Part shown: positions 1 through 64,000 of the stretch, in pieces
How positions within the stretch are numbered: position 1 is the first letter of the stretch
Layout: every line of letters begins with the position of its first letter
Assembly (NCBI GenBank): GCA_902775345.1
Contig: CACYLW010000012.1
Span: 23,874 to 87,873 of the forward strand
Direction: 5' to 3'
Length of the DNA: 64,000 bases
From: an uncultured Eubacteriales bacterium
GTDB lineage: Bacteria; Bacillota; Clostridia; Peptostreptococcales; Anaerovoracaceae
Made by a program: the position numbers and the translations under genes
The notes under the pieces: generated by a model
The model's database searches: none
Told to the model about the DNA's origin: nothing
The model's input: only the letters and a program-made list of their open reading frames with translations

Positions 1-131
1 ATGGAAGCTGCATCATAAAACACAGGCCTGAAATTTCTGATATCTTCTCTGCTGATACCTGCAAGCCTGAGCCAGCTCCGGTCACAATAAGACTTAACTA
101 GTTCCTGCTGCAACAATTCATAATTACTCAT
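1..131 (-). CDS. Partial unknown protein downstream of lysR
   Basis: Reading leftwards from an ATG at 131, an open frame runs off the window edge and gives 43 residues beginning MSNYELLQQELVKSYC. The ATG overlaps the end of the LysR gene by 8 bases, and a GGAAGAG stretch lies just upstream, which suggests translational coupling. I do not recognise the family. The fragment is too short to rule out a chance frame, so the call rests on the overlap and the Shine-Dalgarno-like sequence. Confidence 0.4.
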   Translation of the reverse strand, partial: MSNYELLQQELVKSYCDRSWLRLAGISREDIRNFRPVFYDAAS

Positions 132-1014
132 AATACTCTTCCACCAGTTCTTTCACAAAGTCTATAAAGTATTCTTCTATGGAAGGAAGTGGATGCCCTT
201 TTCTCCACACGAACAGATACTCAATTGTTTTATCCTCTCCCTCAAGCTCTCTGAAAACGAGATAATCATTAGGAATATACGCCGTTCTCGGAAAAATGCT
301 TATCCCTACCATTTTCCCGGCGAGAGCCGCAGCATCCAGGTAACTGTCCATCTCGCAGACGATTCTCGGTTCAGCTCCCACCTCCCTGAACCACCTGTAT
401 ATAGTATCAATAAACGCTTTTCTGCTTGGGACGATGAGGCTTTCACCTTCCAAATCCGTAATTTTTATCTCATTGCCTCCGTACTCTGCAAGAGGATGGG
501 ATTTATTCATTAGTGCTGCAATACGCTCTTCTCCTACATGGAAACTGTGAAGGAGCGAATAATCACATGGCGAAGTTATGACAGCAAGGCTAATAAGCCC
601 GCTCCTCATTTTTTCCAGCAGATCATCTGTGCTTCCATCCAGTATGCGAAACCTGATATTGGGATGGATGTTGAGGAATCCAACGAACCACTCCGCTGCG
701 ATGTCAGGAGCCATACCCTCTACAAGACCTATGGATATAGTGCCTCTCACGCCTTCACCCATAGAATGTATCTCTGACTTAGTCTTATCTGTCAGACTGA
801 TTATTTCTTTGGCTCTCCTGTAAAGAAGCTGTCCGCACTCAGTCAGCTTTAACCGTCTATTGCCTCTAATGAATAATTGTGTGCCGAGTTCTGCCTCAAG
901 ACCTTTGATCTGCGCACTCAGCGGAGGCTGGCTCATATGCAGTTTTTCTGCGGCTTTTGTAATGTTCAGTTCCTCTGCAACAGTAATGAAATATTGTAAA
1001 GATCTTATATCCAT
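124..1014 (-). CDS. LysR-family transcriptional regulator
   Basis: A typical LysR protein of about 296 residues. The N-terminal winged helix-turn-helix reads MDIRSLQYFITVAEELNITK followed by AAEKLHMSQPPLSAQIKGLE, the family hallmark. A periplasmic-binding-like effector domain follows from about residue 90 to the end. The start at 1014 is preferred because family members begin with M-x-x-x-x-L-x-Y-F; an in-frame ATG at 1044 would add 10 residues. LysR regulators often sit beside the gene they control. The next gene upstream on the same strand carries a chromate-transporter N-terminus, and LysR-chrA pairs are common in Clostridia, so this may be an orphaned regulator of a lost transporter. The inducer is unknown. 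Confidence 0.9.
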   Translation of the reverse strand: MDIRSLQYFITVAEELNITKAAEKLHMSQPPLSAQIKGLEAELGTQLFIRGNRRLKLTECGQLLYRRAKEIISLTDKTKSEIHSMGEGVRGTISIGLVEGMAPDIAAEWFVGFLNIHPNIRFRILDGSTDDLLEKMRSGLISLAVITSPCDYSLLHSFHVGEERIAALMNKSHPLAEYGGNEIKITDLEGESLIVPSRKAFIDTIYRWFREVGAEPRIVCEMDSYLDAAALAGKMVGISIFPRTAYIPNDYLVFRELEGEDKTIEYLFVWRKGHPLPSIEEYFIDFVKELVEEYYE

Positions 1015-1158
1015 TCCGTTATCCCTTTTTATTTTGTTCACCAACTTATCTCATCACTTTACAAAAACATCGTGAGTTAAAGATACAATCGAATTTTTAC
1101 CCTTTAAAATACATATTACATTGGTGCTACTATACGAATTTCATATGATTTGACTCTA

Positions 1159-1266
1159 TGCTGCTCATTCATCGATGGTAAAAAGTTCAACGACAACAAA
1201 GGAGCTTACGCCAGATTCCGCAGGTTATCTGATGAGATCTGCATCGAGAATGGACTGTCTTCTTAG
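1159..1266 (+). pseudogene. Relic of a MobA-type relaxase
   Basis: One frame from 1159 to the TAG at 1264-1266 encodes CCSFIDGKKFNDNKGAYARF and then RRLSDEICIENGLSS. This closely matches residues of about 139-174 of the intact relaxase at 10891-12264, with two residues missing after CCS. There is no start codon or the rest of the gene. It is therefore a remnant of a second mobilizable element of the same family, not a functional gene. Confidence 0.85.
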
Positions 1267-1356
1267 CTCTATTCTCGAATACCCATGGGACTTTTCAGGG
1301 CAAATCTTAAAAATGTAACAGTTCAGATCCCATCTGTAACAGAAAATTCCACGAAA

Positions 1357-1387
1357 AAAGCCCGAAATCATTGAAATCTCGGGCTTT
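1357..1387 (+). terminator. Terminator-like hairpin in the element relic
   Basis: AAAGCCCGA and TCGGGCTTT form a 9-bp stem with a 13-base loop. It lies between the relaxase relic and the end-structure repeat. This is the same relative place as the hairpin between the integrase and the tRNA gene at 13699-13732, so it may be the old right-end terminator. Confidence 0.5.
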
Positions 1388-1391
1388 AATC

Positions 1392-1453
1392 GTACAAACG
1401 TTGAAAATTCAAGGAGGAAAAGCGCCGTCCACGTTTGTACCCGGTATTGTACC
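1392..1453 (+). repeat. Element-end repeat, decayed copy
   Basis: A 10-bp inverted repeat (GTACAAACGT at 1392-1401, ACGTTTGTAC at 1431-1440) encloses a TTCAAGGAGGAAA segment. Two TTGTACC direct repeats follow at 1435 and 1447, 12 bp apart. The same layout occurs at 5575-5633 inside the left end of the intact mobile element, where one stem base pair has changed on both arms. It is probably the end of a decayed relative of that element; the TTGTACC pairs look like integrase arm-binding sites. Confidence 0.6.
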
Positions 1454-1496
1454 CAAACCAGTTTGAATCCTTTATTGATTATCTATATTCTCTGCC

Positions 1497-2753
1497 TCAA
1501 ATCATATTGTTTTCCCAGAATACCACCGCATCATTGATCCAGCCTTCCGCTTCTGTCCCTGTTCCAAGGCCGAAACCGTGCGGCAGCCCTTTATATGCAT
1601 GAAACTCAGTAGGTATCCCTTGCTTTGACATGGCATCAAGTCTGGCTTTCATCGTGCGCCAGTTTGCAATGCCATCACCGGTCCCTACTGCACTGTATGT
1701 AGGCGGCTCATATCCTGTCACTTCTGAAAGGCCGGTATAATTAACGATGACAGCAGCAGGATGCGGATATACTTTCTCACCAAAGTATTCCGTACCGTAT
1801 GTTCCAACCCAGTCTGCCATTCTTCCGCCAGCTGATCCACCCCACAGAGAGTAACCATCGGTATCAACTTCCAGCTCATCCGAATGCTCAAAGATAAAAG
1901 TGATGGCTCTCGAAAGGTCTTCGCAGGCCGTCTGCCACCCGGGTCTGTATATGAGGGCAAAAGCATTGTAGCCTTTCTTCGACAGTTCGAGAGCATGCGG
2001 AAAACTGTCATGCATCGCCCCAACATATGCGAATCCTCCCCCGGCATTACATACAGCGAACTTTTCTCCGGGATCGCCATTAAAGAAGAACAGCCCCGTG
2101 TCTTTCTTTGCAGGATCCGCCTTCTTCTCTGCTTCAGTATAGATGTCATAAAATATGACGTCCCCATTCTCCGCATGTGTCTTCATGTAATTGCAGATCT
2201 CTACGGTTTTGCCCGGGTCAATGTAGTTGTACCATGTCAGTCTGAGATCACCCAGAGTGCTGCCGCTCATGTATCCGCTGTTTACAGGAAAGATAAGTCT
2301 GCCGTAGTCTCCGAAAGCGGGGTCATCTGCAACATCTGCTATCGCAGTTCCCTTTGAATAATAGTCTTTTATCTCCGTACCGGACGAGCTGCGCCCGGCA
2401 TCTGCTTCCGATGAGTTATATTCTATATCTTCAAAGAACACCGGCAGTGCGTTATAAAGGTATTCCCTGACCGCGTCAAAATCATGATATCCCCCGTCCT
2501 TCTGGTAGAAAACATAATGATCCGGTGTGAAAATGTCGCTTCGTGACAGCATCTCATCTGCCATATCGATGCTCTGGCTCTTTACCGCATCATTCGTTCC
2601 GACTGCATAATAATCAGCCAGCTGATCCGCTGTTGCCCACTTTTTATTCTCAACTATTTCTCTCTGAAGGATAGGCAGCATCGCATATCCCCCGCCGAAC
2701 ATCATGGCCCCGATTTTTGTAAAGGTCAGATACAGATCAATCAAAATGTGCAT
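1497..2753 (-). CDS. Chimera: ChrA N-terminus fused to alpha/beta-hydrolase
   Basis: A 418-residue open frame made of two unrelated parts. Residues 1-52 (FTKIGAMMFGGGYAMLPILQ, then REIVENKKWATADQLADYYA) are the first segment of a ChrA-type chromate transporter, a polytopic membrane protein. Homology breaks off at about residue 52, where ChrA would continue into its next membrane helix. The rest resembles a secreted esterase of the alpha/beta-hydrolase fold: an oxyanion region CNAGGGFAY, a nucleophile elbow GGSAGGR near residue 302 and a catalytic His in LPHGFG near residue 390. The esterase has lost its own start and any signal peptide. The fusion is in frame with no stop. Whether the product is made or active cannot be told; a deletion fusion is the simplest origin. 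Confidence 0.75.
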   Translation of the reverse strand: MHILIDLYLTFTKIGAMMFGGGYAMLPILQREIVENKKWATADQLADYYAVGTNDAVKSQSIDMADEMLSRSDIFTPDHYVFYQKDGGYHDFDAVREYLYNALPVFFEDIEYNSSEADAGRSSSGTEIKDYYSKGTAIADVADDPAFGDYGRLIFPVNSGYMSGSTLGDLRLTWYNYIDPGKTVEICNYMKTHAENGDVIFYDIYTEAEKKADPAKKDTGLFFFNGDPGEKFAVCNAGGGFAYVGAMHDSFPHALELSKKGYNAFALIYRPGWQTACEDLSRAITFIFEHSDELEVDTDGYSLWGGSAGGRMADWVGTYGTEYFGEKVYPHPAAVIVNYTGLSEVTGYEPPTYSAVGTGDGIANWRTMKARLDAMSKQGIPTEFHAYKGLPHGFGLGTGTEAEGWINDAVVFWENNMI

Positions 2754-2828
2754 TGATTGTTTCTCCTTTGTCTTTTGCTGTTGTGTTGCAACATAAATGT
2801 TTCTTTTCTTCGTTATGCACGTTTCTAT

Positions 2829-3161
2829 TTAAATCAGTCTCGCGTTCATCTTGTGCTCCGGGTGATACTTAAGACGAACAAACTGACCTTCTTTCAGCCC
2901 GGCTGTAGGATTTGATATTATCCCTTCAATTTCTTCCCCGTCTTCCGTACGGTATTTTGCATAATAGATGAAAGTGATGTCTTCTGTTCCACCCTCATCC
3001 TCTATACGCGAGATCACTCCTGTGGTTTCTATCCCATTTTCCTCGATCTGCTTTTTCATATTTCGGGAGATAAAACAAATGATTGCGCATATCACGATAA
3101 ATACAGCCCAGATAATAATCCCTTTTGCATCCATAATCTTCTTAATCATCATATGGCTCAT
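2829..3161 (-). CDS. Small membrane protein, DUF3592-like
   Basis: A protein of about 110 residues with one strong N-terminal membrane helix (GIIIWAVFIVICAIICFI) and a soluble beta-rich domain (TTGVISRIEDEGG, VRLKYHPEH) resembling the DUF3592 group of small membrane-anchored proteins. The function of that group is unknown. The ATG at 3161 is used here; a TTG at 3170 is the other candidate, and the Shine-Dalgarno sequence is weak for both. It stands alone, separated from both neighbours. Confidence 0.65.
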   Translation of the reverse strand: MSHMMIKKIMDAKGIIIWAVFIVICAIICFISRNMKKQIEENGIETTGVISRIEDEGGTEDITFIYYAKYRTEDGEEIEGIISNPTAGLKEGQFVRLKYHPEHKMNARLI

Positions 3162-3412
3162 CGCCACCAAATACGCTAATGAACGTCTTTATAATAACAC
3201 ATTGACTGGTAATCAATTAAGCATTATAGAGTTGACTGCAGCAAAACCGCGAATCCTGCACCTCCCGGGGAGCAGCATGGATCAAGCCCCATTATTTGAC
3301 AATGACGTAACTTTGTGGTAAAACGTGCAACTGTATTTTTATTATTGAACTTTTTTCTGCGACAGACATGGAAAAATATGACTTCGCAGATTGATATATA
3401 GAAGGTAACACT

Positions 3413-4885
3413 ATGGAAACAAACAGAACCATGATGCAGTTTTTTGAATGGTATCTGCCTAATGACGGGTTCTGGTGGAAAAGGTGTGCCGCAAAGGCAC
3501 AGAATCTGGCAGGACTCGGTATTACAGATATCTGGCTCCCTCCAGCATATAAATGCACATCTCAGAACGATGTGGGTTACAGTATTTATGATCTCTATGA
3601 TCTGGGAGAATTTGATCAGAAAGGAACTGTACGCACAAAATACGGAACAAAAGAAGAATATATCGAAGCCATTAAGGCTTTACACAACGAAGGCATGCTT
3701 GTTTATGCCGATATAGTACTCAATCACAGAATGGGCGGCGATAAACTTGAAAAGGTCCGCGCAGTGCCTGTTTCTCCTGAGAACAGATATCAGCCGGTAG
3801 GTGATGAGCAGACGATAAGTGTCTGGTCAAAGTTCACTTTCCCGGGAAGAAATGACAAATACAGCAGCTTCAAGTGGGATCACACTCATTTCACAGGTAC
3901 AGACTGGGATGAATCTTCAAAGGAAGCCGGAAAGATATATCGATTCACAGGAAAGAACTGGGAGCCCGATACTGATCCGGAATACGGCAGTTTTGACTAT
4001 CTTATGGGAATGAATGTCGATATGGAAAACCCTGAGGTCAGCGATGAACTGAGAAAATGGCTTGAATGGTATCTGAAAGAGACAGATGTTGACGCGCTGA
4101 GGCTTGATGCTGTCAAACACATCAGCTTCTCTTTCTATCGTGATTTCCTGAAAACGATCCGCACAGATTCCGGCAGAGCTTATCCGGCAGTCGGTGAATA
4201 CTGGAGCGGAGATCTTGACAAGCTCCTCTACTACCTTGACTCAGTGGAAAACGCGATGAGCCTGTTTGACGTTGCTCTGCATTTCAACTTTTACCATGCA
4301 AGCAAATCCGGCAGTGATTATGATATGAGCAGCATCCTTTCACGCACTCTTGTAACTGAAAAGCCTGCTAACGCGGTCACGTTTGTTGACAATCATGATA
4401 CTCAGCTTGGGCAAAGTCTTCAGTCATTTGTTGAGGACTGGTTCAAGCAGCTCGCATATGCCATTATCCTTCTGCGAAAAGACGGGCTGCCATGTGTCTT
4501 TTATGCTGACTACTATGGCAACCCTGCACATAACCGCCCGATGGTACCTAATCTGGGTAAGCTCATCAAGCTGAGACATTTATATTCATATGGAGATCAG
4601 ACTGATTATTTTGACGATAAGCATATCGTAGGCTGGGTCAGAAGCGGCGATGACCAGCATCGTGACTCCGGTTTTGCTGTTCTGTTAAGCAACGCAGAAG
4701 GCGGAAGCAAAAAAATGTACATAGGCAAGGACCGCTCAGGTACCGCATACTACGATGCACTGAGCAACAGCCCGGATCCCGTTATCATTGACGAGGACGG
4801 CTACGGAGTCTTCTCAGTAGGTGAAAAAAGTGTATCTGTCTGGGTTCTTGAAGGTGCTCTTGAAGACCTGACAGTTAATGAATGA
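3413..4885 (+). CDS. Alpha-amylase, GH13 subfamily 5-like
   Basis: A 490-residue glycoside hydrolase that hydrolyses internal alpha-1,4 bonds of starch, glycogen or maltodextrins. It opens with TMMQFFEWYLPNDG and GITDIWLPPAYK, typical of the Bacillus-type GH13_5 group. The catalytic set is present: nucleophile Asp in DALRLDAVKH (about residue 231), acid/base Glu in AVGEYW (about 261) and transition-state Asp in FVDNHDTQ (about 329). ADIVLNHRMGGD is conserved region I. There is no signal peptide, so it acts in the cytoplasm, probably on stored glycogen or imported dextrins. It is a single gene, followed by a terminator shared with the convergent deaminase gene. Confidence 0.95.
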   Translation: METNRTMMQFFEWYLPNDGFWWKRCAAKAQNLAGLGITDIWLPPAYKCTSQNDVGYSIYDLYDLGEFDQKGTVRTKYGTKEEYIEAIKALHNEGMLVYADIVLNHRMGGDKLEKVRAVPVSPENRYQPVGDEQTISVWSKFTFPGRNDKYSSFKWDHTHFTGTDWDESSKEAGKIYRFTGKNWEPDTDPEYGSFDYLMGMNVDMENPEVSDELRKWLEWYLKETDVDALRLDAVKHISFSFYRDFLKTIRTDSGRAYPAVGEYWSGDLDKLLYYLDSVENAMSLFDVALHFNFYHASKSGSDYDMSSILSRTLVTEKPANAVTFVDNHDTQLGQSLQSFVEDWFKQLAYAIILLRKDGLPCVFYADYYGNPAHNRPMVPNLGKLIKLRHLYSYGDQTDYFDDKHIVGWVRSGDDQHRDSGFAVLLSNAEGGSKKMYIGKDRSGTAYYDALSNSPDPVIIDEDGYGVFSVGEKSVSVWVLEGALEDLTVNE

Positions 4886-4895
4886 TTCATATATA

Positions 4896-4924
4896 TTAGC
4901 CCGGTGATACAAGTCCCGGGCTAA
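4896..4924. terminator. Bidirectional terminator
   Basis: TTAGCCCGG and CCGGGCTAA form a perfect 9-bp stem between the convergent amylase and deaminase genes, 10 bases after the amylase stop. It probably serves both strands, although the T-runs are short. Confidence 0.7.
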
Positions 4925-4929
4925 TGGTT

Positions 4930-5412
4930 TTACCCTTTTTCATGCTTGTCAAAGTAGTCTTTCAATACTGCAATGGCCTCATCTTTTAGAACCCCCGCAT
5001 TCACTTCCGGTTTCCAGAATGAATTGTCAAAGACTATCCTGCTGCAATTGCATCCTTCATTTCCAAGGATGTTTCCCAGTTCTGTATTGCTTGCCCCGTA
5101 TACCAGTCTGCCCAGCTTTACCCATACCATTGCGCCGCTGCACATAAAGCATGGTTCGCAGCTGGAATACAAAGTATAGTCTCTGAGGTCTGTTATACCT
5201 GTCTCAGCACAGAAGCGGCGTATAAGTCCTGCTTCACCGTGGAAAGTCGGATCGTGCATAGTATATATCTGGTTTTCGTTTGTGAACACGATCTCTCCAT
5301 CTTTGACCAGTACTGCTCCAAATGGTTCATTCCCGTGTTCTACAGCCATTTCGGATAACTCTATGGCCTTCTTCATGAACATTTCGTCATTTGTCTTCGT
5401 TTTCATAATCAA
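4930..5412 (-). CDS. Nucleoside/guanine deaminase-like zinc enzyme
   Basis: A 160-residue protein of the cytidine/deoxycytidylate deaminase superfamily. The zinc site is complete: HGEAG (His ligand and catalytic Glu, near residue 80) and SCEPCFMCSGAM (two Cys ligands). The sequence around EHGNEPFGAVLVKDG and GASNTELG fits the guanine deaminase/TadA-like branch better than cytidine deaminase. It probably deaminates a free purine base or nucleoside; tRNA editing is less likely because the substrate loop motifs of TadA are not clear. Before integration of the mobile element it would have lain next to the tRNA-Ser gene. Confidence 0.85.
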   Translation of the reverse strand: MIMKTKTNDEMFMKKAIELSEMAVEHGNEPFGAVLVKDGEIVFTNENQIYTMHDPTFHGEAGLIRRFCAETGITDLRDYTLYSSCEPCFMCSGAMVWVKLGRLVYGASNTELGNILGNEGCNCSRIVFDNSFWKPEVNAGVLKDEAIAVLKDYFDKHEKG

Positions 5413-5474
5413 CCCCTATTTATATTTTCTGTTCATCTTCAAAATTATGATAATAAAAAACGACTGTTTATTTC

Positions 5475-5517
5475 TGAACTGAACCCAAAATGTTAGACAC
5501 ATTTTGGGTTCAGTTCA
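5475..5517. repeat. Palindrome of two IS3-family-like ends
   Basis: A perfect 19-bp inverted repeat (5475-5493 against 5499-5517) with the 5-base loop TAGAC. Each arm begins TGAACTGAACCCAAAATGT and runs on toward TTAGACA, which resembles terminal inverted repeats of the IS150/IS3 group. A further 9-bp repeat, ACGACTGTT (5460-5468) and AACAGTCGT (5524-5532), flanks it. There is no transposase. It looks like a minimal IS-derived or MITE remnant at the outer side of the element's attachment site. Confidence 0.55.
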
Positions 5518-5536
5518 ATATTTCAACAGTCGTCAT

Positions 5537-5559
5537 TGGCGGAGGACATGGGACTCGAA
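5537..5559. other. attL: duplicated tRNA-Ser 3' end
   Basis: These 23 bases are identical to 13734-13756, the 3' end of the tRNA-Ser gene. There is no tRNA body beside them. This is the expected scar of site-specific integration and sets the left boundary of the element. Confidence 0.85.
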
Positions 5560-5574
5560 TTGGTCAAGAAGGCG

Positions 5575-5633
5575 CAAGCGTTGAAATTTCAAGGAGGAAA
5601 CACGCCGTCCACGCTTGTACCTAGAGTTGTACC
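5575..5633 (+). repeat. Left-end structure with integrase arm-like repeats
   Basis: CAAGCGT (5575-5581) pairs with ACGCTTG (5611-5617) around a TTGAAATTTCAA palindrome and GGAGGAAA. TTGTACC is repeated at 5615 and 5627 with a 12-bp period. The copy at 1392-1453 has the same layout and a compensating base pair in the stem. The likely role is integrase or excisionase binding at the element end; a structured RNA is an alternative. Confidence 0.55.
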
Positions 5634-5673
5634 AAAATACTAATAATAGACTTCAAACGTTCAACTTAAGGCT

Positions 5674-5716
5674 AAATCAACATAGTCATTTATCAGCAAA
5701 ATGACTATGTTGATTT
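5674..5716 (-). terminator. Terminator of the cargo operon
   Basis: AAATCAACATAGTCATTT (5674-5691) and its exact complement (5699-5716) form an 18-bp stem with a 7-base loop. It is 35 bases downstream of the zinc-finger cargo gene, read leftwards. Confidence 0.7.
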
Positions 5717-5751
5717 GTAAAATGACTTAATTAACAGCTTTATTAGCTACT

Positions 5752-6642
5752 TCAGGAATCGGTCTTCTCCTTCCACTCTTCAGAGCAACTTTTGCTGCAG
5801 AATTTATCTCTATGACGTCTGGCTATAAATGCTTTGCCACAGTTTTTGCACATTCTGATTGGCCTGGAATCGTCAGTCAGCATCATACTCACCATAAGCT
5901 GTATCCCCTGAAGCAATGAATTGAAGTTCCAGACAAGATATGGTCTGTCATCCATAAGCCCAATGTGGTATGTCGGGGTCAGCCCATCAAACGCCGCCAT
6001 GCTTTGCTTGTGAAAATCCTTCTGCTTTTCTGTAAGTCCATCCTTATCTTCATAATAGAAGAATACAACCATAAGATTGAATGCCCAGTCCTTAAACTGT
6101 TCTTCCATCCAATCTAATCTCTCCGCATATTCACGCTGAAAGGTCATATGTATTTCGTCAGGCCTGCCATCCCTCAGCATTCCCAGAAGCACTACTTCTT
6201 TGCCACCTTCAATATCCCAGCTGTATTCAGATCCTTTCTTACGGATGTTCAGTTTCTTGAAAGGAAAGAACTCATCCATGTATTTCTCTACAGTCATCGA
6301 TTCTTCCCTGATAAAGTGATTCTTCGGGAAGAATACATTCTCATATGGCAGGAATTTCGGAGTAGTCGGAATCGCTGTCATGATGCCCAACAGGCCGTAC
6401 TTAAGTGCAAAGCCTCGTATTGCTTCTTGTTTCTCGCTGTCGGTTGCTTCCTGGCTCATACAAAGCTGGCCTACACTAACAGCATCCAAAGCGATATTCT
6501 CAAACTCCTCTACAGGATCATACGGCTTCGGCACGGCATTAGGTGCTGGCTGTAGGTACTTTATACCATCCGAAGTCTCAGTGATAACATAATCACTGTA
6601 TCTCACCCATATTGAATTGGCGTATTTAAAGAGCTTGTTCAT
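5752..6642 (-). CDS. Cargo protein with C-terminal zinc finger, DUF6076-like
   Basis: A 296-residue protein of unknown function. The C-terminus (about residues 265-288) has a zinc-finger pattern, MCKNCGKAFIARR then DKFCSKSCSEEW, that is, Cys-x2-Cys and Cys-x3-Cys. The remainder is a soluble mixed fold without a motif I can name; it resembles the DUF6076 group. It overlaps the upstream RhuM gene by 4 bases, so the two are translated from one message. The pairing suggests they work together, but the job is unknown. Confidence 0.7.
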   Translation of the reverse strand: MNKLFKYANSIWVRYSDYVITETSDGIKYLQPAPNAVPKPYDPVEEFENIALDAVSVGQLCMSQEATDSEKQEAIRGFALKYGLLGIMTAIPTTPKFLPYENVFFPKNHFIREESMTVEKYMDEFFPFKKLNIRKKGSEYSWDIEGGKEVVLLGMLRDGRPDEIHMTFQREYAERLDWMEEQFKDWAFNLMVVFFYYEDKDGLTEKQKDFHKQSMAAFDGLTPTYHIGLMDDRPYLVWNFNSLLQGIQLMVSMMLTDDSRPIRMCKNCGKAFIARRHRDKFCSKSCSEEWKEKTDS

Positions 6643-7658
6643 AATTCACCTTTTAAATACTTCTCTGTTTGCCGGTCAAACTCAGAAATATAATCCTGAT
6701 CCTGTCGTATGCGGAATGTCTCATATTCATGCTCAGCCTTTTTAATGGCATCTTCATGAGATATCCTGCCTCTGTCATCGAGGACTTTTCGTCTGTTGTT
6801 TTCAAGGAACCGATTCGTTTGATCCAGCCAGTCCTGCATGCTCATAAGCACCTCATCCTCTGCCATAAGTTCAGCATAATCTATAAACATAGTTACAAGG
6901 CGGTTAAGTCTGGACAGTTCCTTTTCACTCAGATAATTCTTGGCAATAGTTATATCTCTTTTAAGGATCTTTCCATCCGGTGCGCCTTTCCATGTAGTCA
7001 GACCCATTGTTGGCTTCTCCGCGTCTGCGCGGTCATAAATGATTTCAGCAGCTGTCTTTCCGGTGACAGCATAATGCAGCTTATTCTGCACAAATGCATA
7101 GAAAGCTTTTGTTGTGTCGCTGTTCTTGTCATAGTCATAACTGCACTGCTCAAACACGTCTGCTATTTTCTGATACGCTCTTCTTTCACTTGCACGTATC
7201 TCGCGTATCTTTTCAAGCAGCTCATCAAAGTAATCACGGCCAAAAGGTTTTCCGTTCTTCAGCATCTCGTCATTTAGGACGAAGCCTTTTGTAATAAATT
7301 CTTTCAATGTCCTTGTTGCCCACTGACGAAACCTTGTGGCTTTTTTAGAATTGACACGATAACCAACAGCAATGATTGCATCGAGATTGTAAAAATCAAC
7401 CATTCTGCGGACAGTTCTGTCTCCTTCGATTTGAACTTGTTCCATTTTGGAACAAGTTGCCTCTTTGATGAGTTCACCCTCGTCATATATATTTCCAAGA
7501 TGTTTCGTAATACCCTGAGTATTGACTCCGAACAGCTCCGCCATTGCCTTTGTTGTCAGCCAGAATGTTTCGTCATTGTAATAAACGCTGACGCACACAT
7601 TCGTATCATCTATCTGGTATAAAACAATTTCATGTTCCTGACTATTCTGCATTTTCAT
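6639..7658 (-). CDS. RhuM-family protein
   Basis: A 339-residue member of the RhuM family, named from a Salmonella pathogenicity-island gene whose biochemical role is not settled. The N-terminal part, YNDETFWLTTKAMAELFGVN and TQGITKHLGNIYDEGEL, looks like a DNA-binding antirepressor-type domain. The conserved centre includes VDFYNLDAIIAVGYRVNSK and RFRQWATRTLKEF. The length is normal for the family. It is the first gene of a two-gene cargo operon and stands opposite the element's transfer genes. RhuM proteins are frequent on mobile elements; defence or stability functions are possible but not shown here. Confidence 0.85.
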   Translation of the reverse strand: MKMQNSQEHEIVLYQIDDTNVCVSVYYNDETFWLTTKAMAELFGVNTQGITKHLGNIYDEGELIKEATCSKMEQVQIEGDRTVRRMVDFYNLDAIIAVGYRVNSKKATRFRQWATRTLKEFITKGFVLNDEMLKNGKPFGRDYFDELLEKIREIRASERRAYQKIADVFEQCSYDYDKNSDTTKAFYAFVQNKLHYAVTGKTAAEIIYDRADAEKPTMGLTTWKGAPDGKILKRDITIAKNYLSEKELSRLNRLVTMFIDYAELMAEDEVLMSMQDWLDQTNRFLENNRRKVLDDRGRISHEDAIKKAEHEYETFRIRQDQDYISEFDRQTEKYLKGEL

Positions 7659-7738
7659 CCTCCGATATGAATGATCCTGTAACTATAACTATTGTAGCAC
7701 ACATCTGGTATAGCTTTAGTTGCGTACAGCATGAGAAC

Positions 7739-8551
7739 TCAATTCTTGAATTCATACTCCTCCCGGCAGGTATCAAAGAATCTACGCTCATCACCTGTAA
7801 AAGAGTAATCTTTATCACTTCTGAAGATCAGCACGCCCATAGTTCTCTGCTTCAGGTGAAATAGCAGATCCTTCCACGCTTTCCTCACTGCTCTGTCCGT
7901 ATGACCGCGCATCTCCGCGATCTCTTTGGAAGACAGTTCTTCCAGCACTTTATGATAGAACAATTCTCTATCGTCCTTATCTAAAGCCCGCATGAAATGT
8001 ATCATATAGTCTTTTGTCACGAGTTGATCTATTGTGTCCGGCTTGCAGTATAAGAAGTCCAGGACATCTCCTTTCCGCATCTGTCTGGCTATGACATTGC
8101 TCAAGCAACCTGCAGTAAATGCACTGTCCTCGTTCTCACCATATTCAAGCGGGAAATCATCACCATTCCTTAGGATCTCATGTTTCCCGACCCTGGACCT
8201 TTCATTCTCTTCGAGGTAGTCATACCAACCGTTAAGGTTCTTAAAGTCAATAACAGTCCTTGCAGCTTGCTCAAGCCTTCTGAGCATCTCAATTCTCACA
8301 TCTCGCTTGCGCTTCTTGACGCCCTCAGGCACCTTTATTTCTCGGAGTCTGATGACTTCAGCGGGTACGTTGCACTCCTCATCGTTATCGCTGACTATAA
8401 CGTACTTTTTTACAGGCTCACTTTCCTCTTCTTCCTCCAGCGCAAGCTCCTCAATGGCTATCGGATCATCCCTGAAACCATAGTCCCCATATTCTTCATC
8501 CATCATAAGCATGTATTCTTCGTACCATGCTTCGCGAGATAATCCAGCCAT
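7739..8551 (-). CDS. Sigma-70 region 4-like regulator
   Basis: A 270-residue protein. The N-terminal third is acidic (EELALEEEEESEPVKK). The C-terminal part (about residues 180-255) resembles sigma region 4: YMIHFMRALDKDDRELFYHK, then ELSSKEIAEMRGHTDRAVRK, a helix-turn-helix. Such sigma-like proteins are common on Firmicutes conjugative and mobilizable elements, where they are thought to control element genes. Regions 2 and 3 of a full sigma factor are not evident. It is transcribed away from the replication and mobilisation genes across a 416-bp intergenic region. Confidence 0.65.
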   Translation of the reverse strand: MAGLSREAWYEEYMLMMDEEYGDYGFRDDPIAIEELALEEEEESEPVKKYVIVSDNDEECNVPAEVIRLREIKVPEGVKKRKRDVRIEMLRRLEQAARTVIDFKNLNGWYDYLEENERSRVGKHEILRNGDDFPLEYGENEDSAFTAGCLSNVIARQMRKGDVLDFLYCKPDTIDQLVTKDYMIHFMRALDKDDRELFYHKVLEELSSKEIAEMRGHTDRAVRKAWKDLLFHLKQRTMGVLIFRSDKDYSFTGDERRFFDTCREEYEFKN

Positions 8552-8967
8552 TTATATATCCTCAAAAAATTTTTTACGATTTCAGAATTTTTAGTTCCGT
8601 TTTACCCCTAAAATTTTCCCTATTAATAGAGGGAGGATTAGGGTCTTCATTTTCTCATTGTTGAAAACAAAACGTTTGTTTCGAACATGTGTTTATTATA
8701 AGACCTGCAAGACCCTGTTTCAACTTGTTTTTCACCCCGCAACGGAGTGAGGGAAATAAATGGGACAGCTCAAATCGGCCCTGTTATCGCTCAAGGATAT
8801 ATGCGTCGACAGATGCATTTCATCTGCAAAAAACATTGTTTACACATAGGAAAAACGCCTTTTTTCGCCCCGAGATTATACATCTCAACACGTGGTACAG
8901 AGGCGTTATTGTTTTGCATGTTATTGCTAAGTATCAGTTATCTCAATGAAGATCGGAGGTGAGGCCA
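8552..8967. other. Divergent control region of the element
   Basis: These 416 bases separate leftward cargo/regulator genes from rightward replication/mobilisation genes. I see a LexA-like box (8682-8694), a hairpin with CAGATG and CATCTG arms (8812-8828) and a wide GCC/GGC inverted repeat between about 8850 and 8906. Open frames here are short, low-quality and unsupported. The region probably carries the promoters for both directions. Confidence 0.45.
8682..8694. promoter_or_regulatory. Possible LexA (SOS) box
   Basis: CGAACATGTGTTT matches the Gram-positive LexA pattern GAAC-N4-GTTY. It sits in the divergent control region, where SOS control of element genes would make sense. A 12-mer match can arise by chance, so this is tentative. 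Confidence 0.35.
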
Positions 8968-9147
8968 ATGCCAAGGATGTCAAAGAAGGAGAAGGAGGAA
9001 TGGAACTTCTTCCTGAATGATCGCGGACGCATCTCGTATAACGAGCTGTGCCGTAAATGTGACCGCGACTGTAAGCAGAGTTTCAGAGCAGTGATAGTGC
9101 AATGCCCTGAATACAATTCCAAACGAAGCAAGAAGAAACGGCAATGA
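8968..9147 (+). CDS. Small Cys-rich basic protein
   Basis: A 59-residue protein starting MPRMSKKEKEEWNFF. It contains NELCRKCDRDCKQSF and VQCPEY, four Cys in a pattern that could bind zinc, and ends in a lysine-rich tail. The ATG at 8968 is preferred over a GTG at 8959 because a clear GGAGGT lies 7 bases upstream of the ATG. It is 19 bases before the RepA-like gene and likely shares its message. The family is unknown to me; a role in element replication is inferred only from position. Confidence 0.65.
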   Translation: MPRMSKKEKEEWNFFLNDRGRISYNELCRKCDRDCKQSFRAVIVQCPEYNSKRSKKKRQ

Positions 9148-9166
9148 TGCCGGGAAAGGAGGCTTT

Positions 9167-10234
9167 ATGCCGGAAAGAAAACAAAGCACTACTAACTTTA
9201 AAAGCGCAGAAGAACTCTTCTATAACCCTGTCGAAGGCGGCAAGCCTGACATGATAGTCGATGGACTCATCCCAACGGGCCTGACCATAATAGCAGGTGC
9301 ACCGAAGTCGTGTAAAAGCTGGCTGATGCTGAGACTGGCGTTATCTGTCAGCCTGGGTGAGCCATTCCTCGGTCATGATGTTAAGAAGTGTGATGTAGCA
9401 TACTACGCACTTGAAGATACGGATGCAAGGCTCAAGAGCAGACTATTGGATATAGGAACTGCTCCGCCGCCGGGACTGATATACGCTACCTCAGTAAAGG
9501 ATCCGTGCAATGATTTCATCAGTGACCTTGAGAGATGTCTGGACAGCAATCCGGGAGTCGGACTTGTAATAGTAGACACACTGCAGAAAATCAGGACCAG
9601 TGACCCGACTTCGAATGCCAACCAATACGCATGTGAGTATGAGGAGCTTGCGAGGCTCAAGGAGATCGCTGATTATCGCAGGATAGCGATCGTCTTTGTC
9701 CACCACACGCGCAAGAAACACGATTCAAAGGACGGGAATAACGATGTACTTGGCTCATCAGCAGTCACTGGAACAGCCGACATGATACTTATTCTGCGCA
9801 AGAACCGCGGAGGCACTGCCGGCACGCTCAGCGTGAGCGGTCGTGACGCTCCGGATATTGAGCTCGTGATGCAGTGGCAGCATCCCGAGTGGCAGGTCAT
9901 AGAAGAGAAGTCTGAAGAAGATATCGCAAGAGAGAACGTCCCTGAGATCGTGTACAGTGTGGTCGACTTCCTGATGGCCGAGGGAGGATTCACCGGCACC
10001 ATGTCAGCGCTGCTTGAAGAGATCGGTCTTCCTCATGTCAAGCCGCATGTTCTCAGCAGAGCCCTCTCGAAGTTCCATGATGAAGTCCTGCTCCCATTGG
10101 GGATCACATACAGCAGCGCACGTGTATCCAGTGATCGCAACTATGTGTTCACCGTGTCAGAAGAGCCTGCTGCAGGTCAGGACTCAGGTAATAGAGATGA
10201 CGCTCGTGACGCTTATGACGCTTCCCTGCTCTAG
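9167..10234 (+). CDS. RepA-like AAA ATPase/helicase
   Basis: A 355-residue RecA-fold ATPase of the plasmid RepA/KaiC-like helicase group. Walker A is IAGAPKSCKSWLMLRLA (about residue 40) and Walker B is VGLVIVDTLQKIR (about 133), followed by FVHHTRKKHDS and SAVTGTADMILILRKNRG. A C-terminal winged region follows (VKPHVLSRALSKFHDEV). It would unwind DNA for replication of the excised element or for primase loading. The ATG has a GGAGG 6 bases upstream. The last codons encode an Asp-Ala-x repeat written in three 9-bp DNA repeats that continue as inverted copies beyond the stop, suggesting an origin at its 3' end. Confidence 0.85.
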   Translation: MPERKQSTTNFKSAEELFYNPVEGGKPDMIVDGLIPTGLTIIAGAPKSCKSWLMLRLALSVSLGEPFLGHDVKKCDVAYYALEDTDARLKSRLLDIGTAPPPGLIYATSVKDPCNDFISDLERCLDSNPGVGLVIVDTLQKIRTSDPTSNANQYACEYEELARLKEIADYRRIAIVFVHHTRKKHDSKDGNNDVLGSSAVTGTADMILILRKNRGGTAGTLSVSGRDAPDIELVMQWQHPEWQVIEEKSEEDIARENVPEIVYSVVDFLMAEGGFTGTMSALLEEIGLPHVKPHVLSRALSKFHDEVLLPLGITYSSARVSSDRNYVFTVSEEPAAGQDSGNRDDARDAYDASLL

Positions 10235-10269
10235 GAGCGATATACCGTCATTAGCGTCATTGCCGTCAT
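10198..10269. repeat. Two opposed sets of 9-bp iterons, candidate replication origin
   Basis: TGACGCT occurs at 10198, 10207 and 10216, exactly every 9 bp, at the end of the helicase gene. CGTCAT occurs at 10246, 10255 and 10264, again every 9 bp, in the opposite orientation (ATGACG is the reverse complement of CGTCAT). Iterons beside a RepA-like gene are the usual form of an initiator-controlled origin. The function is inferred from layout alone. Confidence 0.55.
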
Positions 10270-10352
10270 ATCTGCAGCTTATAAGTATTGCCATACTGTA
10301 TTGCCCGCTATAAAAAGGAACAACATCCGTGTATCGCCACGTGTGTTGCCGC

Positions 10353-10482
10353 AAGGACAGACCGAAGGTGTGTCCTTAGGAGTAGCGAGCATAGGCTATG
10401 TATCGCCAGTCGGAGAACTCCGCCCGTGATAATAGCCGCGGCACTGCCACATGTGGCAATACCGGGAGGGGCTCCTGCCCCT
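10353..10482. other. Candidate oriT / mobilisation region
   Basis: The 316-bp gap before mobC holds several inverted repeats: AAGGACA...TGTCCTT with an inner ACC/GGT (10353-10377), the perfect palindrome TGCCACATGTGGCA (10445-10458) and AGGGGC...GCCCCT (10467-10482), followed by CTGCAACCCC. A GC-rich hairpin region just upstream of mobC and the relaxase is where MOB-P-type oriT sites lie. The nick site cannot be placed from sequence alone. Confidence 0.45.
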
Positions 10483-10550
10483 GCAACCCCTATCAGTTAT
10501 TACAAAAGAATCATGTGTGAAAATAATTGTCTAAGGAGAGGGAAATATAT

Positions 10551-10904
10551 ATGGCAAACAGACAGAGAAACCTCGGGATCAACATCAGGGTGACCCCGGA
10601 AGAAAAGAAAAAGATAGAACGAAATGCAAGAAAATGTCGCCTGAGTATCTCAGAATACCTCAGGCAGATAGCAATGAAAGTCGTACCGAAAGAGCTTCCG
10701 TCGAAAGAAATCGAAGAAAGTTTTCTCAGGATCAACGAAGTGATCGGAGCCGTAAACAATATGAAAAAACAATCTTCTGATCCAGTAACGCAGAAATTCT
10801 GTGATGATATCTATGCGGATCTGCTCAGAATAATGGTCGAGACTCTGCAGCTTATGAGGCATATTTACCCAAAGACGGAGGTGAAAGCAGATGGCAACGA
10901 CTAA
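10551..10904 (+). CDS. mobC: MobC-like relaxosome accessory protein
   Basis: A 117-residue protein starting MANRQRNLGINIRVTPEEKK. The ribbon-helix-helix segment INIRVTPEEKKKIERNARKC, followed by RLSISEYLRQIA, is typical of MobC/plasmid mobilisation accessory proteins, which bind oriT and help the relaxase nick. The ATG at 10551 has GGAGAGGG upstream; an earlier frame start at 10527 lacks one. Its end overlaps the relaxase start by 14 bases, so the pair is co-translated. Confidence 0.8.
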   Translation: MANRQRNLGINIRVTPEEKKKIERNARKCRLSISEYLRQIAMKVVPKELPSKEIEESFLRINEVIGAVNNMKKQSSDPVTQKFCDDIYADLLRIMVETLQLMRHIYPKTEVKADGND

Positions 10905-12264
10905 GATCTGGCCCGTCAGAGACAGCCTTAAACGTGTCGTTGATTATGCATCCAACCCCGAAAAAACATCAGATGATGACCTTGCTTCTGTCATCAGGTA
11001 CGCGATGAATGGAGACAAAACGGTCGCTGATACTACAGGAGAATCTGAAAAAGCATGCTATGTAACAGGTGTTAATTGTTCCGCTGATACAGCGCTTGAG
11101 GAGATGATCAACACGCAGACTCTCTTCGGAAAGACCGGAGGTAATATCGCCTATCACTGTTATCAGTCATTCAAACCGGGCGAAGTAACACCTGAGCACT
11201 GTCATCAACTTGGAGTAGAACTCGCACGCAGGATGTGGGGAGACAGATACCAGGTGCTGGTCGCTACCCATCTGGATCGTGATCACCTGCACAACCACCT
11301 GGTATGTTGTTCTGTTTCATTCATTGACGGAAAGAAATTCAATGACAATAAGGCTGCATACAGCAGGTTGCGCAGATTATCTGATGAGATATGCCGCGAG
11401 GAAGGCCTTTCTGTTATAGAGAAGCCTCGCGGAAAAACCCCTCGGCAGATCCACTTTGCCGAGAAGAACGGCGAGCCTACAAGATACAATCTGATGCGCG
11501 AAGCCATAGATAATACGGTTTCACTCAGCACCAATTTCCCAACGTTCATAAGTCTAATGAAGCAGCAGGGATATATCATCAGCTACAGTTATTCAAGGAA
11601 GTATCCGACTATCAGGTCTGTTAATTCTCAGAAGGCTGTAAGGCTTTACCGGCTTGGTGAGGATTATGAACTCGACAGGATCGTTCAAAGAGTCAATGCC
11701 AATGATTACGAAATCATTGCAGTCAACCGCGAAAAACATCTCATGACCACGAAGCCTCCGAAGCATACACGCATCCATGTCAACGGTACGAAGAAGACAG
11801 CACGAAAGATTGGAGGACTCTACAGCCTTTATCTTCACTATCTGTATCTTCTCGGATACCGCCCGAAGAAAAAGCACCGGCCGCTGTCGCCTGAGATGCG
11901 TGCGGCTGGCCGGATGTGTGATAAATACTCCGCCTGCGCGAAGCTTATGGCACGGGAACATCTCAGAACGAATAAAGATGTGAACACTTTCATATCTGGT
12001 TCTGAGCAGAAAGTGGCAGAGCTTTCCGAAGCCAGAAACAAAGTAAGAAATAAACTGAGACGAGCTTCAGAGCCTGATCAGATAGAACAATTGAAGGCTG
12101 AAAGAGACGGACTTACTGCAGAGATCGGTAAGCTGCGCAAGGAAATCAAGACTGCTGAATTCACACTTGAAAGAAGTCAGCAGGTACAAAATGACATAGA
12201 AACAGAACTCAATGCCTGCGGAATGACCCGCAGCAGGAACCACAGAGATCGAGACGGGAGGTGA
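10891..12264 (+). CDS. mobA: Relaxase, MobA/VirD2-like (MOB-P type)
   Basis: A 457-residue mobilisation nuclease that nicks oriT and pilots the strand during transfer. The candidate catalytic Tyr is Y19 (VVDYASNPEKT). The three-His metal site is HLDRDHLHNHLV (H127, H132, H134/H136). The relaxase domain fills the first half. The second half has helical coiled-coil character at about residues 370-440 (LRRASEPDQIEQLKAERDGL), probably for oligomer or accessory contacts. It overlaps mobC. A close fragment of the same gene family survives at 1159-1266. Confidence 0.9.
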   Translation: MATTKIWPVRDSLKRVVDYASNPEKTSDDDLASVIRYAMNGDKTVADTTGESEKACYVTGVNCSADTALEEMINTQTLFGKTGGNIAYHCYQSFKPGEVTPEHCHQLGVELARRMWGDRYQVLVATHLDRDHLHNHLVCCSVSFIDGKKFNDNKAAYSRLRRLSDEICREEGLSVIEKPRGKTPRQIHFAEKNGEPTRYNLMREAIDNTVSLSTNFPTFISLMKQQGYIISYSYSRKYPTIRSVNSQKAVRLYRLGEDYELDRIVQRVNANDYEIIAVNREKHLMTTKPPKHTRIHVNGTKKTARKIGGLYSLYLHYLYLLGYRPKKKHRPLSPEMRAAGRMCDKYSACAKLMAREHLRTNKDVNTFISGSEQKVAELSEARNKVRNKLRRASEPDQIEQLKAERDGLTAEIGKLRKEIKTAEFTLERSQQVQNDIETELNACGMTRSRNHRDRDGR

Positions 12265-12324
12265 TAACTAAGTTCATCACTTTATTTTTTTGCTGTAATT
12301 ATGAATGTTACGGGAGGTGTTTAG

Positions 12325-13662
12325 ATGACTGACAGCAAGAAAGAATTCCTGCTGAAGGCATCCGCACCTTCTGATGCCGAAGTACTGGAATTCATAACAC
12401 GTTGTCCGGATGAATGTTTACAATTTCGCAACGCGGATGGTAGTATTGATTTGGACGGCGTGAAAGAATATATGAGAAAAGCACGCAAGAACAAGATCCT
12501 TGACAATTACAGAGGACAGATAAAAAAGCTTAACGGCAAGGACCAGAGATACTATATCAAGTTAAAGGACAGCAGCCGCAGTGACGGCAGATATACCATC
12601 AAGGCACCTACCGAAGAAGAATTGCTTGAAAAAGTGTTTCTGTGGCACCTTGAGAACGTTGAAAAGATCAAAGAGCCTACACTTGCCAGCATCTTTCCTG
12701 AGTTTCTTGAGTACAAGAAGAAGACAACCTGGGCTGAGTCTACTGTCAAAAGGAACCTGTCAGTATGGAAGAATCATTATAAAGATACTGATATCATCAA
12801 TGTTCCGATAAGAAAGATCAGGCTTAAACAGCTTCAGGAATGGGCATATGGTCTGATCAAAGATCATGACCTGACCCAGAAGGAATTCGGAAATATCGCC
12901 ACATGGATGAAGCAGATGTTTGAATATGCTGCCATGGAGGAGATCATCGACAGGAACCCATACACTATGCTCAAGATAACCAACCGCAATGTATTCCGTC
13001 AGCCGGAGATCAAGTCGGATGAGAACAAAGTTCTCTCGCCCGATATGGAACTCGCGCTCTACAGGAAGTGCTGGGAACATTTCGAAAACAGGTACTACCC
13101 TGTTCATCAGCTCCTGCCGCTTGGCATCATAATGCTCTTTCAGGCAGGTCTCAGGCCAAGCGAGCTCGTTACTTTGCGTTATTCCGATATTGATGGTGAC
13201 GAGATCATCATCAGAAGGTATTACTCAGATAAAGCGAACGAGATAAAGGAAAACCGTACCAAAGCAGGTCATGGATTCAGGCGTATCATCCTGACTTCGC
13301 TGGCCAAAGAGCTGATCGAGGCTGCCAGAGACAGGCAGCTTGAGGATGGAATAGAAAACCCGGAGTATATCTTCATGATGAACGAGCAGTTCAAGAGTTT
13401 CTACGACCGGCTCCGCAAGACATTCCCTGTCATCTGTAAAAGCATAGGGATACCGCAAAACACTCCGTATTCTGGCCGGAGAACTTTCATTTCATCGCTT
13501 ATTGACGCGAACGTGAACATCAGGACCATACAGAATTATGTTGGTCACAATGATGCCAGAACAACTCTAAATAATTACTGTTATGACAGATCTGCACGGG
13601 AAGAAAGAGCTAAACAGCTTGAAAATGCTCGTGTTCAGATCTCTTTCACCGGGGCAGCATAA
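12325..13662 (+). CDS. int: Tyrosine recombinase/integrase of the element
   Basis: A 445-residue phage-type integrase. A core-binding SAM-like domain lies around residues 110-210 (ESTVKRNLSVWKNHY). The catalytic domain has Arg in FQAGLRPSELVTLRYSDID, the second Arg in YSGRRTFISSLIDANV, His in YVGHNDARTTLNNY and nucleophile Tyr near 418. The usual HxLR box reads YSGRR, so the first His is replaced. It starts 12 bases after GGGAGG. It ends 71 bases before the tRNA-Ser 3' end, as expected for an integrase that targets that gene. Confidence 0.92.
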   Translation: MTDSKKEFLLKASAPSDAEVLEFITRCPDECLQFRNADGSIDLDGVKEYMRKARKNKILDNYRGQIKKLNGKDQRYYIKLKDSSRSDGRYTIKAPTEEELLEKVFLWHLENVEKIKEPTLASIFPEFLEYKKKTTWAESTVKRNLSVWKNHYKDTDIINVPIRKIRLKQLQEWAYGLIKDHDLTQKEFGNIATWMKQMFEYAAMEEIIDRNPYTMLKITNRNVFRQPEIKSDENKVLSPDMELALYRKCWEHFENRYYPVHQLLPLGIIMLFQAGLRPSELVTLRYSDIDGDEIIIRRYYSDKANEIKENRTKAGHGFRRIILTSLAKELIEAARDRQLEDGIENPEYIFMMNEQFKSFYDRLRKTFPVICKSIGIPQNTPYSGRRTFISSLIDANVNIRTIQNYVGHNDARTTLNNYCYDRSAREERAKQLENARVQISFTGAA

Positions 13663-13681
13663 GCTGTACCCAGCTGTACCC
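13662..13681 (+). repeat. Right-end integrase arm-like repeats
   Basis: AGCTGTACCC is repeated twice head to tail directly after the integrase stop. It resembles the TTGTACC pairs at the left end (5615 and 5627) and at the relic (1435 and 1447). It is probably the right-arm binding site of the integrase. Confidence 0.5.
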
Positions 13682-13698
13682 AAAACCGAAGCCATGAA

Positions 13699-13732
13699 AA
13701 AAGCCCTGGAACTCAGTATTTCCAAGGCTTTT
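13699..13732. terminator. Shared terminator of int and tRNA-Ser
   Basis: AAAAGCCCTGGA and TCCAAGGCTTTT form a stem with one mismatch and a 10-base loop between the convergent integrase and tRNA-Ser genes. Read leftwards it has a run of six T, so it fits best as the tRNA terminator. Confidence 0.65.
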
Positions 13733-13733
13733 C

Positions 13734-13756
13734 TGGCGGAGGACATGGGACTCGAA
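13734..13756. other. attR: tRNA-Ser 3' end
   Basis: The right copy of the 23-bp direct repeat, inside the tRNA-Ser gene. Integration restores the tRNA end, so the gene stays functional. Confidence 0.85.
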
Positions 13757-13821
13757 CCCACGGGGCTGTTACGCCTTACCTGATTTCCAATCAGGCTCCT
13801 TAGCCACTCGGTCAATCCTCC
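13734..13821 (-). tRNA. tRNA-Ser (anticodon GGA)
   Basis: Read leftwards the 88 bases begin GGAGGATTGACCGAGTGG and end TCCTCCGCCA. The acceptor stem is GGAGGAT against GTCCTCC with discriminator G and encoded CCA. The anticodon arm is CTGATTGGAAATCAG, giving anticodon GGA. A long variable arm (TAAGGCGTAACAGCC) and a TTCGAGT T-loop mark the serine type. It is the integration site of the element. Confidence 0.95.
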
Positions 13822-13904
13822 ACGGCTAATTATCTGAATTGTTATGTCAGCCCGAATATATTAACACATCGGGTAACGGTTTGCAACTGAAAGAACAGGA
13901 AAAA

Positions 13905-14885
13905 CTATACTCTTTCGTTTCTGCTGAAAAACTGTTTCATGGCATTTGTGATGGAAGATGCCACCCCTTCAAGACTTGAAAGCAATCTGTCATTTTCTGT
14001 ATTGAAAGCTTCGTCTGCCATAGGATAACGCTCAGTAAAGGCCTCTGCTCCGTATTGCTTGTCAGCTATATGCTCATCCTCAAATCCGGCGCCTGCCGGC
14101 ACCAGAAAATAGTCACGGCTCCGCGTGGAATCATCCCAGGTGATATCCGCGTAGTAATACTTGCCATAAAGCTCAATGATATTCCACGTGTGCGCGCCGG
14201 TGATGCCAAAACCCGAGACCCCGTCTCCGAAAATTATCCGGTTGTCTATCCCTGCCTCAAGAAGCAGTCTGTACAGACTCACGGAATATCCCTGACATAC
14301 TGCCCTGCCTTCGACAAGCGCCCCATATGCCGTACGTCTTATATCACTTCCCTCCACTGCAGCCTCGTACTCTACGTTGTCACAGATGTAGTCGTAAATG
14401 GCGGATATTTTTTCATAGTCCGTCTTGTTTCCGAGGTCGAGTTCCTTCATTATCTCCTTTACTTTTCTGTCGACTTCGGCTTCCTGCTCTGCGTCATCGT
14501 AATATGTGAGATCGTATTCGATCTCCACGACAGGCGACAGATCCGATAATTTCGTGCGTGCCTGACCCTTATATGAAGAATACTGGAACAGAATGTAGTC
14601 TCCTTCATCCGGCTCTCCGGTGTGCTCAGTTGCTTCACCGAGCACTCTGCCGATGATCTTCTGAAGTCCTTCCTGATCGGTTTTTCCTTCTATACCGATT
14701 TTTACCGGACTTTCCCTGTTTTTCATGTCTTTTCTGAGTTCGGCAGAAGCCCCCAGCTCATTTTCATGATATGTAAGTTCCGGAGTCTCAGCAAAAGAAG
14801 GCACTGAAGCAAAGCAGACAGACATTGCTGCTGCAACAGTGATCATTATCGTTATCAGCTTTTCCCGGAATGCTTTTTCTCTCAT
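13905..14885 (-). CDS. Secreted transglutaminase-like protein
   Basis: A 326-residue protein with an N-terminal signal peptide (TIMITVAAAMSVCFASVPSFA, cut near residue 32) and a transglutaminase-like domain at about residues 160-265. The triad is visible: Cys in GRAVCQGYS, His in GAHTWNIIEL and Asp in YYADITWDD. Domains like this act as proteases or cross-linking enzymes in cell-wall or surface processes; the substrate is not known. It is a single gene after the tRNA. Confidence 0.85.
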   Translation of the reverse strand: MREKAFREKLITIMITVAAAMSVCFASVPSFAETPELTYHENELGASAELRKDMKNRESPVKIGIEGKTDQEGLQKIIGRVLGEATEHTGEPDEGDYILFQYSSYKGQARTKLSDLSPVVEIEYDLTYYDDAEQEAEVDRKVKEIMKELDLGNKTDYEKISAIYDYICDNVEYEAAVEGSDIRRTAYGALVEGRAVCQGYSVSLYRLLLEAGIDNRIIFGDGVSGFGITGAHTWNIIELYGKYYYADITWDDSTRSRDYFLVPAGAGFEDEHIADKQYGAEAFTERYPMADEAFNTENDRLLSSLEGVASSITNAMKQFFSRNERV

Positions 14886-14950
14886 TCAATCCTGTTCACT
14901 GCCCTCCGGCAGGCTTCCGCTTATATTGACAAACCGGCTGAATTAAGATC

Positions 14951-14970
14951 AAGCGCCCCGAAAGGCGCTT
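14951..14970. terminator. Intergenic terminator
   Basis: AAGCGCC CCGAAA GGCGCTT forms a 7-bp stem, followed by TTTTCTT on the + strand. It lies after the end of the leftward butyrate kinase gene, for which the T-run is weaker. Confidence 0.55.
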
Positions 14971-15011
14971 TTTCTTAATCGGTATCATATATTTTCAGTC
15001 AATATATATTT

Positions 15012-16079
15012 CTATTCGTAGATCTCCCAGTGACCTGTCCTGAGTGCTTTAAGCGCACCCTCTGCAAGAGCTCTCATCTCCTCTTCGCCAGGGAACCTCA
15101 TGATAGGAGCGATCTTGTCGACGTACGAAGCGATCTCATCGCAGAATCTTTCCGAATATGCCATGCCGCCGGTGAAGATGATGGCATCAACGTTGAAGCG
15201 CAGGACTGCAGACATTGCGCCGATATCCTTTGCCAGCTGATATGCGATAGCCTTGAAAGCCATGAGCATCTTCTCGTCTCCGTCATTGAATGCGGCATTC
15301 TCGACATCTCTGAAGTCTTTTGTTCCTGTGTATGAGTACACTCCGGCTTCCTGCCCGATTATTCTCTTTACTTCAGCCTTGGTCATGCCCTCTTTGAAGC
15401 AAAGGTTCACCAGCGCGTTAGCCGGGAGCGCACCGCCTCTGTCCATGCCCATGGCTCCGTCGTCCTTGACGTTGTTCACATCGACGACCCTGCCCTTTTT
15501 GTGTGCAGCAACGGAAACTCCGCCGCCGAGATGGCATACAACAAGGTTAAGTTCTTCATAAGCTCTGCCGAGGTGCTTCGCAGCCTTGCGCGCTACCGAT
15601 TTATGGTTGAGCGGATGGAAGAACGACTGTCTCTCAAAGCCTTCAAGGCCGAGGCCGGAATATCTTGCCAGCGGTTCCATCTCATCAACGCATACAGGGT
15701 CAACGAAGAATGCCGGGATGCCTACAGAGTCAGCCAGTTCTTTGGAGATGTATGCACCGAGGTTGGCTGCATGCTCACCATAAGGAGGGTTCTCGATATC
15801 GTGGATGACAGCGTCATTCACCTTGTAAGTGCCGGATGGTATGTGCTTGAAAAGTCCGCCTCTTCCGCATATAGCGTCGAAGTCCTCAAGCTTATAACCG
15901 TTCTTCCCGATCGTCTCGAGAATTGCAGCCTTTCTGAATGGCGCCTGATCTACCACATGAGGATACTTAGCGATCTCTGAAGCATCATGGTCGATGCCGA
16001 CACGCATGACTTCTTCTTCATCCTCGAATACGCAGATCTTGGTCGAAGTAGCGCCCGGATTGATTACAAGAATTTTCAT
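15012..16079 (-). CDS. buk: Butyrate kinase
   Basis: A 355-residue acetate/butyrate kinase-family enzyme that converts butyryl-phosphate and ADP to butyrate and ATP, or does the same with branched-chain acyl phosphates. It begins MKILVINPGATSTKICVFED, the phosphate-binding motif. VVCHLGGGVSVAAHKKG, NNVKDDGAMGMDRGGALPAN and DAIIFTGGMAYSERF follow as in Buk. Full length. No phosphotransbutyrylase gene lies beside it. It follows typA by 63 bases and may share its message. Confidence 0.93.
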   Translation of the reverse strand: MKILVINPGATSTKICVFEDEEEVMRVGIDHDASEIAKYPHVVDQAPFRKAAILETIGKNGYKLEDFDAICGRGGLFKHIPSGTYKVNDAVIHDIENPPYGEHAANLGAYISKELADSVGIPAFFVDPVCVDEMEPLARYSGLGLEGFERQSFFHPLNHKSVARKAAKHLGRAYEELNLVVCHLGGGVSVAAHKKGRVVDVNNVKDDGAMGMDRGGALPANALVNLCFKEGMTKAEVKRIIGQEAGVYSYTGTKDFRDVENAAFNDGDEKMLMAFKAIAYQLAKDIGAMSAVLRFNVDAIIFTGGMAYSERFCDEIASYVDKIAPIMRFPGEEEMRALAEGALKALRTGHWEIYE

Positions 16080-16142
16080 TTTAGATTCTCCTTTCGGTAT
16101 GTATTGCAGCTGATCTCTGTCGTTTTTCCCTTTTTTGCATGA

Positions 16143-18029
16143 TCACCTGTTCATGCGGTTGTTATATTTACGTCTCTCAAGCTCCGTAAGCAGCTTTTTG
16201 CGGAGGCGTATATCTGTAGGCGTAACTTCCACGAGCTCATCGTCATCGATGAATTCGAGCGCCTCTTCGAGAGTGAAAACGCGAGGAGGTGTAAGCTTGA
16301 TGGTATCATCGGAACCCGCGGCTCTCATGTTCGTAGCCTTTTTGGCTCTGCACGGATTTACTACCATATCGTCGGATCTGGCGTTCATGCCGACAAGCTG
16401 TCCTTCGTAAACATGGTCCTGAGGCTTCACGAACATCTGCACTCTCTCCTGGATGGTGAAAATTGCATATGCCGTGCAGTTGCCTTCTTCCTGGGCGACA
16501 GCGACTCCGTTGATGCGCCCCTGTATCTCTCCCTTCCACGGTTCAAAACCGCTGAAACGTCTTACCATTGTGCCTTCGCCGCGCGTATCGTTTATGAATT
16601 CCGAACGGTATCCCATAAGTCCTCTGGTAGGAGCAGTGAATATTATCCTGGAATATCCGTTGCCTTCGGACATCATCGCGGTCATGAGCGCCTTGCGCAT
16701 GTTCAGTTTCGAGATGACCGGACCGGTATATTCGTCAGGCACGCTCACGACCACCTCCTCTACCGGCTCGAGTTTCTCACCGTCCGGTCCGCGCTTTATG
16801 ACGACTTCAGGCTTGGAAACCGCGAGTTCGTATCCTTCACGGCGCATGTTTTCTATGAGGATAGACAGATGGAGCTCGCCTCTGCCGGACACCTTGAAGG
16901 AGTCTGTCGTCTCCGTCGGCTCGACCAGAAGACCTACATTTACTTCGAGTTCCTTCTCAAGTCTGTCCTTGATGTGTCTGGATGTAACGTACTTTCCGAC
17001 CTTGCCGGCGAAAGGCGAAGTGTTGACCATGAAATTCATCGAGAGCGTCGGTTCTTCGATACTGATCGTGCCGAGCGACTCCGGATGATCCGGATCACAG
17101 ATGGTGTCGCCTATCGAGATGTCCGGGATACCGGATACTACAACGATGTCGCCGGATCCCGCTTCAGGCGTTACGGTACGGCTGAGTCCGCGGTAAACAA
17201 AGATCTGATTGATCTTGTTTTTGGAAACACTGCCGTCTCCCCTTGTTACGGATACCATCTGTGCTTCCTTTATAGTGCCGCGGGTGATCCTGCCGATGCC
17301 CAGCCTGCCGATGTAGTCATCATATGCAAGCGTCGAGACCTGCAGCTGCAGCGGTTCGTCATCTCTGTCCGGATACGGGTCGCAGTGACTGGTGATGCAC
17401 TCGAGCAGCGGCTCTATGTTCAATCCGCCATATCCCTTCGGCGATTTTCTGATTTTGGCGGTACCCTCACCGATCTGTATGCCTTCTACATCAGAAGGGT
17501 CATATACCGCGATGCCCTGTCTGGCTATACCGTACATTATAGGGAAATCCAGCTGGTCGTCGTTAGCCTCGAGGTCCATGAAGAGTTCATATACTTCGTC
17601 GACCACCTCGTCTATGCGGGCATCCTTTTTGTCGATCTTGTTGATGAAAAGGATAGGATTGATACCCTGCGCAAGAGACTTGCTGAGCACGAATCTTGTC
17701 TGCGGCATCGGTCCCTCGCTGGAATCTACAAGCAGTATGACCGTATCGACGGTCTTCATGATGCGCTCTACTTCCGAGCTGAAGTCGGCGTGTCCCGGAG
17801 TGTCAACGATGTTGATCTTGTAATCCTTATACATTATGGAACAGTTCTTTGAGTAAATGGTGATGCCACGCTCCCTTTCGATAGCATCGGAATCCATCAC
17901 GCAGTCAACGATCTGCTCGTTTTCTCTGAATACATGCGACTGGGCGAGCAAAGCATCCACAAGTGTCGACTTGCCCGCGTCTACATGAGCTATTACTGCA
18001 ATGTTTATGATTTTCTGTTTGTCTGCCAT
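16143..18029 (-). CDS. typA: Translational GTPase TypA/BipA
   Basis: A 628-residue ribosome-associated GTPase of the EF-G family involved in ribosome assembly and stress adaptation. The G motifs are AHVDAGKSTLVDALLAQS (G1), ERERGITI (G2), DTPGHADFSSEVER (G3) and INKIDKKDA (G4). The C-terminal TypA-specific half contains GRGELHLSILIENMRREGYE and RALMTAMMSEGNG-like sequence. Full length. It starts 10 bases after the DUF2207 gene. Confidence 0.95.
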   Translation of the reverse strand: MADKQKIINIAVIAHVDAGKSTLVDALLAQSHVFRENEQIVDCVMDSDAIERERGITIYSKNCSIMYKDYKINIVDTPGHADFSSEVERIMKTVDTVILLVDSSEGPMPQTRFVLSKSLAQGINPILFINKIDKKDARIDEVVDEVYELFMDLEANDDQLDFPIMYGIARQGIAVYDPSDVEGIQIGEGTAKIRKSPKGYGGLNIEPLLECITSHCDPYPDRDDEPLQLQVSTLAYDDYIGRLGIGRITRGTIKEAQMVSVTRGDGSVSKNKINQIFVYRGLSRTVTPEAGSGDIVVVSGIPDISIGDTICDPDHPESLGTISIEEPTLSMNFMVNTSPFAGKVGKYVTSRHIKDRLEKELEVNVGLLVEPTETTDSFKVSGRGELHLSILIENMRREGYELAVSKPEVVIKRGPDGEKLEPVEEVVVSVPDEYTGPVISKLNMRKALMTAMMSEGNGYSRIIFTAPTRGLMGYRSEFINDTRGEGTMVRRFSGFEPWKGEIQGRINGVAVAQEEGNCTAYAIFTIQERVQMFVKPQDHVYEGQLVGMNARSDDMVVNPCRAKKATNMRAAGSDDTIKLTPPRVFTLEEALEFIDDDELVEVTPTDIRLRKKLLTELERRKYNNRMNR

Positions 18030-18039
18030 TTATTCTTCC

Positions 18040-19896
18040 TTAGTTATTATCAAATGTTCTGATGAATGATCTCAGGTCTCTCGCGTAATCGATGGTTGTC
18101 GGCTTGACTCTGAGATTCGAGAAGGCGTGTCCTTCGATATCGTCTGAATACCATTCCGGCTCCGGTACGTCCAGTGTCAGGAAAGATATTGCCCACGCCT
18201 CCTCAGCTCCGAACGCCAGAGCGTAAATCAGCATGTCGTAGTAATAATCACTGTCCGCAATATGATTTTCAAGGACCTCTTTCGGTGTCGGATGCGAGAT
18301 GAAATGTCTGAGTCGACGCACCTTGCTTACGATCATTGCGTTTTCCTGACCCCTTGCACGCATTATGATTATAAGGAATCCCGCGATGCCCGATGCTATT
18401 ATCAGCGGTATTACCGCATAAGGCTTTCCGGTATTTATTACGACCCTGAACGCTGTGTATATCACCGGAAGCGCAAATATCATGACAGAAAGCATCTCAG
18501 CGTATCTGCGCGATTCCGCCGAAGATGAATCCCTGTCATCTATGGTCTTGCAGAGAAGCAAGGCCGCGGCAGCTCCGGCAGCTGCCACCAGCACCGCCTC
18601 TATGTAATTAGGTGTCTTATAGTTATAGTAGTACGAGAACATGGCCGACAGACCAAGCCCTATGCCGAGCAGAGCAGCTCCGGCAGCCCTGAATGCGCGG
18701 GAGATCGGTGTGAACGGCGAGCTCTCGCTTGTCGAAAATCCCGCAGCAACATCGTCTGTTATTGAAGCACGGATCTTTTCGACTCTCGGTCCTATCTTGT
18801 CCATTTCGAGCGGTCTGTTCTTGTATACATCCTCGAAAAGGATCCTGAATGCGCTTCGATACATCTTTTCTTCATTGACAGGTGCCTTGCCGCGTATAAG
18901 TCTGAAGCGCTTCGGCTCGTACTCGCTTATAGTAAGATAGCCCTTCTGCGCAAACTGCAGCAGCAGATGCAGAACATCTCTCGTCCTTACCTCACTGTTG
19001 AATATATATCCGAGTTCTACCGGCGAAAGCTCCGCTACAGGTCTTGTCACAGTTTCTTTTTTTACTCTCGGATCTCTGCCGCCGATGATCCACATTATCA
19101 GGAGGATCAGCAGCAGTCCGGTCATTATGAGAGTTATGGCTGTGATCGACCAGCTACCGTCAAGCGTTTTCTCCCAGTATCCGTCAGGAAGCTGCGCTTT
19201 AAGGGTGATGCCGAAGTTTTCAGGGATCTTCTCTCCAGTGACGCTGACAGCATGCGCGTCCCCGTCTGCCTTGAATGTGATCTTGTTATTTACATCCTGC
19301 ACTCCGAACTGGCCGGCGTAGCACTGCATGTCATCGAACGGAAAATCCTCAGGGAAGCTGACATTAATGGCAACCTGCCCGATCGGCTGTCTCCATTCAG
19401 GAAGAAGCACATTGAAGTAGAACATGTCTTTCGCGCTGTCGTGGTCACGGTATTCGCGTATCCTGTATTTGATCGTATATACATGTTCACCCTTAGTCAG
19501 CTTTTCAGGATCGGTGATCCTCACCTTGCTCGCCTCCGAGGCAGTCCTTGCTTCGTAAAGCGCGTCCTCAACCTGTATGTCGCCTATCCTGAAGTTTCCG
19601 CTCGGTATCGCGAACTCAACGCTCTGGAGCTGGTCAGGTATATTTACGCTTATCTTCTCTTCCACTGAATAAGTGTGATCCTTGCCGACTTCGGCGGTGA
19701 AATCATAGTTTGTGACTTCAAAAGCTCCGCCCTGAACACCGGCCGCGCTGAGAGACGCTGTTTCATCTTCGCCCTGAGGGGCTGCGAACGCTTTAAATGC
19801 AAGCGGCAGCGCCAAGGCAAGGACCGCGAGAACGAAGATCGCAGTCATGCGTTTTATATTGATTTGTCTTCTGTCTGATCTGTTTGTTTTTTTCAA
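18040..19896 (-). CDS. DUF2207 membrane protein
   Basis: A 618-residue membrane protein. Residues 13-38 form a signal or anchor segment. An extracellular beta-rich domain follows (NYDFTAEVGKDHTYSVEEKI to about residue 240), then a membrane helix (ITLIMTGLLLILLIMWIIGG), a cytoplasmic domain (VTRPVAELSPVELGYIF) and further membrane helices near 405-425, 433-450 and 470-510. This layout is that of DUF2207 proteins, whose function is unknown. It is the first gene of the leftward DUF2207-typA-buk group. Confidence 0.88.
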   Translation of the reverse strand: MKKTNRSDRRQINIKRMTAIFVLAVLALALPLAFKAFAAPQGEDETASLSAAGVQGGAFEVTNYDFTAEVGKDHTYSVEEKISVNIPDQLQSVEFAIPSGNFRIGDIQVEDALYEARTASEASKVRITDPEKLTKGEHVYTIKYRIREYRDHDSAKDMFYFNVLLPEWRQPIGQVAINVSFPEDFPFDDMQCYAGQFGVQDVNNKITFKADGDAHAVSVTGEKIPENFGITLKAQLPDGYWEKTLDGSWSITAITLIMTGLLLILLIMWIIGGRDPRVKKETVTRPVAELSPVELGYIFNSEVRTRDVLHLLLQFAQKGYLTISEYEPKRFRLIRGKAPVNEEKMYRSAFRILFEDVYKNRPLEMDKIGPRVEKIRASITDDVAAGFSTSESSPFTPISRAFRAAGAALLGIGLGLSAMFSYYYNYKTPNYIEAVLVAAAGAAAALLLCKTIDDRDSSSAESRRYAEMLSVMIFALPVIYTAFRVVINTGKPYAVIPLIIASGIAGFLIIIMRARGQENAMIVSKVRRLRHFISHPTPKEVLENHIADSDYYYDMLIYALAFGAEEAWAISFLTLDVPEPEWYSDDIEGHAFSNLRVKPTTIDYARDLRSFIRTFDNN

Positions 19897-20070
19897 TTTG
19901 CTGTTAATCCTTTATGAAGCCATAGTTATAGATATTTTAGCACTCGCAAGGCTGTTCTTTCAAGTCCGCAGCACTTCTCTGCGGGCTTGATAACAGTCCG
20001 CCGCAAGATGTAAAATCACATCAAATGGATCGTTTTCTGCCGGCTTTCAGCCGGAGTTTCGGAGGTTTAT

Positions 20071-20562
20071 ATGGTGACCAAGAGAAAAGATTATATTTCC
20101 TGGGATGAGTACTTCATGGGAGTTGCCATCCTGGCCGCAAAAAGGAGCAAGGATCCCAACACTCAGGTCGGCGCGTGCATAGTCGACAGGAACAACGTCA
20201 TACTCACAACCGGATACAACGGTTTTCCTAAGGGCTGTTCAGATGACGAGTTTCCGTGGGACCGCGAGGGCGAGATAACAAAGTATCCTTTTGTTGTTCA
20301 TGCAGAACTCAACGCGATACTGAACGCGTCAGGCAAGGATCTCAGCGGATCGAGGATCTATGTTGCCCTGTTCCCTTGCAACGAATGCGCGAAGGCCATT
20401 ATCCAGTCCGGCATAAAGGAAGTGATTTATCTGTCCGACAAGTATGCCGATACTCCGTCAACGAAGGCATCGAAGCTGATGCTGACCACGGCAGGCGTAA
20501 AACTGACACAGATGCACCCTGATATCGACCAGCTGGTTCTTGACTTCAGGGTCGCTAAATAA
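20071..20562 (+). CDS. Deoxycytidylate (dCMP) deaminase
   Basis: A 163-residue zinc enzyme that makes dUMP from dCMP, feeding thymidylate synthesis. It has KDPNTQVGACIVD, the zinc/catalytic HAELNAIL (near residue 75) and PCNECAKAIIQSG. Family length is normal. GGAGGT lies 5 bases before the ATG. It is in front of the dapB-like gene, separated by 16 bases. The dUTPase gene a few kb away feeds the same pool. Confidence 0.93.
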   Translation: MVTKRKDYISWDEYFMGVAILAAKRSKDPNTQVGACIVDRNNVILTTGYNGFPKGCSDDEFPWDREGEITKYPFVVHAELNAILNASGKDLSGSRIYVALFPCNECAKAIIQSGIKEVIYLSDKYADTPSTKASKLMLTTAGVKLTQMHPDIDQLVLDFRVAK

Positions 20563-20578
20563 AAAAGGAGTAACTGAA

Positions 20579-21379
20579 ATGAAACTGATCATTACCGCTC
20601 CGCGCGGCAAGATGGCAAGTCTTATCGTAGCCGATGCCGCTTCAAGAGATGATGTGGAAATAGTTGCCGGCATAGGACCTGAAGGCAGAGATTATATAGG
20701 AAAGGACATCGGTGAAGTTGCAATGACCGGGAAGACCGTCGGAGCTCCGGTCGTCGATGACATAGAGTCTGTGATCGACGAGGCGGATGTCGTCTGTGAC
20801 TTTTCGACAGTCGAACTGGGAATGGAAGTTCTGGATGCCTGTCTGAAGCACAAAAAGGCTCTTGTTGTGGGCACAACAGGGTTCAGTGCGGAGCAGCGCA
20901 GCCGTCTCGAGGCTGCAGCTGCCGAGATCCCGATCATGATAGCAGCCAATACCGACCGCATGGTGAATGTAATGAGAAAGCTGCTCATGGATGCAGCGAA
21001 AGAACTCTATGATGATACGGACATAGAGATCATGGACATGCACGACAACACCAAGCTCGATGCGCCGAGCGGCACCGCCCGCGAGCTTATCGAGTCAATG
21101 GGTGAAGCGGTCGGCGTCGACCTTGTCGACGATGCCGTTTACGGCAGACCGCTCGGCCGTCACCCGCGCGTGAAAGGTAAAGTCACCTTCCATGCAGTGC
21201 GCGGCGGTGACACGCCGTCCAGCCACACTGTCTTCTTTTTCGGCGAAGGCGAAAGGCTTGAGATCACCCATCACTGTCTCAACTGGAAAGGATGTGCAAA
21301 GGGCGCGGTCAACGCGTGCAGATGGATGGCAGACAAGCCTGCAGGCCTGTACGGGATCCGCGAATCCATGGGACTTTAG
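20579..21379 (+). CDS. dapB: 4-hydroxy-tetrahydrodipicolinate reductase-like (divergent)
   Basis: A 266-residue DapB-family protein, which reduces a dipicolinate precursor in lysine/diaminopimelate synthesis. The signature KLDAPSGTA, the GTTGFSAEQ loop and the C-terminal TFHAVRGGDTPSSHTVFFFG fit. Two features are unusual. The N-terminal nucleotide loop reads TAPRGKMAS rather than GxxGxMG, and the HHxxK active-site box reads MHDNTKLD, keeping one His and the Lys but losing the second His. The ATG at 20579 has AAGGAG 7 bases before it. It is followed by the FAD gene after 8 bases. It could be a functional variant or a related reductase. Confidence 0.8.
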   Translation: MKLIITAPRGKMASLIVADAASRDDVEIVAGIGPEGRDYIGKDIGEVAMTGKTVGAPVVDDIESVIDEADVVCDFSTVELGMEVLDACLKHKKALVVGTTGFSAEQRSRLEAAAAEIPIMIAANTDRMVNVMRKLLMDAAKELYDDTDIEIMDMHDNTKLDAPSGTARELIESMGEAVGVDLVDDAVYGRPLGRHPRVKGKVTFHAVRGGDTPSSHTVFFFGEGERLEITHHCLNWKGCAKGAVNACRWMADKPAGLYGIRESMGL

Positions 21380-21387
21380 TATTATTG

Positions 21388-22965
21388 ATGAGATACAGAT
21401 TCAAGGGGATAAAAACGAATATTGACGTTCCCATGTCAGAGCTTCCGGATATCGCGGCGGCAAAGCTCCGCATTCCGGTTTCCGTCATGAAGAACTTCGA
21501 GGTCCGCCGCAAATCGGTAGACAGCAGAAAGAAGCCGTATATACAGTATGTGTATACGGTCGATTTCGATGCGGATAGAAAGCTGCGGATACCTAAAAAA
21601 CTGTCAGCAGATATAAGCACCGTAGATGTTGAAAGCGAGAGGCTCCTGCCTCCTTCTCCGGGGAGTTCCCTCCTTGGTCATCGGCCGGTGGTTGTCGGCA
21701 TGGGTCCTGCAGGACTGTTCGCGGCTCTTGAGCTCGCGAAGTCGGGTTACCGCCCTCTTGTTCTGGAGCGCGGTCCTGCGATGGAAGGACGCATCGAAGC
21801 AGTCGAAAGATTCAGAAAAGACAGGATCCTTGATCCGGAAGCCAACATGCTGTTCGGCGAAGGCGGAGCAGGCACGTTCTCGGATGGCAAGATCGGGACG
21901 GGCATCAAGGACAGCCTCATACGCGATGTACTCAGGGAGTTCCGCGATGCCGGCGCCGGAGATGACATCATGTATCTCGCCAAGCCGCATATAGGTACGG
22001 ACGTGCTGCGGGAAGTAATCGTAAATATAAGGAAGAAAATAGAAATATTCGGCGGGGAGATCCTTTTTGACACAAAGCTCGAGTCTCTGGTCCTGAAAGA
22101 CGGACGCCTGAAAGCGGTCGATATTGTCAGGAAAAACGCATCCGCAGCTGAACGAGTCACGACAGATGTGCTAATTCTTGCCATCGGTCACAGCGCGAGA
22201 GATACTTTCTCAATGATATACGCTTCCGGTCTGAACATGCAGCAGAAGCCATTCTCCATAGGCGTGCGCATGGAGCATCCGCAAGCCCTTATCGATGAGG
22301 CTCAGTACGGCAGGGAAAATGCCTGCAAGCTGCCTCCGGCTGACTACAGGATCAATCACAAGGCGTCAAACGGCCGCGGAGTCTATTCGTTCTGCATGTG
22401 CCCGGGAGGCGAAGTAGTCGTCTGCAGCACAAAGGACGGGGAGCTCTGCGTGAACGGCATGAGCAACAGGAAGCGCGACAGCGGAACGGCCAACAGCGGC
22501 ATTCTCTGTGACGTCAGGACCGAAGATTTCGGAAGTGATGATGTTCTTGCCGGAGTGAGATTTCAGGAGAAATACGAGAGACTGGCATTCGTGAACGGAG
22601 GCGGGGATTTCACCGCGCCAGCATGCAGCATGGAAGATTTCCTCAGCGAAGCTCCCGGCGCCGCGAAGGTCACGGATTCGCTCCCGGATTTTGCTGCGGA
22701 GGCCATCAGGGAAGCCGTGCCGGAATTCGCCCGCAGGATACACGGATATGATGATCCGGCTGCAGTGGTCACGGCTGTAGAAACGAGGAGTTCATCACCT
22801 GTAAGGATCATCAGGGATGAGTCAGGTGAAAGCAATATAAAAGGCGTATACCCTGCCGGAGAAGGCGCGGGTTACGCCGGAGGCATCACGTCTGCAGCCT
22901 GTGACGGCATAAGAGCCGCATGGCACATCATTGAGAAATATCGTCTGCCGCAGCAAGACCTGTGA
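21388..22965 (+). CDS. FAD-dependent dehydrogenase, COG2509 type
   Basis: A 525-residue flavoprotein of the uncharacterised FAD-dependent dehydrogenase group. The N-terminal domain (PVSVMKNFEVRRKSVDSRKK) is typical of that group. The FAD Rossmann motif is VVVGMGPAGLFAALELAKSG (about residue 105), with GEGGAGTFSDGKIGTG after it. The C-terminal motif GVYPAGEGAGYAGGITSAA closes the FAD site. The substrate is unknown. The ATG at 21388 fits the family N-terminus; an upstream in-frame start would overlap dapB by nearly 90 bases. Its end overlaps the convergent gene by 38 bases. Confidence 0.85.
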   Translation: MRYRFKGIKTNIDVPMSELPDIAAAKLRIPVSVMKNFEVRRKSVDSRKKPYIQYVYTVDFDADRKLRIPKKLSADISTVDVESERLLPPSPGSSLLGHRPVVVGMGPAGLFAALELAKSGYRPLVLERGPAMEGRIEAVERFRKDRILDPEANMLFGEGGAGTFSDGKIGTGIKDSLIRDVLREFRDAGAGDDIMYLAKPHIGTDVLREVIVNIRKKIEIFGGEILFDTKLESLVLKDGRLKAVDIVRKNASAAERVTTDVLILAIGHSARDTFSMIYASGLNMQQKPFSIGVRMEHPQALIDEAQYGRENACKLPPADYRINHKASNGRGVYSFCMCPGGEVVVCSTKDGELCVNGMSNRKRDSGTANSGILCDVRTEDFGSDDVLAGVRFQEKYERLAFVNGGGDFTAPACSMEDFLSEAPGAAKVTDSLPDFAAEAIREAVPEFARRIHGYDDPAAVVTAVETRSSSPVRIIRDESGESNIKGVYPAGEGAGYAGGITSAACDGIRAAWHIIEKYRLPQQDL

Positions 22966-24241
22966 TAAAGGCATTGCTGAGGTTGTAACCGCCGCACTGG
23001 AAGTCCCTGTCGGCGAGCTCGCCTGTTATATACAAGCCCTTTACAAGAAGCGACTCTGATGTCGCTTCATTTATTTCGTCAAGAGATACACCGCCCATCG
23101 TGACCTGGGCATCATTCCATCCGCGTATCCTTGCAGGGTGGAACTCAAGTGAGTGGACGCGATCAGCGATCGCGCGTATCTCATCATCACCCAGCGAGGA
23201 TAATTCTCTGTCCGCGAGGGATCTGCCGTTTTCGTCCGGGCCGCTGTCTGCCGAAGCGATGATATAGTCGGCAAGAGGTTCCCTGAGCACTGTACGGAGG
23301 ATCTCCCCCGCCGGTGTATCAGCAAACCTTCCCGCCTGCCGGTCACTGATGTACTCAGCAATATCGCCGTCCGGGAACAGATCGATCTTTACGAGGAACT
23401 CATCAAGACTCTCACCCGCCCGCCTGTCGTATCTCATGTGTCGGGTCATATTGAAGACACAGATCCCCGATATACCGTATTTTGTGAACTGTATCTCGCC
23501 AGCCTCTTCAAAGATCCTGGTCTCTTCTCCGAAGACCTCCTGCCTGTCCTTATACAGCGATACAACGCCGGAACTCCTCGTGCCGCCGAGAGTTACAGCG
23601 CAAGGCTCATTATCTTCATCCCATTCGCTGCACTCAATTCCGGTAAGAGCCGGCACAGGTGTCACAACGCTGTGGCCGATGTTTCTGGCTATCCGGTATC
23701 CGTCGCCTATCGTTCCGAAGGTGGGACCAGCCTTGCCGCCCATCGCAAGTATTACGAATGACGCGTATGTAGTGATGTTTTTGAGTCCGTCGCGGTCCTT
23801 GATCACCGATTCGAGCCTGAAGACATTGCTGCTTCCCGGAGCGGCATCCGAAACAAGTGAAGCCGGAACGTACCTCACGGACATGATCTCTTCTCCGCAG
23901 GCGAATTCAACGCCGAGCGATGCTGCCCGCTCAGTCAGCAGAGCTGCCACATCTGCCGCCGATTCGGAGTATGGGTAAACAAGACCGTTCTCATAAGTTC
24001 TTGTGACCAGGCCTATCTCTCTGAAAAACTCCATTATGCGGCTGAATCCGGCGGCGCCTGTATTGCTGATGTTACAGCGGCCGCTTCCGGTAGCGCGTAT
24101 CTTGCGCCCCGGCTCAGGCATCTTCTCTATTACCAGCACGTCAAGAGCCTGGGCCTTCATCCCCAGTTCTATGGCCGCTGCCAGTCCTGACGCGCCGCCG
24201 CCCGCTATAACAACATCCGCTCTTCTGATAGATCTCTCCAT
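22928..24241 (-). CDS. NAD(P)/FAD-dependent oxidoreductase, HI0933/BaiN family
   Basis: A 437-residue flavoprotein. FAD motif VVIAGGGASGLAAAIELG at residue 10; MPEPGRKIRATGSGRCNISN and the C-terminal YITGELADRDFQCGGYNLSN are signatures of the HI0933-like family, whose best-known member BaiN reduces bile-acid intermediates. That activity should not be assumed here. The start MERSIRR at 24241 has GGGAG upstream; longer starts would run back into the dUTPase gene. It begins 13 bases after that gene and overlaps the convergent COG2509 gene by 38 bases. Confidence 0.88.
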   Translation of the reverse strand: MERSIRRADVVIAGGGASGLAAAIELGMKAQALDVLVIEKMPEPGRKIRATGSGRCNISNTGAAGFSRIMEFFREIGLVTRTYENGLVYPYSESAADVAALLTERAASLGVEFACGEEIMSVRYVPASLVSDAAPGSSNVFRLESVIKDRDGLKNITTYASFVILAMGGKAGPTFGTIGDGYRIARNIGHSVVTPVPALTGIECSEWDEDNEPCAVTLGGTRSSGVVSLYKDRQEVFGEETRIFEEAGEIQFTKYGISGICVFNMTRHMRYDRRAGESLDEFLVKIDLFPDGDIAEYISDRQAGRFADTPAGEILRTVLREPLADYIIASADSGPDENGRSLADRELSSLGDDEIRAIADRVHSLEFHPARIRGWNDAQVTMGGVSLDEINEATSESLLVKGLYITGELADRDFQCGGYNLSNAFITGLAAADDISQ

Positions 24242-24254
24242 TGCAGCTCCCGGT

Positions 24255-24758
24255 TCATTTATCAGTGCTTCCGAAGCCGCCGTTGCGCGAGCTGTCAGAT
24301 TCCGCGCCTGCCGGCACTTCATATCTCACCACGATGCCCTGCGCGAAAGGCTTCCCTTCACCGAGCATCACCGTCTTGTCTGACGGGTTTTCGAGACTTA
24401 CTATAATATGTCCTTCATTGTCTGAATCGCAGTAATCCGCGTCTATGACTCCTACCGTGTTTGACAGCCTTATGCCGTATCTGAATCCGAGCCCGCTTCT
24501 TGGCATAACGAGGAGCACCTTGTCTCTGCCCTCCTCTTCATCGCAGACCCAGCGTATACCGGTCGCTATGCGAAAGCAGCTGCCGCCTTCGAAGTTGAGA
24601 CTGAATGGCATGAAGAAATCGCAGCCTGCGGATGCCGCGGTCGCCTGCTTTGGCAGTTTTATGGCGTCATACCACTCCCTTAGCCCTTTTTCAGAAAGTC
24701 CTTTGACACCGCAGTCTGATTTCCATTGCTCAAATGAAACCTTTTCAAAATGTGACAT
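24255..24758 (-). CDS. dut: dUTPase
   Basis: A 167-residue dUTP diphosphatase-fold protein that would remove dUTP and make dUMP. It contains SAGCDFFMPF (motif 1), PRSGLGFRYGIRLSNTVGVI (motifs 2-3), DADYCDSDNEGHI and KPFAQGIVV (motif 4). The C-terminus has a Gly-rich stretch NGGFGSTDK like motif 5. The family is clear; an N-terminal extension of about 40 residues precedes motif 1. It follows metK by 12 bases and precedes the FAD gene by 13, so all three are one operon under the SAM riboswitch. Confidence 0.9.
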   Translation of the reverse strand: MSHFEKVSFEQWKSDCGVKGLSEKGLREWYDAIKLPKQATAASAGCDFFMPFSLNFEGGSCFRIATGIRWVCDEEEGRDKVLLVMPRSGLGFRYGIRLSNTVGVIDADYCDSDNEGHIIVSLENPSDKTVMLGEGKPFAQGIVVRYEVPAGAESDSSRNGGFGSTDK

Positions 24759-24770
24759 AACGCTCTCCTG

Positions 24771-25955
24771 TTAGCAGCCTGCCGCCCTTCTGAGCTCGTC
24801 TGCCTTATCCGTCTCTTCCCACTTTACCCCAAGAGCGGTCCTGCCCATCTGTCCGTAGGCAGCCAGTTCCCTGTACTGAGGCTTGTTGAGTTCAAGCTTC
24901 CTGATGATCGCAGCCGGACGCATGTCAAAGTGCTCCTTTATAAGATATGCGATCTGCTCCTCATCGAGCTTGCCGGTGCCGAATGTATCGACGCATACTG
25001 AAACCGGTTCAGCGACTCCTATCGCGTATGCAAGCTGGACCTCGCACTCGGAAGCGATCCCTGCCGCCACGATATTCTTGGCAATATAGCGCGCCATGTA
25101 TGCTCCTGAACGGTCAACCTTAGTCGGATCCTTGCCCGAGAAAGCTCCACCGCCGTGCGACGAGTGGCCGCCGTATGTGTCAACGATGATCTTACGCCCC
25201 GTGAGACCCGAGTCCCCCATCGGACCGCCGATCACGAATCTTCCCGTAGGGTTGATATAGTACTTCGTGTTTTCATCGATAAGTTCTGCAGGTACTACGG
25301 GCTCGATAACGTAAGTATGGATGTCCGACCTGAGCTGCTCAAGCGTAACGTCCTCGCTGTGCTGGGTCGACACCACTATCGTGTCTATTCTTGTGATCCT
25401 GCCGTCATCGTATTCGACGGTAACCTGAGTCTTTCCGTCCGGTCTGAGGTACGGGAGCGTACCGTCCTTGCGCACCTGTGTAAGTCTCAGCGCGAGCACA
25501 TGAGCAAGCTTGACCGAAAGAGGCATCAGTTCCTCAGTCTCTTCGACGGCATAGCCGAACATCATTCCCTGGTCTCCGGCTCCGATGTGCGCGAGCTCAT
25601 CGCTGGCGCCTTCCTCCTTCACCTCATAAGACTCATTGACACCCATGGCTATGTCTGCCGACTGCTCCTCCATGTGCACGATTATTCTGCATGTGTTGCC
25701 GTCGAAGCACTTGTCTTCGCTGTCATAACCGATATCGCAGATCACCTTGCGTGCTATCGCTTCGTAGTCGACATCAAAGTTTCCCGATGCTTCGCCGAAT
25801 ATCATGAGAAAGCCCGTCTTGGCAGCGCATTCACACGCTACATGCGCGTCAGGGTCCTGTGCCAGTATCGCGTCGAGCACGGCATCAGATACCTGATCGC
25901 ATAACTTGTCAGGATGTCCCTCAGTGACTGATTCGGATGTAAACAGTTTCTTCAT
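24771..25955 (-). CDS. metK: S-adenosylmethionine synthetase
   Basis: A 394-residue enzyme that makes SAM from methionine and ATP. Signatures: [31 protein letters not shown] and [19 protein letters not shown]. The start MKKLFTSES at 25955 is preferred (AGAGGAG upstream and family N-terminus); a longer frame would run into the riboswitch. Full length. It is directly controlled by the SAM-I riboswitch upstream. Confidence 0.96.
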
Positions 25956-26004
25956 TTTTATATGGTCTCCTCTGTTAACGCGGCATCGCCGCCATTTCAT
26001 GCCA

Positions 26005-26156
26005 TGAAAAAAAGATCCCCTCTGCCGCACGCAGAGAGAACCATGGATCCTCATCTGCCGGGGCATGGCATCAGCCCCGTGGGAATTGGCACCTTCACTT
26101 CCTGTGAGGTTGCCGCGGGATCGCAGGGCCCAGTCCCTCCTCCGCTCTTAATAAGG
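26005..26156 (-). ncRNA. SAM-I (S-box) riboswitch with terminator
   Basis: Read leftwards the leader carries the S-box core: CTTATTAAGAGCGGAGGAGG, GGGACTGGGCCC, CGGCAACC, AAGGTGCCAATTCC and GCAGATGAG in the usual order. An intrinsic terminator follows: CTCTGC GTGC GGCAGAG with flanking GATCC/GGATC arms and seven T (about 26007-26049). High SAM should favour the terminator and switch metK off. Confidence 0.95.
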
Positions 26157-26180
26157 ACGTACTTATTATATCTCGGGCGT

Positions 26181-26216
26181 GTGCAAAGTCAAGTCTCATC
26201 TGCTATACTTGTTGCA
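26181..26216 (+). promoter_or_regulatory. Extended -10 promoter, leaderless start
   Basis: TGCTATACT at 26201-26209 is an extended -10 element. The -35 at 17-bp spacing, GTGCAA, is weak. Six bases separate the -10 from the ATG at 26216, so transcription would begin on or next to the start codon. No Shine-Dalgarno sequence is visible. Confidence 0.5.
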
Positions 26217-27508
26217 TGGCTGAACTAAAACTGATATTTGGAAAACAATCCGAAAAATACGATCATTTCAGGGATTTCGACTTTGAGTCCTGCCGGGCGA
26301 TATGCACTAGGCTGATGGGAGTCGTTGCTCTTAAAGTGACCTGGCGCAGCAAGGCCGACAGACGAGAGCGCCTGTATCAGGTGATGCACCTCGATTACTC
26401 CGAATACGGCATCGACGAATATCAGGAGTTTCTGTGCACTCCGGGAAGCGAAGATTATACCGGAAAGAGAGAAGAGATGTCCGCTCTGTGGAACCACTTC
26501 GTCGCAGTCATGGGCGGCTCACTTGAGAGCATCGACGAAGCATGCATGCTGAGGCTCATAGAAGACGCGCTGCCTCTTGCTTCTGAAAGCATCTCCCGTG
26601 AGTACGATAACGATGAGAACAGGGCATTCCGCGCGTATGCAAGGATGCGTCTCGGATTCATGCAGGACGCGCTCAACTGCAGGGGCATAACATCCGCGGA
26701 CTGCAGCACAAAAGATGCGATAGAGACGACTTCTCCTCTGAAGCTGTCAACATACGAGACGATCAACTATTTCATAATGAGGATGGTCGACCTCGACTTC
26801 GATGCCGCGTCATACCTTTCATCCATGACCATGGAAGATCTGCGCGGCTGCGAGCTTTCCGGCCAGGGCATACAGACACTTGTCAGATGCGATATCGAAA
26901 GAAGTGACAGAAGGAAGGACGTCCCGGCAGACGGGTTCTCCTTCCCTTTCCGCTGCCGATTAACGACTCTTGCCAGAGACGCGTACTATCACTACACACT
27001 TGTTATCTGGCTCAACGGAAACCACCGTGCCAAAAATCCTCTCGTAACAGACATCAGAGTCGGTTCAGTCATAAAGCTGTCAGAATATGAGGCGGCAATG
27101 CAGATAAGCCGTTCTGAATTTCTCACGGTATTCGACTGCAAGGATGAAATGCTTGTGGGCTTCGACCCCAAGTACATAGTTCCGTTCGCGAATTCCACTC
27201 AGACGCCGGTCCCTAACGGCTGGCTCTATACCGCATATAAAGGAGATAATTCCCATGTGGATACGTCGTCGTACAAGCTCAACGATGATGTTTACGGTTT
27301 CGCCCTGCTCACTATAGCAGGCGAACTCATACTCATGAGCAATGAGCTGAGATATATTTCAATGCTCGATGACGCGACCATTTTTTCACTGTATTCTCCT
27401 TTTATAAGCACCAAGGGAAGGTACCGTCTGGACACTCCGGTCTTCCAGACTCTGTGCGGAGCAGCAGGCGCCATGTTTGATGACATGGTTGAACCGGAGG
27501 GAGACTGA
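26216..27508 (+). CDS. Unrecognised soluble protein
   Basis: A 430-residue protein that I cannot place in a family. It has no signal peptide or membrane segment and is mixed acidic and hydrophobic in composition. It begins MAELKLIFGKQSEKYDHFRD. Notable segments are YDNDENRAFRAYARMRLGFM, DAYYHYTLVIWLNGNHRAKN and DDATIFSLYSPFISTKGRY. It is a single gene facing away from metK, with a leaderless-looking promoter. The coding quality (codon use like neighbours, 430 codons open) makes it real. Confidence 0.75.
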   Translation: MAELKLIFGKQSEKYDHFRDFDFESCRAICTRLMGVVALKVTWRSKADRRERLYQVMHLDYSEYGIDEYQEFLCTPGSEDYTGKREEMSALWNHFVAVMGGSLESIDEACMLRLIEDALPLASESISREYDNDENRAFRAYARMRLGFMQDALNCRGITSADCSTKDAIETTSPLKLSTYETINYFIMRMVDLDFDAASYLSSMTMEDLRGCELSGQGIQTLVRCDIERSDRRKDVPADGFSFPFRCRLTTLARDAYYHYTLVIWLNGNHRAKNPLVTDIRVGSVIKLSEYEAAMQISRSEFLTVFDCKDEMLVGFDPKYIVPFANSTQTPVPNGWLYTAYKGDNSHVDTSSYKLNDDVYGFALLTIAGELILMSNELRYISMLDDATIFSLYSPFISTKGRYRLDTPVFQTLCGAAGAMFDDMVEPEGD

Positions 27509-27819
27509 CCAGATTTTTTTTAAAAAACAAAAACCCGTCATCTTCACATTTTGTTCGTTTTTTTGCCACAGCGTTTTCAACAAAACGGGAAAGCCTTAAT
27601 TTCCAAGGTTTAAGACTTTTCCACAAGGTTTTGAAAAATCGTATACAATCTTTTCCACTTATGCATGTGGAAAACTTCAAGTGGCGTTTCGTTGAAATTT
27701 CAACGTTTGAAACGATTTTTATTTTCTGTCAACAGGATTTATCCACATATTTTAAATTTTTGCGGCACGCGATTTTGTTCGATTTCGTGAAACGCGTGAA
27801 ACATCGGAAAGGAACCGAC
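27509..27819. promoter_or_regulatory. AT-rich region with DnaA-box-like repeats
   Basis: A 311-bp gap before the AlaX gene. TTATCCACA (27739-27747) is a consensus DnaA box. TTTTCCACA (27617-27625), TTTTCCACT (27651-27659) and TGTGGAAAA (27666-27674, reverse) are near matches. A perfect palindrome GTTGAAATTTCAAC lies at 27691-27704. The region is rich in A and T runs. It could be a DnaA-bound control or titration site. No dnaA, rpmH or gyrB lies near it. Confidence 0.4.
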
Positions 27820-29055
27820 ATGGTTACAAGAAGAATATACCAGAGCGATCCATATGCTGTAATGAACGAGGCTTTGATCACCTCCGTACGCGAAAAAAAC
27901 GGCGTGGATGTGATCGCCTGCGACACTTCCGTATTCTATCCGGAGGGCGGAGGTCAGCCTTCCGACACCGGAACCGTATCCCTCTGCGGAACACAGCAGG
28001 TCTATAAAGTGACCCGCGCATCTGACGAGTCACTGGATAGTGACGTATGGCATGCAACTGATGCTCCGGCCGGAACTTTCAGCACCGGAGACAGGGTCGT
28101 GCTGAATATCGACCGCGATCTGCGCTTCAGGAACATGCAGCGCCACTGCGGCGAGCACATGCTGAGCGGAACCATGGATACTCTCTTCGGAGGGGTCAAC
28201 AAGGGGTTCCACATGGGTGACGAATACATCACCATAGACATAGATCTCGGCGGGCGCATGCTCACGGATGAAGAGCTCGATCTCGCTGAGCGCACCGTAA
28301 ACGAAGCTATCTGGGCTGATCTCCCGGTGACGGTCACCTGGTTCGACGATTATGAATCATCGCTCGCGCTGCCGGTACGCAAGAGGGTCCCTCATGACGG
28401 CAGGGTATCCGTGGTGACAGTAGGTGACCTGAATGATCCGTATGACTGCATCGCATGCTGCGGTACTCACCCGGCCAGATCATCCGAAGTCGGACTGCTT
28501 GCTATCTACAAGCGCGAGCCAAACAAGGGCATGAACCGCATTTACTTTGACTGCGGAAAAGCCGCATTCAGAAGGCTCAGCGCAGACTCAAAGATACTCG
28601 CTGAAGCAGCCAGGCGCTATTCCTGCTCCCCTGCCGACTTTATCGGAAGACTCGATGCCGAAGCTGAAAATATCTCTGCCCTCAAGGCAAAGCTCGCAGC
28701 CACGACATCGTATATAAAGGAAGCGGAAAAGGAAAAGATACTGGGCGCGGTCGCGGATGCCGGAGCTTCAGGTTATGTATACAGCTCGGATATACTCAGC
28801 GCTGATGATCTTCTGAAGCTTGGTTTTTCTGTCATCAATGAAACGCCGGGACTCTTCCTGATCATGAGACAGCCGGATTCGCACACATGTCTGCTCCTGT
28901 CCTCTTCTGAGGAACGCAAGTGCGGCGCCATAGTAAAGGCAAACGCGAAGAACTTCAGCGGCAAGGGCGGCGGACGCGATGACAACGCCAGAGCCATCTT
29001 CCCTTCAACTGCCGACATGGACGCTTTCATCGGAGAAATATCATCCCAAAACTGA
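27820..29055 (+). CDS. Alanyl-tRNA editing protein, AlaX type
   Basis: A 411-residue free-standing editing protein related to the editing domain of AlaRS, which removes Ser or Gly wrongly attached to tRNA-Ala. The N-terminal half shows FYPEGGGQPSDTG and the metal sites RHCGEHMLSG (HxxxH) and CIACCGTHPARSSEVG (CxxxH). The second half resembles the DHHA1 domain and ends FSGKGGGRDDNARAIF. This fits the long AlaX form. The ATG at 27820 is chosen for the family N-terminus and GGAAAGG upstream. Confidence 0.9.
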   Translation: MVTRRIYQSDPYAVMNEALITSVREKNGVDVIACDTSVFYPEGGGQPSDTGTVSLCGTQQVYKVTRASDESLDSDVWHATDAPAGTFSTGDRVVLNIDRDLRFRNMQRHCGEHMLSGTMDTLFGGVNKGFHMGDEYITIDIDLGGRMLTDEELDLAERTVNEAIWADLPVTVTWFDDYESSLALPVRKRVPHDGRVSVVTVGDLNDPYDCIACCGTHPARSSEVGLLAIYKREPNKGMNRIYFDCGKAAFRRLSADSKILAEAARRYSCSPADFIGRLDAEAENISALKAKLAATTSYIKEAEKEKILGAVADAGASGYVYSSDILSADDLLKLGFSVINETPGLFLIMRQPDSHTCLLLSSSEERKCGAIVKANAKNFSGKGGGRDDNARAIFPSTADMDAFIGEISSQN

Positions 29056-29102
29056 TATCGCGTGATACAATAAGACAGAACAGAATTTTAAGGAGGATCG
29101 AC

Positions 29103-29747
29103 ATGAATGACAAAGTCATCGTGACTATAGACAGGGAATTCGGCAGCGGCGGTCATGAGGTCGCAAAGCGCCTGGCGGAAAGACTCGGAGTCCCGTTCTA
29201 CGACGAAGAGATCATAGCCATGGCTGCGGAGTCCACCGGCTACAATGCGGAATATATACGAGACAATGACGAGAAAGCTCCTGATTATTCTTTCAGCAGC
29301 ATGTTCTCGGGATTTGACTCGTTCACGACCTCACCTTTCACCAAGGTGCAGGAAGAAGAGTTCAACATAATCCGCCAGATCGCGGCCAAGGGAAGCTGCG
29401 TAATAGTAGGAAGAGCTGCTGACTACATCCTCTCAGAGGAACGCCACGTCAGCATATTCCTGTTTGCGCCGTATGAGGAAAGAGTCAGGAGAAAACTCCA
29501 GATCCACAATACCATGGAGCCGGAGAACCTCTTCGATCTTCAGACAGTCGAAAAGCAGGTGAAGCAGATCGACAAGCAGCGCCGCAGGTATTACGAGTTC
29601 TATACTGACAACAAATGGGGCGGCCGTGACGAATACGACCTTCTCATCAACACCAGCCGTGCCGGAGTTGAAGGCGCGGTGGATATCATCGAAGCATATA
29701 TCAAGGGCGGTAAAGACAAAGATCTTATGTCTGACCTGGAGTACTAA
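29103..29747 (+). CDS. Cytidylate-kinase-like protein
   Basis: A 214-residue P-loop nucleotide-kinase-like protein. It starts VIVTIDREFGSGGHEVAKRL, a Walker A variant, then LGVPFYDEEIIAMAAESTG. The IVGRAADYILSEERHVSIFL segment and an Arg-rich lid QIDKQRRRYYEFYTDNKWG are those of the cytidylate kinase-like family (AAA_26). The substrate is not established for this family. AAGGAGG precedes the ATG. It is followed by a strong terminator. Confidence 0.85.
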   Translation: MNDKVIVTIDREFGSGGHEVAKRLAERLGVPFYDEEIIAMAAESTGYNAEYIRDNDEKAPDYSFSSMFSGFDSFTTSPFTKVQEEEFNIIRQIAAKGSCVIVGRAADYILSEERHVSIFLFAPYEERVRRKLQIHNTMEPENLFDLQTVEKQVKQIDKQRRRYYEFYTDNKWGGRDEYDLLINTSRAGVEGAVDIIEAYIKGGKDKDLMSDLEY

Positions 29748-29820
29748 AAAAGAAGACAGATGTCCGAGTTTTCTGAACTCAGTCCGTGGTGAGCGGACTG
29801 AAGAAAGCCTGTGTACGCGA

Positions 29821-29838
29821 GCGGCGGAATTCCGCCGC
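29821..29838 (+). terminator. Terminator after the kinase-like gene
   Basis: GCGGCGGAATTCCGCCGC is a perfect palindrome followed by TTTTTCTT. A smaller AGTCCG/CGGACT hairpin precedes it at about 29779-29799. Confidence 0.85.
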
Positions 29839-29976
29839 TTTTTCTTCGTCACATTTTCTACGAACCTTGAATTCACGGATATTTAGTGTAAAATCTAAAA
29901 TAACTTTATACATTATATTGCACGGCTTTTTCAGCCGTTCGGTATCGTCAGAAGATGTTTATATGGAGGAATCAAA

Positions 29977-31158
29977 ATGAAGAAAATTCTGGTATTGGTA
30001 CTCTCTCTCATGCTCGCGATGCTGGCACTCGCAGGCTGCGGAGGCGGCGGCGATTCGGGATCCGGCGGCGGCGACACTGTAAAGATCGGCGTATTTGAAC
30101 CTGCTTCGGGAGACAACGGTGCAGGCGGAAAGCAGGAGACTCTCGGTATTGAGTATGCCAACAAGATGACCCCTACCGTCACGATCGGCGATAAGGAGTA
30201 TAACGTTGAACTCGTAAAAGTAGACAACGAATCAGACAACTCCAAGGCCGTGACGGCAGCTCAGAACCTCGTATCCCAGAACGTATCCATCGTTCTCGGA
30301 TCATACGGCTCAGGCGTATCGATCGCTGCTGCTGATGTATTTGCTGATGCAGGCATGCCTGCCATCGGCGTAACATGCACAAACCCTCAGGTAACAGCTG
30401 ACTGTGAGCAGTACTTCAGGATCTGCTTCCTGGATCCTTTCCAGGGCACAGTTCTCGCTAACTATGCAAGCGACAGCGGATGCAAGAAGGCATACTGCCT
30501 CTCCAAGCTGGGCGATGACTACTCAGTAGGACTTGTAAACTACTTCGTAGAAGCATTCAAGGCAAACGGCGGCGAGGTCGTTGAAGAGCAGTTCCCTGAC
30601 AAGAACTCCGACTTCACTTCCTATGTAGCAAACGCCAAGAACAAGGGCTGCGATGTATTCTTCGCACCTGTATCCACAGAAGCTGCTGCACTCATCATCG
30701 ACCAGGCCGAGGCTCAGGATCTCGGAATGCCGATCCTTGCAGGAGACACATGGGATTCCAACGTTATCACAGAAGCTGCCAAGGGCAAGAGCGTAGATAT
30801 CACTGTTACAACCTTCTATCAGGAAGGCGGAAACCCTGAGTTCGACGAAGGCATCAAGGCATGGATGGAAGAAGACTCAACAGCCATGACAAACAACGGC
30901 GGCAACACAGACCTCGCAGCTGTAACAGCAATGGGCTATGACGCATACTACGTAGCACTCGAGGCAATGAAGGCTGCCGGCTCGACTGATCCTGCCGACA
31001 TTCTCGCTGCCCTGCCTTCACTGAAAGTAAGCGGCCTGGTATGCGGAGATGTTTCGTTCAATGAGACAGGCGATGCAAACAAGACTGAAGCTTTCGTAAA
31101 GAAGTGCAACACTGAGACAGGCGCATGGGAGTTCGTAAAGACACAGTCCGCAGAATAA
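29977..31158 (+). CDS. livK: Branched-chain amino-acid-binding lipoprotein
   Basis: A 393-residue substrate-binding lipoprotein of an ABC importer. The signal peptide ends in the lipobox LALAGC (Cys near residue 21), followed by a Gly/Ser-rich linker. The mature part is a type I periplasmic-binding fold: VKIGVFEPASGDNGAGGKQE, then VSIVLGSYGSGVSIAAADVF and FPDKNSDFTSYVANAKNKGC. It is first in the liv cluster, with its own terminator hairpin before livH, so it is probably made in excess of the permease. The ligand is inferred from family and neighbours. Confidence 0.92.
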   Translation: MKKILVLVLSLMLAMLALAGCGGGGDSGSGGGDTVKIGVFEPASGDNGAGGKQETLGIEYANKMTPTVTIGDKEYNVELVKVDNESDNSKAVTAAQNLVSQNVSIVLGSYGSGVSIAAADVFADAGMPAIGVTCTNPQVTADCEQYFRICFLDPFQGTVLANYASDSGCKKAYCLSKLGDDYSVGLVNYFVEAFKANGGEVVEEQFPDKNSDFTSYVANAKNKGCDVFFAPVSTEAAALIIDQAEAQDLGMPILAGDTWDSNVITEAAKGKSVDITVTTFYQEGGNPEFDEGIKAWMEEDSTAMTNNGGNTDLAAVTAMGYDAYYVALEAMKAAGSTDPADILAALPSLKVSGLVCGDVSFNETGDANKTEAFVKKCNTETGAWEFVKTQSAE

Positions 31159-31216
31159 TTCTTATACGGGTATAGGGATATTTCAGGGATTTGCGATCTT
31201 CTGATCAAGTAGAAAT

Positions 31217-31240
31217 GCGGGAAGCCGCGAGGCTTCCCGC
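31217..31240 (+). terminator. Attenuating hairpin between livK and livH
   Basis: GCGGGAAGCC GCGA GGCTTCCCGC is a 10-bp GC-rich stem with GATTTTGT after it. Its place explains higher expression of the binding protein than of the transporter. Confidence 0.75.
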
Positions 31241-31263
31241 GATTTTGTAAAAAAGGATATAAA

Positions 31264-32142
31264 ATGTTACATACCTGGTTACCATACATACTCGCCGGCA
31301 TCGCTGTCGGCGGTCAATACGCACTGATAGCCATAGGATACACGATGGTTTACGGTATCCTGAGGCTCATCAACTTCGCTCACGGCGACGTATTCATGTG
31401 GTCGGGACTCATCATGGTTTACCTTATAACCGTCCTCCCTCTCTGGGTGTCGGTAATACTGGTAATAATCTTCGCGATAGTACTTGGCACTACGATAGAA
31501 AAAGTCGCCTACCGGCCGCTGCGTTCTGCGCCGCGTATGTCCATAATGATCTCCGCGATCGGCGTGTCATACCTGCTGCAGAACTTCGCGCTCTACATCA
31601 CCGGAGGTCTTACAAAGACATATCCTGAGATCGGTTTCCTGCAGAAGACGGTAAAGATCGGTTCTGCCACCACTAAGATGGTCACTGTCATCACACCGGT
31701 GCTGACGATCGTTCTCGTATTCCTGCTCGTAATGCTCATCAAGCATACAAAGATAGGTATGGCGATGCGTGCTGTTTCGCGCGACTTTGAAACAAGTTCG
31801 CTCATGGGCATAGACATTAACAGGGTCATCACAGTCACATTCGTAATAGGCTGTGCACTCGCCGCGATCGGATCCGTCCTCTACTTCTCCAACTACACGG
31901 GCATCAACCCTATGTCGGGAGCGATGCCGGGCCTCAAGGCTTTCGTAGCTGCAGTATTCGGAGGAATAGGTTCCGTACCGGGAGCTGTCGTCGGCGCCTT
32001 TGTAATAGGTATCTGTGAGAACCTCATCAAGGGTGCCGGCTGGACTACATTCTCTGACGCTTTCACATTCGTTCTCCTGATAGTCATCCTGATGGTCAAG
32101 CCTACGGGTCTCTTCGGCGAGAAGAATATCGACAAGGTATAG
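31264..32142 (+). CDS. livH: Branched-chain amino-acid ABC permease LivH
   Basis: A 292-residue polytopic inner-membrane permease of the LivH group, about eight helices. It has GGQYALIAIGYTMVYGILRL, INFAHGDVFMW, and AVFGGIGSVPGAVVGAFVIG near the C-terminus, the ATPase-contact loop. It pairs with LivM. The gene lies 22 bases after the attenuator hairpin and 9 bases before livM. Confidence 0.93.
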   Translation: MLHTWLPYILAGIAVGGQYALIAIGYTMVYGILRLINFAHGDVFMWSGLIMVYLITVLPLWVSVILVIIFAIVLGTTIEKVAYRPLRSAPRMSIMISAIGVSYLLQNFALYITGGLTKTYPEIGFLQKTVKIGSATTKMVTVITPVLTIVLVFLLVMLIKHTKIGMAMRAVSRDFETSSLMGIDINRVITVTFVIGCALAAIGSVLYFSNYTGINPMSGAMPGLKAFVAAVFGGIGSVPGAVVGAFVIGICENLIKGAGWTTFSDAFTFVLLIVILMVKPTGLFGEKNIDKV

Positions 32143-32151
32143 GAGGGCGCC

Positions 32152-33459
32152 ATGGAAACGACACTGAACAAAAAAACCAAATCGGCTCTCTCCGTAGCAG
32201 CGATCGCGCTCTTCCTTGTATTTGTGTATTTCGGAGACATCATGATCTCTCCGGGATCATCCTGGAAGATGCTGATCACTGTTATAGAAAAAGGATCCAT
32301 ATACGCACTGGTAGCTGCATCCATGAACCTGCTGAACGGTTTCACGGGACTCTTCTCTCTCGGCCAGGCGGGCTTCATGCTGATAGGCGCATATACCTAT
32401 GCCATATTCACCATTCCTGCCGCCTCGCACGAGGCAGTATATCAGTACTTTGACGGCGGCGCCATCCAGTGGTCGATAGTTGAGACGCTCGAGGGAAGCC
32501 TCGGAGTATTCGGCCACTACCTGGGCATGCTGATCCCTATGCTCGGCGCAGGACTTCTGGTCGCTGTCATAGCATTCCTCATCGGCATCCCGGTGCTGAG
32601 GCTCAAGTCAGACTATCTCGCGATCGCTACGCTCGGTTTTGCGGAGATCCTCAGGGCATTCTTCCAGTGGAACACGCTCGGTCCTGTCACAAACGGATCC
32701 AACGTGCTTCGTAAATACACCACATACGGAAACGCCATATTCCCTGTTCTGATCTCAGGTCTGTGCATAGCAGTGATCCTGCTGCTGATCAACTCGACAT
32801 ACGGCCGCGCCTTCCGCGCCATCCGCGACGATGAGATCGCAGCTGAGGCAATGGGCATCAGCCTCTTCAAGCATAAGGAGATATCGTTTGTCATATCGTC
32901 CTTCTTTGCAGGCATAAGCGGCGCCCTTCTGGCCATGTTCCAGACCACCATCAACGCAACTCCGTTCAACACCGTTATGACTTACGAGATCCTTCTCATA
33001 GTAGTCATCGGCGGTATCGGTTCGATCACCGGATCCATCATCGGCGCGTTCCTGTTCACAGCCGCGTCTGAATGGTGGCTCAGAGGTCTCGACGCAGGAA
33101 GATGGCTCGGCATTTCCGGTTCTTTCATGAGGCCGGGATTCCGTAAAGTCGTATTCGCCGTACTCATCATGCTGATCGTGCTCTTTTACTCACGCGGCAT
33201 CATGGGAGACAAGGAATTCAGCTGGGAGAAATTCATCTCAGGGCTGAAAAACCTCCCTGCTAACCTGAAGGCATGGCCTTCAAGGCGCAAGGCAAAAGCT
33301 GCGGCAAGGCGCAGCGTAAGAGCAGCAAACGCAGCGGCAAAGAACAGGGCCAGGGAAGCAAAGGCCTCCAACGAGGCAAGGATCGCTTCGGGCGAAGCGC
33401 TCTTCACCCCGCTTGAAGTATCTGACACTGTAGTAGTATTCGACAAGGAGGGCAAATGA
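32152..33459 (+). CDS. livM: Branched-chain amino-acid ABC permease LivM
   Basis: A 435-residue LivM-type permease. FTGLFSLGQAGFMLIGAYTY and AIRDDEIAAEAMGISLFKHK are typical, and VVIGGIGSITGSIIGAFLF is the coupling-loop region. The C-terminal 80 residues are an unusual charged, Ala/Lys/Arg-rich tail (RRKAKAAARRSVRAANAAAK) of about 40 residues that most LivM proteins lack; it should lie in the cytoplasm. The stop overlaps the livG start by 4 bases. Confidence 0.92.
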   Translation: METTLNKKTKSALSVAAIALFLVFVYFGDIMISPGSSWKMLITVIEKGSIYALVAASMNLLNGFTGLFSLGQAGFMLIGAYTYAIFTIPAASHEAVYQYFDGGAIQWSIVETLEGSLGVFGHYLGMLIPMLGAGLLVAVIAFLIGIPVLRLKSDYLAIATLGFAEILRAFFQWNTLGPVTNGSNVLRKYTTYGNAIFPVLISGLCIAVILLLINSTYGRAFRAIRDDEIAAEAMGISLFKHKEISFVISSFFAGISGALLAMFQTTINATPFNTVMTYEILLIVVIGGIGSITGSIIGAFLFTAASEWWLRGLDAGRWLGISGSFMRPGFRKVVFAVLIMLIVLFYSRGIMGDKEFSWEKFISGLKNLPANLKAWPSRRKAKAAARRSVRAANAAAKNRAREAKASNEARIASGEALFTPLEVSDTVVVFDKEGK

Positions 33460-34307
33460 TGGACAACAGAGAAGTAGTACTCAGGCTCTCCGATATAACC
33501 ATGCAGTTCGGCGGAGTCGTCGCTGTCGACAATCTTAATCTGGTCGTACACAAGAATGAGATAGTCGGACTGATCGGCCCTAACGGCGCCGGAAAGACCA
33601 CAGCCTTCAACTGCATCACAGGCGTATATGAACCTACCAACGGATCTGTTGAGATAAACGGAAAAGTTGTGATAGAAAATCACCCGCAAGGCAAGATGAA
33701 AGATGCCTACAAGGGACGCAATGCAGGAAAGTATACAAAGGCCATCACCATGCTGCCTGACAAGGTAACCAAGCTGGGCGTTGCGCGTACATTCCAGAAC
33801 ATAAGGCTCTTCAAGGGCATGACCGTAATGGAAAATGTCATGGTAGCCATGCACATGAACCAGACCGAGTCGGTATTCGGAGCTACTTTCAGAAGCAAGA
33901 AGGCCCGCGCAGAAGAAGCCGCAATGAGGGCTGAGGCTGAAGAGCTGCTCCGCAAGGTAGATCTCTATGAGAACAGAAACGACCTTGCGACCTCGCTGCC
34001 TTACGGTAAGCAGAGGCATCTCGAGATCGCCCGCGCGCTTGCCACACACCCTTCGATCCTTCTGCTCGACGAGCCTGCGGCAGGCATGAACCCGCAGGAA
34101 TCCGACGATCTCATGAAGTTCATCGGAAGGATACGCGATGAGTTCGACCTTTCCATACTGATGATCGAGCACCACATGCAGGTCATCATGGGCATATGCG
34201 AACACATCTACGTGCTCAACTACGGCGGTCAGATTGCAGACGGAACTGCCGCTGAGATCCAGGCTAACCCTGCTGTTATAGAAGCTTATCTGGGAGGTGA
34301 CGAATAA
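33456..34307 (+). CDS. livG: Branched-chain amino-acid ABC ATPase LivG
   Basis: A 283-residue ABC ATPase. Walker A GPNGAGKTT (about residue 46), a C-loop variant SLPYGKQRHLEIARALATH, Walker B SILLLDEPAAGMNPQES and the H-loop MIEHHMQVI are present. A 30-residue insertion (HPQGKMKDAYKGRNAGKYTK) after the Q-loop region and the SLPYGKQR form are characteristic of LivG. The start overlaps livM by 4 bases and the end overlaps livF by 1. Confidence 0.94.
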   Translation: MMDNREVVLRLSDITMQFGGVVAVDNLNLVVHKNEIVGLIGPNGAGKTTAFNCITGVYEPTNGSVEINGKVVIENHPQGKMKDAYKGRNAGKYTKAITMLPDKVTKLGVARTFQNIRLFKGMTVMENVMVAMHMNQTESVFGATFRSKKARAEEAAMRAEAEELLRKVDLYENRNDLATSLPYGKQRHLEIARALATHPSILLLDEPAAGMNPQESDDLMKFIGRIRDEFDLSILMIEHHMQVIMGICEHIYVLNYGGQIADGTAAEIQANPAVIEAYLGGDE

Positions 34308-35011
34308 TGCTTGCAATCAGAAATCTGAATGTACATTACGGCGGTATCCACGCTCTCAGAGGCATCGACATCGATGTGCCTGACGGCAAGATAATCTCGC
34401 TTATAGGTGCTAACGGCGCCGGAAAATCAACGACACTGAAGTCGGTAATGGGACTGGTGCCGAAGAGCGACGGTCACGTCTACTGGGATAATACAGACAT
34501 AACTTCACTCAAGACGAAGGACATCGTAGGCGAAGGCATAATCCTCTGCCCTGAAGGACGAAGGATATTCCCTGACCTTACTGTAGACGAGAACATCGCT
34601 GCAGGCGCTTACCTGCGCAAGGACAAGGCAGAGATAGCACGAGACAGAGACTGGGTATACGAGCTCTTCCCTAGAATCGCAGGGAGAACATGGCAGCTCG
34701 GCGCGACCCTCTCCGGAGGCGAGCAGCAGATGCTCGCGGTAGCCCGCGCGTTGATGTCAAAGCCGAAGCTCCTCATGCTCGACGAGCCTTCACTCGGACT
34801 CGCTCCGCTGGTAATCAAGGACATCTTTGCGGTCATACAGAAAATCAGGGAAGACGGCGTCAACATCCTGTTGATCGAGCAGAACGCTAAAGCCGCCCTC
34901 GAGATATCTGACTACGCATATGTAATGGAGACCGGCGTCATAACGATGGCCGGCCCGGGAAAAGCGCTGCTCAACGACCCGCGTGTACAGCAGGCTTATC
35001 TCGGAGAGTAA
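34307..35011 (+). CDS. livF: Branched-chain amino-acid ABC ATPase LivF
   Basis: A 234-residue ABC ATPase. Walker A GANGAGKSTTLKSVMGLV, signature ATLSGGEQQMLAVARALMSK, Walker B LLMLDEPSLGLAPL and ILLIEQNAKAALEISD complete the family pattern. It is the last gene of the liv operon, followed by a bidirectional terminator. Confidence 0.95.
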   Translation: MLAIRNLNVHYGGIHALRGIDIDVPDGKIISLIGANGAGKSTTLKSVMGLVPKSDGHVYWDNTDITSLKTKDIVGEGIILCPEGRRIFPDLTVDENIAAGAYLRKDKAEIARDRDWVYELFPRIAGRTWQLGATLSGGEQQMLAVARALMSKPKLLMLDEPSLGLAPLVIKDIFAVIQKIREDGVNILLIEQNAKAALEISDYAYVMETGVITMAGPGKALLNDPRVQQAYLGE

Positions 35012-35031
35012 ACGCCATAATATACGCAATA

Positions 35032-35055
35032 AAAAAGGAGCTCCGGCTCCTTTTT
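35032..35055. terminator. Bidirectional terminator after livF and rluB
   Basis: AAAAAGGAGC TCCG GCTCCTTTTT forms a 10-bp stem with A- and T-runs on both sides. It overlaps the stop codon of the convergent pseudouridine synthase gene. Confidence 0.85.
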
Positions 35056-35755
35056 AAATGCGTTTAAGCTGTTCTACTTCCGCAGGACTCAGTTTGCGGA
35101 ACTGTCCGATCGCCAGTCTGCCGATCTCAAGATTGCCCAGACCCGTGCGGCAGAGTTCCAGTACCGGATGTCCTATCGCCTTGAACATGCGGCGCACCTG
35201 ACGGTTCTTGCCCTCGTGTATGACTATCTCAGCCAGGGTGGAATTGCGGTCGTGCTTAAGAAGATGTACGTCAGCCGGCGATGTTACGAAGCCGCCTATG
35301 TCTATCCCCTTTTCGAGCCTTGCTGCCTCAGCTCTGGTAACTATTCCCTGAGCCCTGACGATATATCTCTTGCTGAACTCATGTGACGGGTGCATCAGCT
35401 TGTTCGACAGATCCCCGTCATTTGTAAGTATCAGGAGGCCTGTCGTGTTGAGGTCAAGCCTTCCTACAGGGAACACTCTCACCTCGTCCGGAACAAGCTC
35501 CGTAACGAGAGGCCTGCCCTCCTTATCTGCCGTCGATGTCACATAACCTGCCGGTTTATTGAGCAGATAATACACCTTGCGGTCAGACGGGGTGATGCGC
35601 GCGCCGTCCACTTCAACTAAATCGCCGTCCTCAACATGGTATCCCGGCGAAGTAAGGACTGCCCCGTTTACCTTCACCCTGCCTTCTTCTATCAATTCAT
35701 CTGCCTTGCGGCGGCTCGTTACGCCTGCTGATGCTATATACTGGTTTATTCTCAT
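35054..35755 (-). CDS. rluB: Ribosomal large-subunit pseudouridine synthase, RluB/RsuA family
   Basis: A 233-residue enzyme. An S4 RNA-binding domain (MRINQYIASAGVTSRRKADE) is followed by the synthase domain with YYLLNKPAGYVTST and the catalytic Asp in GRLDLNTTGLLILTNDG. NRQVRRMFKAIGHPV is the C-terminal family motif. It modifies a uridine of rRNA; which one cannot be read from sequence. It overlaps scpB by 4 bases, the usual Firmicutes arrangement. Confidence 0.92.
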   Translation of the reverse strand: MRINQYIASAGVTSRRKADELIEEGRVKVNGAVLTSPGYHVEDGDLVEVDGARITPSDRKVYYLLNKPAGYVTSTADKEGRPLVTELVPDEVRVFPVGRLDLNTTGLLILTNDGDLSNKLMHPSHEFSKRYIVRAQGIVTRAEAARLEKGIDIGGFVTSPADVHLLKHDRNSTLAEIVIHEGKNRQVRRMFKAIGHPVLELCRTGLGNLEIGRLAIGQFRKLSPAEVEQLKRI

Positions 35756-36336
35756 TCTTTTCCCTCGAAATCCATTGCTAACTGGCCGTAGCCTTCCTCT
35801 TCGCGCTCTCGTCTCATCTCTTCATACTCCGGTACTTCCGGAAGATCCTTGAGTGACGAGAACCCGAACTTCTTCAGAAATTCCTTTGTTGTCGCGTAGA
35901 TCAGCGGTCTTCCTACGCCTTCCGACCTGCCTGAAATCTCTACCAGGCCCTTGTCTATGAGTCCGTCGATGACTCTTTCACTCTTGATCCCTCTGATGGA
36001 ATCGATCTCAGATCTCGTTACCGGCTGGCGGTAAGCGATTATGGCGAGCACCTCAAGCGCGGCCTGCGACAGCCTCCTTACCCTTACAGGGGTGCAGAGC
36101 TTTTTGAGGAACATGTCGTTCTCAGCCAGCGTTACAAAACTGAACGCGTCATCGACCTCGCGTATCCTGATGCCTCTGCCTTCCTGCTCATATTCTGCCT
36201 GAAGCTCCCTGAAGAGCCCTCTTATTACGTTTTTATCAGCCTCGAGCACCTCTGCCGCGTCCCTCACTTCGAGCGGCTCTCCCCACATGAACATCATGGT
36301 CTCGAGCGCGGATTTCATTGTTTTATTGCTGTACAT
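35752..36336 (-). CDS. scpB: Segregation and condensation protein ScpB
   Basis: A 194-residue kleisin-partner of the bacterial condensin SMC-ScpA-ScpB. Two winged helices (LETMMFMWGEPLEVRDAAEV and LSQAALEVLAIIAYRQPVTR) and IRGIKSERVIDGLIDKGLVE are typical. It overlaps scpA by 14 bases and rluB by 4. Confidence 0.95.
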   Translation of the reverse strand: MYSNKTMKSALETMMFMWGEPLEVRDAAEVLEADKNVIRGLFRELQAEYEQEGRGIRIREVDDAFSFVTLAENDMFLKKLCTPVRVRRLSQAALEVLAIIAYRQPVTRSEIDSIRGIKSERVIDGLIDKGLVEISGRSEGVGRPLIYATTKEFLKKFGFSSLKDLPEVPEYEEMRREREEEGYGQLAMDFEGKE

Positions 36337-37081
36337 CTGCCGTCTCCCTCCTGATCACCTTTATTTCGCCGAAGTTCTCAGTCTGCTCAGCGTCGTAGCC
36401 ATGATTCTTTATCATGGAAAGCAGTGACATGAAGCTGAGCGTGATGTCGTATCTGTCCGGCTTCTCAGGCAGCAGTTCATTGAACAGCACCTTGCCGTTT
36501 CCTTCCCTGAACTTTTTTTCAAGGAGCTCGGTCATCTCGCTGATACGCGATTCGATGGTCTCCTTGCGGCGGCGCACCCTGCTGTAGCGCCTAGTCACCT
36601 CCTCGACCTTCCTCTTGCGTGTCAGAAAGAGTATGAACGCGTTCACCATCTGCTCATCGCTGACCTGCAGGATCTCGTCAGGATTCCCGAGATATACGGA
36701 CATGTCTTCAGCCGGCTTTTCATGGACCGCGAGGTTGTATTCCTCTGCAGCCATCAGCATTTCTGCAGCCTTCTTGATGCGCATGTAGTCGAGCAGCCTT
36801 CCCCTGAGCTCTATCCTCGGGTCTTCGACTATCTCGATCTCGCCTGCCTCGTTGATCCTCGGCAGCAGCATGCGGGACTTGAGCCGGATCAGCACTGCCG
36901 CGAGCACAATAAACTCGGTATCGACCTCTACGTTGAGTTCTTCCATCTCCTTGAGATAGCCGATATACTGCTCCGTTATCTCGGCGACCTTTATGTCATA
37001 AATGTCCATCCTCGCATTCTCGAGGAGGTATATGAGAAGGTCGAACGGTCCTTCAAATTTGTCTATCCTGACTTTATACAA
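36323..37081 (-). CDS. scpA: Segregation and condensation protein ScpA
   Basis: A 252-residue kleisin that bridges the SMC heads. The N-terminal FEGPFDLLIYLLENARMDIY and the following IAEQY-like ITEQYIGYLKEME segment are the hallmark, and the C-terminal winged helix ends LLSMIKNHGYDAEQT. It lies 14 bases after truA and overlaps scpB. Confidence 0.95.
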   Translation of the reverse strand: MYKVRIDKFEGPFDLLIYLLENARMDIYDIKVAEITEQYIGYLKEMEELNVEVDTEFIVLAAVLIRLKSRMLLPRINEAGEIEIVEDPRIELRGRLLDYMRIKKAAEMLMAAEEYNLAVHEKPAEDMSVYLGNPDEILQVSDEQMVNAFILFLTRKRKVEEVTRRYSRVRRRKETIESRISEMTELLEKKFREGNGKVLFNELLPEKPDRYDITLSFMSLLSMIKNHGYDAEQTENFGEIKVIRRETADVQQ

Positions 37082-37095
37082 TTTATCTCCTGTTG

Positions 37096-37869
37096 TTATT
37101 CGAAATATATCTCTTTCAGGTAAAGTCCCTGCGGTGGCGCCGTGAATCCCGCGTTTGCGCGGCTGCGGCTCTCTATGGCTTCGCGGACACTGTCAGGCGT
37201 CCTTTTGCCTGCGCCGGCTTCCACCAGCGTTCCGGTGATTATCCTCACCATATTATACAGGAAGCCGTCTCCTGTTATCTCGATCACGATGGACTTTTCA
37301 TCTTCGTTGATATCGAGCCTGCTGACCGTTCTCACCGTGGTCTCGCGCGGAGTCCCTCCCGATGTCTCAAAGCATTTGAAATCGTGAGTGCCGACGATGA
37401 ATGCCGCTGCCTCGCGCATCTTATCCGTGTTAAGCTCTGCAGCCCCGGGATACTGAAAAGCGCGGTTTCTTACGAAAATATCGCCGGTCTTATCTATGAT
37501 ATATCTGTATGTTTTGCCCCTGCAGGAGTATCTGGCGTGAAAGTCCTCAGGCATCACTTCCGCTGAAATAATGCGTATGTCTCCCGGAGCCCCGCTCCTG
37601 CCTTCTCCTCCGGCTCCGAACCTGCGGTTCATGACCTCGGGGAGTTTCTCTACGGGCATGTTCGAGTTCCACTTGAAAGTCGCGCACTGGCCAAGCGCGT
37701 GCACTCCCGCGTCGGTCCTGCTGGTACCGTGGATATGCACTTCCTCGCCGGCAATGTACCTAAGCACATGCTCTATCTCGCCCTGAACGGTACGTACATC
37801 GGGCTGTATCTGCCATCCGCAGAAGTCCGTGCCGTCGTATTCTATTTTGATCAGTACGTTTGCACCCAT
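37096..37869 (-). CDS. truA: tRNA pseudouridine synthase TruA
   Basis: A 257-residue enzyme that makes pseudouridine at positions 38-40 of tRNAs. It begins VLIKIEYDGTDFCGWQIQPD. The catalytic Asp is in GTSRTDAGVHALGQ (about residue 54). RYSCRGKTYRYIID and EITGDGFLYNMVRIITGTLV follow. Length is normal. It is part of the leftward cluster, 22 bases after the prepilin-peptidase-like gene. Confidence 0.95.
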   Translation of the reverse strand: MGANVLIKIEYDGTDFCGWQIQPDVRTVQGEIEHVLRYIAGEEVHIHGTSRTDAGVHALGQCATFKWNSNMPVEKLPEVMNRRFGAGGEGRSGAPGDIRIISAEVMPEDFHARYSCRGKTYRYIIDKTGDIFVRNRAFQYPGAAELNTDKMREAAAFIVGTHDFKCFETSGGTPRETTVRTVSRLDINEDEKSIVIEITGDGFLYNMVRIITGTLVEAGAGKRTPDSVREAIESRSRANAGFTAPPQGLYLKEIYFE

Positions 37870-37891
37870 TGTGTGAATGACCTCTGCGTTC

Positions 37892-38659
37892 TCAGAACAG
37901 TTCCATCAGCAGCATGTCGCCCGTGTTGAAGAGAAAAAGGAAGTATATCGTCACCGCGGCGCATGCCGGCGGGAGCATCGGATTCCTGTCTTTTATGCTG
38001 CCCTTTTTCGCCGCGATGAGCACCGTGGAGTAAACAGCAAAGAACAGAGTTGTCAGTATGAAAATGATGGCTATTCCGGTTCGGCCTGTCACCAGTCCCA
38101 TGCAGGTGAAGAACTTTATATCCGCTCCGCCGATGCTTCCCGTTCTGAAGAGAAGCAGTCCCAGAAGGAGGATCGCCAGTGATATTCCAAGACCCAGAGC
38201 AGCGCCTGCTGCAGGTTCCCACCAGTTCTCATGGTACTGGACGAATGCCGCCGCTGATATCGCGAGCATTATGCTGAACTCGTCAGGAACTACCCTGTAC
38301 ATCTGATCAGCCATAGCCATCTCGAGGACTATAAACAGCACACAGAGGACCGAAATCTCGTAAGAAAGACTCCCGCCCCTTATTGCAAGATAAACGCCTG
38401 TAATCGCAAAATAGCCCGTAAAAGCGTACTTCCATGGACTGCTCGGGATCCTCTGGCGGCCGGCATTGTCAGCTTCAAGAAGCTTCGGCGGGAGCACCCT
38501 GCGGGGTTCTCCCGGCACGGTGCCTGACTGGTCCTCATCGTAATCCTCGAACCACCGCGGTTTTATGCGGTTAAACGCGACAACACTGCCGTTGCCAAAT
38601 AATATGGCCAGAACGGCAGCGGTGACTATTCGTGCTATGAGAGCCGCGCTGTATTCCAT
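37892..38659 (-). CDS. A24 prepilin-peptidase-like membrane protein
   Basis: A 255-residue polytopic membrane protein with the two Asp motifs of A24 aspartic peptidases: MADQMYRVVPDEFS (first Asp) and GSIGGADIKFFTCMGLV (second). It lacks the N-terminal zinc-binding methyltransferase Cys motifs of full PilD. About six helices follow a cytoplasmic loop of about 50 residues after the first helix. No type IV pilus genes are in the window, so its substrate must be encoded elsewhere. Confidence 0.8.
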   Translation of the reverse strand: MEYSAALIARIVTAAVLAILFGNGSVVAFNRIKPRWFEDYDEDQSGTVPGEPRRVLPPKLLEADNAGRQRIPSSPWKYAFTGYFAITGVYLAIRGGSLSYEISVLCVLFIVLEMAMADQMYRVVPDEFSIMLAISAAAFVQYHENWWEPAAGAALGLGISLAILLLGLLLFRTGSIGGADIKFFTCMGLVTGRTGIAIIFILTTLFFAVYSTVLIAAKKGSIKDRNPMLPPACAAVTIYFLFLFNTGDMLLMELF

Positions 38660-38677
38660 CCGGTAAAGTCATGCCCC

Positions 38678-39613
38678 CTATTTGAGGCAGCTGTCCAGGA
38701 ATTCAAGCATGTCTGAGTAGACCTGATCCTTGTCGGTCTCGTTGAGGATCTCATGCCTGTCATCGTCGTATATCTTAATGGACACGTCGCACTTTGTGTT
38801 TTCACTGTAGACCATGAATGTCTTGCGCACGCCTTCTCCCCATGCTCCTACAGGGTCTTCCGCGCCCGAAGTGATCAGGATAGGCAGTCCCTCAGGAAGC
38901 TTTTTCATGCGTTCAATGTCATGAGCCTTCTGCATGCCGCAGAACATGTGATAATACGCATTCGGAGTGAAGTGGAACGTGCACCACGGCTGGTTTCTGT
39001 ACCAGTCGACTATCTTTTCGTCTTTTGTCAGCCAGTCGGAAATGGTGCGTGGATTTTCGATCTTCTTGAGGTAAGAGCCGAAGGACATGCCGTCAATGAT
39101 CTTTGCCGGCTTGCCGACCTTATTGATGCCGAGCATCCTTGCGACCGCCTTTCCTGCCGCCAGTACAGGAGCCGGCTGCCAGCCGGTACCCATTACGATG
39201 ACGCCCGAAAGGCCTTTCGCATAGTCAGCACCGTTCTCAGTGATGTACTGTCTGATCAGGAACGATCCCATGCTGTGTCCGAGCATAAGATACGGCAGAT
39301 CCGGGAACTCCTTCTGCATCATCTCCCTGAGGCGGTGGATGTCTGCGATGACCCATGCGTTTCCTTCCTTTCCGAAGTAACCATGGTATTCATCGGACTG
39401 CACCGAGGCACCGTGTCCGATGTGGTCTTCACCAACGACCAGGTAGCCGTGTTCTGTCAGGTATGAAGCAAATCCGTCATATCTGTCTATGAACTCGACC
39501 ATGCCGTGGATTATCTGCAGTATCGCTTTCGGTTCACCTTCCGGTTCCCATCTGATCGCATGGATCTGAGTCTTTCCGTCAGTCGAAGGATAGTAGAATT
39601 CTTTTTTAGTCAT
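38678..39613 (-). CDS. Alpha/beta-hydrolase, monoacylglycerol-lipase-like
   Basis: A 311-residue serine hydrolase of the S33/lysophospholipase group. The start KIQ-like TQIHAIRWEPEGEPKAILQI leads to HGMVEFIDRYDGFASYLTEH. The nucleophile elbow is GHSMGSFLIRQY (about residue 118), with the acid in SGAEDPVGAWG and the His in YDDDRHEILNE. No signal peptide. It probably cleaves monoglycerides or lysolipids. It overlaps the methyltransferase gene by 8 bases. Confidence 0.85.
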   Translation of the reverse strand: MTKKEFYYPSTDGKTQIHAIRWEPEGEPKAILQIIHGMVEFIDRYDGFASYLTEHGYLVVGEDHIGHGASVQSDEYHGYFGKEGNAWVIADIHRLREMMQKEFPDLPYLMLGHSMGSFLIRQYITENGADYAKGLSGVIVMGTGWQPAPVLAAGKAVARMLGINKVGKPAKIIDGMSFGSYLKKIENPRTISDWLTKDEKIVDWYRNQPWCTFHFTPNAYYHMFCGMQKAHDIERMKKLPEGLPILITSGAEDPVGAWGEGVRKTFMVYSENTKCDVSIKIYDDDRHEILNETDKDQVYSDMLEFLDSCLK

Positions 39614-40787
39614 GATTCACCTCGCGTTTTACGGGTCTGGCTCCGTGGTACTGATAAAACTGCGTTTCTATTGTTCCATTATACAACTTTCTGCGCCTGT
39701 CCGCCTTACGTCCGAGTTCTTTTTCAAGAGACTTGTCGGATGTGATGAGGAAGAACGACCAGTTCGGGCAGTCTTCCATTATTCTGCGGATATGCGCGTA
39801 AATGGCTTTGATGGCATCATCGCTTCCGATGCGCTTTCCGTACGGAAGATTGGATATGACGACGACGTGATCATCCTTTGATGCGCCTTTAGGGATCCCC
39901 GCGCCGGGCTCCCAGCGGGTCATGTCCATTCTTACGATATCTATGTCATCGGATTCGCCGGCCTCATCCGCGTTTTCCTTAGCCGCGCGGACGGCTCTCG
40001 GATCGATGTCCATTGCTGTGATGTGAAGTTCTCCGTCCGCGCCCTCTCCGGCGGCCTCATAGGCCCGCCGCCGCTCCTCCTTCCAGAGGTCGGCGCCGGT
40101 TATCTCCCAGTCCTCAGAGGCGAATGACCTGCCGAGGCCCGGCGCTATATTGCGCGCGATGAGGGCGGCTTCTATAGGTATGGTCCCCGAGCCGCAGCAC
40201 GGATCCACCAGGATACGGTCCTTTCTGTAAAAGCTGAGCTGCACGAGTGCTGCGGCAAGCGTCTCCTTCATCGGAGCCGCCACATCGCACACCCTGTATC
40301 CCCTCTTATGCAGACCGGCGCCGCTGGTATCCAGCAGCATGAGGAACTGATCCTTGTGGGCGATAAACCTGATACGGTATTCGGCACCGGTCTCAGGCAT
40401 CATCTCCCTGCAATAAAACTCGGACAGTCTCACCGAGACTGCCTTTTTTATGATCTTCTGACATGCTGGCACGCTGTGGAGGACCGATTTCACCGATCCG
40501 CCTACAACCGGGAACGCTCCTTCGAGCGGTATGATGCTCTCCCATTCCAGCGCCTTTGTCTGCTGAAAGAGGTCTTCGAATTCAGTCGCCCTGAATTCTC
40601 CCATGCGCACATACACCCTGTCTGCCGTTCTGAGCCACAGATTCGATCTCACAATGGCGCGTTCGTCGCCCAGATATGTGACCCTTCCGTCTTCTGTCTT
40701 TATTACTTTGTAACCGAGCGCTTCGACCTCACGTCTTACTACCGCCTCGAGGCCGAAGGTCGCCGTTGCTACAAGTTCGAGTTTCAT
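39606..40787 (-). CDS. THUMP-domain rRNA methyltransferase, RlmL/YpsC-like
   Basis: A 393-residue class I methyltransferase. The N-terminal THUMP domain is at about residues 45-155. The SAM-binding segment is LVDPCCGSGTIPIEAALIAR, preceded by APMKETLAAALVQLS. Motif IV VVISNLPYGKRIG marks N2-guanine methylation, as in 23S rRNA G2445 methyltransferases. It follows nrdG by 15 bases. Confidence 0.88.
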   Translation of the reverse strand: MKLELVATATFGLEAVVRREVEALGYKVIKTEDGRVTYLGDERAIVRSNLWLRTADRVYVRMGEFRATEFEDLFQQTKALEWESIIPLEGAFPVVGGSVKSVLHSVPACQKIIKKAVSVRLSEFYCREMMPETGAEYRIRFIAHKDQFLMLLDTSGAGLHKRGYRVCDVAAPMKETLAAALVQLSFYRKDRILVDPCCGSGTIPIEAALIARNIAPGLGRSFASEDWEITGADLWKEERRRAYEAAGEGADGELHITAMDIDPRAVRAAKENADEAGESDDIDIVRMDMTRWEPGAGIPKGASKDDHVVVISNLPYGKRIGSDDAIKAIYAHIRRIMEDCPNWSFFLITSDKSLEKELGRKADRRRKLYNGTIETQFYQYHGARPVKREVNHD

Positions 40788-40802
40788 GCCCTTCCTCCGC
40801 GC

Positions 40803-41375
40803 CTAGATCTTTATATCGATATCAAAGCTCGACTTGTAAGGGATCACCATTCCGGAGTCTCCCTCACGTCTCGCTTTTCTTGTCTTCTTCATATCGATAA
40901 CACGCTGGTTCTCGGATCCGCAGTACACGAGAGTCAGGTTGCGCAGACGCTCGTCGTACCTTCCGTCAACAAGGATATCGAGCATCTCCAGAAGCTCGTC
41001 TGTATCTTTATCATGCCTGGCTTCGAGTTCTTCGAGCGTATAGCCGCTGTAACTCATCAGCGTGAGCCCGGCTCCCTTAATGTTCTTCGCAAGATCAAGA
41101 AGCGCAGGCACCTGCTCGAAAGGCTCTCCGCCGGAGAAAGTCACGCCGCGCAGCCAAGGTCTGCCGCATATATCCTCAAAGACCTCGTTGACCGTCATGT
41201 CGTATCCGGCATCAAAGGCCCATGACTCAGGGTTGTGGCATCCATGGCAGTGATGCGGGCAGCCCTGTACGAAAATCACGTACCTGAAACCCGGTCCGTC
41301 TACTATCGACTCCGGCTCAATGCCGCACATTCTTATTACTTTGCTTTTATCTCTGCTTTTGTCCAGCTCAACCAT
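40803..41375 (-). CDS. nrdG: Anaerobic ribonucleotide reductase activase NrdG
   Basis: A 190-residue radical-SAM enzyme that installs the glycyl radical on NrdD. The [4Fe-4S] motif is QGCPHHCHGCHNPESW (Cys-x3-Cys-x2-Cys), followed by GVTFSGGEPFEQV. The ATG at 41375 is preferred (GAAGAGG upstream); an upstream ATG-like start would add 12 residues. Its target glycine is on the separate 55-residue protein encoded just upstream. Confidence 0.93.
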   Translation of the reverse strand: MVELDKSRDKSKVIRMCGIEPESIVDGPGFRYVIFVQGCPHHCHGCHNPESWAFDAGYDMTVNEVFEDICGRPWLRGVTFSGGEPFEQVPALLDLAKNIKGAGLTLMSYSGYTLEELEARHDKDTDELLEMLDILVDGRYDERLRNLTLVYCGSENQRVIDMKKTRKARREGDSGMVIPYKSSFDIDIKI

Positions 41376-41400
41376 TGCGGTACCTCTTCTTTCACAAAAA

Positions 41401-41432
41401 TAGCCGCCCACCTCTATGCGGTTAAGGCGGCC
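41401..41432 (-). terminator. Attenuator-like hairpin before nrdG
   Basis: Read leftwards, GGCCGCC and GGCGGC arms enclose a loop of about 17 bases and are followed by TATTTTTG. It lies between the radical-domain gene and nrdG and could lower NrdG relative to its substrate. Confidence 0.5.
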
Positions 41433-41452
41433 ATTTGCTTACAGATGGTCAA

Positions 41453-41620
41453 TTAGTTGTGGGACAGTCCGTGCTTGACTCTGTCCTGTACTTCAGCTCT
41501 CTTGCCGTTGTTGAATCTGTCGAGTGTTCCTACGAGATATCCTGTGATTCTTCTGATTCTCTCGAAGCCAACGCCTTCACCGACCTGGCCGTTTACATTC
41601 TTTACTACCTTGTTATTCAT
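41453..41620 (-). CDS. Free-standing glycyl-radical domain of class III RNR
   Basis: A 55-residue protein. FERIRRITGYLVGTLDRFNN and GKRAEVQDRVKH match the extreme C-terminus of NrdD proteins, including the R-x-x-GYL box that holds the radical glycine. The main nrdD gene lacks this segment. A strong GGAGGT lies 7 bases before the ATG, and the gene lies between nrdD and nrdG. It therefore looks like a functional domain supplied in trans, comparable in principle to GrcA/YfiD for pyruvate formate-lyase. I know of no name for it. It is not a frameshift remnant: it has its own start and the nrdD end is different sequence. Confidence 0.8.
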   Translation of the reverse strand: MNNKVVKNVNGQVGEGVGFERIRRITGYLVGTLDRFNNGKRAEVQDRVKHGLSHN

Positions 41621-41738
41621 AACGGTACCTCCGTGCTAGTCATTCTTTTGGTGCGCAATCATTCTATGCCCTGAAAAGGCATTTGTAAAGCAATATTAAT
41701 GTATATTGTTGTATCTTTTGAGCTAAACCACATCATCT

Positions 41739-41771
41739 TGTGGATAAGTCTGTGGAAAACCCTGTGGATAA
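41739..41771. promoter_or_regulatory. Three DnaA boxes spaced 12 bp
   Basis: TGTGGATAA (41739), TGTGGAAAA (41751) and TGTGGATAA (41763) are three same-direction DnaA-type boxes at an exact 12-bp step. Two match the consensus. They lie right after the nrdD stop codon, in the gap before the radical-domain gene. A link between DnaA and dNTP supply is known for E. coli nrdAB; here it is an inference. Confidence 0.6.
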
Positions 41772-41786
41772 TCTTTTTCCGCCTGA

Positions 41787-44063
41787 TCAGTGGATGCAGT
41801 CGCATGGAACCGGTACACTCGGGAATCTCATGCGAAGCTCATTCAGTCTCTCGATCGTAACAGGCTCGCCCTCGCGTCTTCCGCATCTCGGGCAGACATC
41901 ATCGATAACTCCCGTATATCCGCAGACCGGGTCTCTGTCTACCGGATGGTTGACCGAACCGTATCCGACACCTGCTTCCTTCATGTATCTGATGACAGAT
42001 TCGAAAGCCTCAGGGTTCTTCGCGGTATCTCCGTCGAGTTCAACATAGCTGATGTGGCCTGCATTTGTAAGATCGTGGTAAGGCGCCTCGATAGCGATCT
42101 TCTCGAAAGCTCCGATCGGATAGTATACAGGAACGTGGAACGAGTTGGTGTAGTAGTCCCTGTCTGTGATTCCAGGCAGCTTGCCGTACTTTTCTCTGTC
42201 GATCTTTACGAATCTTCCGGAAAGTCCCTCAGCCGGTGTAGCCAGCAGTGTGAAGTTGAGGCCCGTCTCAGCGCTCTTTCTGTCGCAGACTTCTCTCATG
42301 TGCTTGATGATCTCAAACGCCTGCTCTCTTGCTCTCTCATCTTCACCGTGGTGCTTTCCTGTCAGAGCCTTCATTGTCTCGGCAAGTCCGATGAATCCGA
42401 TCGAAAGTGTGCCGTTCTTGAGGATCTCAGCGACACTGTCATCCGGTCCGATATTGTCGGAGTCGATCCAGATCCCCTGTCCCATCAGGAACGGATAGTT
42501 GCGGCCCTTCTTGCTGCACTGGATCTTAAATCTGTGGAGCAGCTGTCTGGCAACGAGATCCATCATTGCGTCGAGTTTCCTGTAGAATACATCGAAGTCC
42601 CTGTTCGACTCTATGGCGAGTCTAGGCAGGTTGATCGATGTGAACGAGAGGTTTCCTCTGCCGCATACTACAGCCTTTGTAGGGTCATAGTTGTTGGCCA
42701 TTACTCTCGTGCGGCATCCCATGTAAGCAACTTCTGAGTTGTAGTCGCCCGGCTTGTAGAACTTCTTGTTGAACGGAGCATCGAGGAAGCTGAAGTTAGG
42801 GAACAGCCTCTTTGCGCTGCATCTTATAGCCAGCTTGAAGAGATCATAGTTAGGATCCCCTTCGTTGTAGTTGACGCCCTCTTTTACCTTGAAGATCGAA
42901 ACCGGGAAGATAGGTGTTTCGCCGTTTCCGAGACCTGCCTCTGTAGCGAGCAGGAAGTTCTTGATGACCATGCGGCCTTCAGGAGTCGTGTCAGTACCGA
43001 AGTTTACCGAACTGAACGGAACCTGCGCGCCCGCTCTGGAGTTCATGGTGTTGAGGTTGTGGATGAGAGCCTCCATTGCCTGGTAAGTCATCTTGTCAGT
43101 CCTTGCCCATGCCGCCTCTGCAGCCTGAGCGCTGCATCTTACCAGCTGCTCTCTGGTGAGTCCACCGGCCCAGCCCGTCTTATCGAGCCACTCGCCCAGC
43201 ACTTCGCCGTACGATCCGTTGGTCGCAAGTGTCGGAGCCGGTGCCTCGGCTCTGATCTTCTCAGAGATAGCCTTCGCGTCCGGATATGCTGCGTCGAGCT
43301 TTGCAGCGATGATCTCGGTAAGCGCGGAGAAGAATTCCTTTATATATGTTCTTGCTACGCCCGGAGCCATCGCATAGTCGAAGTTAGGTACCGACTGGCC
43401 GCCGTGCATCTCGTTCTGGTTGGCCTGGATCGCGATGCATGCCAGTGAAGCATAGCTCATGATCGACTGCGGCTCTCTGAGGTAGCCGTGGCCCGTGCAG
43501 AAACCGTCCTTGAAGAGCTTTATCAGGTCGATCTGGCAGCATGTCTCGGTGAGCATGTAGAAGTCCTTGTCGTGGATATGGATGTCACCGTTGATGTGAG
43601 CCTTGGCGATGTCTTTCGGAAGCACGTAGTTGTCTACAAAGTACTTGGCGCCTTCCGAACCATACTTGAGCATGGTTCCCATCGATGTGTCACCGTCGAT
43701 GTTGGCGTTTTCTCTCTTGATGTCTGCATCCTTTGAGTAAGAATAAGTAAGTTCGTTGTAGATGTTCATCAGATCCGATTCAGCTTCACGGATCTTCGCG
43801 TGCTCAGCGCGGTAAAGGATGTAAGCCTTTGCGGTCTTTTCCCAGTCATACTTGATGAGCATTGCCTCGACGATATCCTGTACCTGCTCTACAGTACATG
43901 TCTCGCCGTCAAGCTGCTCTACGACTTTCTTTGTGAGATAGGTGAAGTCGATGCTAGTCATCCTCTCGCCGTCTACAGCCTTGTTCGCTGCGTAGATAGC
44001 GTTGAAGATCTTAGACTCATCGAACGGCATCTCCTTGCCGTCTCTCTTGATAATGCTTTTCAT
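41787..44063 (-). CDS. nrdD: Anaerobic ribonucleotide reductase NrdD lacking the radical domain
   Basis: A 758-residue class III reductase that makes deoxynucleotides from NTPs without oxygen. An ATP-cone occupies residues 1-95 (MKSIIKRDGKEMPFDESKIF). The barrel contains GDIHIHDKDFYMLTETCCQI and QNEMHGGQSVPNFDYAMAPG. Near the C-terminus are DPVCGYTGVIDDVCPRCGRR, part of the zinc knuckle, with one Cys apparently replaced by Asp. After this it reads TIERLNELRMRFPSVPVPCD and stops. The RxxGYL radical segment is absent; it is encoded separately 167 bases downstream. NrdR boxes precede it. Confidence 0.93.
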   Translation of the reverse strand: MKSIIKRDGKEMPFDESKIFNAIYAANKAVDGERMTSIDFTYLTKKVVEQLDGETCTVEQVQDIVEAMLIKYDWEKTAKAYILYRAEHAKIREAESDLMNIYNELTYSYSKDADIKRENANIDGDTSMGTMLKYGSEGAKYFVDNYVLPKDIAKAHINGDIHIHDKDFYMLTETCCQIDLIKLFKDGFCTGHGYLREPQSIMSYASLACIAIQANQNEMHGGQSVPNFDYAMAPGVARTYIKEFFSALTEIIAAKLDAAYPDAKAISEKIRAEAPAPTLATNGSYGEVLGEWLDKTGWAGGLTREQLVRCSAQAAEAAWARTDKMTYQAMEALIHNLNTMNSRAGAQVPFSSVNFGTDTTPEGRMVIKNFLLATEAGLGNGETPIFPVSIFKVKEGVNYNEGDPNYDLFKLAIRCSAKRLFPNFSFLDAPFNKKFYKPGDYNSEVAYMGCRTRVMANNYDPTKAVVCGRGNLSFTSINLPRLAIESNRDFDVFYRKLDAMMDLVARQLLHRFKIQCSKKGRNYPFLMGQGIWIDSDNIGPDDSVAEILKNGTLSIGFIGLAETMKALTGKHHGEDERAREQAFEIIKHMREVCDRKSAETGLNFTLLATPAEGLSGRFVKIDREKYGKLPGITDRDYYTNSFHVPVYYPIGAFEKIAIEAPYHDLTNAGHISYVELDGDTAKNPEAFESVIRYMKEAGVGYGSVNHPVDRDPVCGYTGVIDDVCPRCGRREGEPVTIERLNELRMRFPSVPVPCDCIH

Positions 44064-44206
44064 GATTGTTCTCTCCGTTGGATTGTATATATATAGTTTT
44101 TTTTAAGTATTATCTTTATTTATGTAACGGGCGCCGCATGCCCTGAATTTTCATGCCTTTCACGCGCTTTCAGTTTTGAGGCGTAAAAAATAGCGTTCCT
44201 TTCCGA

Positions 44207-44253
44207 ACACTATATATTGTAGTCATGGCTCTATTATGTGTCAATATATTGTT
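44207..44253 (-). promoter_or_regulatory. Tandem NrdR boxes
   Basis: ACACTATATATTGT (44207-44220) matches the NrdR box consensus. A second, TGTCAATATATTGTTA (about 44238-44253), lies with its centre 33 bp away, three helical turns. Paired NrdR boxes at this spacing are the usual repressor site upstream of nrd operons. A third weak match lies near 41693-41712. Confidence 0.8.
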
Positions 44254-44370
44254 ATGTACTTTTTAATGTTTTTTAGTGCGAACCAGCTGCAATTGCCCTC
44301 CTTTTGCAGTCCTCAGCACCTTGTATCAGGGCTTTAAAACGGGTATCATTTCTTTCAGAGGAGAATAATC

Positions 44371-45285
44371 ATGTATAAGTTACACAAGGTCAGAGATATA
44401 GATATAATCGGCGTTCAGATCGACTTTGGCGCATCACAGAAAGGCGTTGCGATGGGACCGCTTGCCATCCGCTATGCAGGTGTAAGGGAGGATCTCCGCA
44501 AGATGGGCTACACGGTCCTCGATAAAGGCGACATAATCCCTCCGCCTGACGGTATGAGCCTTCGCCACATGATCCGCTTCGAGCAGGTGAACGCCACCAA
44601 CAGGCAGCTCTATGAGGCAGTCTATGAGACTCTTTCGAAAGGTCATTTCCCTCTCGTTCTCGGAGGCGATCACAGCATAGCTGCGGGAAGCGTCTCCGCT
44701 GTCGCCAAGCACTATGAGCCTGAAGGCGAGATCGGCGTGATCTGGATAGACGCTCACGGCGACTGGAACGACGACAAGTCAACGCTCAGCGGCAACATGC
44801 ACGGCATGCCCTATTCGGCAATCTGCGGGTGGGGTCCTTCAAGCATGGTGAACTTCGGGCAGACGCCTCACTACGTTCCGACTGCTCACTGCGTGCAGGT
44901 AGGCGGTCACGATTTCGACGAGCCTGAAGCTGCCCGCATGAAGGAGGCCGGCATGAACGTATTCCCTATGGGCGATATCGACAGACGCGGCATGCACGAG
45001 GTGATGAAAGACGCCATCCGTATAGCTGGCGAAGGTACGGTCGGCATACACCTCAGTTTCGATGTTGATGCCATCACCCCGGAATACGCGCCCGGTACGG
45101 GAACGCCGGTACCTAACGGGATCACCGCAAGAGAAGCTTTCCTCGCCGTAGAGATGCTGGCTGACTCCGGCAAGCTCCTCTCGATGGATCTTGTTGAAGT
45201 CAACCCTATCCTCGATGAGCGCAATAAGACAGGGCAGCTCGCCTCCGATCTCATACAGCTCGCGCTCGGCAGAAAATTCTACTGA
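44371..45285 (+). CDS. rocF: Arginase
   Basis: A 304-residue manganese ureohydrolase. The metal-site motifs are LGGDHSIAAGSVSAV, GVIWIDAHGDWNDD and LSFDVDAITPEYAPGTGTPV. The loop with GAS-QKGVAMGPLAIRYAG fits arginase better than agmatinase. It splits arginine into ornithine and urea. GAGGAG lies upstream. It is a single gene facing away from nrdD. Confidence 0.9.
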   Translation: MYKLHKVRDIDIIGVQIDFGASQKGVAMGPLAIRYAGVREDLRKMGYTVLDKGDIIPPPDGMSLRHMIRFEQVNATNRQLYEAVYETLSKGHFPLVLGGDHSIAAGSVSAVAKHYEPEGEIGVIWIDAHGDWNDDKSTLSGNMHGMPYSAICGWGPSSMVNFGQTPHYVPTAHCVQVGGHDFDEPEAARMKEAGMNVFPMGDIDRRGMHEVMKDAIRIAGEGTVGIHLSFDVDAITPEYAPGTGTPVPNGITAREAFLAVEMLADSGKLLSMDLVEVNPILDERNKTGQLASDLIQLALGRKFY

Positions 45286-45341
45286 CGATTTGTTGCCCTT
45301 TTCTCGTGTTAACGTTGATAATAGTGCAAGGTTAACAGTTG

Positions 45342-45350
45342 TGATATAAT
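45342..45350 (+). promoter_or_regulatory. Extended -10 promoter of the DUF1508 gene
   Basis: TGATATAAT is a consensus extended -10 element about 50 bases before the DUF1508 start. The -35 region (GTGCAA near 45324) is weak, as is usual for extended -10 promoters. Confidence 0.5.
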
Positions 45351-45399
45351 GAAGCCAGACTCAAGTCAGGCGGCGTCACAGAGAAAGGGGAACGATAAC

Positions 45400-45768
45400 A
45401 TGGGGAAATATGTAGTTAAAAAGACCGGCACAGGCATCAAATTTGACCTTAAGGCAGGTAACGGCGAGGTCATCGCAAACTCTGAAGTATACAAAAGCAA
45501 AGCTGCATGCCTGAACGGCATCGAAAGCGTTAAGAAAAACGCTCCTGTCGCGGCAGTCGAAGACCAGACTGTTGAGGGCTTCGAGAAGTGCAAACACCCT
45601 AAGTTCGAAGTATATGTAGACAAAGCAGGAGAATTCAGATTCCGTCTCAAAGCCAAAAACGGCGAGATCATTGCAACAGGCGAAGGCTACAAGGCTAAGA
45701 AGAGCTGTCTGAACGGCATTGAGAGCATCCGCAAGAATGCAGATTCAGAGGTCATCGAAGAAGAATAG
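45400..45768 (+). CDS. DUF1508 (YegP-like) protein
   Basis: A 122-residue protein with two DUF1508 repeats: FDLKAGNGEVIANSEVYKSK (about residues 11-40) and FRLKAKNGEIIATGEGYKAK (about 76-105), each followed by x-CLNGIESxxKNA. The function of YegP proteins is unknown. The ATG at 45400 is preferred since it has AAGGGG upstream. An upstream in-frame start at 45349 overlaps the promoter. A terminator follows. Confidence 0.9.
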   Translation: MGKYVVKKTGTGIKFDLKAGNGEVIANSEVYKSKAACLNGIESVKKNAPVAAVEDQTVEGFEKCKHPKFEVYVDKAGEFRFRLKAKNGEIIATGEGYKAKKSCLNGIESIRKNADSEVIEEE

Positions 45769-45788
45769 AAAACACAGCATCAGCAACG

Positions 45789-45822
45789 AAGAGGCTGCCA
45801 CATATTGGCAGTCTCTTTTTTT
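45789..45822 (+). terminator. Terminator after the DUF1508 gene
   Basis: AAGAGGCTGCCA CATAT TGGCAGTCTCTT forms a 12-bp stem with one mismatch, followed by seven T. Confidence 0.85.
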
Positions 45823-45963
45823 AACAAACATGCAGGTGTCTGATGAACAAATTGAGTAATATGCTTAGCGGATGAGGATGAGGATGACGAATTATATCTT
45901 AAAAGACTTTTTCAAGATGTATTTGAGATAAAGGACACTTTTAAGGACACTCTCACACAAGAA

Positions 45964-45991
45964 AAGAGACTACCTTTTCAGATAGTCTCTT
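45964..45991 (-). terminator. Terminator after the rubrerythrin gene
   Basis: Read leftwards, AAGAGACTA and TAGTCTCTT form a 9-bp stem followed by TTTTCTT, 30 bases after the rubrerythrin stop. The stretch between this and 45823 holds no gene I can support. Confidence 0.8.
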
Positions 45992-46020
45992 CGTAAAGCC
46001 TTGAAAATCGGCACTTATAT

Positions 46021-46563
46021 TTATCCGAAATACCTCTTCAGAAGACCAGCAAATGCCTTGCCGTGTCTTGCCTCGTCTCTTGCCATCTCATGAACTGTAT
46101 CGTGAATAGCATCGAGGTTCTGCTCTTTAGCCTTCTTAGCGAGCATGAACTTGCCGAGTGTTGCGCCGTTCTCAGCTTCTACTCTCATTCTGAGGTTCTT
46201 CTCTGTGCTGTCTGTCAGAACTTCACCGAGGAGCTCTGCGAACTTAGCTGCGTGCTCTGCCTCTTCAAAAGCAGCGGTCTTCCAGTACTCACCGATCTCA
46301 GGATAGCCTTCTCTGAAAGCTACTCTGGACATTGCGAGATACATACCAACTTCACTGCACTCGCCCTCGAAGTTTGCTCTGAGATCTGCGATGATTTCAG
46401 GATCTACTCCCTGTGCAACGCCGAGAACATGCTCAGCAGCCCATGTCATCTCTTCTTCCTGCTTGATGAACTTCTCTGCAGGAACCTTGCATACAGGGCA
46501 CTTTTCAGGAGGTGTATCTCCTTCATGAACATAACCGCATACACTGCATACCCATTTTGCCAT
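46021..46563 (-). CDS. Rubredoxin-first rubrerythrin
   Basis: A 180-residue peroxide-reducing iron protein. The rubredoxin domain is N-terminal ([20 protein letters not shown], then VCKVP), and the diiron ferritin-like domain follows, with [23 protein letters not shown] and [16 protein letters not shown]. The order is reversed relative to classical rubrerythrin, as in the clostridial oxygen-induced form. It protects an anaerobe from peroxide and oxygen. Confidence 0.93.
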
Positions 46564-46795
46564 AATATTTTCCTCCTTTGGAATAATGAATTTCGTCTTT
46601 ACCGGAGCATCCCTGCTCTTCTACTCAACGATGTAATATTACCACAAACCGTTAACATCTTGCATCGTTTTATGTACAATTTCGACACTATTTTTATATT
46701 CGAATTGTTAACCGCTTCTTAATTGAATAACGATAGCAAATATGATATTGTTTTTATGGGAATAGCAACTAATCCGCGAATAAGGAGAAACGGAT

Positions 46796-47194
46796 ATGAA
46801 GATCCAGCAATCTGCAGAAGATTATCTGGAAGCGATGCTCGTGCTTCAGGAAAAGCACGGTTACATACGCTCCATAGATATAGCTAAATACCTCGGCGTC
46901 ACCAAGCCCAGCGTCTCATATGCTGTCAAGCGCCTCAGAGAGAGCGGTTATATCAATATGAACGCCAATGGCCCGATAACACTGGCGCCGGCAGGCTACA
47001 AGATCGCAAAGAGGATATATGAAAGACACAAGGCTCTTACGGCATTCCTCATAAAACTTGGTGTGAGTGACGAGCAGGCTGAAGAAGACGCCTGCAAGAT
47101 AGAGCACGTGATCTCACATGAGACCTATGTTGCCATTTGTGATTATGTTAATGAAGGAAACGAAGAAAAACTGGGCAACTACGATTTCGAATAG
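46796..47194 (+). CDS. DtxR/MntR-family metal-dependent regulator
   Basis: A 132-residue metal-sensing repressor. The HTH is SIDIAKYLGVTKPSVSYAVK (about residues 22-41), then RLRESGYINMNANGPITLAP. The metal/dimer domain has the KRIYERHKALTAFLIKLGVS and EHVISHETY motifs typical of MntR. Manganese is more likely than iron, but not certain. It faces away from rubrerythrin; the 232-bp gap between them should hold both promoters. Confidence 0.88.
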   Translation: MKIQQSAEDYLEAMLVLQEKHGYIRSIDIAKYLGVTKPSVSYAVKRLRESGYINMNANGPITLAPAGYKIAKRIYERHKALTAFLIKLGVSDEQAEEDACKIEHVISHETYVAICDYVNEGNEEKLGNYDFE

Positions 47195-47228
47195 CCGGGG
47201 GTTTCAATCCCGCGAAAGCATAATAAAC

Positions 47229-47252
47229 CGCCCTGCCGCTTGCGGCAGGGCG
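47229..47252 (+). terminator. Terminator between mntR-like and divIVA genes
   Basis: CGCCCTGCC GCTTGC GGCAGGGCG is a 9-bp GC-rich stem followed by TATTTTTA. Convergent genes lie on both sides. Confidence 0.8.
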
Positions 47253-47272
47253 TATTTTTATGCTCTTATCAA

Positions 47273-47956
47273 TTATTTGAGGATGATAGTGTTATCAATA
47301 GCCGAAGCATCCTCTGCGATCGCTTTCAGTCCGTCCGAAAGGTCAGAGACTGTAGCGTGCTCAAGGTCTGTCACAGGAACGCTGAAATCTGCATTAACAG
47401 GAGCTGCGTCATCGATCTTGTCCATGATGATCGTCGGAGCTTTGCTTACAGCATCCTCTGCAGGTTCCTCCACTTCAGGGAGTTCAACCTCATCAGCAAG
47501 ATCTCTGATGATGTCAAAGTCGTCGCCATCGAGACGCGCGAGCTCTGCCTGGAGCATCTTGCGGAAGTTACCTTTGAGTCTTCTTACCTTTGCGCTCAGG
47601 AGCTCATGCTCGTCGTTCAGCTTTCTTACATTTACCTTAGCATCGAGAAGCATGTTTTCTGCCTCGAGCTCAGCATCTCTCATCATGAGCTCGGCTCTTC
47701 TCTCAGCGCTTGCGGAGATGTCGGCCATGAGCTTCTTTGCTGTCTCAAGAGTCTCGACCATTGCGTTGTCGTCCTTTTGAGCTTCTTCGAGCTGCTTCTC
47801 GAGAGCTTTGATCTTGTGCGCCATCGATCTGTTGTCGTTGAGCACCTTCTCATAATCGGCTACTATAATATCCAGGAACTCGTCTACCTCTCTGGAATTA
47901 TATCCCTTCTTATCACGGCTGAATTCTTTCTTATCAATATCAATCGGCATTATCAT
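47273..47956 (-). CDS. DivIVA-domain protein
   Basis: A 227-residue coiled-coil protein of the DivIVA/GpsB family that marks cell poles and septum. The N-terminal motif IDIDKKEFSRDKKGYNSREV and DEFLDIIVADYEKVL is the membrane-binding signature. A long coiled coil (about residues 45-140) follows, then an acidic tail (PEVEEPAEDA). It follows sepF by 60 bases in a division cluster. Confidence 0.88.
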   Translation of the reverse strand: MIMPIDIDKKEFSRDKKGYNSREVDEFLDIIVADYEKVLNDNRSMAHKIKALEKQLEEAQKDDNAMVETLETAKKLMADISASAERRAELMMRDAELEAENMLLDAKVNVRKLNDEHELLSAKVRRLKGNFRKMLQAELARLDGDDFDIIRDLADEVELPEVEEPAEDAVSKAPTIIMDKIDDAAPVNADFSVPVTDLEHATVSDLSDGLKAIAEDASAIDNTIILK

Positions 47957-48016
47957 AGTGTCTGCACCTCTTCTTTCCTCTTGAATTATCTGACTTTATC
48001 TGTTTAATGGAACTGA

Positions 48017-48583
48017 TTATTTCCACGGACTTTCTTTTACTGCAGGCTTGCCGGCCTCTGTGGCCCTGTCTACCATTGCTTTAATGTTAACATTATGAGG
48101 AGCAAAAAGGTAGATATTCTGGTTGATTCTCTGGATGCTGCCCTTGAGAGCGTAGGTCGCTCCGCTGAGGAAGTCGAACATCTTGCGCGCGAGATCTGTC
48201 TCGACCTTTTCGAGGTTGATGATCACCGGCTTGTTCGCTCTGAGATTATCGATCAGCTTGCGGCATTCGTCTATATTCTTAGGCTCGATCACCACCATTC
48301 TGAACGCGCCAGAGTCATTGCGCGATATCTTGTCCACCGGTTCCTTGTTTTCTATGAACTTCTGCGGCGGTGCAACCTCACTGAATGCGTGCGGGCTGAT
48401 CCCTGTCTTGAGAGGCGGTTCCGGAGCAGCAGCTGCAGCAGCAACTGCTGATGATGATGGAGCTGCAGATCCTCTCAGCTCATTCTTGTAAGCATCGATC
48501 TCTTCCTGAGAGATGTTATCGTAGTCGTCATCATACTCGTCTGTGATTCCGACCAGGTCTTTCATTTTATCCATGAAACCCAT
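48017..48583 (-). CDS. sepF: Cell-division protein SepF
   Basis: A 188-residue SepF protein, which tethers FtsZ to the membrane. The N-terminal amphipathic MGFMDKMKDLVGITDE, a flexible Ala/Ser-rich linker (SSSAVAAAAAAPEPP) and the C-terminal ring-forming domain (MVVIEPKNIDECRKLIDNLR, then PVIINLEKVE, FLSGATYAL) are all present. It is 17 bases after yggS. Confidence 0.93.
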   Translation of the reverse strand: MGFMDKMKDLVGITDEYDDDYDNISQEEIDAYKNELRGSAAPSSSAVAAAAAAPEPPLKTGISPHAFSEVAPPQKFIENKEPVDKISRNDSGAFRMVVIEPKNIDECRKLIDNLRANKPVIINLEKVETDLARKMFDFLSGATYALKGSIQRINQNIYLFAPHNVNIKAMVDRATEAGKPAVKESPWK

Positions 48584-48600
48584 TTTGCCTTTTTCCTCCT

Positions 48601-49299
48601 CTATCTGTAATTGCGCGGTCCGAATATCGAACTGCCGACTCTGACTATAGTTGCTCCCTCTTCGATCGCTACTTCGAAGTCACCCGACATTCCCATGGAG
48701 AGTTCTGTCGGAGCAAACCTCTCAGCCGGAAGCTCCCAGCTCTTCATCTCTTCGAAGAGCTCCGCGGCTTCCCTGAAGTACGGTCTTGAGTCCTCAGGCT
48801 CCGCTGCGATCGGCGGTATGCACATGATGCCGCACACTCTGACATTGGAGCATTCTTCCGTTATTTCCGTTACGAGCTGCTTAAGATCAGCTGCGGCTAT
48901 ACCGGATTTTGTCTCCTCCATCGCGGAGTTGATCTCGATCAGCACGTCCATCCTGATGCCCGCTCCCGCGGCACGCTTGTCTATCTCGCGGGCGAGCTTC
49001 AGCGAATCGACGGAGTGGATCATTACGACCCTGTCGATCACCTGCTTCACCTTGTTTGTCTGCAGGTGGCCTATGAGATGCCATCTGACCGGACTGACAT
49101 CCTCATACTTTTCCAGAAGCTCCTGTACGCGGTTCTCGCCTATGTCGGTCGCGCCTGCCGCGATCGCTTCATTTATCTCCGAAGCAGAATGCGTCTTGGT
49201 TACCGCTACGAGCCTCACATCAGCGGGATCTCTGCCGCTTCTCACAGCAGCAGCATCTGCCCGTCTTTTTACTTCTGTATATCTTTCACCAATTGTCAT
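48601..49299 (-). CDS. YggS-family PLP homeostasis protein
   Basis: A 232-residue PLP-binding protein of the YggS/PROSC family. The PLP Lys lies in VRLVAVTKTHSASEI. GATDIGENRVQELLEKY and RWHLIGHLQTNKVK are conserved, and LSMGMSGDFEVAIEEGAT closes the pocket. It keeps free PLP in balance. Its start overlaps the HlyD-like gene by 4 bases. In Firmicutes yggS (ylmE) is normally next to sepF, as here. Confidence 0.93.
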   Translation of the reverse strand: MTIGERYTEVKRRADAAAVRSGRDPADVRLVAVTKTHSASEINEAIAAGATDIGENRVQELLEKYEDVSPVRWHLIGHLQTNKVKQVIDRVVMIHSVDSLKLAREIDKRAAGAGIRMDVLIEINSAMEETKSGIAAADLKQLVTEITEECSNVRVCGIMCIPPIAAEPEDSRPYFREAAELFEEMKSWELPAERFAPTELSMGMSGDFEVAIEEGATIVRVGSSIFGPRNYR

Positions 49300-50534
49300 T
49301 GCTTTGTATCAGTTTTATCTTCCTTGCTCTTTTTCAGGCTCGCTATGTCTTCTTCCGAAGGCTCTGCGATCACCTCGTCATAAGTACCTATGGTCTCAAC
49401 ATAGTTGCCGCCCTCATCTACATAAATGTCGGAGTAGACCACGCACTTCGTACCGTCGTCAGCTTTTGCCCTTACCGGAGTGAACACGTGCTCCCCCAGC
49501 TTATTGACGACGAACACGCCTCTCTTGCCGTCCGGAGCCTCAACTATGCTTGCGTCCTCAAGGACCAGGCCCTCGGCGCTTTCCACGGTAACCTTGGTGT
49601 CGAGATTGCGTATCTCAAGGAATCCGTCAAAGAAAGTCTTGCATGTCAGTGTGATCCTTGTGCTTTTACCTTCGTCTCTTACTTCCCTTACCGTGACCGG
49701 TACGTTCTCACCATTGACTTCTATATAGACGGTCTCGCCTTCCGTGTACTTGGCCGCGGCGTCTTTCTTCAAGTAGTACACGAGATACCACTTTCTGTTG
49801 CGCACGATCTTGAATACAGGAAAGTCTTTTCCGCAGCTTCTTGACTCGACCTTAACAGCCTTGCGGCCTGTAAGTTCTTTCAGATCATCCTTATTGAGAC
49901 TCTCGATAGCCTTTGTACTGAGTCTTGCCTCTGCTCCATCCACATAGTAGCTGACATAGCCGGCTGTGCGTGTGCTGCCGTCTTCGGTGACTGAATACTC
50001 ATCACCAAGATCTGCCATGATGCCGGCGTACTTGCCAAGACTGTCATATCTCGGATCCTGCGATGCGGTTTCTTCAGTCTTCTTATCTGTGCTCTTCTTG
50101 TCACCGGTCTTCTTGTCCGTGCTCTTCTTGTCTTTGTTTTCAGAAGATTTATCTTTCGACGCGGCAGTGTCCTTGTCATCTGCTTTATCAGCATCGGAGT
50201 TCTCGCCTGCAGCTCCCAGATCAAACGAATCCGATTCCGTCGGCGTGAGTTCTACGACCTTGCTGCCGACATTTACGAGTCTGTTGCTGTCAGCGATCCT
50301 GTTGATACTGCTTTTCTGCGCCGCGACATATACTCTTTCGTCTCTCACAATAAAAGCAGAGACCTCGTCAGCGACGTCTATTTTGCCATGTTCCGCTATA
50401 TAGGTCCTTTCGAACATGCCGATGACTGAAGGTACGACATAGAGCGCTATACAACACAATGCGACAAGTCCTACATATACCAGGAACGCAACTATCCACT
50501 TTTTGTTAAATAGCCCTCTTCGATTGGTTTCCAT
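49296..50534 (-). CDS. HlyD-like membrane protein in the division cluster
   Basis: A 412-residue protein with one N-terminal membrane helix (WIVAFLVYVGLVALCCIALY), then a HlyD-like adaptor fold. A low-complexity stretch of Lys, Asp, Ser and Thr (about residues 105-165, with repeated DKKSTDKKTGDKK-type units) is inserted near the first biotinyl-like hairpin. Similar proteins are common next to ylmE in Clostridia. No partner transporter is near, so a cell-envelope or division role is possible. The function is not known. Confidence 0.7.
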   Translation of the reverse strand: METNRRGLFNKKWIVAFLVYVGLVALCCIALYVVPSVIGMFERTYIAEHGKIDVADEVSAFIVRDERVYVAAQKSSINRIADSNRLVNVGSKVVELTPTESDSFDLGAAGENSDADKADDKDTAASKDKSSENKDKKSTDKKTGDKKSTDKKTEETASQDPRYDSLGKYAGIMADLGDEYSVTEDGSTRTAGYVSYYVDGAEARLSTKAIESLNKDDLKELTGRKAVKVESRSCGKDFPVFKIVRNRKWYLVYYLKKDAAAKYTEGETVYIEVNGENVPVTVREVRDEGKSTRITLTCKTFFDGFLEIRNLDTKVTVESAEGLVLEDASIVEAPDGKRGVFVVNKLGEHVFTPVRAKADDGTKCVVYSDIYVDEGGNYVETIGTYDEVIAEPSEEDIASLKKSKEDKTDTKQ

Positions 50535-50584
50535 AGTTCAGAAAGATTATACAACAAAAAAGTGTATATTTTGTGATTGCGTTT

Positions 50585-51310
50585 TCACAGGTATTTTGCC
50601 AGGATCGCCTTCTGTTTTTTCGTGAGCACAGGCTCGCTTTTTACGTATGCTTCGAAGAGATCCGGGCGCCTTTCCTTTGTAAGTGAAAGTGACTGTTCCC
50701 AGCGCCAAAGATCGATCTCACCGTGATTTCCGGACAGCAGTATCTCAGGCACCTCATCGCCGTCATATTCGCGGGGCTTTGAGTACTGTGGATATTCGAG
50801 CAATCCGGAATATATGGATTCATCATTTACTGACTCATCTCCTGCCAGTACGCCTTCGATGAATCTGGCTACCGTGTCTATGAGCACCATTGCGGGCAGC
50901 TCACCTCCGGTCAGCACATAGTCTCCGATCGAGACCTCGCGCGCGCCGAGCCTGTCGAGAACGCGCTGATCCACGCCTTCGTAGTGACCGCAGAGAATGG
51001 TGATCTCATCCCTGCCGGAGAGTTCCCTGGCCAGATCGCCTGAAAGCATCTCTCCCCGTGGCGACATGTAGATGACGTCTCCGCCGAAACCGCTTCCCCT
51101 GAACGCGTCAAGAATAGGCTGCACCTGCATGACCATGCCTGCCCCTCCCCCGTAAGGAGTATCGTCGACGCGGTTATGTTTATCAGTCGTATAGTCCCTT
51201 ATATCAGTGACATTCAGCTCGATTATTCCGTTATCGATCGCTCTTCCGAGCATGCTCATGCGAAGCGGCGCGAACATGTCCGGGAAGATAGTGAGTATGT
51301 TTATCTTCAT
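50585..51310 (-). CDS. trmD: tRNA (guanine-37-N1) methyltransferase TrmD
   Basis: A 241-residue SPOUT enzyme. The N-terminus MKINILTIFPDMFAPLRMSM, DDTPYGGGAGMVMQ, ILCGHYEGVDQRVLD and IGDYVLTGGELPAMV form the knotted SAM site. The start at 51310 is the family start; a longer frame would run into rimM. It follows rimM by one base. Confidence 0.95.
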   Translation of the reverse strand: MKINILTIFPDMFAPLRMSMLGRAIDNGIIELNVTDIRDYTTDKHNRVDDTPYGGGAGMVMQVQPILDAFRGSGFGGDVIYMSPRGEMLSGDLARELSGRDEITILCGHYEGVDQRVLDRLGAREVSIGDYVLTGGELPAMVLIDTVARFIEGVLAGDESVNDESIYSGLLEYPQYSKPREYDGDEVPEILLSGNHGEIDLWRWEQSLSLTKERRPDLFEAYVKSEPVLTKKQKAILAKYL

Positions 51311-51311
51311 A

Positions 51312-51842
51312 TCAGTCCAAAAAACCCGGAATGAGTTCGACTTCGATGACACCGGCCTCTTCATCGATGCCCCTGAGGAATGCGTCTACCGCAGGGATCA
51401 GGACGCTCCTGCCGTCAGCTCTTTCGACTTCGAGGATGCTCTGAGCGGTGTTCTGTATCACATCTTTAAGAATGCCGACCTCCGCGCCTCCTGACGTATC
51501 GATGACCCTGCATCCGATGAGATCGCGCACGTAGTGCTCTCCATCAGGCAGTTCATCGAGATCAGAAGCATAAATACTGACTTCCATGCCTCTGATCTCC
51601 TCGGCAGCATTGCGGTCGTCAACGCCTTCCAGCTTCACGACCGGCCTGTCCTTCTGATATCTCAGCCTTTTTATGACAGTGCTTTCCGTTTTTCCTGCAC
51701 GCTCAAGAAGGAGGACTTTGCCCTCCTTCAGATTGGTCGAATCCTGCGCATAGAGTGTGATCCTGACTTCGCCTTTGATCCCCACAGGGCTTCCGACTTT
51801 GCCTATTAAGACCGTTTCGTTCGTTTTATCAGTCTTCTTCAA
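51312..51842 (-). CDS. rimM: Ribosome maturation factor RimM
   Basis: A 176-residue 30S assembly factor. VLIGKVGSPVGIKGEVRITL opens the N-terminal RimM domain. The C-terminal PRC barrel contains HYVRDLIGCRVIDTSGGAEV and SVLIPAVDAFLRGID. It overlaps the KH gene by 14 bases and precedes trmD. Confidence 0.95.
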   Translation of the reverse strand: MKKTDKTNETVLIGKVGSPVGIKGEVRITLYAQDSTNLKEGKVLLLERAGKTESTVIKRLRYQKDRPVVKLEGVDDRNAAEEIRGMEVSIYASDLDELPDGEHYVRDLIGCRVIDTSGGAEVGILKDVIQNTAQSILEVERADGRSVLIPAVDAFLRGIDEEAGVIEVELIPGFLD

Positions 51843-52065
51843 CTATCTCTACCGACACTCTGAGATTCTGCTTGATGGCCGCAGCCTTTACCACGGTCCT
51901 GATCGCCTTTGCTATTCTTCCCGACTTTCCGATTATCTTGCCGATATCTTCATCAGCTACCTTGAGCTTGACAATTATGTCTCTTCCGTCAGTCTCTTCG
52001 GTGACAAGGACCTCGTCCGGCTTCGTGACCAGCGCTTTCGCGATTACTTCTACCAGACTTCCCAT
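51829..52065 (-). CDS. khpA: KH-domain RNA-binding protein (KhpA/YlqC)
   Basis: A 78-residue single KH domain. The GKIIGKSGRIAKAIRTVVKA segment carries the GxxG RNA-binding loop. It sits between rpsP and rimM, the usual position of khpA in Firmicutes. In streptococci it acts with KhpB in cell-elongation control; that is family knowledge only. Confidence 0.93.
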   Translation of the reverse strand: MGSLVEVIAKALVTKPDEVLVTEETDGRDIIVKLKVADEDIGKIIGKSGRIAKAIRTVVKAAAIKQNLRVSVEIVEED

Positions 52066-52076
52066 GCCGCGCCTCC

Positions 52077-52319
52077 TTATTCGATAGCGCCGGACTTCTT
52101 GAGAAGTGCTCTTACTGTATCAGTCGGCTGAGCTCCGTTAGCGAGCCATCTCTTAGCAGCCTCGTTGTCGATGATGATCTCACTTGGATCCTTCAGCGGG
52201 TCATAAGTTCCGATCTCCTCGATGAACTTTCCGTTTCTCGGTGTTCTCGAATCAGCAACAACTACTCTGTAGAAAGGCTTCTTGTGAGCTCCCATTCTCT
52301 TAAGTCTGATCTTTACCAT
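52077..52319 (-). CDS. rpsP: 30S ribosomal protein S16
   Basis: An 80-residue protein. [20 protein letters not shown] and [19 protein letters not shown] are the S16 signature. It lies 11 bases before the KH gene and 62 bases after ffh, the conserved Firmicutes order. Confidence 0.97.
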
Positions 52320-52381
52320 TTTTTCTTTTCCTCCATTTATTATTAATTAATTGGTATCGTTTTATATATTGATGCGAACAT

Positions 52382-53725
52382 CTAGAATCCGAGATTGCGC
52401 ATCATGCTGCGCGCCTTCTTCGAATCCGGATTAGCTATGACTTTCGTCAGTTTCTTCATCTCTTCATATTTCTTGATGAGCTGATTGACATCCTGTACGG
52501 TATGTCCCGATCCTGCCGCGATGCGCTTTCTGCGCGACGCGTTGAGCACGTTAGGCTTCGCTCTTTCGAACGGTGTCATCGAGAGGATTATGGCCTCCCA
52601 CTTCTTAAGTTCCGCCCTGCCCTGCTCAAAGTTGATGTCCTTCTTCTGAGCCGCGGAGATTCCCGGGATCATGTCGATGAGCTTCGAGAGACCTCCCAGC
52701 TTGTTGATCTGCCTCATCTGCGCGAGGAAGTCCTCAAGATCGAACTTGTTGCGGCGGATCTTTTCTTCAAGCTTGCGGGACTCTTCCTCATCGAAAGCGT
52801 TCTCTGCCTGCTCGATGAGTGACATGACGTCGCCCATGCCGAGTATCCTGGACGCGATCCTGTCAGGGTAGAACGGCTCAAGCGCATTGTACTTCTCGCC
52901 GGTACCCATGAACTTGATCGGCTTGCCTGTGACAGCCTTTACAGAAAGTGCCGCACCGCCTCTTGAGTCACCGTCCATCTTGGTCATTATGATGCCGTCG
53001 ACGCCGAGGGCCTGATTGAATCCGTCAGCGATGTTGACTGCGTCCTGACCTGTGAGGGCATCGACTACGAGAAGTATCTCGTGAGGTCTGATGGACCACT
53101 TCAGTATCTTGAGCTCATCCATGAGCTGCTCGTCGATCTGAAGACGTCCGGCGGTATCGACGATGAGCACGTTGCATCCGCGTCTCTGCGCCTCTTTGAT
53201 GGCCTCCTCAGCGATCTGAGTAGCATCGTGCGATTCTCTGTTGACGTAAACCGGTGTGTTGACAGCCTTGCCGACGATTTCGAGCTGATCGATAGCCGCA
53301 GGTCTGTAAATGTCGCAGGCAGCCAGCATCGGATGCTTGCCTGTCTGCTTGAGCCATGCGGCAAGCTTGCCCGCGGTAGTGGTTTTACCGGTACCCTGGA
53401 GACCTACCAGCATGATGATAGTGAATCCGCTCGGCGAAAAAGTCAGTTTGCTTGCCGTGCCTCCCATCATCTCGACCAGTTCGTCCTTGACGATCTTGAT
53501 GACCATCTGGTCCGGCGTCAGGCTCTTCAGAACTCCTGCACCGAGGGCTTTCTCTTTTATTGTCGAAACAAATCCCTTGACGACCTTGAAGTTAACGTCA
53601 GCCTCGAGAAGCGCCATTTTGACGACACGCATCGCATCATCAAAGTCCTTCTCGGAGACCACTCCCTGGCCTTTCAGGTCCTTGAATGCGCCTTGTAGTT
53701 TTTCGGATAATCCTTCAAATGCCAT
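52382..53725 (-). CDS. ffh: Signal recognition particle protein Ffh
   Basis: A 447-residue SRP GTPase that, with 4.5S RNA, brings membrane proteins to the translocon. N domain to about residue 90. The G domain has VGLQGTGKTTTAGKLAAWLK, DTAGRLQIDEQLMDEL and TKMDGDSRGGAALS. The C-terminal M domain (LEDFLAQMRQINKLGGLSKL and further Met-rich helices) binds the RNA and signal peptide. It is 4 bases after ylxM. Confidence 0.97.
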   Translation of the reverse strand: MAFEGLSEKLQGAFKDLKGQGVVSEKDFDDAMRVVKMALLEADVNFKVVKGFVSTIKEKALGAGVLKSLTPDQMVIKIVKDELVEMMGGTASKLTFSPSGFTIIMLVGLQGTGKTTTAGKLAAWLKQTGKHPMLAACDIYRPAAIDQLEIVGKAVNTPVYVNRESHDATQIAEEAIKEAQRRGCNVLIVDTAGRLQIDEQLMDELKILKWSIRPHEILLVVDALTGQDAVNIADGFNQALGVDGIIMTKMDGDSRGGAALSVKAVTGKPIKFMGTGEKYNALEPFYPDRIASRILGMGDVMSLIEQAENAFDEEESRKLEEKIRRNKFDLEDFLAQMRQINKLGGLSKLIDMIPGISAAQKKDINFEQGRAELKKWEAIILSMTPFERAKPNVLNASRRKRIAAGSGHTVQDVNQLIKKYEEMKKLTKVIANPDSKKARSMMRNLGF

Positions 53726-53729
53726 GTTT

Positions 53730-54074
53730 CTATTCCGTGATCTGTTCTATGATCTTTTTCAGTTTTTCGGCATCGCCCTTTGCGACACCCGCGTTATCAA
53801 TTATTCGGATGGCTCTGGCAGCCAGTTCCTGATGCTCTCTGTATGCGGAGACCAATCCCAGCTTTTCCTCATATGACTCGAGTGCTTTCTCGGCCTTTCT
53901 CAGCGTGTAATGTACCGCCTGCCTGGTCTGTCCGAGTTCTTCGGCGATCTCTGAAAGCGACAGGTTGTCTTCGTGATAGAGTGCCATTACTTCCTTTCTG
54001 GCATCACTCAGAAGATTGCCGTAAAAGTCGTACAGCATGCTCGCGTATTCAACTTTTTCGATGTCGTCCTTCAT
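53730..54074 (-). CDS. ylxM: Putative DNA-binding protein YlxM
   Basis: A 114-residue helix-turn-helix protein related to sigma region 4: LSLSEIAEELGQTRQAVHYT, then LRKAEKALESYEEKL. YlxM stimulates SRP function in streptococci and always precedes ffh. The start MKDDIEK at 54074 has GGAG upstream; an earlier in-frame start is less likely. Confidence 0.88.
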   Translation of the reverse strand: MKDDIEKVEYASMLYDFYGNLLSDARKEVMALYHEDNLSLSEIAEELGQTRQAVHYTLRKAEKALESYEEKLGLVSAYREHQELAARAIRIIDNAGVAKGDAEKLKKIIEQITE

Positions 54075-54097
54075 CACGATCTCCGTCAAAATGATCA

Positions 54098-54128
54098 GCG
54101 GTATGACCGTTTCCGACGATCATACCGC
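54098..54128 (-). terminator. Hairpin between the pilus operon and ylxM
   Basis: GCGGTATGA and TCATACCGC form a 9-bp stem with a partly paired loop. It lies downstream of the pilus operon and before ylxM, with no clear T-run. Confidence 0.45.
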
Positions 54129-54152
54129 AATATAATAACATCTTATCCATGC

Positions 54153-54177
54153 GCTGTCAAACATTTTCTTTGACAGC
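54153..54177 (-). terminator. Hairpin after the pilus operon
   Basis: GCTGTCAAA and TTTGACAGC form a perfect 9-bp stem starting 3 bases after the stop of the thioester-like gene. It is probably the 3' end of the pilus message, although a T-run is absent. Confidence 0.5.
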
Positions 54178-54180
54178 TTT

Positions 54181-55155
54181 TCACCCTGTAATTTTCTTGT
54201 TTCCGGACTTTTTTGTCATTGTCACATAACCGGCCGGATTGTATGCCCATATCATGAAAGGCTGGGAATTGCCGGCATCTGCGTACCATATCTCGAAGCC
54301 TTCCGGCACCGTGATGCTGCCTGTGTTGATACTGTTATAAAGGTTTCTCACCTTTTGCGCTGTATCTGAAGTCCACCCTCCCGTATTAGGGTTCGTTATG
54401 GTGCTGTACCAGGAAGAGTCGCCCATATTGTATATCTGGCAGAAGGCTTCTATGAGCCTCTGCTTTGTGACATTAGTGGCGCTGTCGCTGGAATATCCGA
54501 GGAGAAGTCCCGCCTTACTGGTGCTCTGGCTCCCGTTCCACCAGTTCGCGGTCCCAGGTTCCACTGCATAGTGATAGACGAGTTTCGCTATCTTGCTGGT
54601 GTTGGCAATTTTTGTGATGGTTGCCTGTCCCGATGTGCTCATTTTCACACCCTGTTTTGCGCAGGTACCGGTATATGTAGTTCCGCCGGATACCACTTTG
54701 AAGACGCTTGTCTCACCTGCAGCAGAACCTACTTTAGTGCCGGTGTACGTTATTCTCTGTCCTGCAGCGGCGCGCAGGACTGCCGCGTTCGACCTGACTT
54801 CAGTTGCTTTTGCTGCGGCCTTTTCGGGCGGTTCCTCTGCCGCTTTGTCTTCTGACTCCTGACCGGAGGCTTCAGGGTCCTTTTCTGCTGATTCCTCAGT
54901 TTCTTCATCTCCATTCTCATCCTTCTCCGTATCTTCATCTGATACATCTGCAGTTTCCGCAGCTTCACCCTGACCTTTCTCATCTTCACCTGCTTCATCC
55001 TGTACATAAATATCAGTATCCTCTTTATCTTCCATACCATTCTCAGCCGCCGCAAACGACTGCGCGCCGGTCATGAACAGCAGCAGCAGAACGATCAGCA
55101 TGGTCACGGCTGTCTTCACCTCCCTTTCGTTTCTGTACGGTTTTCTGTTCTTCAT
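54181..55155 (-). CDS. Secreted thioester-domain-like adhesin head without anchor
   Basis: A 324-residue secreted protein. The signal peptide (MLIVLLLLFMTGAQSFAAA, to about residue 36) is followed by an acidic low-complexity spacer (about 37-120, mostly Glu, Asp, Ala). The rest resembles the thioester domain of Gram-positive adhesins: a Cys in TYTGTCAKQGVKMSTSG and a possible partner Gln in TKQRLIEAFCQIYNMG. It stops at PAGYVTMTKKSGNKKITG, where such adhesins would normally continue into a SpaA domain. No sorting signal or membrane tail. It may be a head made separately from its stalk. The thioester is inferred, not certain. Confidence 0.65.
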   Translation of the reverse strand: MKNRKPYRNEREVKTAVTMLIVLLLLFMTGAQSFAAAENGMEDKEDTDIYVQDEAGEDEKGQGEAAETADVSDEDTEKDENGDEETEESAEKDPEASGQESEDKAAEEPPEKAAAKATEVRSNAAVLRAAAGQRITYTGTKVGSAAGETSVFKVVSGGTTYTGTCAKQGVKMSTSGQATITKIANTSKIAKLVYHYAVEPGTANWWNGSQSTSKAGLLLGYSSDSATNVTKQRLIEAFCQIYNMGDSSWYSTITNPNTGGWTSDTAQKVRNLYNSINTGSITVPEGFEIWYADAGNSQPFMIWAYNPAGYVTMTKKSGNKKITG

Positions 55156-55748
55156 TCCGCGTCTCCTTTCCTTTCATTGTTTCTCCTGACCGTGGCAAGC
55201 ACTGCCAGAACCGCCGCTGCCGCAAGAGCCATTGCCGAGTATATCAGCAATCTGTTCCCGTCTCCTGTTTCCGGCGCAGTCTGATCGGTATATACCAGTT
55301 CCTCCTTTTCTTTGTTTCCCTTTTTATATACCAGCACATATCCGTGGCCGTCATTCAGGGCAATGACTTTTGCCCTGTATACTGAATCATCTTTTTTGAC
55401 TCCCTTTTTCTCTGTCGCATCCCGTGTGATCGTGTACCAGTACACATCAGGTCTGTCATAGCAGATCTCTCCGAAACTGTAAGTTCCCTCTTTGCCGATC
55501 GTTATCGACTTGCTTCCGCCTGCCTTGCCACCGGGCATGGGAGTTCCCGGTTCATCAGCCGTGAGCGTGAAGACATCTCCTCCCGCGCTTTCCGCGTTTC
55601 CGTTTACTATATACGTGACGGATATATCCGTCTTCACGGGAACGTTTTCTCCGGCAAACGCCTGCTCCGGCAGAGCTGCCTGCAGTAACATGACTACTGC
55701 AAGAAGCACGCCCGTCACCACCGTTCTTCTAAACATCTGATTATTCAT
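55152..55748 (-). CDS. FctA-type backbone pilin
   Basis: A 198-residue surface protein. Signal peptide at residues 1-32. The mature domain, SVTYIVNGNAESAGGDVFTL, KSITIGKEGTYSFGEICYDR and VYWYTITRDATEKKG, is that of FctA/Spy0128-type pilins, which carry internal isopeptide bonds. The sorting signal is TAPETGDGN, then a membrane helix and a basic tail. It overlaps the SipA-like gene and the thioester gene by 4 bases each, so it is made from the same message. The sortase next door should polymerise it. Confidence 0.88.
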   Translation of the reverse strand: MNNQMFRRTVVTGVLLAVVMLLQAALPEQAFAGENVPVKTDISVTYIVNGNAESAGGDVFTLTADEPGTPMPGGKAGGSKSITIGKEGTYSFGEICYDRPDVYWYTITRDATEKKGVKKDDSVYRAKVIALNDGHGYVLVYKKGNKEKEELVYTDQTAPETGDGNRLLIYSAMALAAAAVLAVLATVRRNNERKGDAE

Positions 55749-56311
55749 AAAGGTCTTCTCCTTATTATTGTGAGTACTTTTCCTTTTATCGCTTTCCGGG
55801 ATATCAGGCCGAAAGATCTTGAGTCGAGGGCAGTTTCACGGCGGTCTCCCAGTATAAGGTATTCTCCCTGACCGATCTCTCCGTTCAGATCCGCCTCTCC
55901 TGCGTACGTCTCATCGTACAGGCCGGTCCTCTTCTGCACCGGCTGTATATTGCCGTTGACAGTGAGTAAGCCTCCGCCTGTATGACCGACAGTCTCGCTC
56001 TGTGTGCCTTCGATGCGTCCGATCTGAAGATCTCCGCCTGGAGACTCATAGATCACGACATCGGTATTGACGAGCGTGCCGGTTCTGAAATAAATGATCA
56101 GATCTCCCTCATGGATCGCCGGAAACATGTCGTTCGTGGGCGCAAACGCAATTCCGAAGACGAATGTAAATATGACAAGCATCGCGGCAGCCGATACTGC
56201 GATCTTGATGAATGCATCGCGCCTGAGCTGTTTCATGAGCTTTTCATCAGCATCCTGTCCGGACTCATTATCCACCGGCCTCTTCATTCTGTTTTTGTTC
56301 AGCATGCTCAT
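55745..56311 (-). CDS. SipA-like pilus assembly protein, signal-peptidase fold without Ser/Lys
   Basis: A 188-residue S26 signal-peptidase-like protein with one N-terminal membrane helix (IAVSAAAMLVIFTFVFGIAF). The box that carries the catalytic Ser in active enzymes reads APTNDMFPAIHEGD, with Asp in its place (D61). The Lys region reads LQIGRIEG, with Gly in place of Lys (G98). ILGDRRETALDSRSFG keeps the C-terminal box. Streptococcal SipA has the same two replacements and is needed for pilus polymerisation. The start at 56311 overlaps the sortase stop (ATGA), with GGAG upstream. Confidence 0.85.
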   Translation of the reverse strand: MSMLNKNRMKRPVDNESGQDADEKLMKQLRRDAFIKIAVSAAAMLVIFTFVFGIAFAPTNDMFPAIHEGDLIIYFRTGTLVNTDVVIYESPGGDLQIGRIEGTQSETVGHTGGGLLTVNGNIQPVQKRTGLYDETYAGEADLNGEIGQGEYLILGDRRETALDSRSFGLISRKAIKGKVLTIIRRRPL

Positions 56312-57027
56312 ATGTGAGTTCTCCTGTCGGTCAGTGCACATAATACGACTACTCTCCTGTCGGTCATGTCATCAAAGCATGTAGACAGTGCAAGGAAGTG
56401 ATCCGCTCCATCGGCATCCCTCTGCTGCACCGCGTTTTCCCTTATATAACCGCACGGTGCTTCAGCCCCTGCCGCATATACATTCCTGTCATATGCATCG
56501 AATATGCCCGACGCAAGCACAAGGATGTCGTAATCGTACATGGGCGTAAGCAGTGTCCCATGACGGTTTCTTTCGAAAAAGCCGGGATCCAGATAACGGT
56601 CGAGGTCGCCGAACATCGCTCCTGCCGCCATATTATGACCATGGATGATACAATACTTTTCTTCGATCCCGCCGTTTTCCTTATCCATGAACAATGTTCC
56701 GCCGGCATAGTACCTGCCATCGAAGCTCAGATCCAGGTAATCGAAGTTGTCTTCGCTCCGGACTACCGGGTGGTCTATGCGAGTACCGTCCATCGTGAGC
56801 CAGGCAACCGTATCGGGATTGACCTTCATCAACTGTGAAAAGCCCTGATACTTTATGCTGCCTCTCCCCTCCTCAACGACTGTCAGGCTGCTGATAAGGC
56901 CTGAACCAATGAATATCATCAGGAAGAGCAAAACTGACATCAGGATCCTGTCGATCCATATGTTTATCCTTCTCCACCTGCGCAGCTGCGATCCGCATGC
57001 GCCGTGTAATGCCTGCTTACCGCTCAT
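56308..57027 (-). CDS. Class B sortase
   Basis: A 239-residue membrane-anchored transpeptidase. The N-terminal helix (ILMSVLLFLMIFIGSGLISS) is followed by a sortase B fold: the catalytic His in CIIHGHNMAAGAMFGDLDRY, Cys in LALSTCFDD and Arg in DRRVVVLCAL. It should join the pilins in this locus. The start MSGKQALHG at 57027 lies 4 bases after the VaFE stop, and a longer frame would overlap it. In FCT loci the polymerising sortase is also class B-like. Confidence 0.88.
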   Translation of the reverse strand: MSGKQALHGACGSQLRRWRRINIWIDRILMSVLLFLMIFIGSGLISSLTVVEEGRGSIKYQGFSQLMKVNPDTVAWLTMDGTRIDHPVVRSEDNFDYLDLSFDGRYYAGGTLFMDKENGGIEEKYCIIHGHNMAAGAMFGDLDRYLDPGFFERNRHGTLLTPMYDYDILVLASGIFDAYDRNVYAAGAEAPCGYIRENAVQQRDADGADHFLALSTCFDDMTDRRVVVLCALTDRRTHI

Positions 57028-57031
57028 TTTT

Positions 57032-59842
57032 CTACGCGGATCTCCCGTCATCATCTGCGTATTTTCTGTGTCTGCGGATAATGGCAAAGGCAGCAAGAAG
57101 GATCAGCGCAAGTGACGCTGCGTAGACCGCATAGTCCAGCCCTGCGACGCCTGTGAGAGCTGCAAGTTCCCTGTTGTTTTCCCAAAGCACGACTACCGTT
57201 CCGTCGCTCAGATCCACGGTTTCCATAGCTGTGGCAAGAGCCTTTTCAGCCTCCTTCTCATTACTCCCCGATGCCTTGATGATCTTTGCTCCCTTGTTTG
57301 CCTTATCCTCTGAAAAGATCCTGAATCCGGCGGCATGGTCTGACGCGGCTTCCGTGATCCTGTATTTTGCGCCTTTCGGAAGCTGCCTTATTACCGCCGT
57401 CTGACCATCCATGAGTTTCAGAGGCACTGTTGCATTTCCGGAGCCGTCCGACATGAATGTCTTTGTGTCATCACCATCGATGGTATAGGCCGTTTCCGGT
57501 ACAAGGTCTGAGAACTCCAGCCTGTACCCGAACACTTTCGAGAGGTCACCGAGATTGCCGGTGACCTTCTTCTTCACTTTCAGATCCTGATATACCGGCA
57601 CCGTCTGATCGCTGTCGCCTGTGTCTTTATGTGACGCAACCAGTATCTCCTTTTCCTCTCCGTTCACTTCTTTGACAAGGTACAGCTCCTCGAATGCGGT
57701 CATGCTGTGTCCGGTCATGCCGTCATACTGCCCGGCATCAAGAGACATTACGATCTGTCCTGATGTTCCAGTGCCGGTCGTCAGATCCGCGCTCCCGTCA
57801 GAATCCGGCACTTTATCGCCGGTCGCAGTATCCACAAGCCAGCCCCTGAAAACATACTTCTGCTTCGGAAGAAGATTTTCATAATCAATAACGTCTTTTA
57901 TTTCCCTGTTGCCTTTGCAAAGAGAAGCTGCGGTCCTTATTCCCGGGACATACAGAGTCTGCGCGGCATCACTTTTGTCCTTGTGCTCCACCAGAGTGAC
58001 GTCACCCGACCTGAGCGTCTCAAATACAACCAGTGTATGACCGGCCAGGTCAGCGGCATCAAAGCTGAACTCCATCTCAGCGGTACCGCCTGCGGCCTTT
58101 GCGGAAAAATACTCCGTGCTTTTTATGCCTGTAAGACGCTCCGCCGTACTGTCATAGATCTCGCCTTCCAGCACATAAGTTTCACCCGCAATAAGACCGG
58201 TATACCTTACCTTGTCGGTTATGACCGCATCCGTCCCCGCAAGGATATTCTGTGTGCCTGATGTACGGTCCGTCGCAGTCGTTGATATTCCCGGATAAAC
58301 AATGGTCTGATCTTTATCATTGATATCCTGATGCTTCTGTATCTCTACAGGCACCTTATCGCCGTGCAGCGGTGAAACGCGCTTCAGCGTCTCAAAGACC
58401 ACGGATTCACTGCCCGGAGTGAATGAAGACGTGTCCACCGTGAAAGACATTTTGACATCCATGACTTCTGCATCAGCCTTGAACTCCGCCTCAGCAGTTA
58501 TGTCACCGCCTCCTGAGTCTTTCATCGGACGTCCGCTTTCCTTGTCCATCAGGATCCCCTCAAGCCTGTATCTGCGGCCGGAATGCAGACCTGTGAGATG
58601 AACATTATCAACGATGGTCTCTTTTTTTATGATGCGACCTGTCCGTTTACCCGTATCTGCATCAGATGCCGATGTAGCTACGGTCACAGGTGTGTTCTTC
58701 ATTTCGACTACGGTGTCCGCTCCTTCCTTAGCGGTGAAAGTGACATCGTCGGCAAGATCGTATCCATATGGAGTTTTTGTCTCACGAAGCGTATACGTGC
58801 CGGTAGGAAGGCCGACTATGTCATGAGACTCCGAAGTGGTTTCCCATTCATCGATCACCTTGTCTTCCTGCAGCAGCTGCAGGCCGGCTCCTTCAACCGC
58901 CTTTCCGGTAACGGAATCCGTTTTTTTGATTTTTGCAGCATAGGGAACATCCCTGAAAAGCAATTCCTTTGTCTGGCCGCTCTTAAGATCCTCACCATCG
59001 ATCCTGGTAATGACTTTTCCTGTATTCTTATCCTTGTAGATCCGGCCATAGTATTTTTTATCAGATATCTTGAACCCTTCAGGTGCTTTCGTCTCTTCTA
59101 TAGTGAACCAGCCGAGAGGCAGTACTCTTTTTCCGCCGGCGATGTAGAATTTTCCGCTGCCGTTATGGACGTATGAAGCCGGAGTGTCTGTCTGCCAGTC
59201 GAATCCCGCATAGCAGTGATCGGGATCTTCGTCCCAGGCCGGCGGGTCTTTCTTGCTCGCTTCGAAGGTCCATTGATCCATTGGCAATGCACCTTTTATA
59301 TCTGCTTTTGTGGCCACATCGTAGTATTTGACAGTGAATTCAGCTCCGAGGAATCTTTCATAGCCCGCATAGCCTTCATCGTCCGATGTCTTGAACACCC
59401 TGAAATCCGGAACACCATACTGAGGCGGTTCAGGTGATGTGAATGAAGCCGGATTTGATGCAGTGTTGGAAGCTGTGATCTTTACGGTGTATGCCTTCGT
59501 GTCAAGCTTATACCCCTTGCTTGCAACAATCTCTTTCGCATAGTATGTGCCGGGCTTCATTTTCAGTCTGCCGGTCTTTCCTTCCGTGTTTGTAGTGAGT
59601 ATGGCATTATTTCCATCAATGTCCCTGGCTTTCACAGTACACTTCTTGTTTGTATAAAGCTGGTATTTAGCGCCTTTCAGGCTGTACTGGCTGTTGGCAT
59701 CCGAAGCCGCATAAACAGGGCTTACGATAATATGTATGCCAACCAGAAAGGCCAGTCCCAGCGCCAGTATCATTACCGACATGACAGGTATTTTCTGTAT
59801 CTTTCTTTTGCAGATGATTTGCTTTGACAGGTTTTTCAGCAT
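57032..59842 (-). CDS. VaFE/SpaA-repeat surface protein (pilus stalk)
   Basis: A 936-residue surface protein. N-terminal signal/anchor (VMILALGLAFLVGIHIIVSP). The first domain, ANSQYSLKGAKYQLYTNKKC, and several following segments are SpaA-type prealbumin folds (FKISDKKYYGRIYKDKNTGK, YTLRETKTPYGYDLADDVTF). Three or more VaFE repeats follow, marked by VVFETLKRV, VVFETLRSG and AFEELYLV. The end is ELAALTGVAGLD then a membrane helix and basic tail, a non-standard sorting signal. It is first in the pilus operon and could be the anchor or basal pilin. It lacks the thioester head found upstream of SpaA domains in similar adhesins. Confidence 0.85.
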   Translation of the reverse strand: MLKNLSKQIICKRKIQKIPVMSVMILALGLAFLVGIHIIVSPVYAASDANSQYSLKGAKYQLYTNKKCTVKARDIDGNNAILTTNTEGKTGRLKMKPGTYYAKEIVASKGYKLDTKAYTVKITASNTASNPASFTSPEPPQYGVPDFRVFKTSDDEGYAGYERFLGAEFTVKYYDVATKADIKGALPMDQWTFEASKKDPPAWDEDPDHCYAGFDWQTDTPASYVHNGSGKFYIAGGKRVLPLGWFTIEETKAPEGFKISDKKYYGRIYKDKNTGKVITRIDGEDLKSGQTKELLFRDVPYAAKIKKTDSVTGKAVEGAGLQLLQEDKVIDEWETTSESHDIVGLPTGTYTLRETKTPYGYDLADDVTFTAKEGADTVVEMKNTPVTVATSASDADTGKRTGRIIKKETIVDNVHLTGLHSGRRYRLEGILMDKESGRPMKDSGGGDITAEAEFKADAEVMDVKMSFTVDTSSFTPGSESVVFETLKRVSPLHGDKVPVEIQKHQDINDKDQTIVYPGISTTATDRTSGTQNILAGTDAVITDKVRYTGLIAGETYVLEGEIYDSTAERLTGIKSTEYFSAKAAGGTAEMEFSFDAADLAGHTLVVFETLRSGDVTLVEHKDKSDAAQTLYVPGIRTAASLCKGNREIKDVIDYENLLPKQKYVFRGWLVDTATGDKVPDSDGSADLTTGTGTSGQIVMSLDAGQYDGMTGHSMTAFEELYLVKEVNGEEKEILVASHKDTGDSDQTVPVYQDLKVKKKVTGNLGDLSKVFGYRLEFSDLVPETAYTIDGDDTKTFMSDGSGNATVPLKLMDGQTAVIRQLPKGAKYRITEAASDHAAGFRIFSEDKANKGAKIIKASGSNEKEAEKALATAMETVDLSDGTVVVLWENNRELAALTGVAGLDYAVYAASLALILLAAFAIIRRHRKYADDDGRSA

Positions 59843-60056
59843 AATGCGCTTTCCTTTCGTTCTCAGTTAAGTGTGTTTTATTGACGGGATGCACCCATTC
59901 TATCCGCTTTATAAAACCTGTCAACCTGTTGAAAACACTGGGTTACAGCCATTTGCTGCCTTTTGGTCCGTCTTTGCCGGATACCGGTCATTTACTGCCG
60001 GAAATCATGAAAAAAATGTTTTTGTATTTTTCGGATACAACAGTTCCGGACACAAA
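59843..60056. other. Upstream region of the pilus operon
   Basis: About 214 bases between the VaFE start and the lipoprotein terminator. It should hold the pilus promoter. I see no clear operator, riboswitch or conserved repeat, and the short open frames here are unconvincing. Confidence 0.4.
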
Positions 60057-60059
60057 AAA

Positions 60060-60084
60060 GGAGACGGACCTTTCGTCCGTCTCC
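60060..60084 (-). terminator. Terminator after the lipoprotein gene
   Basis: Read leftwards, GGAGACGGAC GAAAG GTCCGTCTCC forms a 10-bp stem followed by six T. It lies 58 bases after the lipoprotein stop. Confidence 0.88.
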
Positions 60085-60142
60085 GCGTAACGATTCGACA
60101 ATTCCTGTTTGAAGAATTCAGCTCTGTTTTCTCAGCACAGGT

Positions 60143-60949
60143 TTATCCTTCCGTGTTCGTCTCCTCACTTTCTTTTGTTTCTGTCTTTTTTGATGACTGA
60201 TCACTCTTTTTGATTTCTGCGTTTTTCTCGTGAAGCATCTCTTCCGGAGTCTTATAATCTAAAACAGCATTCTCAAGATCCATATTGTCAAGAGCGAACG
60301 ACTCACCTTTTGCGCATCTTGTGACACAGCAGGATTCTTTAAGCATACCTTCATCATAATTATAAAGAACGTATCCGCCGTAATACGAGTCATACACCTG
60401 AAAAGCCGGCATTGGATCCTTGCTCATAAGAGCCATGAAATACATCGGATCCGCATCACTCTCTTGCCTGATCAAAGATGGAACGCCTTCGAAAACAACT
60501 TCCTGTCCTGCAGCGTCAGTATACAGATATATTTCATATGGCTGATCCTTCTGGCCACACAGATATGTCTCCGTCTCAAGCTCCTTGAGTATCTCCTCAT
60601 CTGTCATCTTTGAGAAATGTCCCAGATTTACGTTGTCAAGGCAGGAATAGCTGGAGAGCTTTCCATCCTTAAATACCTTGATCCATATTACCCGTGTTTC
60701 CCTGCCGAATGACGCAGCTGCAGATTCAGGCTCTTCAGTATCTTCAAATATATAATCTGCTGTACTTTCAGGCTCTGATTCCTCGATCTTATTCTGACAC
60801 TCAAACCAGATACGCGGTTCTTCCCCGCTTATGGTCTGTGAAAAAGCTTTTCCGCCGGTCTGCCCTGAGCAAGCAGAAAGAATCATTGCCGAAATGATTA
60901 TCATTACTGAAATGAGAATAACAGTCAACAGTTTCTTGTTTTTCATCAT
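60143..60949 (-). CDS. Lipoprotein of unknown function
   Basis: A 268-residue lipoprotein. The signal peptide (MIIISAMILSACSGQTGG) has the lipobox ILSAC (Cys near residue 27). The mature part is acidic and Ser/Glu-rich. Sequence such as LKELETETYLCGQKDQPYEI and YDSYYGGYVLYNYDEGMLKE does not match a family I know. The tail after about residue 245 is Lys/Glu-rich. It has its own terminator, so it is separate from the pilus operon. Confidence 0.8.
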   Translation of the reverse strand: MMKNKKLLTVILISVMIIISAMILSACSGQTGGKAFSQTISGEEPRIWFECQNKIEESEPESTADYIFEDTEEPESAAASFGRETRVIWIKVFKDGKLSSYSCLDNVNLGHFSKMTDEEILKELETETYLCGQKDQPYEIYLYTDAAGQEVVFEGVPSLIRQESDADPMYFMALMSKDPMPAFQVYDSYYGGYVLYNYDEGMLKESCCVTRCAKGESFALDNMDLENAVLDYKTPEEMLHEKNAEIKKSDQSSKKTETKESEETNTEG

Positions 60950-61994
60950 ATCTCCTAATATTTATACAGTTGAGGCGGTCCGTATGAACCGCCTCATCAC
61001 TATAATTTCAATACTTATATTTATATGGTGATCGCTATTTCCCTGCCTTTGCAGCCGCTCCGTCTGCAACAGCGTGTGCTGCAGCTACTACAGCAAGAAC
61101 GATGCCTGCGTAAAGTGCGATTGGTCCCATTGCAGAACCTGCTGCCGCTGAGAAGTACAGCCCGGCCTTCTTCGCAAATACAGATGCGGCTATAGCTGCA
61201 ACTGCGGAGATTCCTGCACAAGGGAGAGCTCCCTTATATTTCTTCTTGAATCCGAGGAATGCTGCTACGAGAGCCATCAGTGATGCGATAAATGCAGCAA
61301 CCGCACCGTAGATTCTCGAGTAAAGTTCGTTTCCTATCGCAGCTCCGTCGTCTGCCTTATAAGCCCACGCAGAATCGAGAGCAACGAAGCCCTGCGGGAT
61401 ATCGAGATCTCCGTTGGCGTCAACATAAGAGAATCCTGCTCCGAGTCTGTCTGCAATGGATTCGAGTCCCGGATCAGCTTCGGTATCAACTACCTGCTGC
61501 AGACCATCCTTTACCTGAGCAACACCATCCTCATACTCAGCGAGCTGAGCTTCGCCATCAGCAAGCTGCTTTTCAGCATCCTTGAGCTTTTCTTCACCCT
61601 CAGCGAGCTGTTTTTCAGCATCTGCCAGCTGTCCCGGCGCAGCTGCAAGCTGTGCTTCCGCAGCTTTGAGCTTTTTCTGGCCATTTGTGTATTCATCGAG
61701 CTGAGCCTGGATAGCAGCCTGAGCCTTATCGTTTCCATTCTCATAACCCTTCTTGACGGTTGCGGTATCGTTGCCTGTTGCATTGGCAACAGCAGCGATT
61801 GCCTTTTCATAGCTATATCCGTCTTCGAGTTCCTTGACACTCTCATATGCTGTCTTAGCCATCTCAAGATTAGCCTTCTGCTCTGACTGTGTCTTAGGAT
61901 CACCCATGCTGTATCCGTATTTGACCTCTTTCGTAGTCTTGTTTGCTGCCTTTGCGGCTAAGCCAACAGCTGTGTTGAAGTCTTTCTTTGCCAT

Positions 61995-62416
61995 CAGCAT
62001 GTCAACACCGCTTACAGCTTCTACGATCTTGTCTGCAGGCTGTCCTGCTGTAGGTGCAGCGACCTTTGCTGCTGTGGCAAGATCCTTTTTTGCCATTAAC
62101 ATGTCAACACCGTTTACAGCTTCTACGATCTTATCTGCAGGCTGTCCTGCTGTAGGTGCAGCGACCTTTGCCGCTGTGGCAAGATCCTTTTCTGCCATTA
62201 ACATGTCAACACCGCTTACAGCTTCTACGATCTTATCTGCAGGCTGTCCTGCTGTAGGTGCAGCAATCTGTGCTGCTGTGTTAAGATCCTTTTCTGCCAT
62301 TAACATGTCAACACCGTTTACAGCTTCTACGATCTTATCTGCAGGCTGTCCCGCTGTAGGTGCAGCAATCTGTGCTGCTGTGTTAAGATCTTTTTCTGCC
62401 ATCAGCATGTCTACGT
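61995..62416 (-). repeat. 102-bp tandem repeats
   Basis: ATGTCAACAC (or ATGTCTACG) recurs at 61999, 62101, 62203, 62305 and 62407, exactly 102 bp apart. Each unit encodes 34 residues of the form VDMLMAEKDLNTAAQIAAPT plus AGQPADKIVEAVNG. The centre units are nearly identical, and outer units have diverged. The repeat keeps the frame, so copy number could change without breaking the protein. Confidence 0.9.
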
Positions 62417-62790
62417 TTTCAACAGCTGATTTAATACTTGCTGCCGGCATTCCTGTTTGAGCTGAAGCAAGTTCTGCCGCCTCGTCAAGCGTTTTCGGAG
62501 CCATAAGGTTTTTCACACCGTTATAGACAGCCTTTATGCTTGCTTCAGGAACAGATCCGCCCAACTGCTGAGCAACATAGCTGACAGCCTCATCTTCTGA
62601 AAGGCCTTGTCCAATTGCATTGGTAACGCCCTGATAAATACTCGATACGGTACTTGCGTCTAAACCTGTCTGCGAGGCAACCGCTGCTGCTGCTGTATTT
62701 GTATCCAGCCCGTTTGCCATCATATTCTTGACGCTATCGTAAAGTTTGGTTATATCCGAACCTGTTGCTTCGGTTCCGGACTGTGCTGCT

Positions 62791-62932
62791 ACTGTTGCAC
62801 ATGCCTTATCTTTGTCATAGCCGTTCATAAGCTCCTGAACGCTGTCGTAGAGATTGGATACACTGTTGCACATGCCTTATCTTTGTCATAGCCGTTCATA
62901 AGCTCCTGAACGCTGTCGTAGAGATTGGATAC
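62791..62932 (-). repeat. 71-bp tandem duplication
   Basis: 62791-62861 and 62862-62932 are the same 71-bp sequence, beginning ACTGTTGCACATGCCTTATC. The length is not a multiple of three, so the second copy shifts the frame. The copies are identical as far as I can read, which suggests a recent event. Confidence 0.9.
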
Positions 62933-63906
62933 ATCCGCACCCGTTGCTCCGGTTCCGGCCTGTGATGCTACTGTTGCACACGCCTTGTCTTTAGAGTAAC
63001 CTTTCATCAGTTCCTTGACGCTATCATAAAGCTGAGAAATCTGAGATCCTTTAGTACCATTTCCGGCCTGTGCTGCTACTGTTGCACATGCTTTTGCTTT
63101 TGTGTAACCTTTCATCAGCTCATTTACACCATCATAGGCGTTCTTAGCTGCTGCAAGGTCAGCTTTGTTCTTTGCATAAGCCGCAGGACTACCGTTTTTA
63201 TATCCCTTTTCAACTGTTGCCGGTGTATTGCCGGTAGCTGCTGCCGCTGTTTCAATTGCCTTTTCGTGAGGATATCCGTTCATCAGTTCGTTTACAGCAA
63301 GGTATGCCTGTCTTGCCTGAACCTTAAGAACCTTTCCCTGATTAAAATCTGCTGTTTTGGAATCAAGAAGCGCCTTTCCTTCTGCATACTCCTTAAGTCC
63401 GTTTTCATACTTAGCCTTACCTTCCTCATAGGCAGCATACCCGTCAGCGAGTGTCTGCTTGCCTTCTTCGTACTGCTGCTTACCCTCAGCAAGCTACTTA
63501 CGTCCGTCCAGATAAGCCTGTTCATTTTCCTGGAGCGTGTTAAGACCATCGTCCAGTTTGTTGAGATTTGCGGTAGACTCAACATCTTTCTGTTCATAGT
63601 AGCTCTTTGCGCCAAGAACGTCATTGATTGTCATACCGCCTGATACGAGTCCGATCAACGCAACTACAGCAAGAACTGCGCTGAGCGTCTTCATGCGTCC
63701 GTTCATTTTTGTTTCCCTCTCTCAATAACAAAGATTAAAATATAAAGCTTATAATCAGGCAAGGCAAAGCAACCACTGCCCATATTACTGAAACTATTTT
63801 AACACTTTCAGTTCCCATATTCATAATAAATGTTAAGATTTGGATCAGGAAAGATGTATTAATTAGGAAACAAATTATAAACCTTCAAAAAATGCAAATA
63901 AAAAAA

Positions 63907-64000
<94 letters not shown>

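What the first reader, a model, noticed from the sequence alone, without database searches (positions are those of the whole stretch)
41453..44063. Class III ribonucleotide reductase with its glycyl-radical domain encoded by a separate 55-aa gene
NrdD here (758 aa) reads through the zinc-knuckle region and then ends in a different sequence, with no RxxGYL radical box. A 55-aa protein 167 bases downstream, with its own GGAGGT ribosome-binding site, is the missing C-terminal segment (FERIRRITGYL, RFNNGKRAEVQDRV). nrdG follows. A trans-acting radical domain is established for pyruvate formate-lyase (GrcA/YfiD); I do not know of a natural split in NrdD. A split would let the cell exchange a damaged radical domain or regulate it separately.
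Basis: partly seen in the sequence, partly recalled or inferred. Interest (0 to 1): 0.85.

Follow-up and report, generated by a model that had tools for sequence, protein, structure and literature searches.

The report
Anaerobic DNA-precursor enzyme with detachable radical
In this gut bacterium the oxygen-free enzyme that makes DNA building blocks lacks the piece that carries its essential radical, and a separate 55-residue protein encoded next door appears to supply it; similar stand-alone pieces occur in other gut bacteria and on mobile DNA and phages.

Summary
The window's NrdD (758 aa) matches positions 1-531 of the 562-position Pfam NRDD model; the 55-aa ORF downstream matches the missing 533-562, with radical glycine G27 and its own ribosome-binding site; nrdG follows. 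It is not an artefact: 30 of 36 genus genomes show the split. None of 21 genus genomes searched has a class I/II large subunit (17 of the 21 carry the split), so the split enzyme is apparently their RNR. Of the best 80 loci of a genome scan, 58 have truncated nrdD plus small gene, across several phyla. Most likely the small protein is an obligate, exchangeable radical subunit, activated by NrdG and docking non-covalently, working like GrcA/YfiD but homologous to NrdD. A DnaA-box array before the small gene suggests replication-linked control in the window's clade. The chemistry is inferred; structure prediction did not settle docking.

The parts
41787..44063 (-). nrdD core, 758 aa: ATP-cone, catalytic barrel (C175; MGCR finger loop with C450), cysteine knuckle C714/C724/C727, then a 29-residue tail in place of the glycyl-radical domain
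   Evidence: Pfam NRDD 1-531 and ATP-cone; residue positions; invariance over 25 rows
41453..41620 (-). stand-alone glycyl-radical domain gene (55 aa; radical Gly27 by homology, codon 41540-41542)
   Evidence: Pfam NRDD 533-562; purifying selection, pN/pS 0.087 over 16 genus copies
41787..41876 (-). replacement C-terminal tail of NrdD (residues 730-758 and stop), under purifying selection, CDC kept in 16 of 16 genus copies
   Evidence: pN/pS 0.117 against 0.098 for the preceding 145 codons; similarity to the radical domain, (window pair p about 0.017)
41627..41632 (-). ribosome-binding site GGAGGT of the small gene
   Evidence: GGAGGT invariant in the 9-row alignment
41661..41689 (-). promoter-like site of the small gene (TTTACA-17-TAGAAT)
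   Evidence: where the number of promoter-like sites in the region (2) is not above shuffles (mean 3.1); the support is conservation
41691..41708 (-). inverted repeat CAATAT-N6-ATATTG next to the -35 hexamer, putative operator
   Evidence: read; present in 8 of the 9 rows
41739..41771 (-). array of three DnaA-box sequences at 12-nt period (41739-41747, 41751-41759, 41763-41771)
   Evidence: 6 matches in the window, chance mean 0.74; in 9 of 16 genus operons, one box degenerate in two of the nine
40803..41411 (-). nrdG, radical-SAM activase
   Evidence: TIGR02491, 147.9 bits, cut-off 126.1
44207..44244 (-). nrdD promoter-like site (TTGACA-17-TACAAT, 44216-44244) overlapping an NrdR-box-like sequence (44207-44222)
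   Evidence: counts of both patterns are at chance level, and the NrdR name and consensus are recalled

Best explanation
This is a class III ribonucleotide reductase made of two polypeptides. NrdD keeps the allosteric cone, the catalytic barrel with its thiyl-radical cysteine and the cysteine knuckle, but the last ~40 residues (radical glycine loop plus C-terminal helix) are a separate 55-aa protein. NrdG would put the radical on Gly27 of that protein, which docks non-covalently where the fused domain normally sits and passes the radical to C450 of NrdD. Because the domain is separate it can be replaced after oxygen cleavage, limited in supply to switch the enzyme, and provided by other copies. 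The split most likely arose by tandem duplication of the 3' end of nrdD followed by decay of the first copy. Shown here: the split, its conservation, purifying selection on both halves and on the new tail, absence of other detected RNRs in the genus genomes searched, recurrence across phyla, and further copies with conjugation genes and on viral contigs. Inferred: complex formation, radical on Gly27, exchange after damage, the duplication origin, and DnaA control.
For: Complementary halves of one Pfam domain. Split in 30 of 36 genus genomes. No PF02867 in 21 of 21 genus genomes searched (17 of them carry the split) and no PF00268 in 13 of 13 (10 carry the split; own), so the enzyme presumably must work. 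In 8 of 11 other genomes with only truncated NrdD, no PF02867, and in those 8 no PF00268; one is the named strain Massiliimalia timonensis Marseille-P3753 (title). Of 80 genome loci, 58 have truncated NrdD plus solo domain. Reading frames of the two genes are unlinked (24/32/16 of 72 pairs). pN/pS 0.087 for the small gene. Catalytic cysteines invariant over 25 rows. NrdD tails resemble the radical domain at p<0.05 in 45 of 68 pairs.
Against: No biochemistry. The AlphaFold2 model of a read-through protein from a close relative has a good NrdD body, but its radical domain has block pLDDT of 40-67 and residues 808-822, the glycine loop included, are under 50, so docking is not shown. Genomes are mostly MAGs (own 90.5% complete); in 4 of the 21 genus genomes (G002, G009, G010, G020) no RNR of any kind was found, which shows that incompleteness can hide such genes. 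Two of 36 genus genomes have only other, fused NrdD types (G031, G034). Of the 11 other genomes, 3 do have a class I/II large subunit, and G062 has a further partial NrdD-like match (164-504). No test of oxygen repair was possible.
Confidence: 0.87

Rival explanations
1. The two genes are joined at translation or by splicing (stop read-through, frameshift, bypass, trans-splicing), so the final protein is an ordinary full-length NrdD.
For: In some relatives a single stop codon separates the two open frames, for example L054, L059, L083 and L085.
Against: Frames are spread 24/32/16 over 72 pairs with gaps from 1 to 284 nt (near relatives are counted apart); solo copies lie without any nrdD in the locus; the NrdD tail is conserved as an end of its own; a ribosome-binding site and upstream elements are conserved in the window's clade.
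Confidence: 0.05
2. NrdD is inactive or works without a glycyl radical, and the small protein has another role, for example as a regulator or decoy of NrdG.
For: Solo domains occur without nrdD in the locus on viral contigs and beside conjugation genes, where a host-directed role is possible.
Against: NrdD is the only RNR detected in the genus genomes that carry it and were searched and is constrained; an nrdG lies in the locus in 53 of 58 such cases; the solo proteins keep the radical motif (partly by construction of my pattern).
Confidence: 0.05
3. Assembly or sequencing error, or a decaying pseudogene.
For: Most genomes are metagenome bins.
Against: Same layout in 30 of 36 genus genomes and in 58 of 80 loci, some from named strains; low pN/pS in both parts.
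Confidence: 0.01
4. The separate domain exists mainly for repair after oxygen damage (a GrcA-like spare part) rather than as an obligate subunit.
For: Intact NrdD plus solo domain in 8 Ruminococcus-related genomes and in G165, G208, G151; the second copy in G013 sits between a rubrerythrin and a CRP/FNR-type regulator; GrcA/YfiD repairs cleaved PFL (PMC8683613, passages).
Against: In the window's genus this NrdD has no domain of its own, so a partner is needed for any glycyl-radical activity; both roles may hold.
Confidence: 0.3

Closest known systems
GrcA/YfiD of E. coli and Y06I of phage T4 (autonomous glycyl radical cofactor for pyruvate formate-lyase)
   Same: Small separate protein carrying a glycyl-radical domain for a larger glycyl radical enzyme; known from a bacterium and a phage (PMC8683613, passages).
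   Different: GrcA belongs with the PFL-type domain and repairs an enzyme born complete; the window's protein matches NRDD and not PF01228, and its NrdD is born without the domain.
Fused class III ribonucleotide reductases (Prevotella copri NrdD 8p23, S. thermophilus 9d3x, phage T4 NrdD 1h78)
   Same: Same enzyme: barrel, MGCR finger loop, cysteine knuckle, NrdG partner; the NrdD profile matches 8p23 in three stretches, the last being the radical domain.
   Different: The radical domain is part of the same chain there (shown for 8p23, recalled for the others); here it is a separate gene.
NrdJa/NrdJb, split class II ribonucleotide reductase
   Same: An RNR whose C-terminal domain is encoded by a separate gene (PMC5704485, passages).
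   Different: There the separate piece is a cysteine-rich domain for reduction, not the radical carrier.
T4-like phage ORF vs.6
   Same: A phage ORF with a Gly_radical match, suggested in 2006 to play a role in nucleotide metabolism (PMC1524935, passages).
   Different: Its match is to the Gly_radical family, and no split NrdD is described in the passages seen.
Class I RNR alpha/beta
   Same: Radical carrier and catalytic subunit are separate proteins (PMC9669993, passages).
   Different: Ferritin-like beta subunit with another cofactor; not related to this domain.

Membership tests
Class III RNR (NrdD) | NRDD catalytic domain and ATP-cone | tested here: met
   PF13597 1-531 at 635.6 bits and PF03477; NF005497 1053 bits, cut-off 764
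Class III RNR (NrdD) | Finger-loop thiyl-radical cysteine and beta-A cysteine | tested here: met
   C450 in MGCR and C175, invariant over 25 rows; their roles are assigned by homology
Class III RNR (NrdD) | Glycyl-radical domain in the same chain | tested here: not met
   NrdD ends before it; the domain is a separate ORF
Class III RNR (NrdD) | NrdG activase | tested here: met
   nrdG 40803-41411
Class III RNR (NrdD) | Glycyl radical and NTP reduction | not testable with these tools
   needs EPR and an activity assay
GrcA/YfiD autonomous glycyl radical cofactor | Homology to the PFL-type Gly_radical domain (PF01228) | tested here: not met
   At E up to 1 the 55-aa protein matches NRDD and one chance family, not PF01228; the own genome's two PF01228 matches lie in frames of 795 and 796 aa
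GrcA/YfiD autonomous glycyl radical cofactor | Separate small radical-domain protein serving a larger enzyme in trans | tested here: inconclusive
   Separate gene shown; action in trans inferred from the missing domain and the lack of other detected RNRs
GrcA/YfiD autonomous glycyl radical cofactor | Restores an oxygen-cleaved enzyme | not testable with these tools
   needs biochemistry

The most novel reading that the evidence does not exclude
Gut anaerobes and their mobile elements share an exchangeable ~50-residue radical cartridge for anaerobic ribonucleotide reductase. It is an obligate subunit where NrdD has lost its own domain, a spare part where NrdD is intact, and a gene carried by phages and conjugative elements to keep or take control of the host's dNTP supply. 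In the window's clade its supply is tied to replication through a DnaA-box array upstream of its own promoter.
Probability: 0.45. Interest if true: 0.95.

Novelty: new variant of a known kind. Interest (0 to 1): 0.88.

Why it matters
In the class III reductases known to me the radical sits in the catalytic chain (seen for P. copri NrdD; recalled for the others). A natural two-part version gives a way to study glycyl-radical transfer between proteins with a 55-residue partner that could be made or labelled synthetically. It offers strong candidates for the published question whether spare-part proteins exist for glycyl radical enzymes other than PFL (raised in PMC8683613, passages). Copies on viral contigs and beside conjugation genes suggest that supply of this one small domain is worth carrying during phage growth or DNA transfer.

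Tried and rejected
AlphaFold2 on a read-through NrdD+domain protein and Foldseek: the body matches NrdD, the domain is poorly modelled, so no claim on docking. AlphaFold2 on the 98-aa form (mean pLDDT 64, about 80 in residues 1-50) and Foldseek: best E 0.11; several of the top hits are ribosome hibernation factors (HPF/YfiA), not claimed. Profile comparison of the 98-aa family with NrdD aligned only the radical domain, so the N-domain's origin is unknown.

G023 and G027 looked fused (one open frame shown for two matches) but are separate ORFs. Read-through was considered because of one-stop arrangements and rejected on frame counts (the script picks the best-looking start for each small gene, which is no test, and minus-strand loci carry a one-base offset in the printed stop and gap, which does not touch the frame counts).

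The tree of 97 NrdD (quick method, with long-branch warnings) needs 7 changes of the split/fused label, 5 forced by starred branches, so a single origin of all splits is not supported. One row, L135 (Prevotella), was labelled split by my pattern but is fused, so the counts may be slightly too high. The tail-versus-domain test is not corrected for many tests, contains near relatives, and both halves share an ancestral linker; 23 of 68 pairs had p of 0.05 or more. The TGYL core is kept partly because my pattern asks for it. In one search the last-CxxC rule misplaced the tail start of a few rows; the cysteine count uses the last 14 residues only.

DnaA boxes (TTWTCCACA within 350 nt upstream) were sought before other solo domains: 0 of 22 extra genus copies, 0 of 80 viral matches, 0 of 8 in the seven loci that I gave, and 3 of 72 stretches from L041-L112 (split, solo and fused mixed; one of the 3 from the window's genus). 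Within the genus 7 of 16 operons lack the array.

Plasmid and phage collections gave few hits: the one Clostridioides difficile plasmid record opened is fused, and the C. difficile phage hits are nrdD by annotation only; a record labelled plasmid of Subdoligranulum variabile is split. My notebook entries hold three slips: G023/G027 as fused (entry 2), a 4-Cys knuckle (entry 2; three cysteines) and 24 nt for G165 (entry 6; about 41 nt to the first ATG).
Full report
Observation. The window carries, on the minus strand, nrdD (44063-41787, 758 aa), a 55-aa ORF (41620-41453) and nrdG (41411-40803). Pfam NRDD has 562 positions; NrdD covers 1-531 and the small ORF 533-562. NrdD keeps C175, the MGCR loop with C450 and the cysteines C714, C724 and C727, then ends in a 29-residue tail after CPRCGR. 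Gly27 of the small protein is the homologue of the radical glycine of fused NrdD: the P. copri chain 8p23 aligns with the NrdD part of the profile up to residue 706 and with the radical domain from 707. The gap between the genes is 166 bases. The small gene has GGAGGT and a promoter-like site TTTACA-17-TAGAAT; the number of such sites in the region is not above chance (2 found, shuffles mean 3.1), so its support is conservation.

It is conserved and apparently functional. Of 36 genomes of the genus (own included), 30 have the truncated NrdD with the separate domain on the same contig; G031 and G034 show only other, fused NrdD types; G002, G009, G010 and G020 (59-86% complete) have no match (tallied by hand; the G034 end is printed). 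Record titles of matching contigs point to Mogibacterium-like bacteria. No PF02867 (class I/II large subunit) was found in 21 of 21 genus genomes searched, 17 of which carry the split; in the same of 14 genomes of other families of the order had a match, 8 of the 12 weak and partial. No PF00268 in 13 of 13 genus genomes, 10 with the split (own). G005, with the split and neither other RNR, is given as 99% complete. The split enzyme is therefore apparently their only RNR, with the caveat that 4 of the 21 genomes show no RNR at all. Uncorrected pN/pS is 0.087 for the small gene (16 genus copies), 0.117 for the new NrdD tail and 0.098 for the preceding 145 codons (16 copies). So the tail is not debris; its CDC motif is present in all 16.

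It is widespread. Of these 80, 58 have truncated NrdD plus a solo domain, 53 of the 58 with an nrdG in the locus; 14 have a solo domain without NrdD in the locus; 7 are fused; one (L044) escaped my pattern but reads as a solo domain. The 58 include, by record title, several Bacillota families, Fibrobacter, Desulfovibrio and Anaerobiospirillum. Frames of the two genes over 72 pairs are 24/32/16. In an even sample of the class, 61 of 196 genomes had a match to the small protein; besides the own genome I identified solo domains in seven: G225, G186, G275 and G259 with truncated NrdD, and G165, G208 and G151 with a fused one (G151's fused frame only); G104 and G120 stayed unclear. Of 11 genomes with only truncated NrdD reached through loci, 8 have no PF02867 and none of these 8 has PF00268; one is Massiliimalia timonensis. 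A tree of 97 NrdD cores needs 7 changes between split and fused, 5 forced, which means repeated splitting, re-fusion or transfer.

Origin. NrdD tails of split enzymes resemble the radical domain of their own locus: p<0.05 in 45 of 68 and p<0.01 in 18 of 68 against shuffles, best seen in L104 and Butyricicoccus loci. In G165 an intact NrdD is followed about 41 nt later by a 101-aa frame with a second, solo domain (L260), though with an extra N-terminal part. I infer 3' duplication and decay of the first copy; part of the similarity is the shared linker.

Spare and mobile copies. In the genus there are 22 extra solo domains in 12 genomes (counted). 18 of 22 lie with genes of one recurring conjugation gene set (some of these contigs are near copies of each other). 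In the own genome the set holds a relaxase, a VirD4-type coupling protein, PrgI, a VirB4/TraG-type ATPase and a CHAP protein, with a TrbL/VirB6-like match just below Pfam's cut-off. These 18 copies show pN/pS 0.254. Of the other four, one lies between a rubrerythrin and a CRP/FNR-type regulator (G013) and one beside a Fic protein (G005); two are unclear. In 8 Ruminococcus-related genomes (G066, G068, G070-G073, G079, G081) intact NrdD coexists with a solo form in open frames of 99-116 aa; where translated, this form has an extra N-terminal domain. G069 has a truncated NrdD and its solo domain on another contig. In IMG/VR 293 stretches encode a relative; of the best 80 contigs, 78 encode a solo domain, 4 of these with truncated NrdD in the locus, and 2 are fused; the other 213 were not examined, and ranking by the solo query favours solo forms. 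I scanned 20 neighbour proteins from 10 of these contigs: 4 of the 10 show phage structural, packaging or replication genes (L182 baseplate and tail; L216 terminase and portal; L189 terminase; L224 clamp loader); the rest gave methyltransferases, a reverse transcriptase, weak or no matches. PHROGs files six solo domains under full NrdD families, apart from one weak match.

Regulation. Between the nrdD stop and the small gene lie three DnaA-box sequences with a 12-nt period (41739-41771); TTWTCCACA occurs 6 times in the window against 0.74 expected, the other three at 27617-27747. The array is present in 9 of 16 genus operons, with one degenerate box in two of the nine, and these nine are one clade of the NrdD tree, SH-aLRT 99. 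An inverted repeat CAATAT-N6-ATATTG (8 of 9) and the promoter-like site follow. That these bind DnaA or NrdR is inference; the motif names are recalled. Copies elsewhere lack the array.

Mechanism. NrdG makes the radical on Gly27; the small protein docks at the site of the missing domain and hands the radical to C450; formate-type chemistry is suggested by MGCR (motif correlation in PMC9669993, passages). By analogy with YfiD, which was activated only with cleaved PFL present (PMC8683613, passages), activation may need the NrdD complex; this is inference. Of 65 distinct split tails, 30 have two or more cysteines in the last 14 residues, against 1 of 26 fused C-termini; they may complete the metal site or serve redox, unknown.

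Literature. Ten full-text searches of the open-licence library listed no paper that, in the listings or passages I saw, describes a split NrdD or a solo NrdD radical domain. Passages only were read of PMC9669993, PMC9531940, PMC4390871, PMC8683613, PMC11226230, PMC11528403, PMC3888941, PMC3322345, PMC1524935, PMC12338860, PMC12662201, PMC12288474, PMC12386605 and PMC5704485. Most subscription papers and bioRxiv preprints are not in that library, so prior description cannot be excluded. PMC8683613 says only YfiD and Y06I are validated and that spare parts for other enzymes are possible. PMC1524935 suggests a nucleotide role for a T4 ORF with a Gly_radical match. PMC5704485 describes the split class II NrdJa/NrdJb.

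Verdict. Real, conserved and apparently needed in its hosts; a new variant of the autonomous-radical-domain idea, applied to ribonucleotide reductase and carried on mobile DNA.

Noticed in passing
27617-27747: A second group of three TTWTCCACA sites, on both strands, at the 5' part of ORF 27631-29055, which looks like an alanyl-tRNA-editing type protein (name from reading, not from a call).
   Followed up: no
L259 (Eggerthella phage EL753P1), 3626-7100: Phage nrdD without a radical domain, with a long insert in the finger-loop region that reads like an intein, and a small downstream ORF that begins a radical domain but is interrupted in the record; annotated as hypothetical.
   Followed up: partly
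L142 (G031:C76): An 800-aa NrdD-type frame of another kind that ends in a thioredoxin-like sequence (name from reading).
   Followed up: no
L113 2784-5255: TIR plus TPR protein near the conjugation genes that carry the own genome's second radical domain.
   Followed up: no
L130 16278-19901: Cas12a-type protein about 6 kb from a solo radical domain in G015.
   Followed up: no
L097, L224, L260 and similar: An N-terminal domain of about 50 residues (b-a-b-b in the model) fused to solo radical domains in Ruminococcus-related genomes, viral contigs and others; origin unknown.
   Followed up: partly
window 41790-41801 and relatives: Split NrdD tails often end in two or more cysteines (30 of 65 distinct tails, against 1 of 26 fused ends).
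   Followed up: partly
44371-45285: Divergent neighbour of nrdD scores over the NCBIfam arginase cut-off.
   Followed up: no
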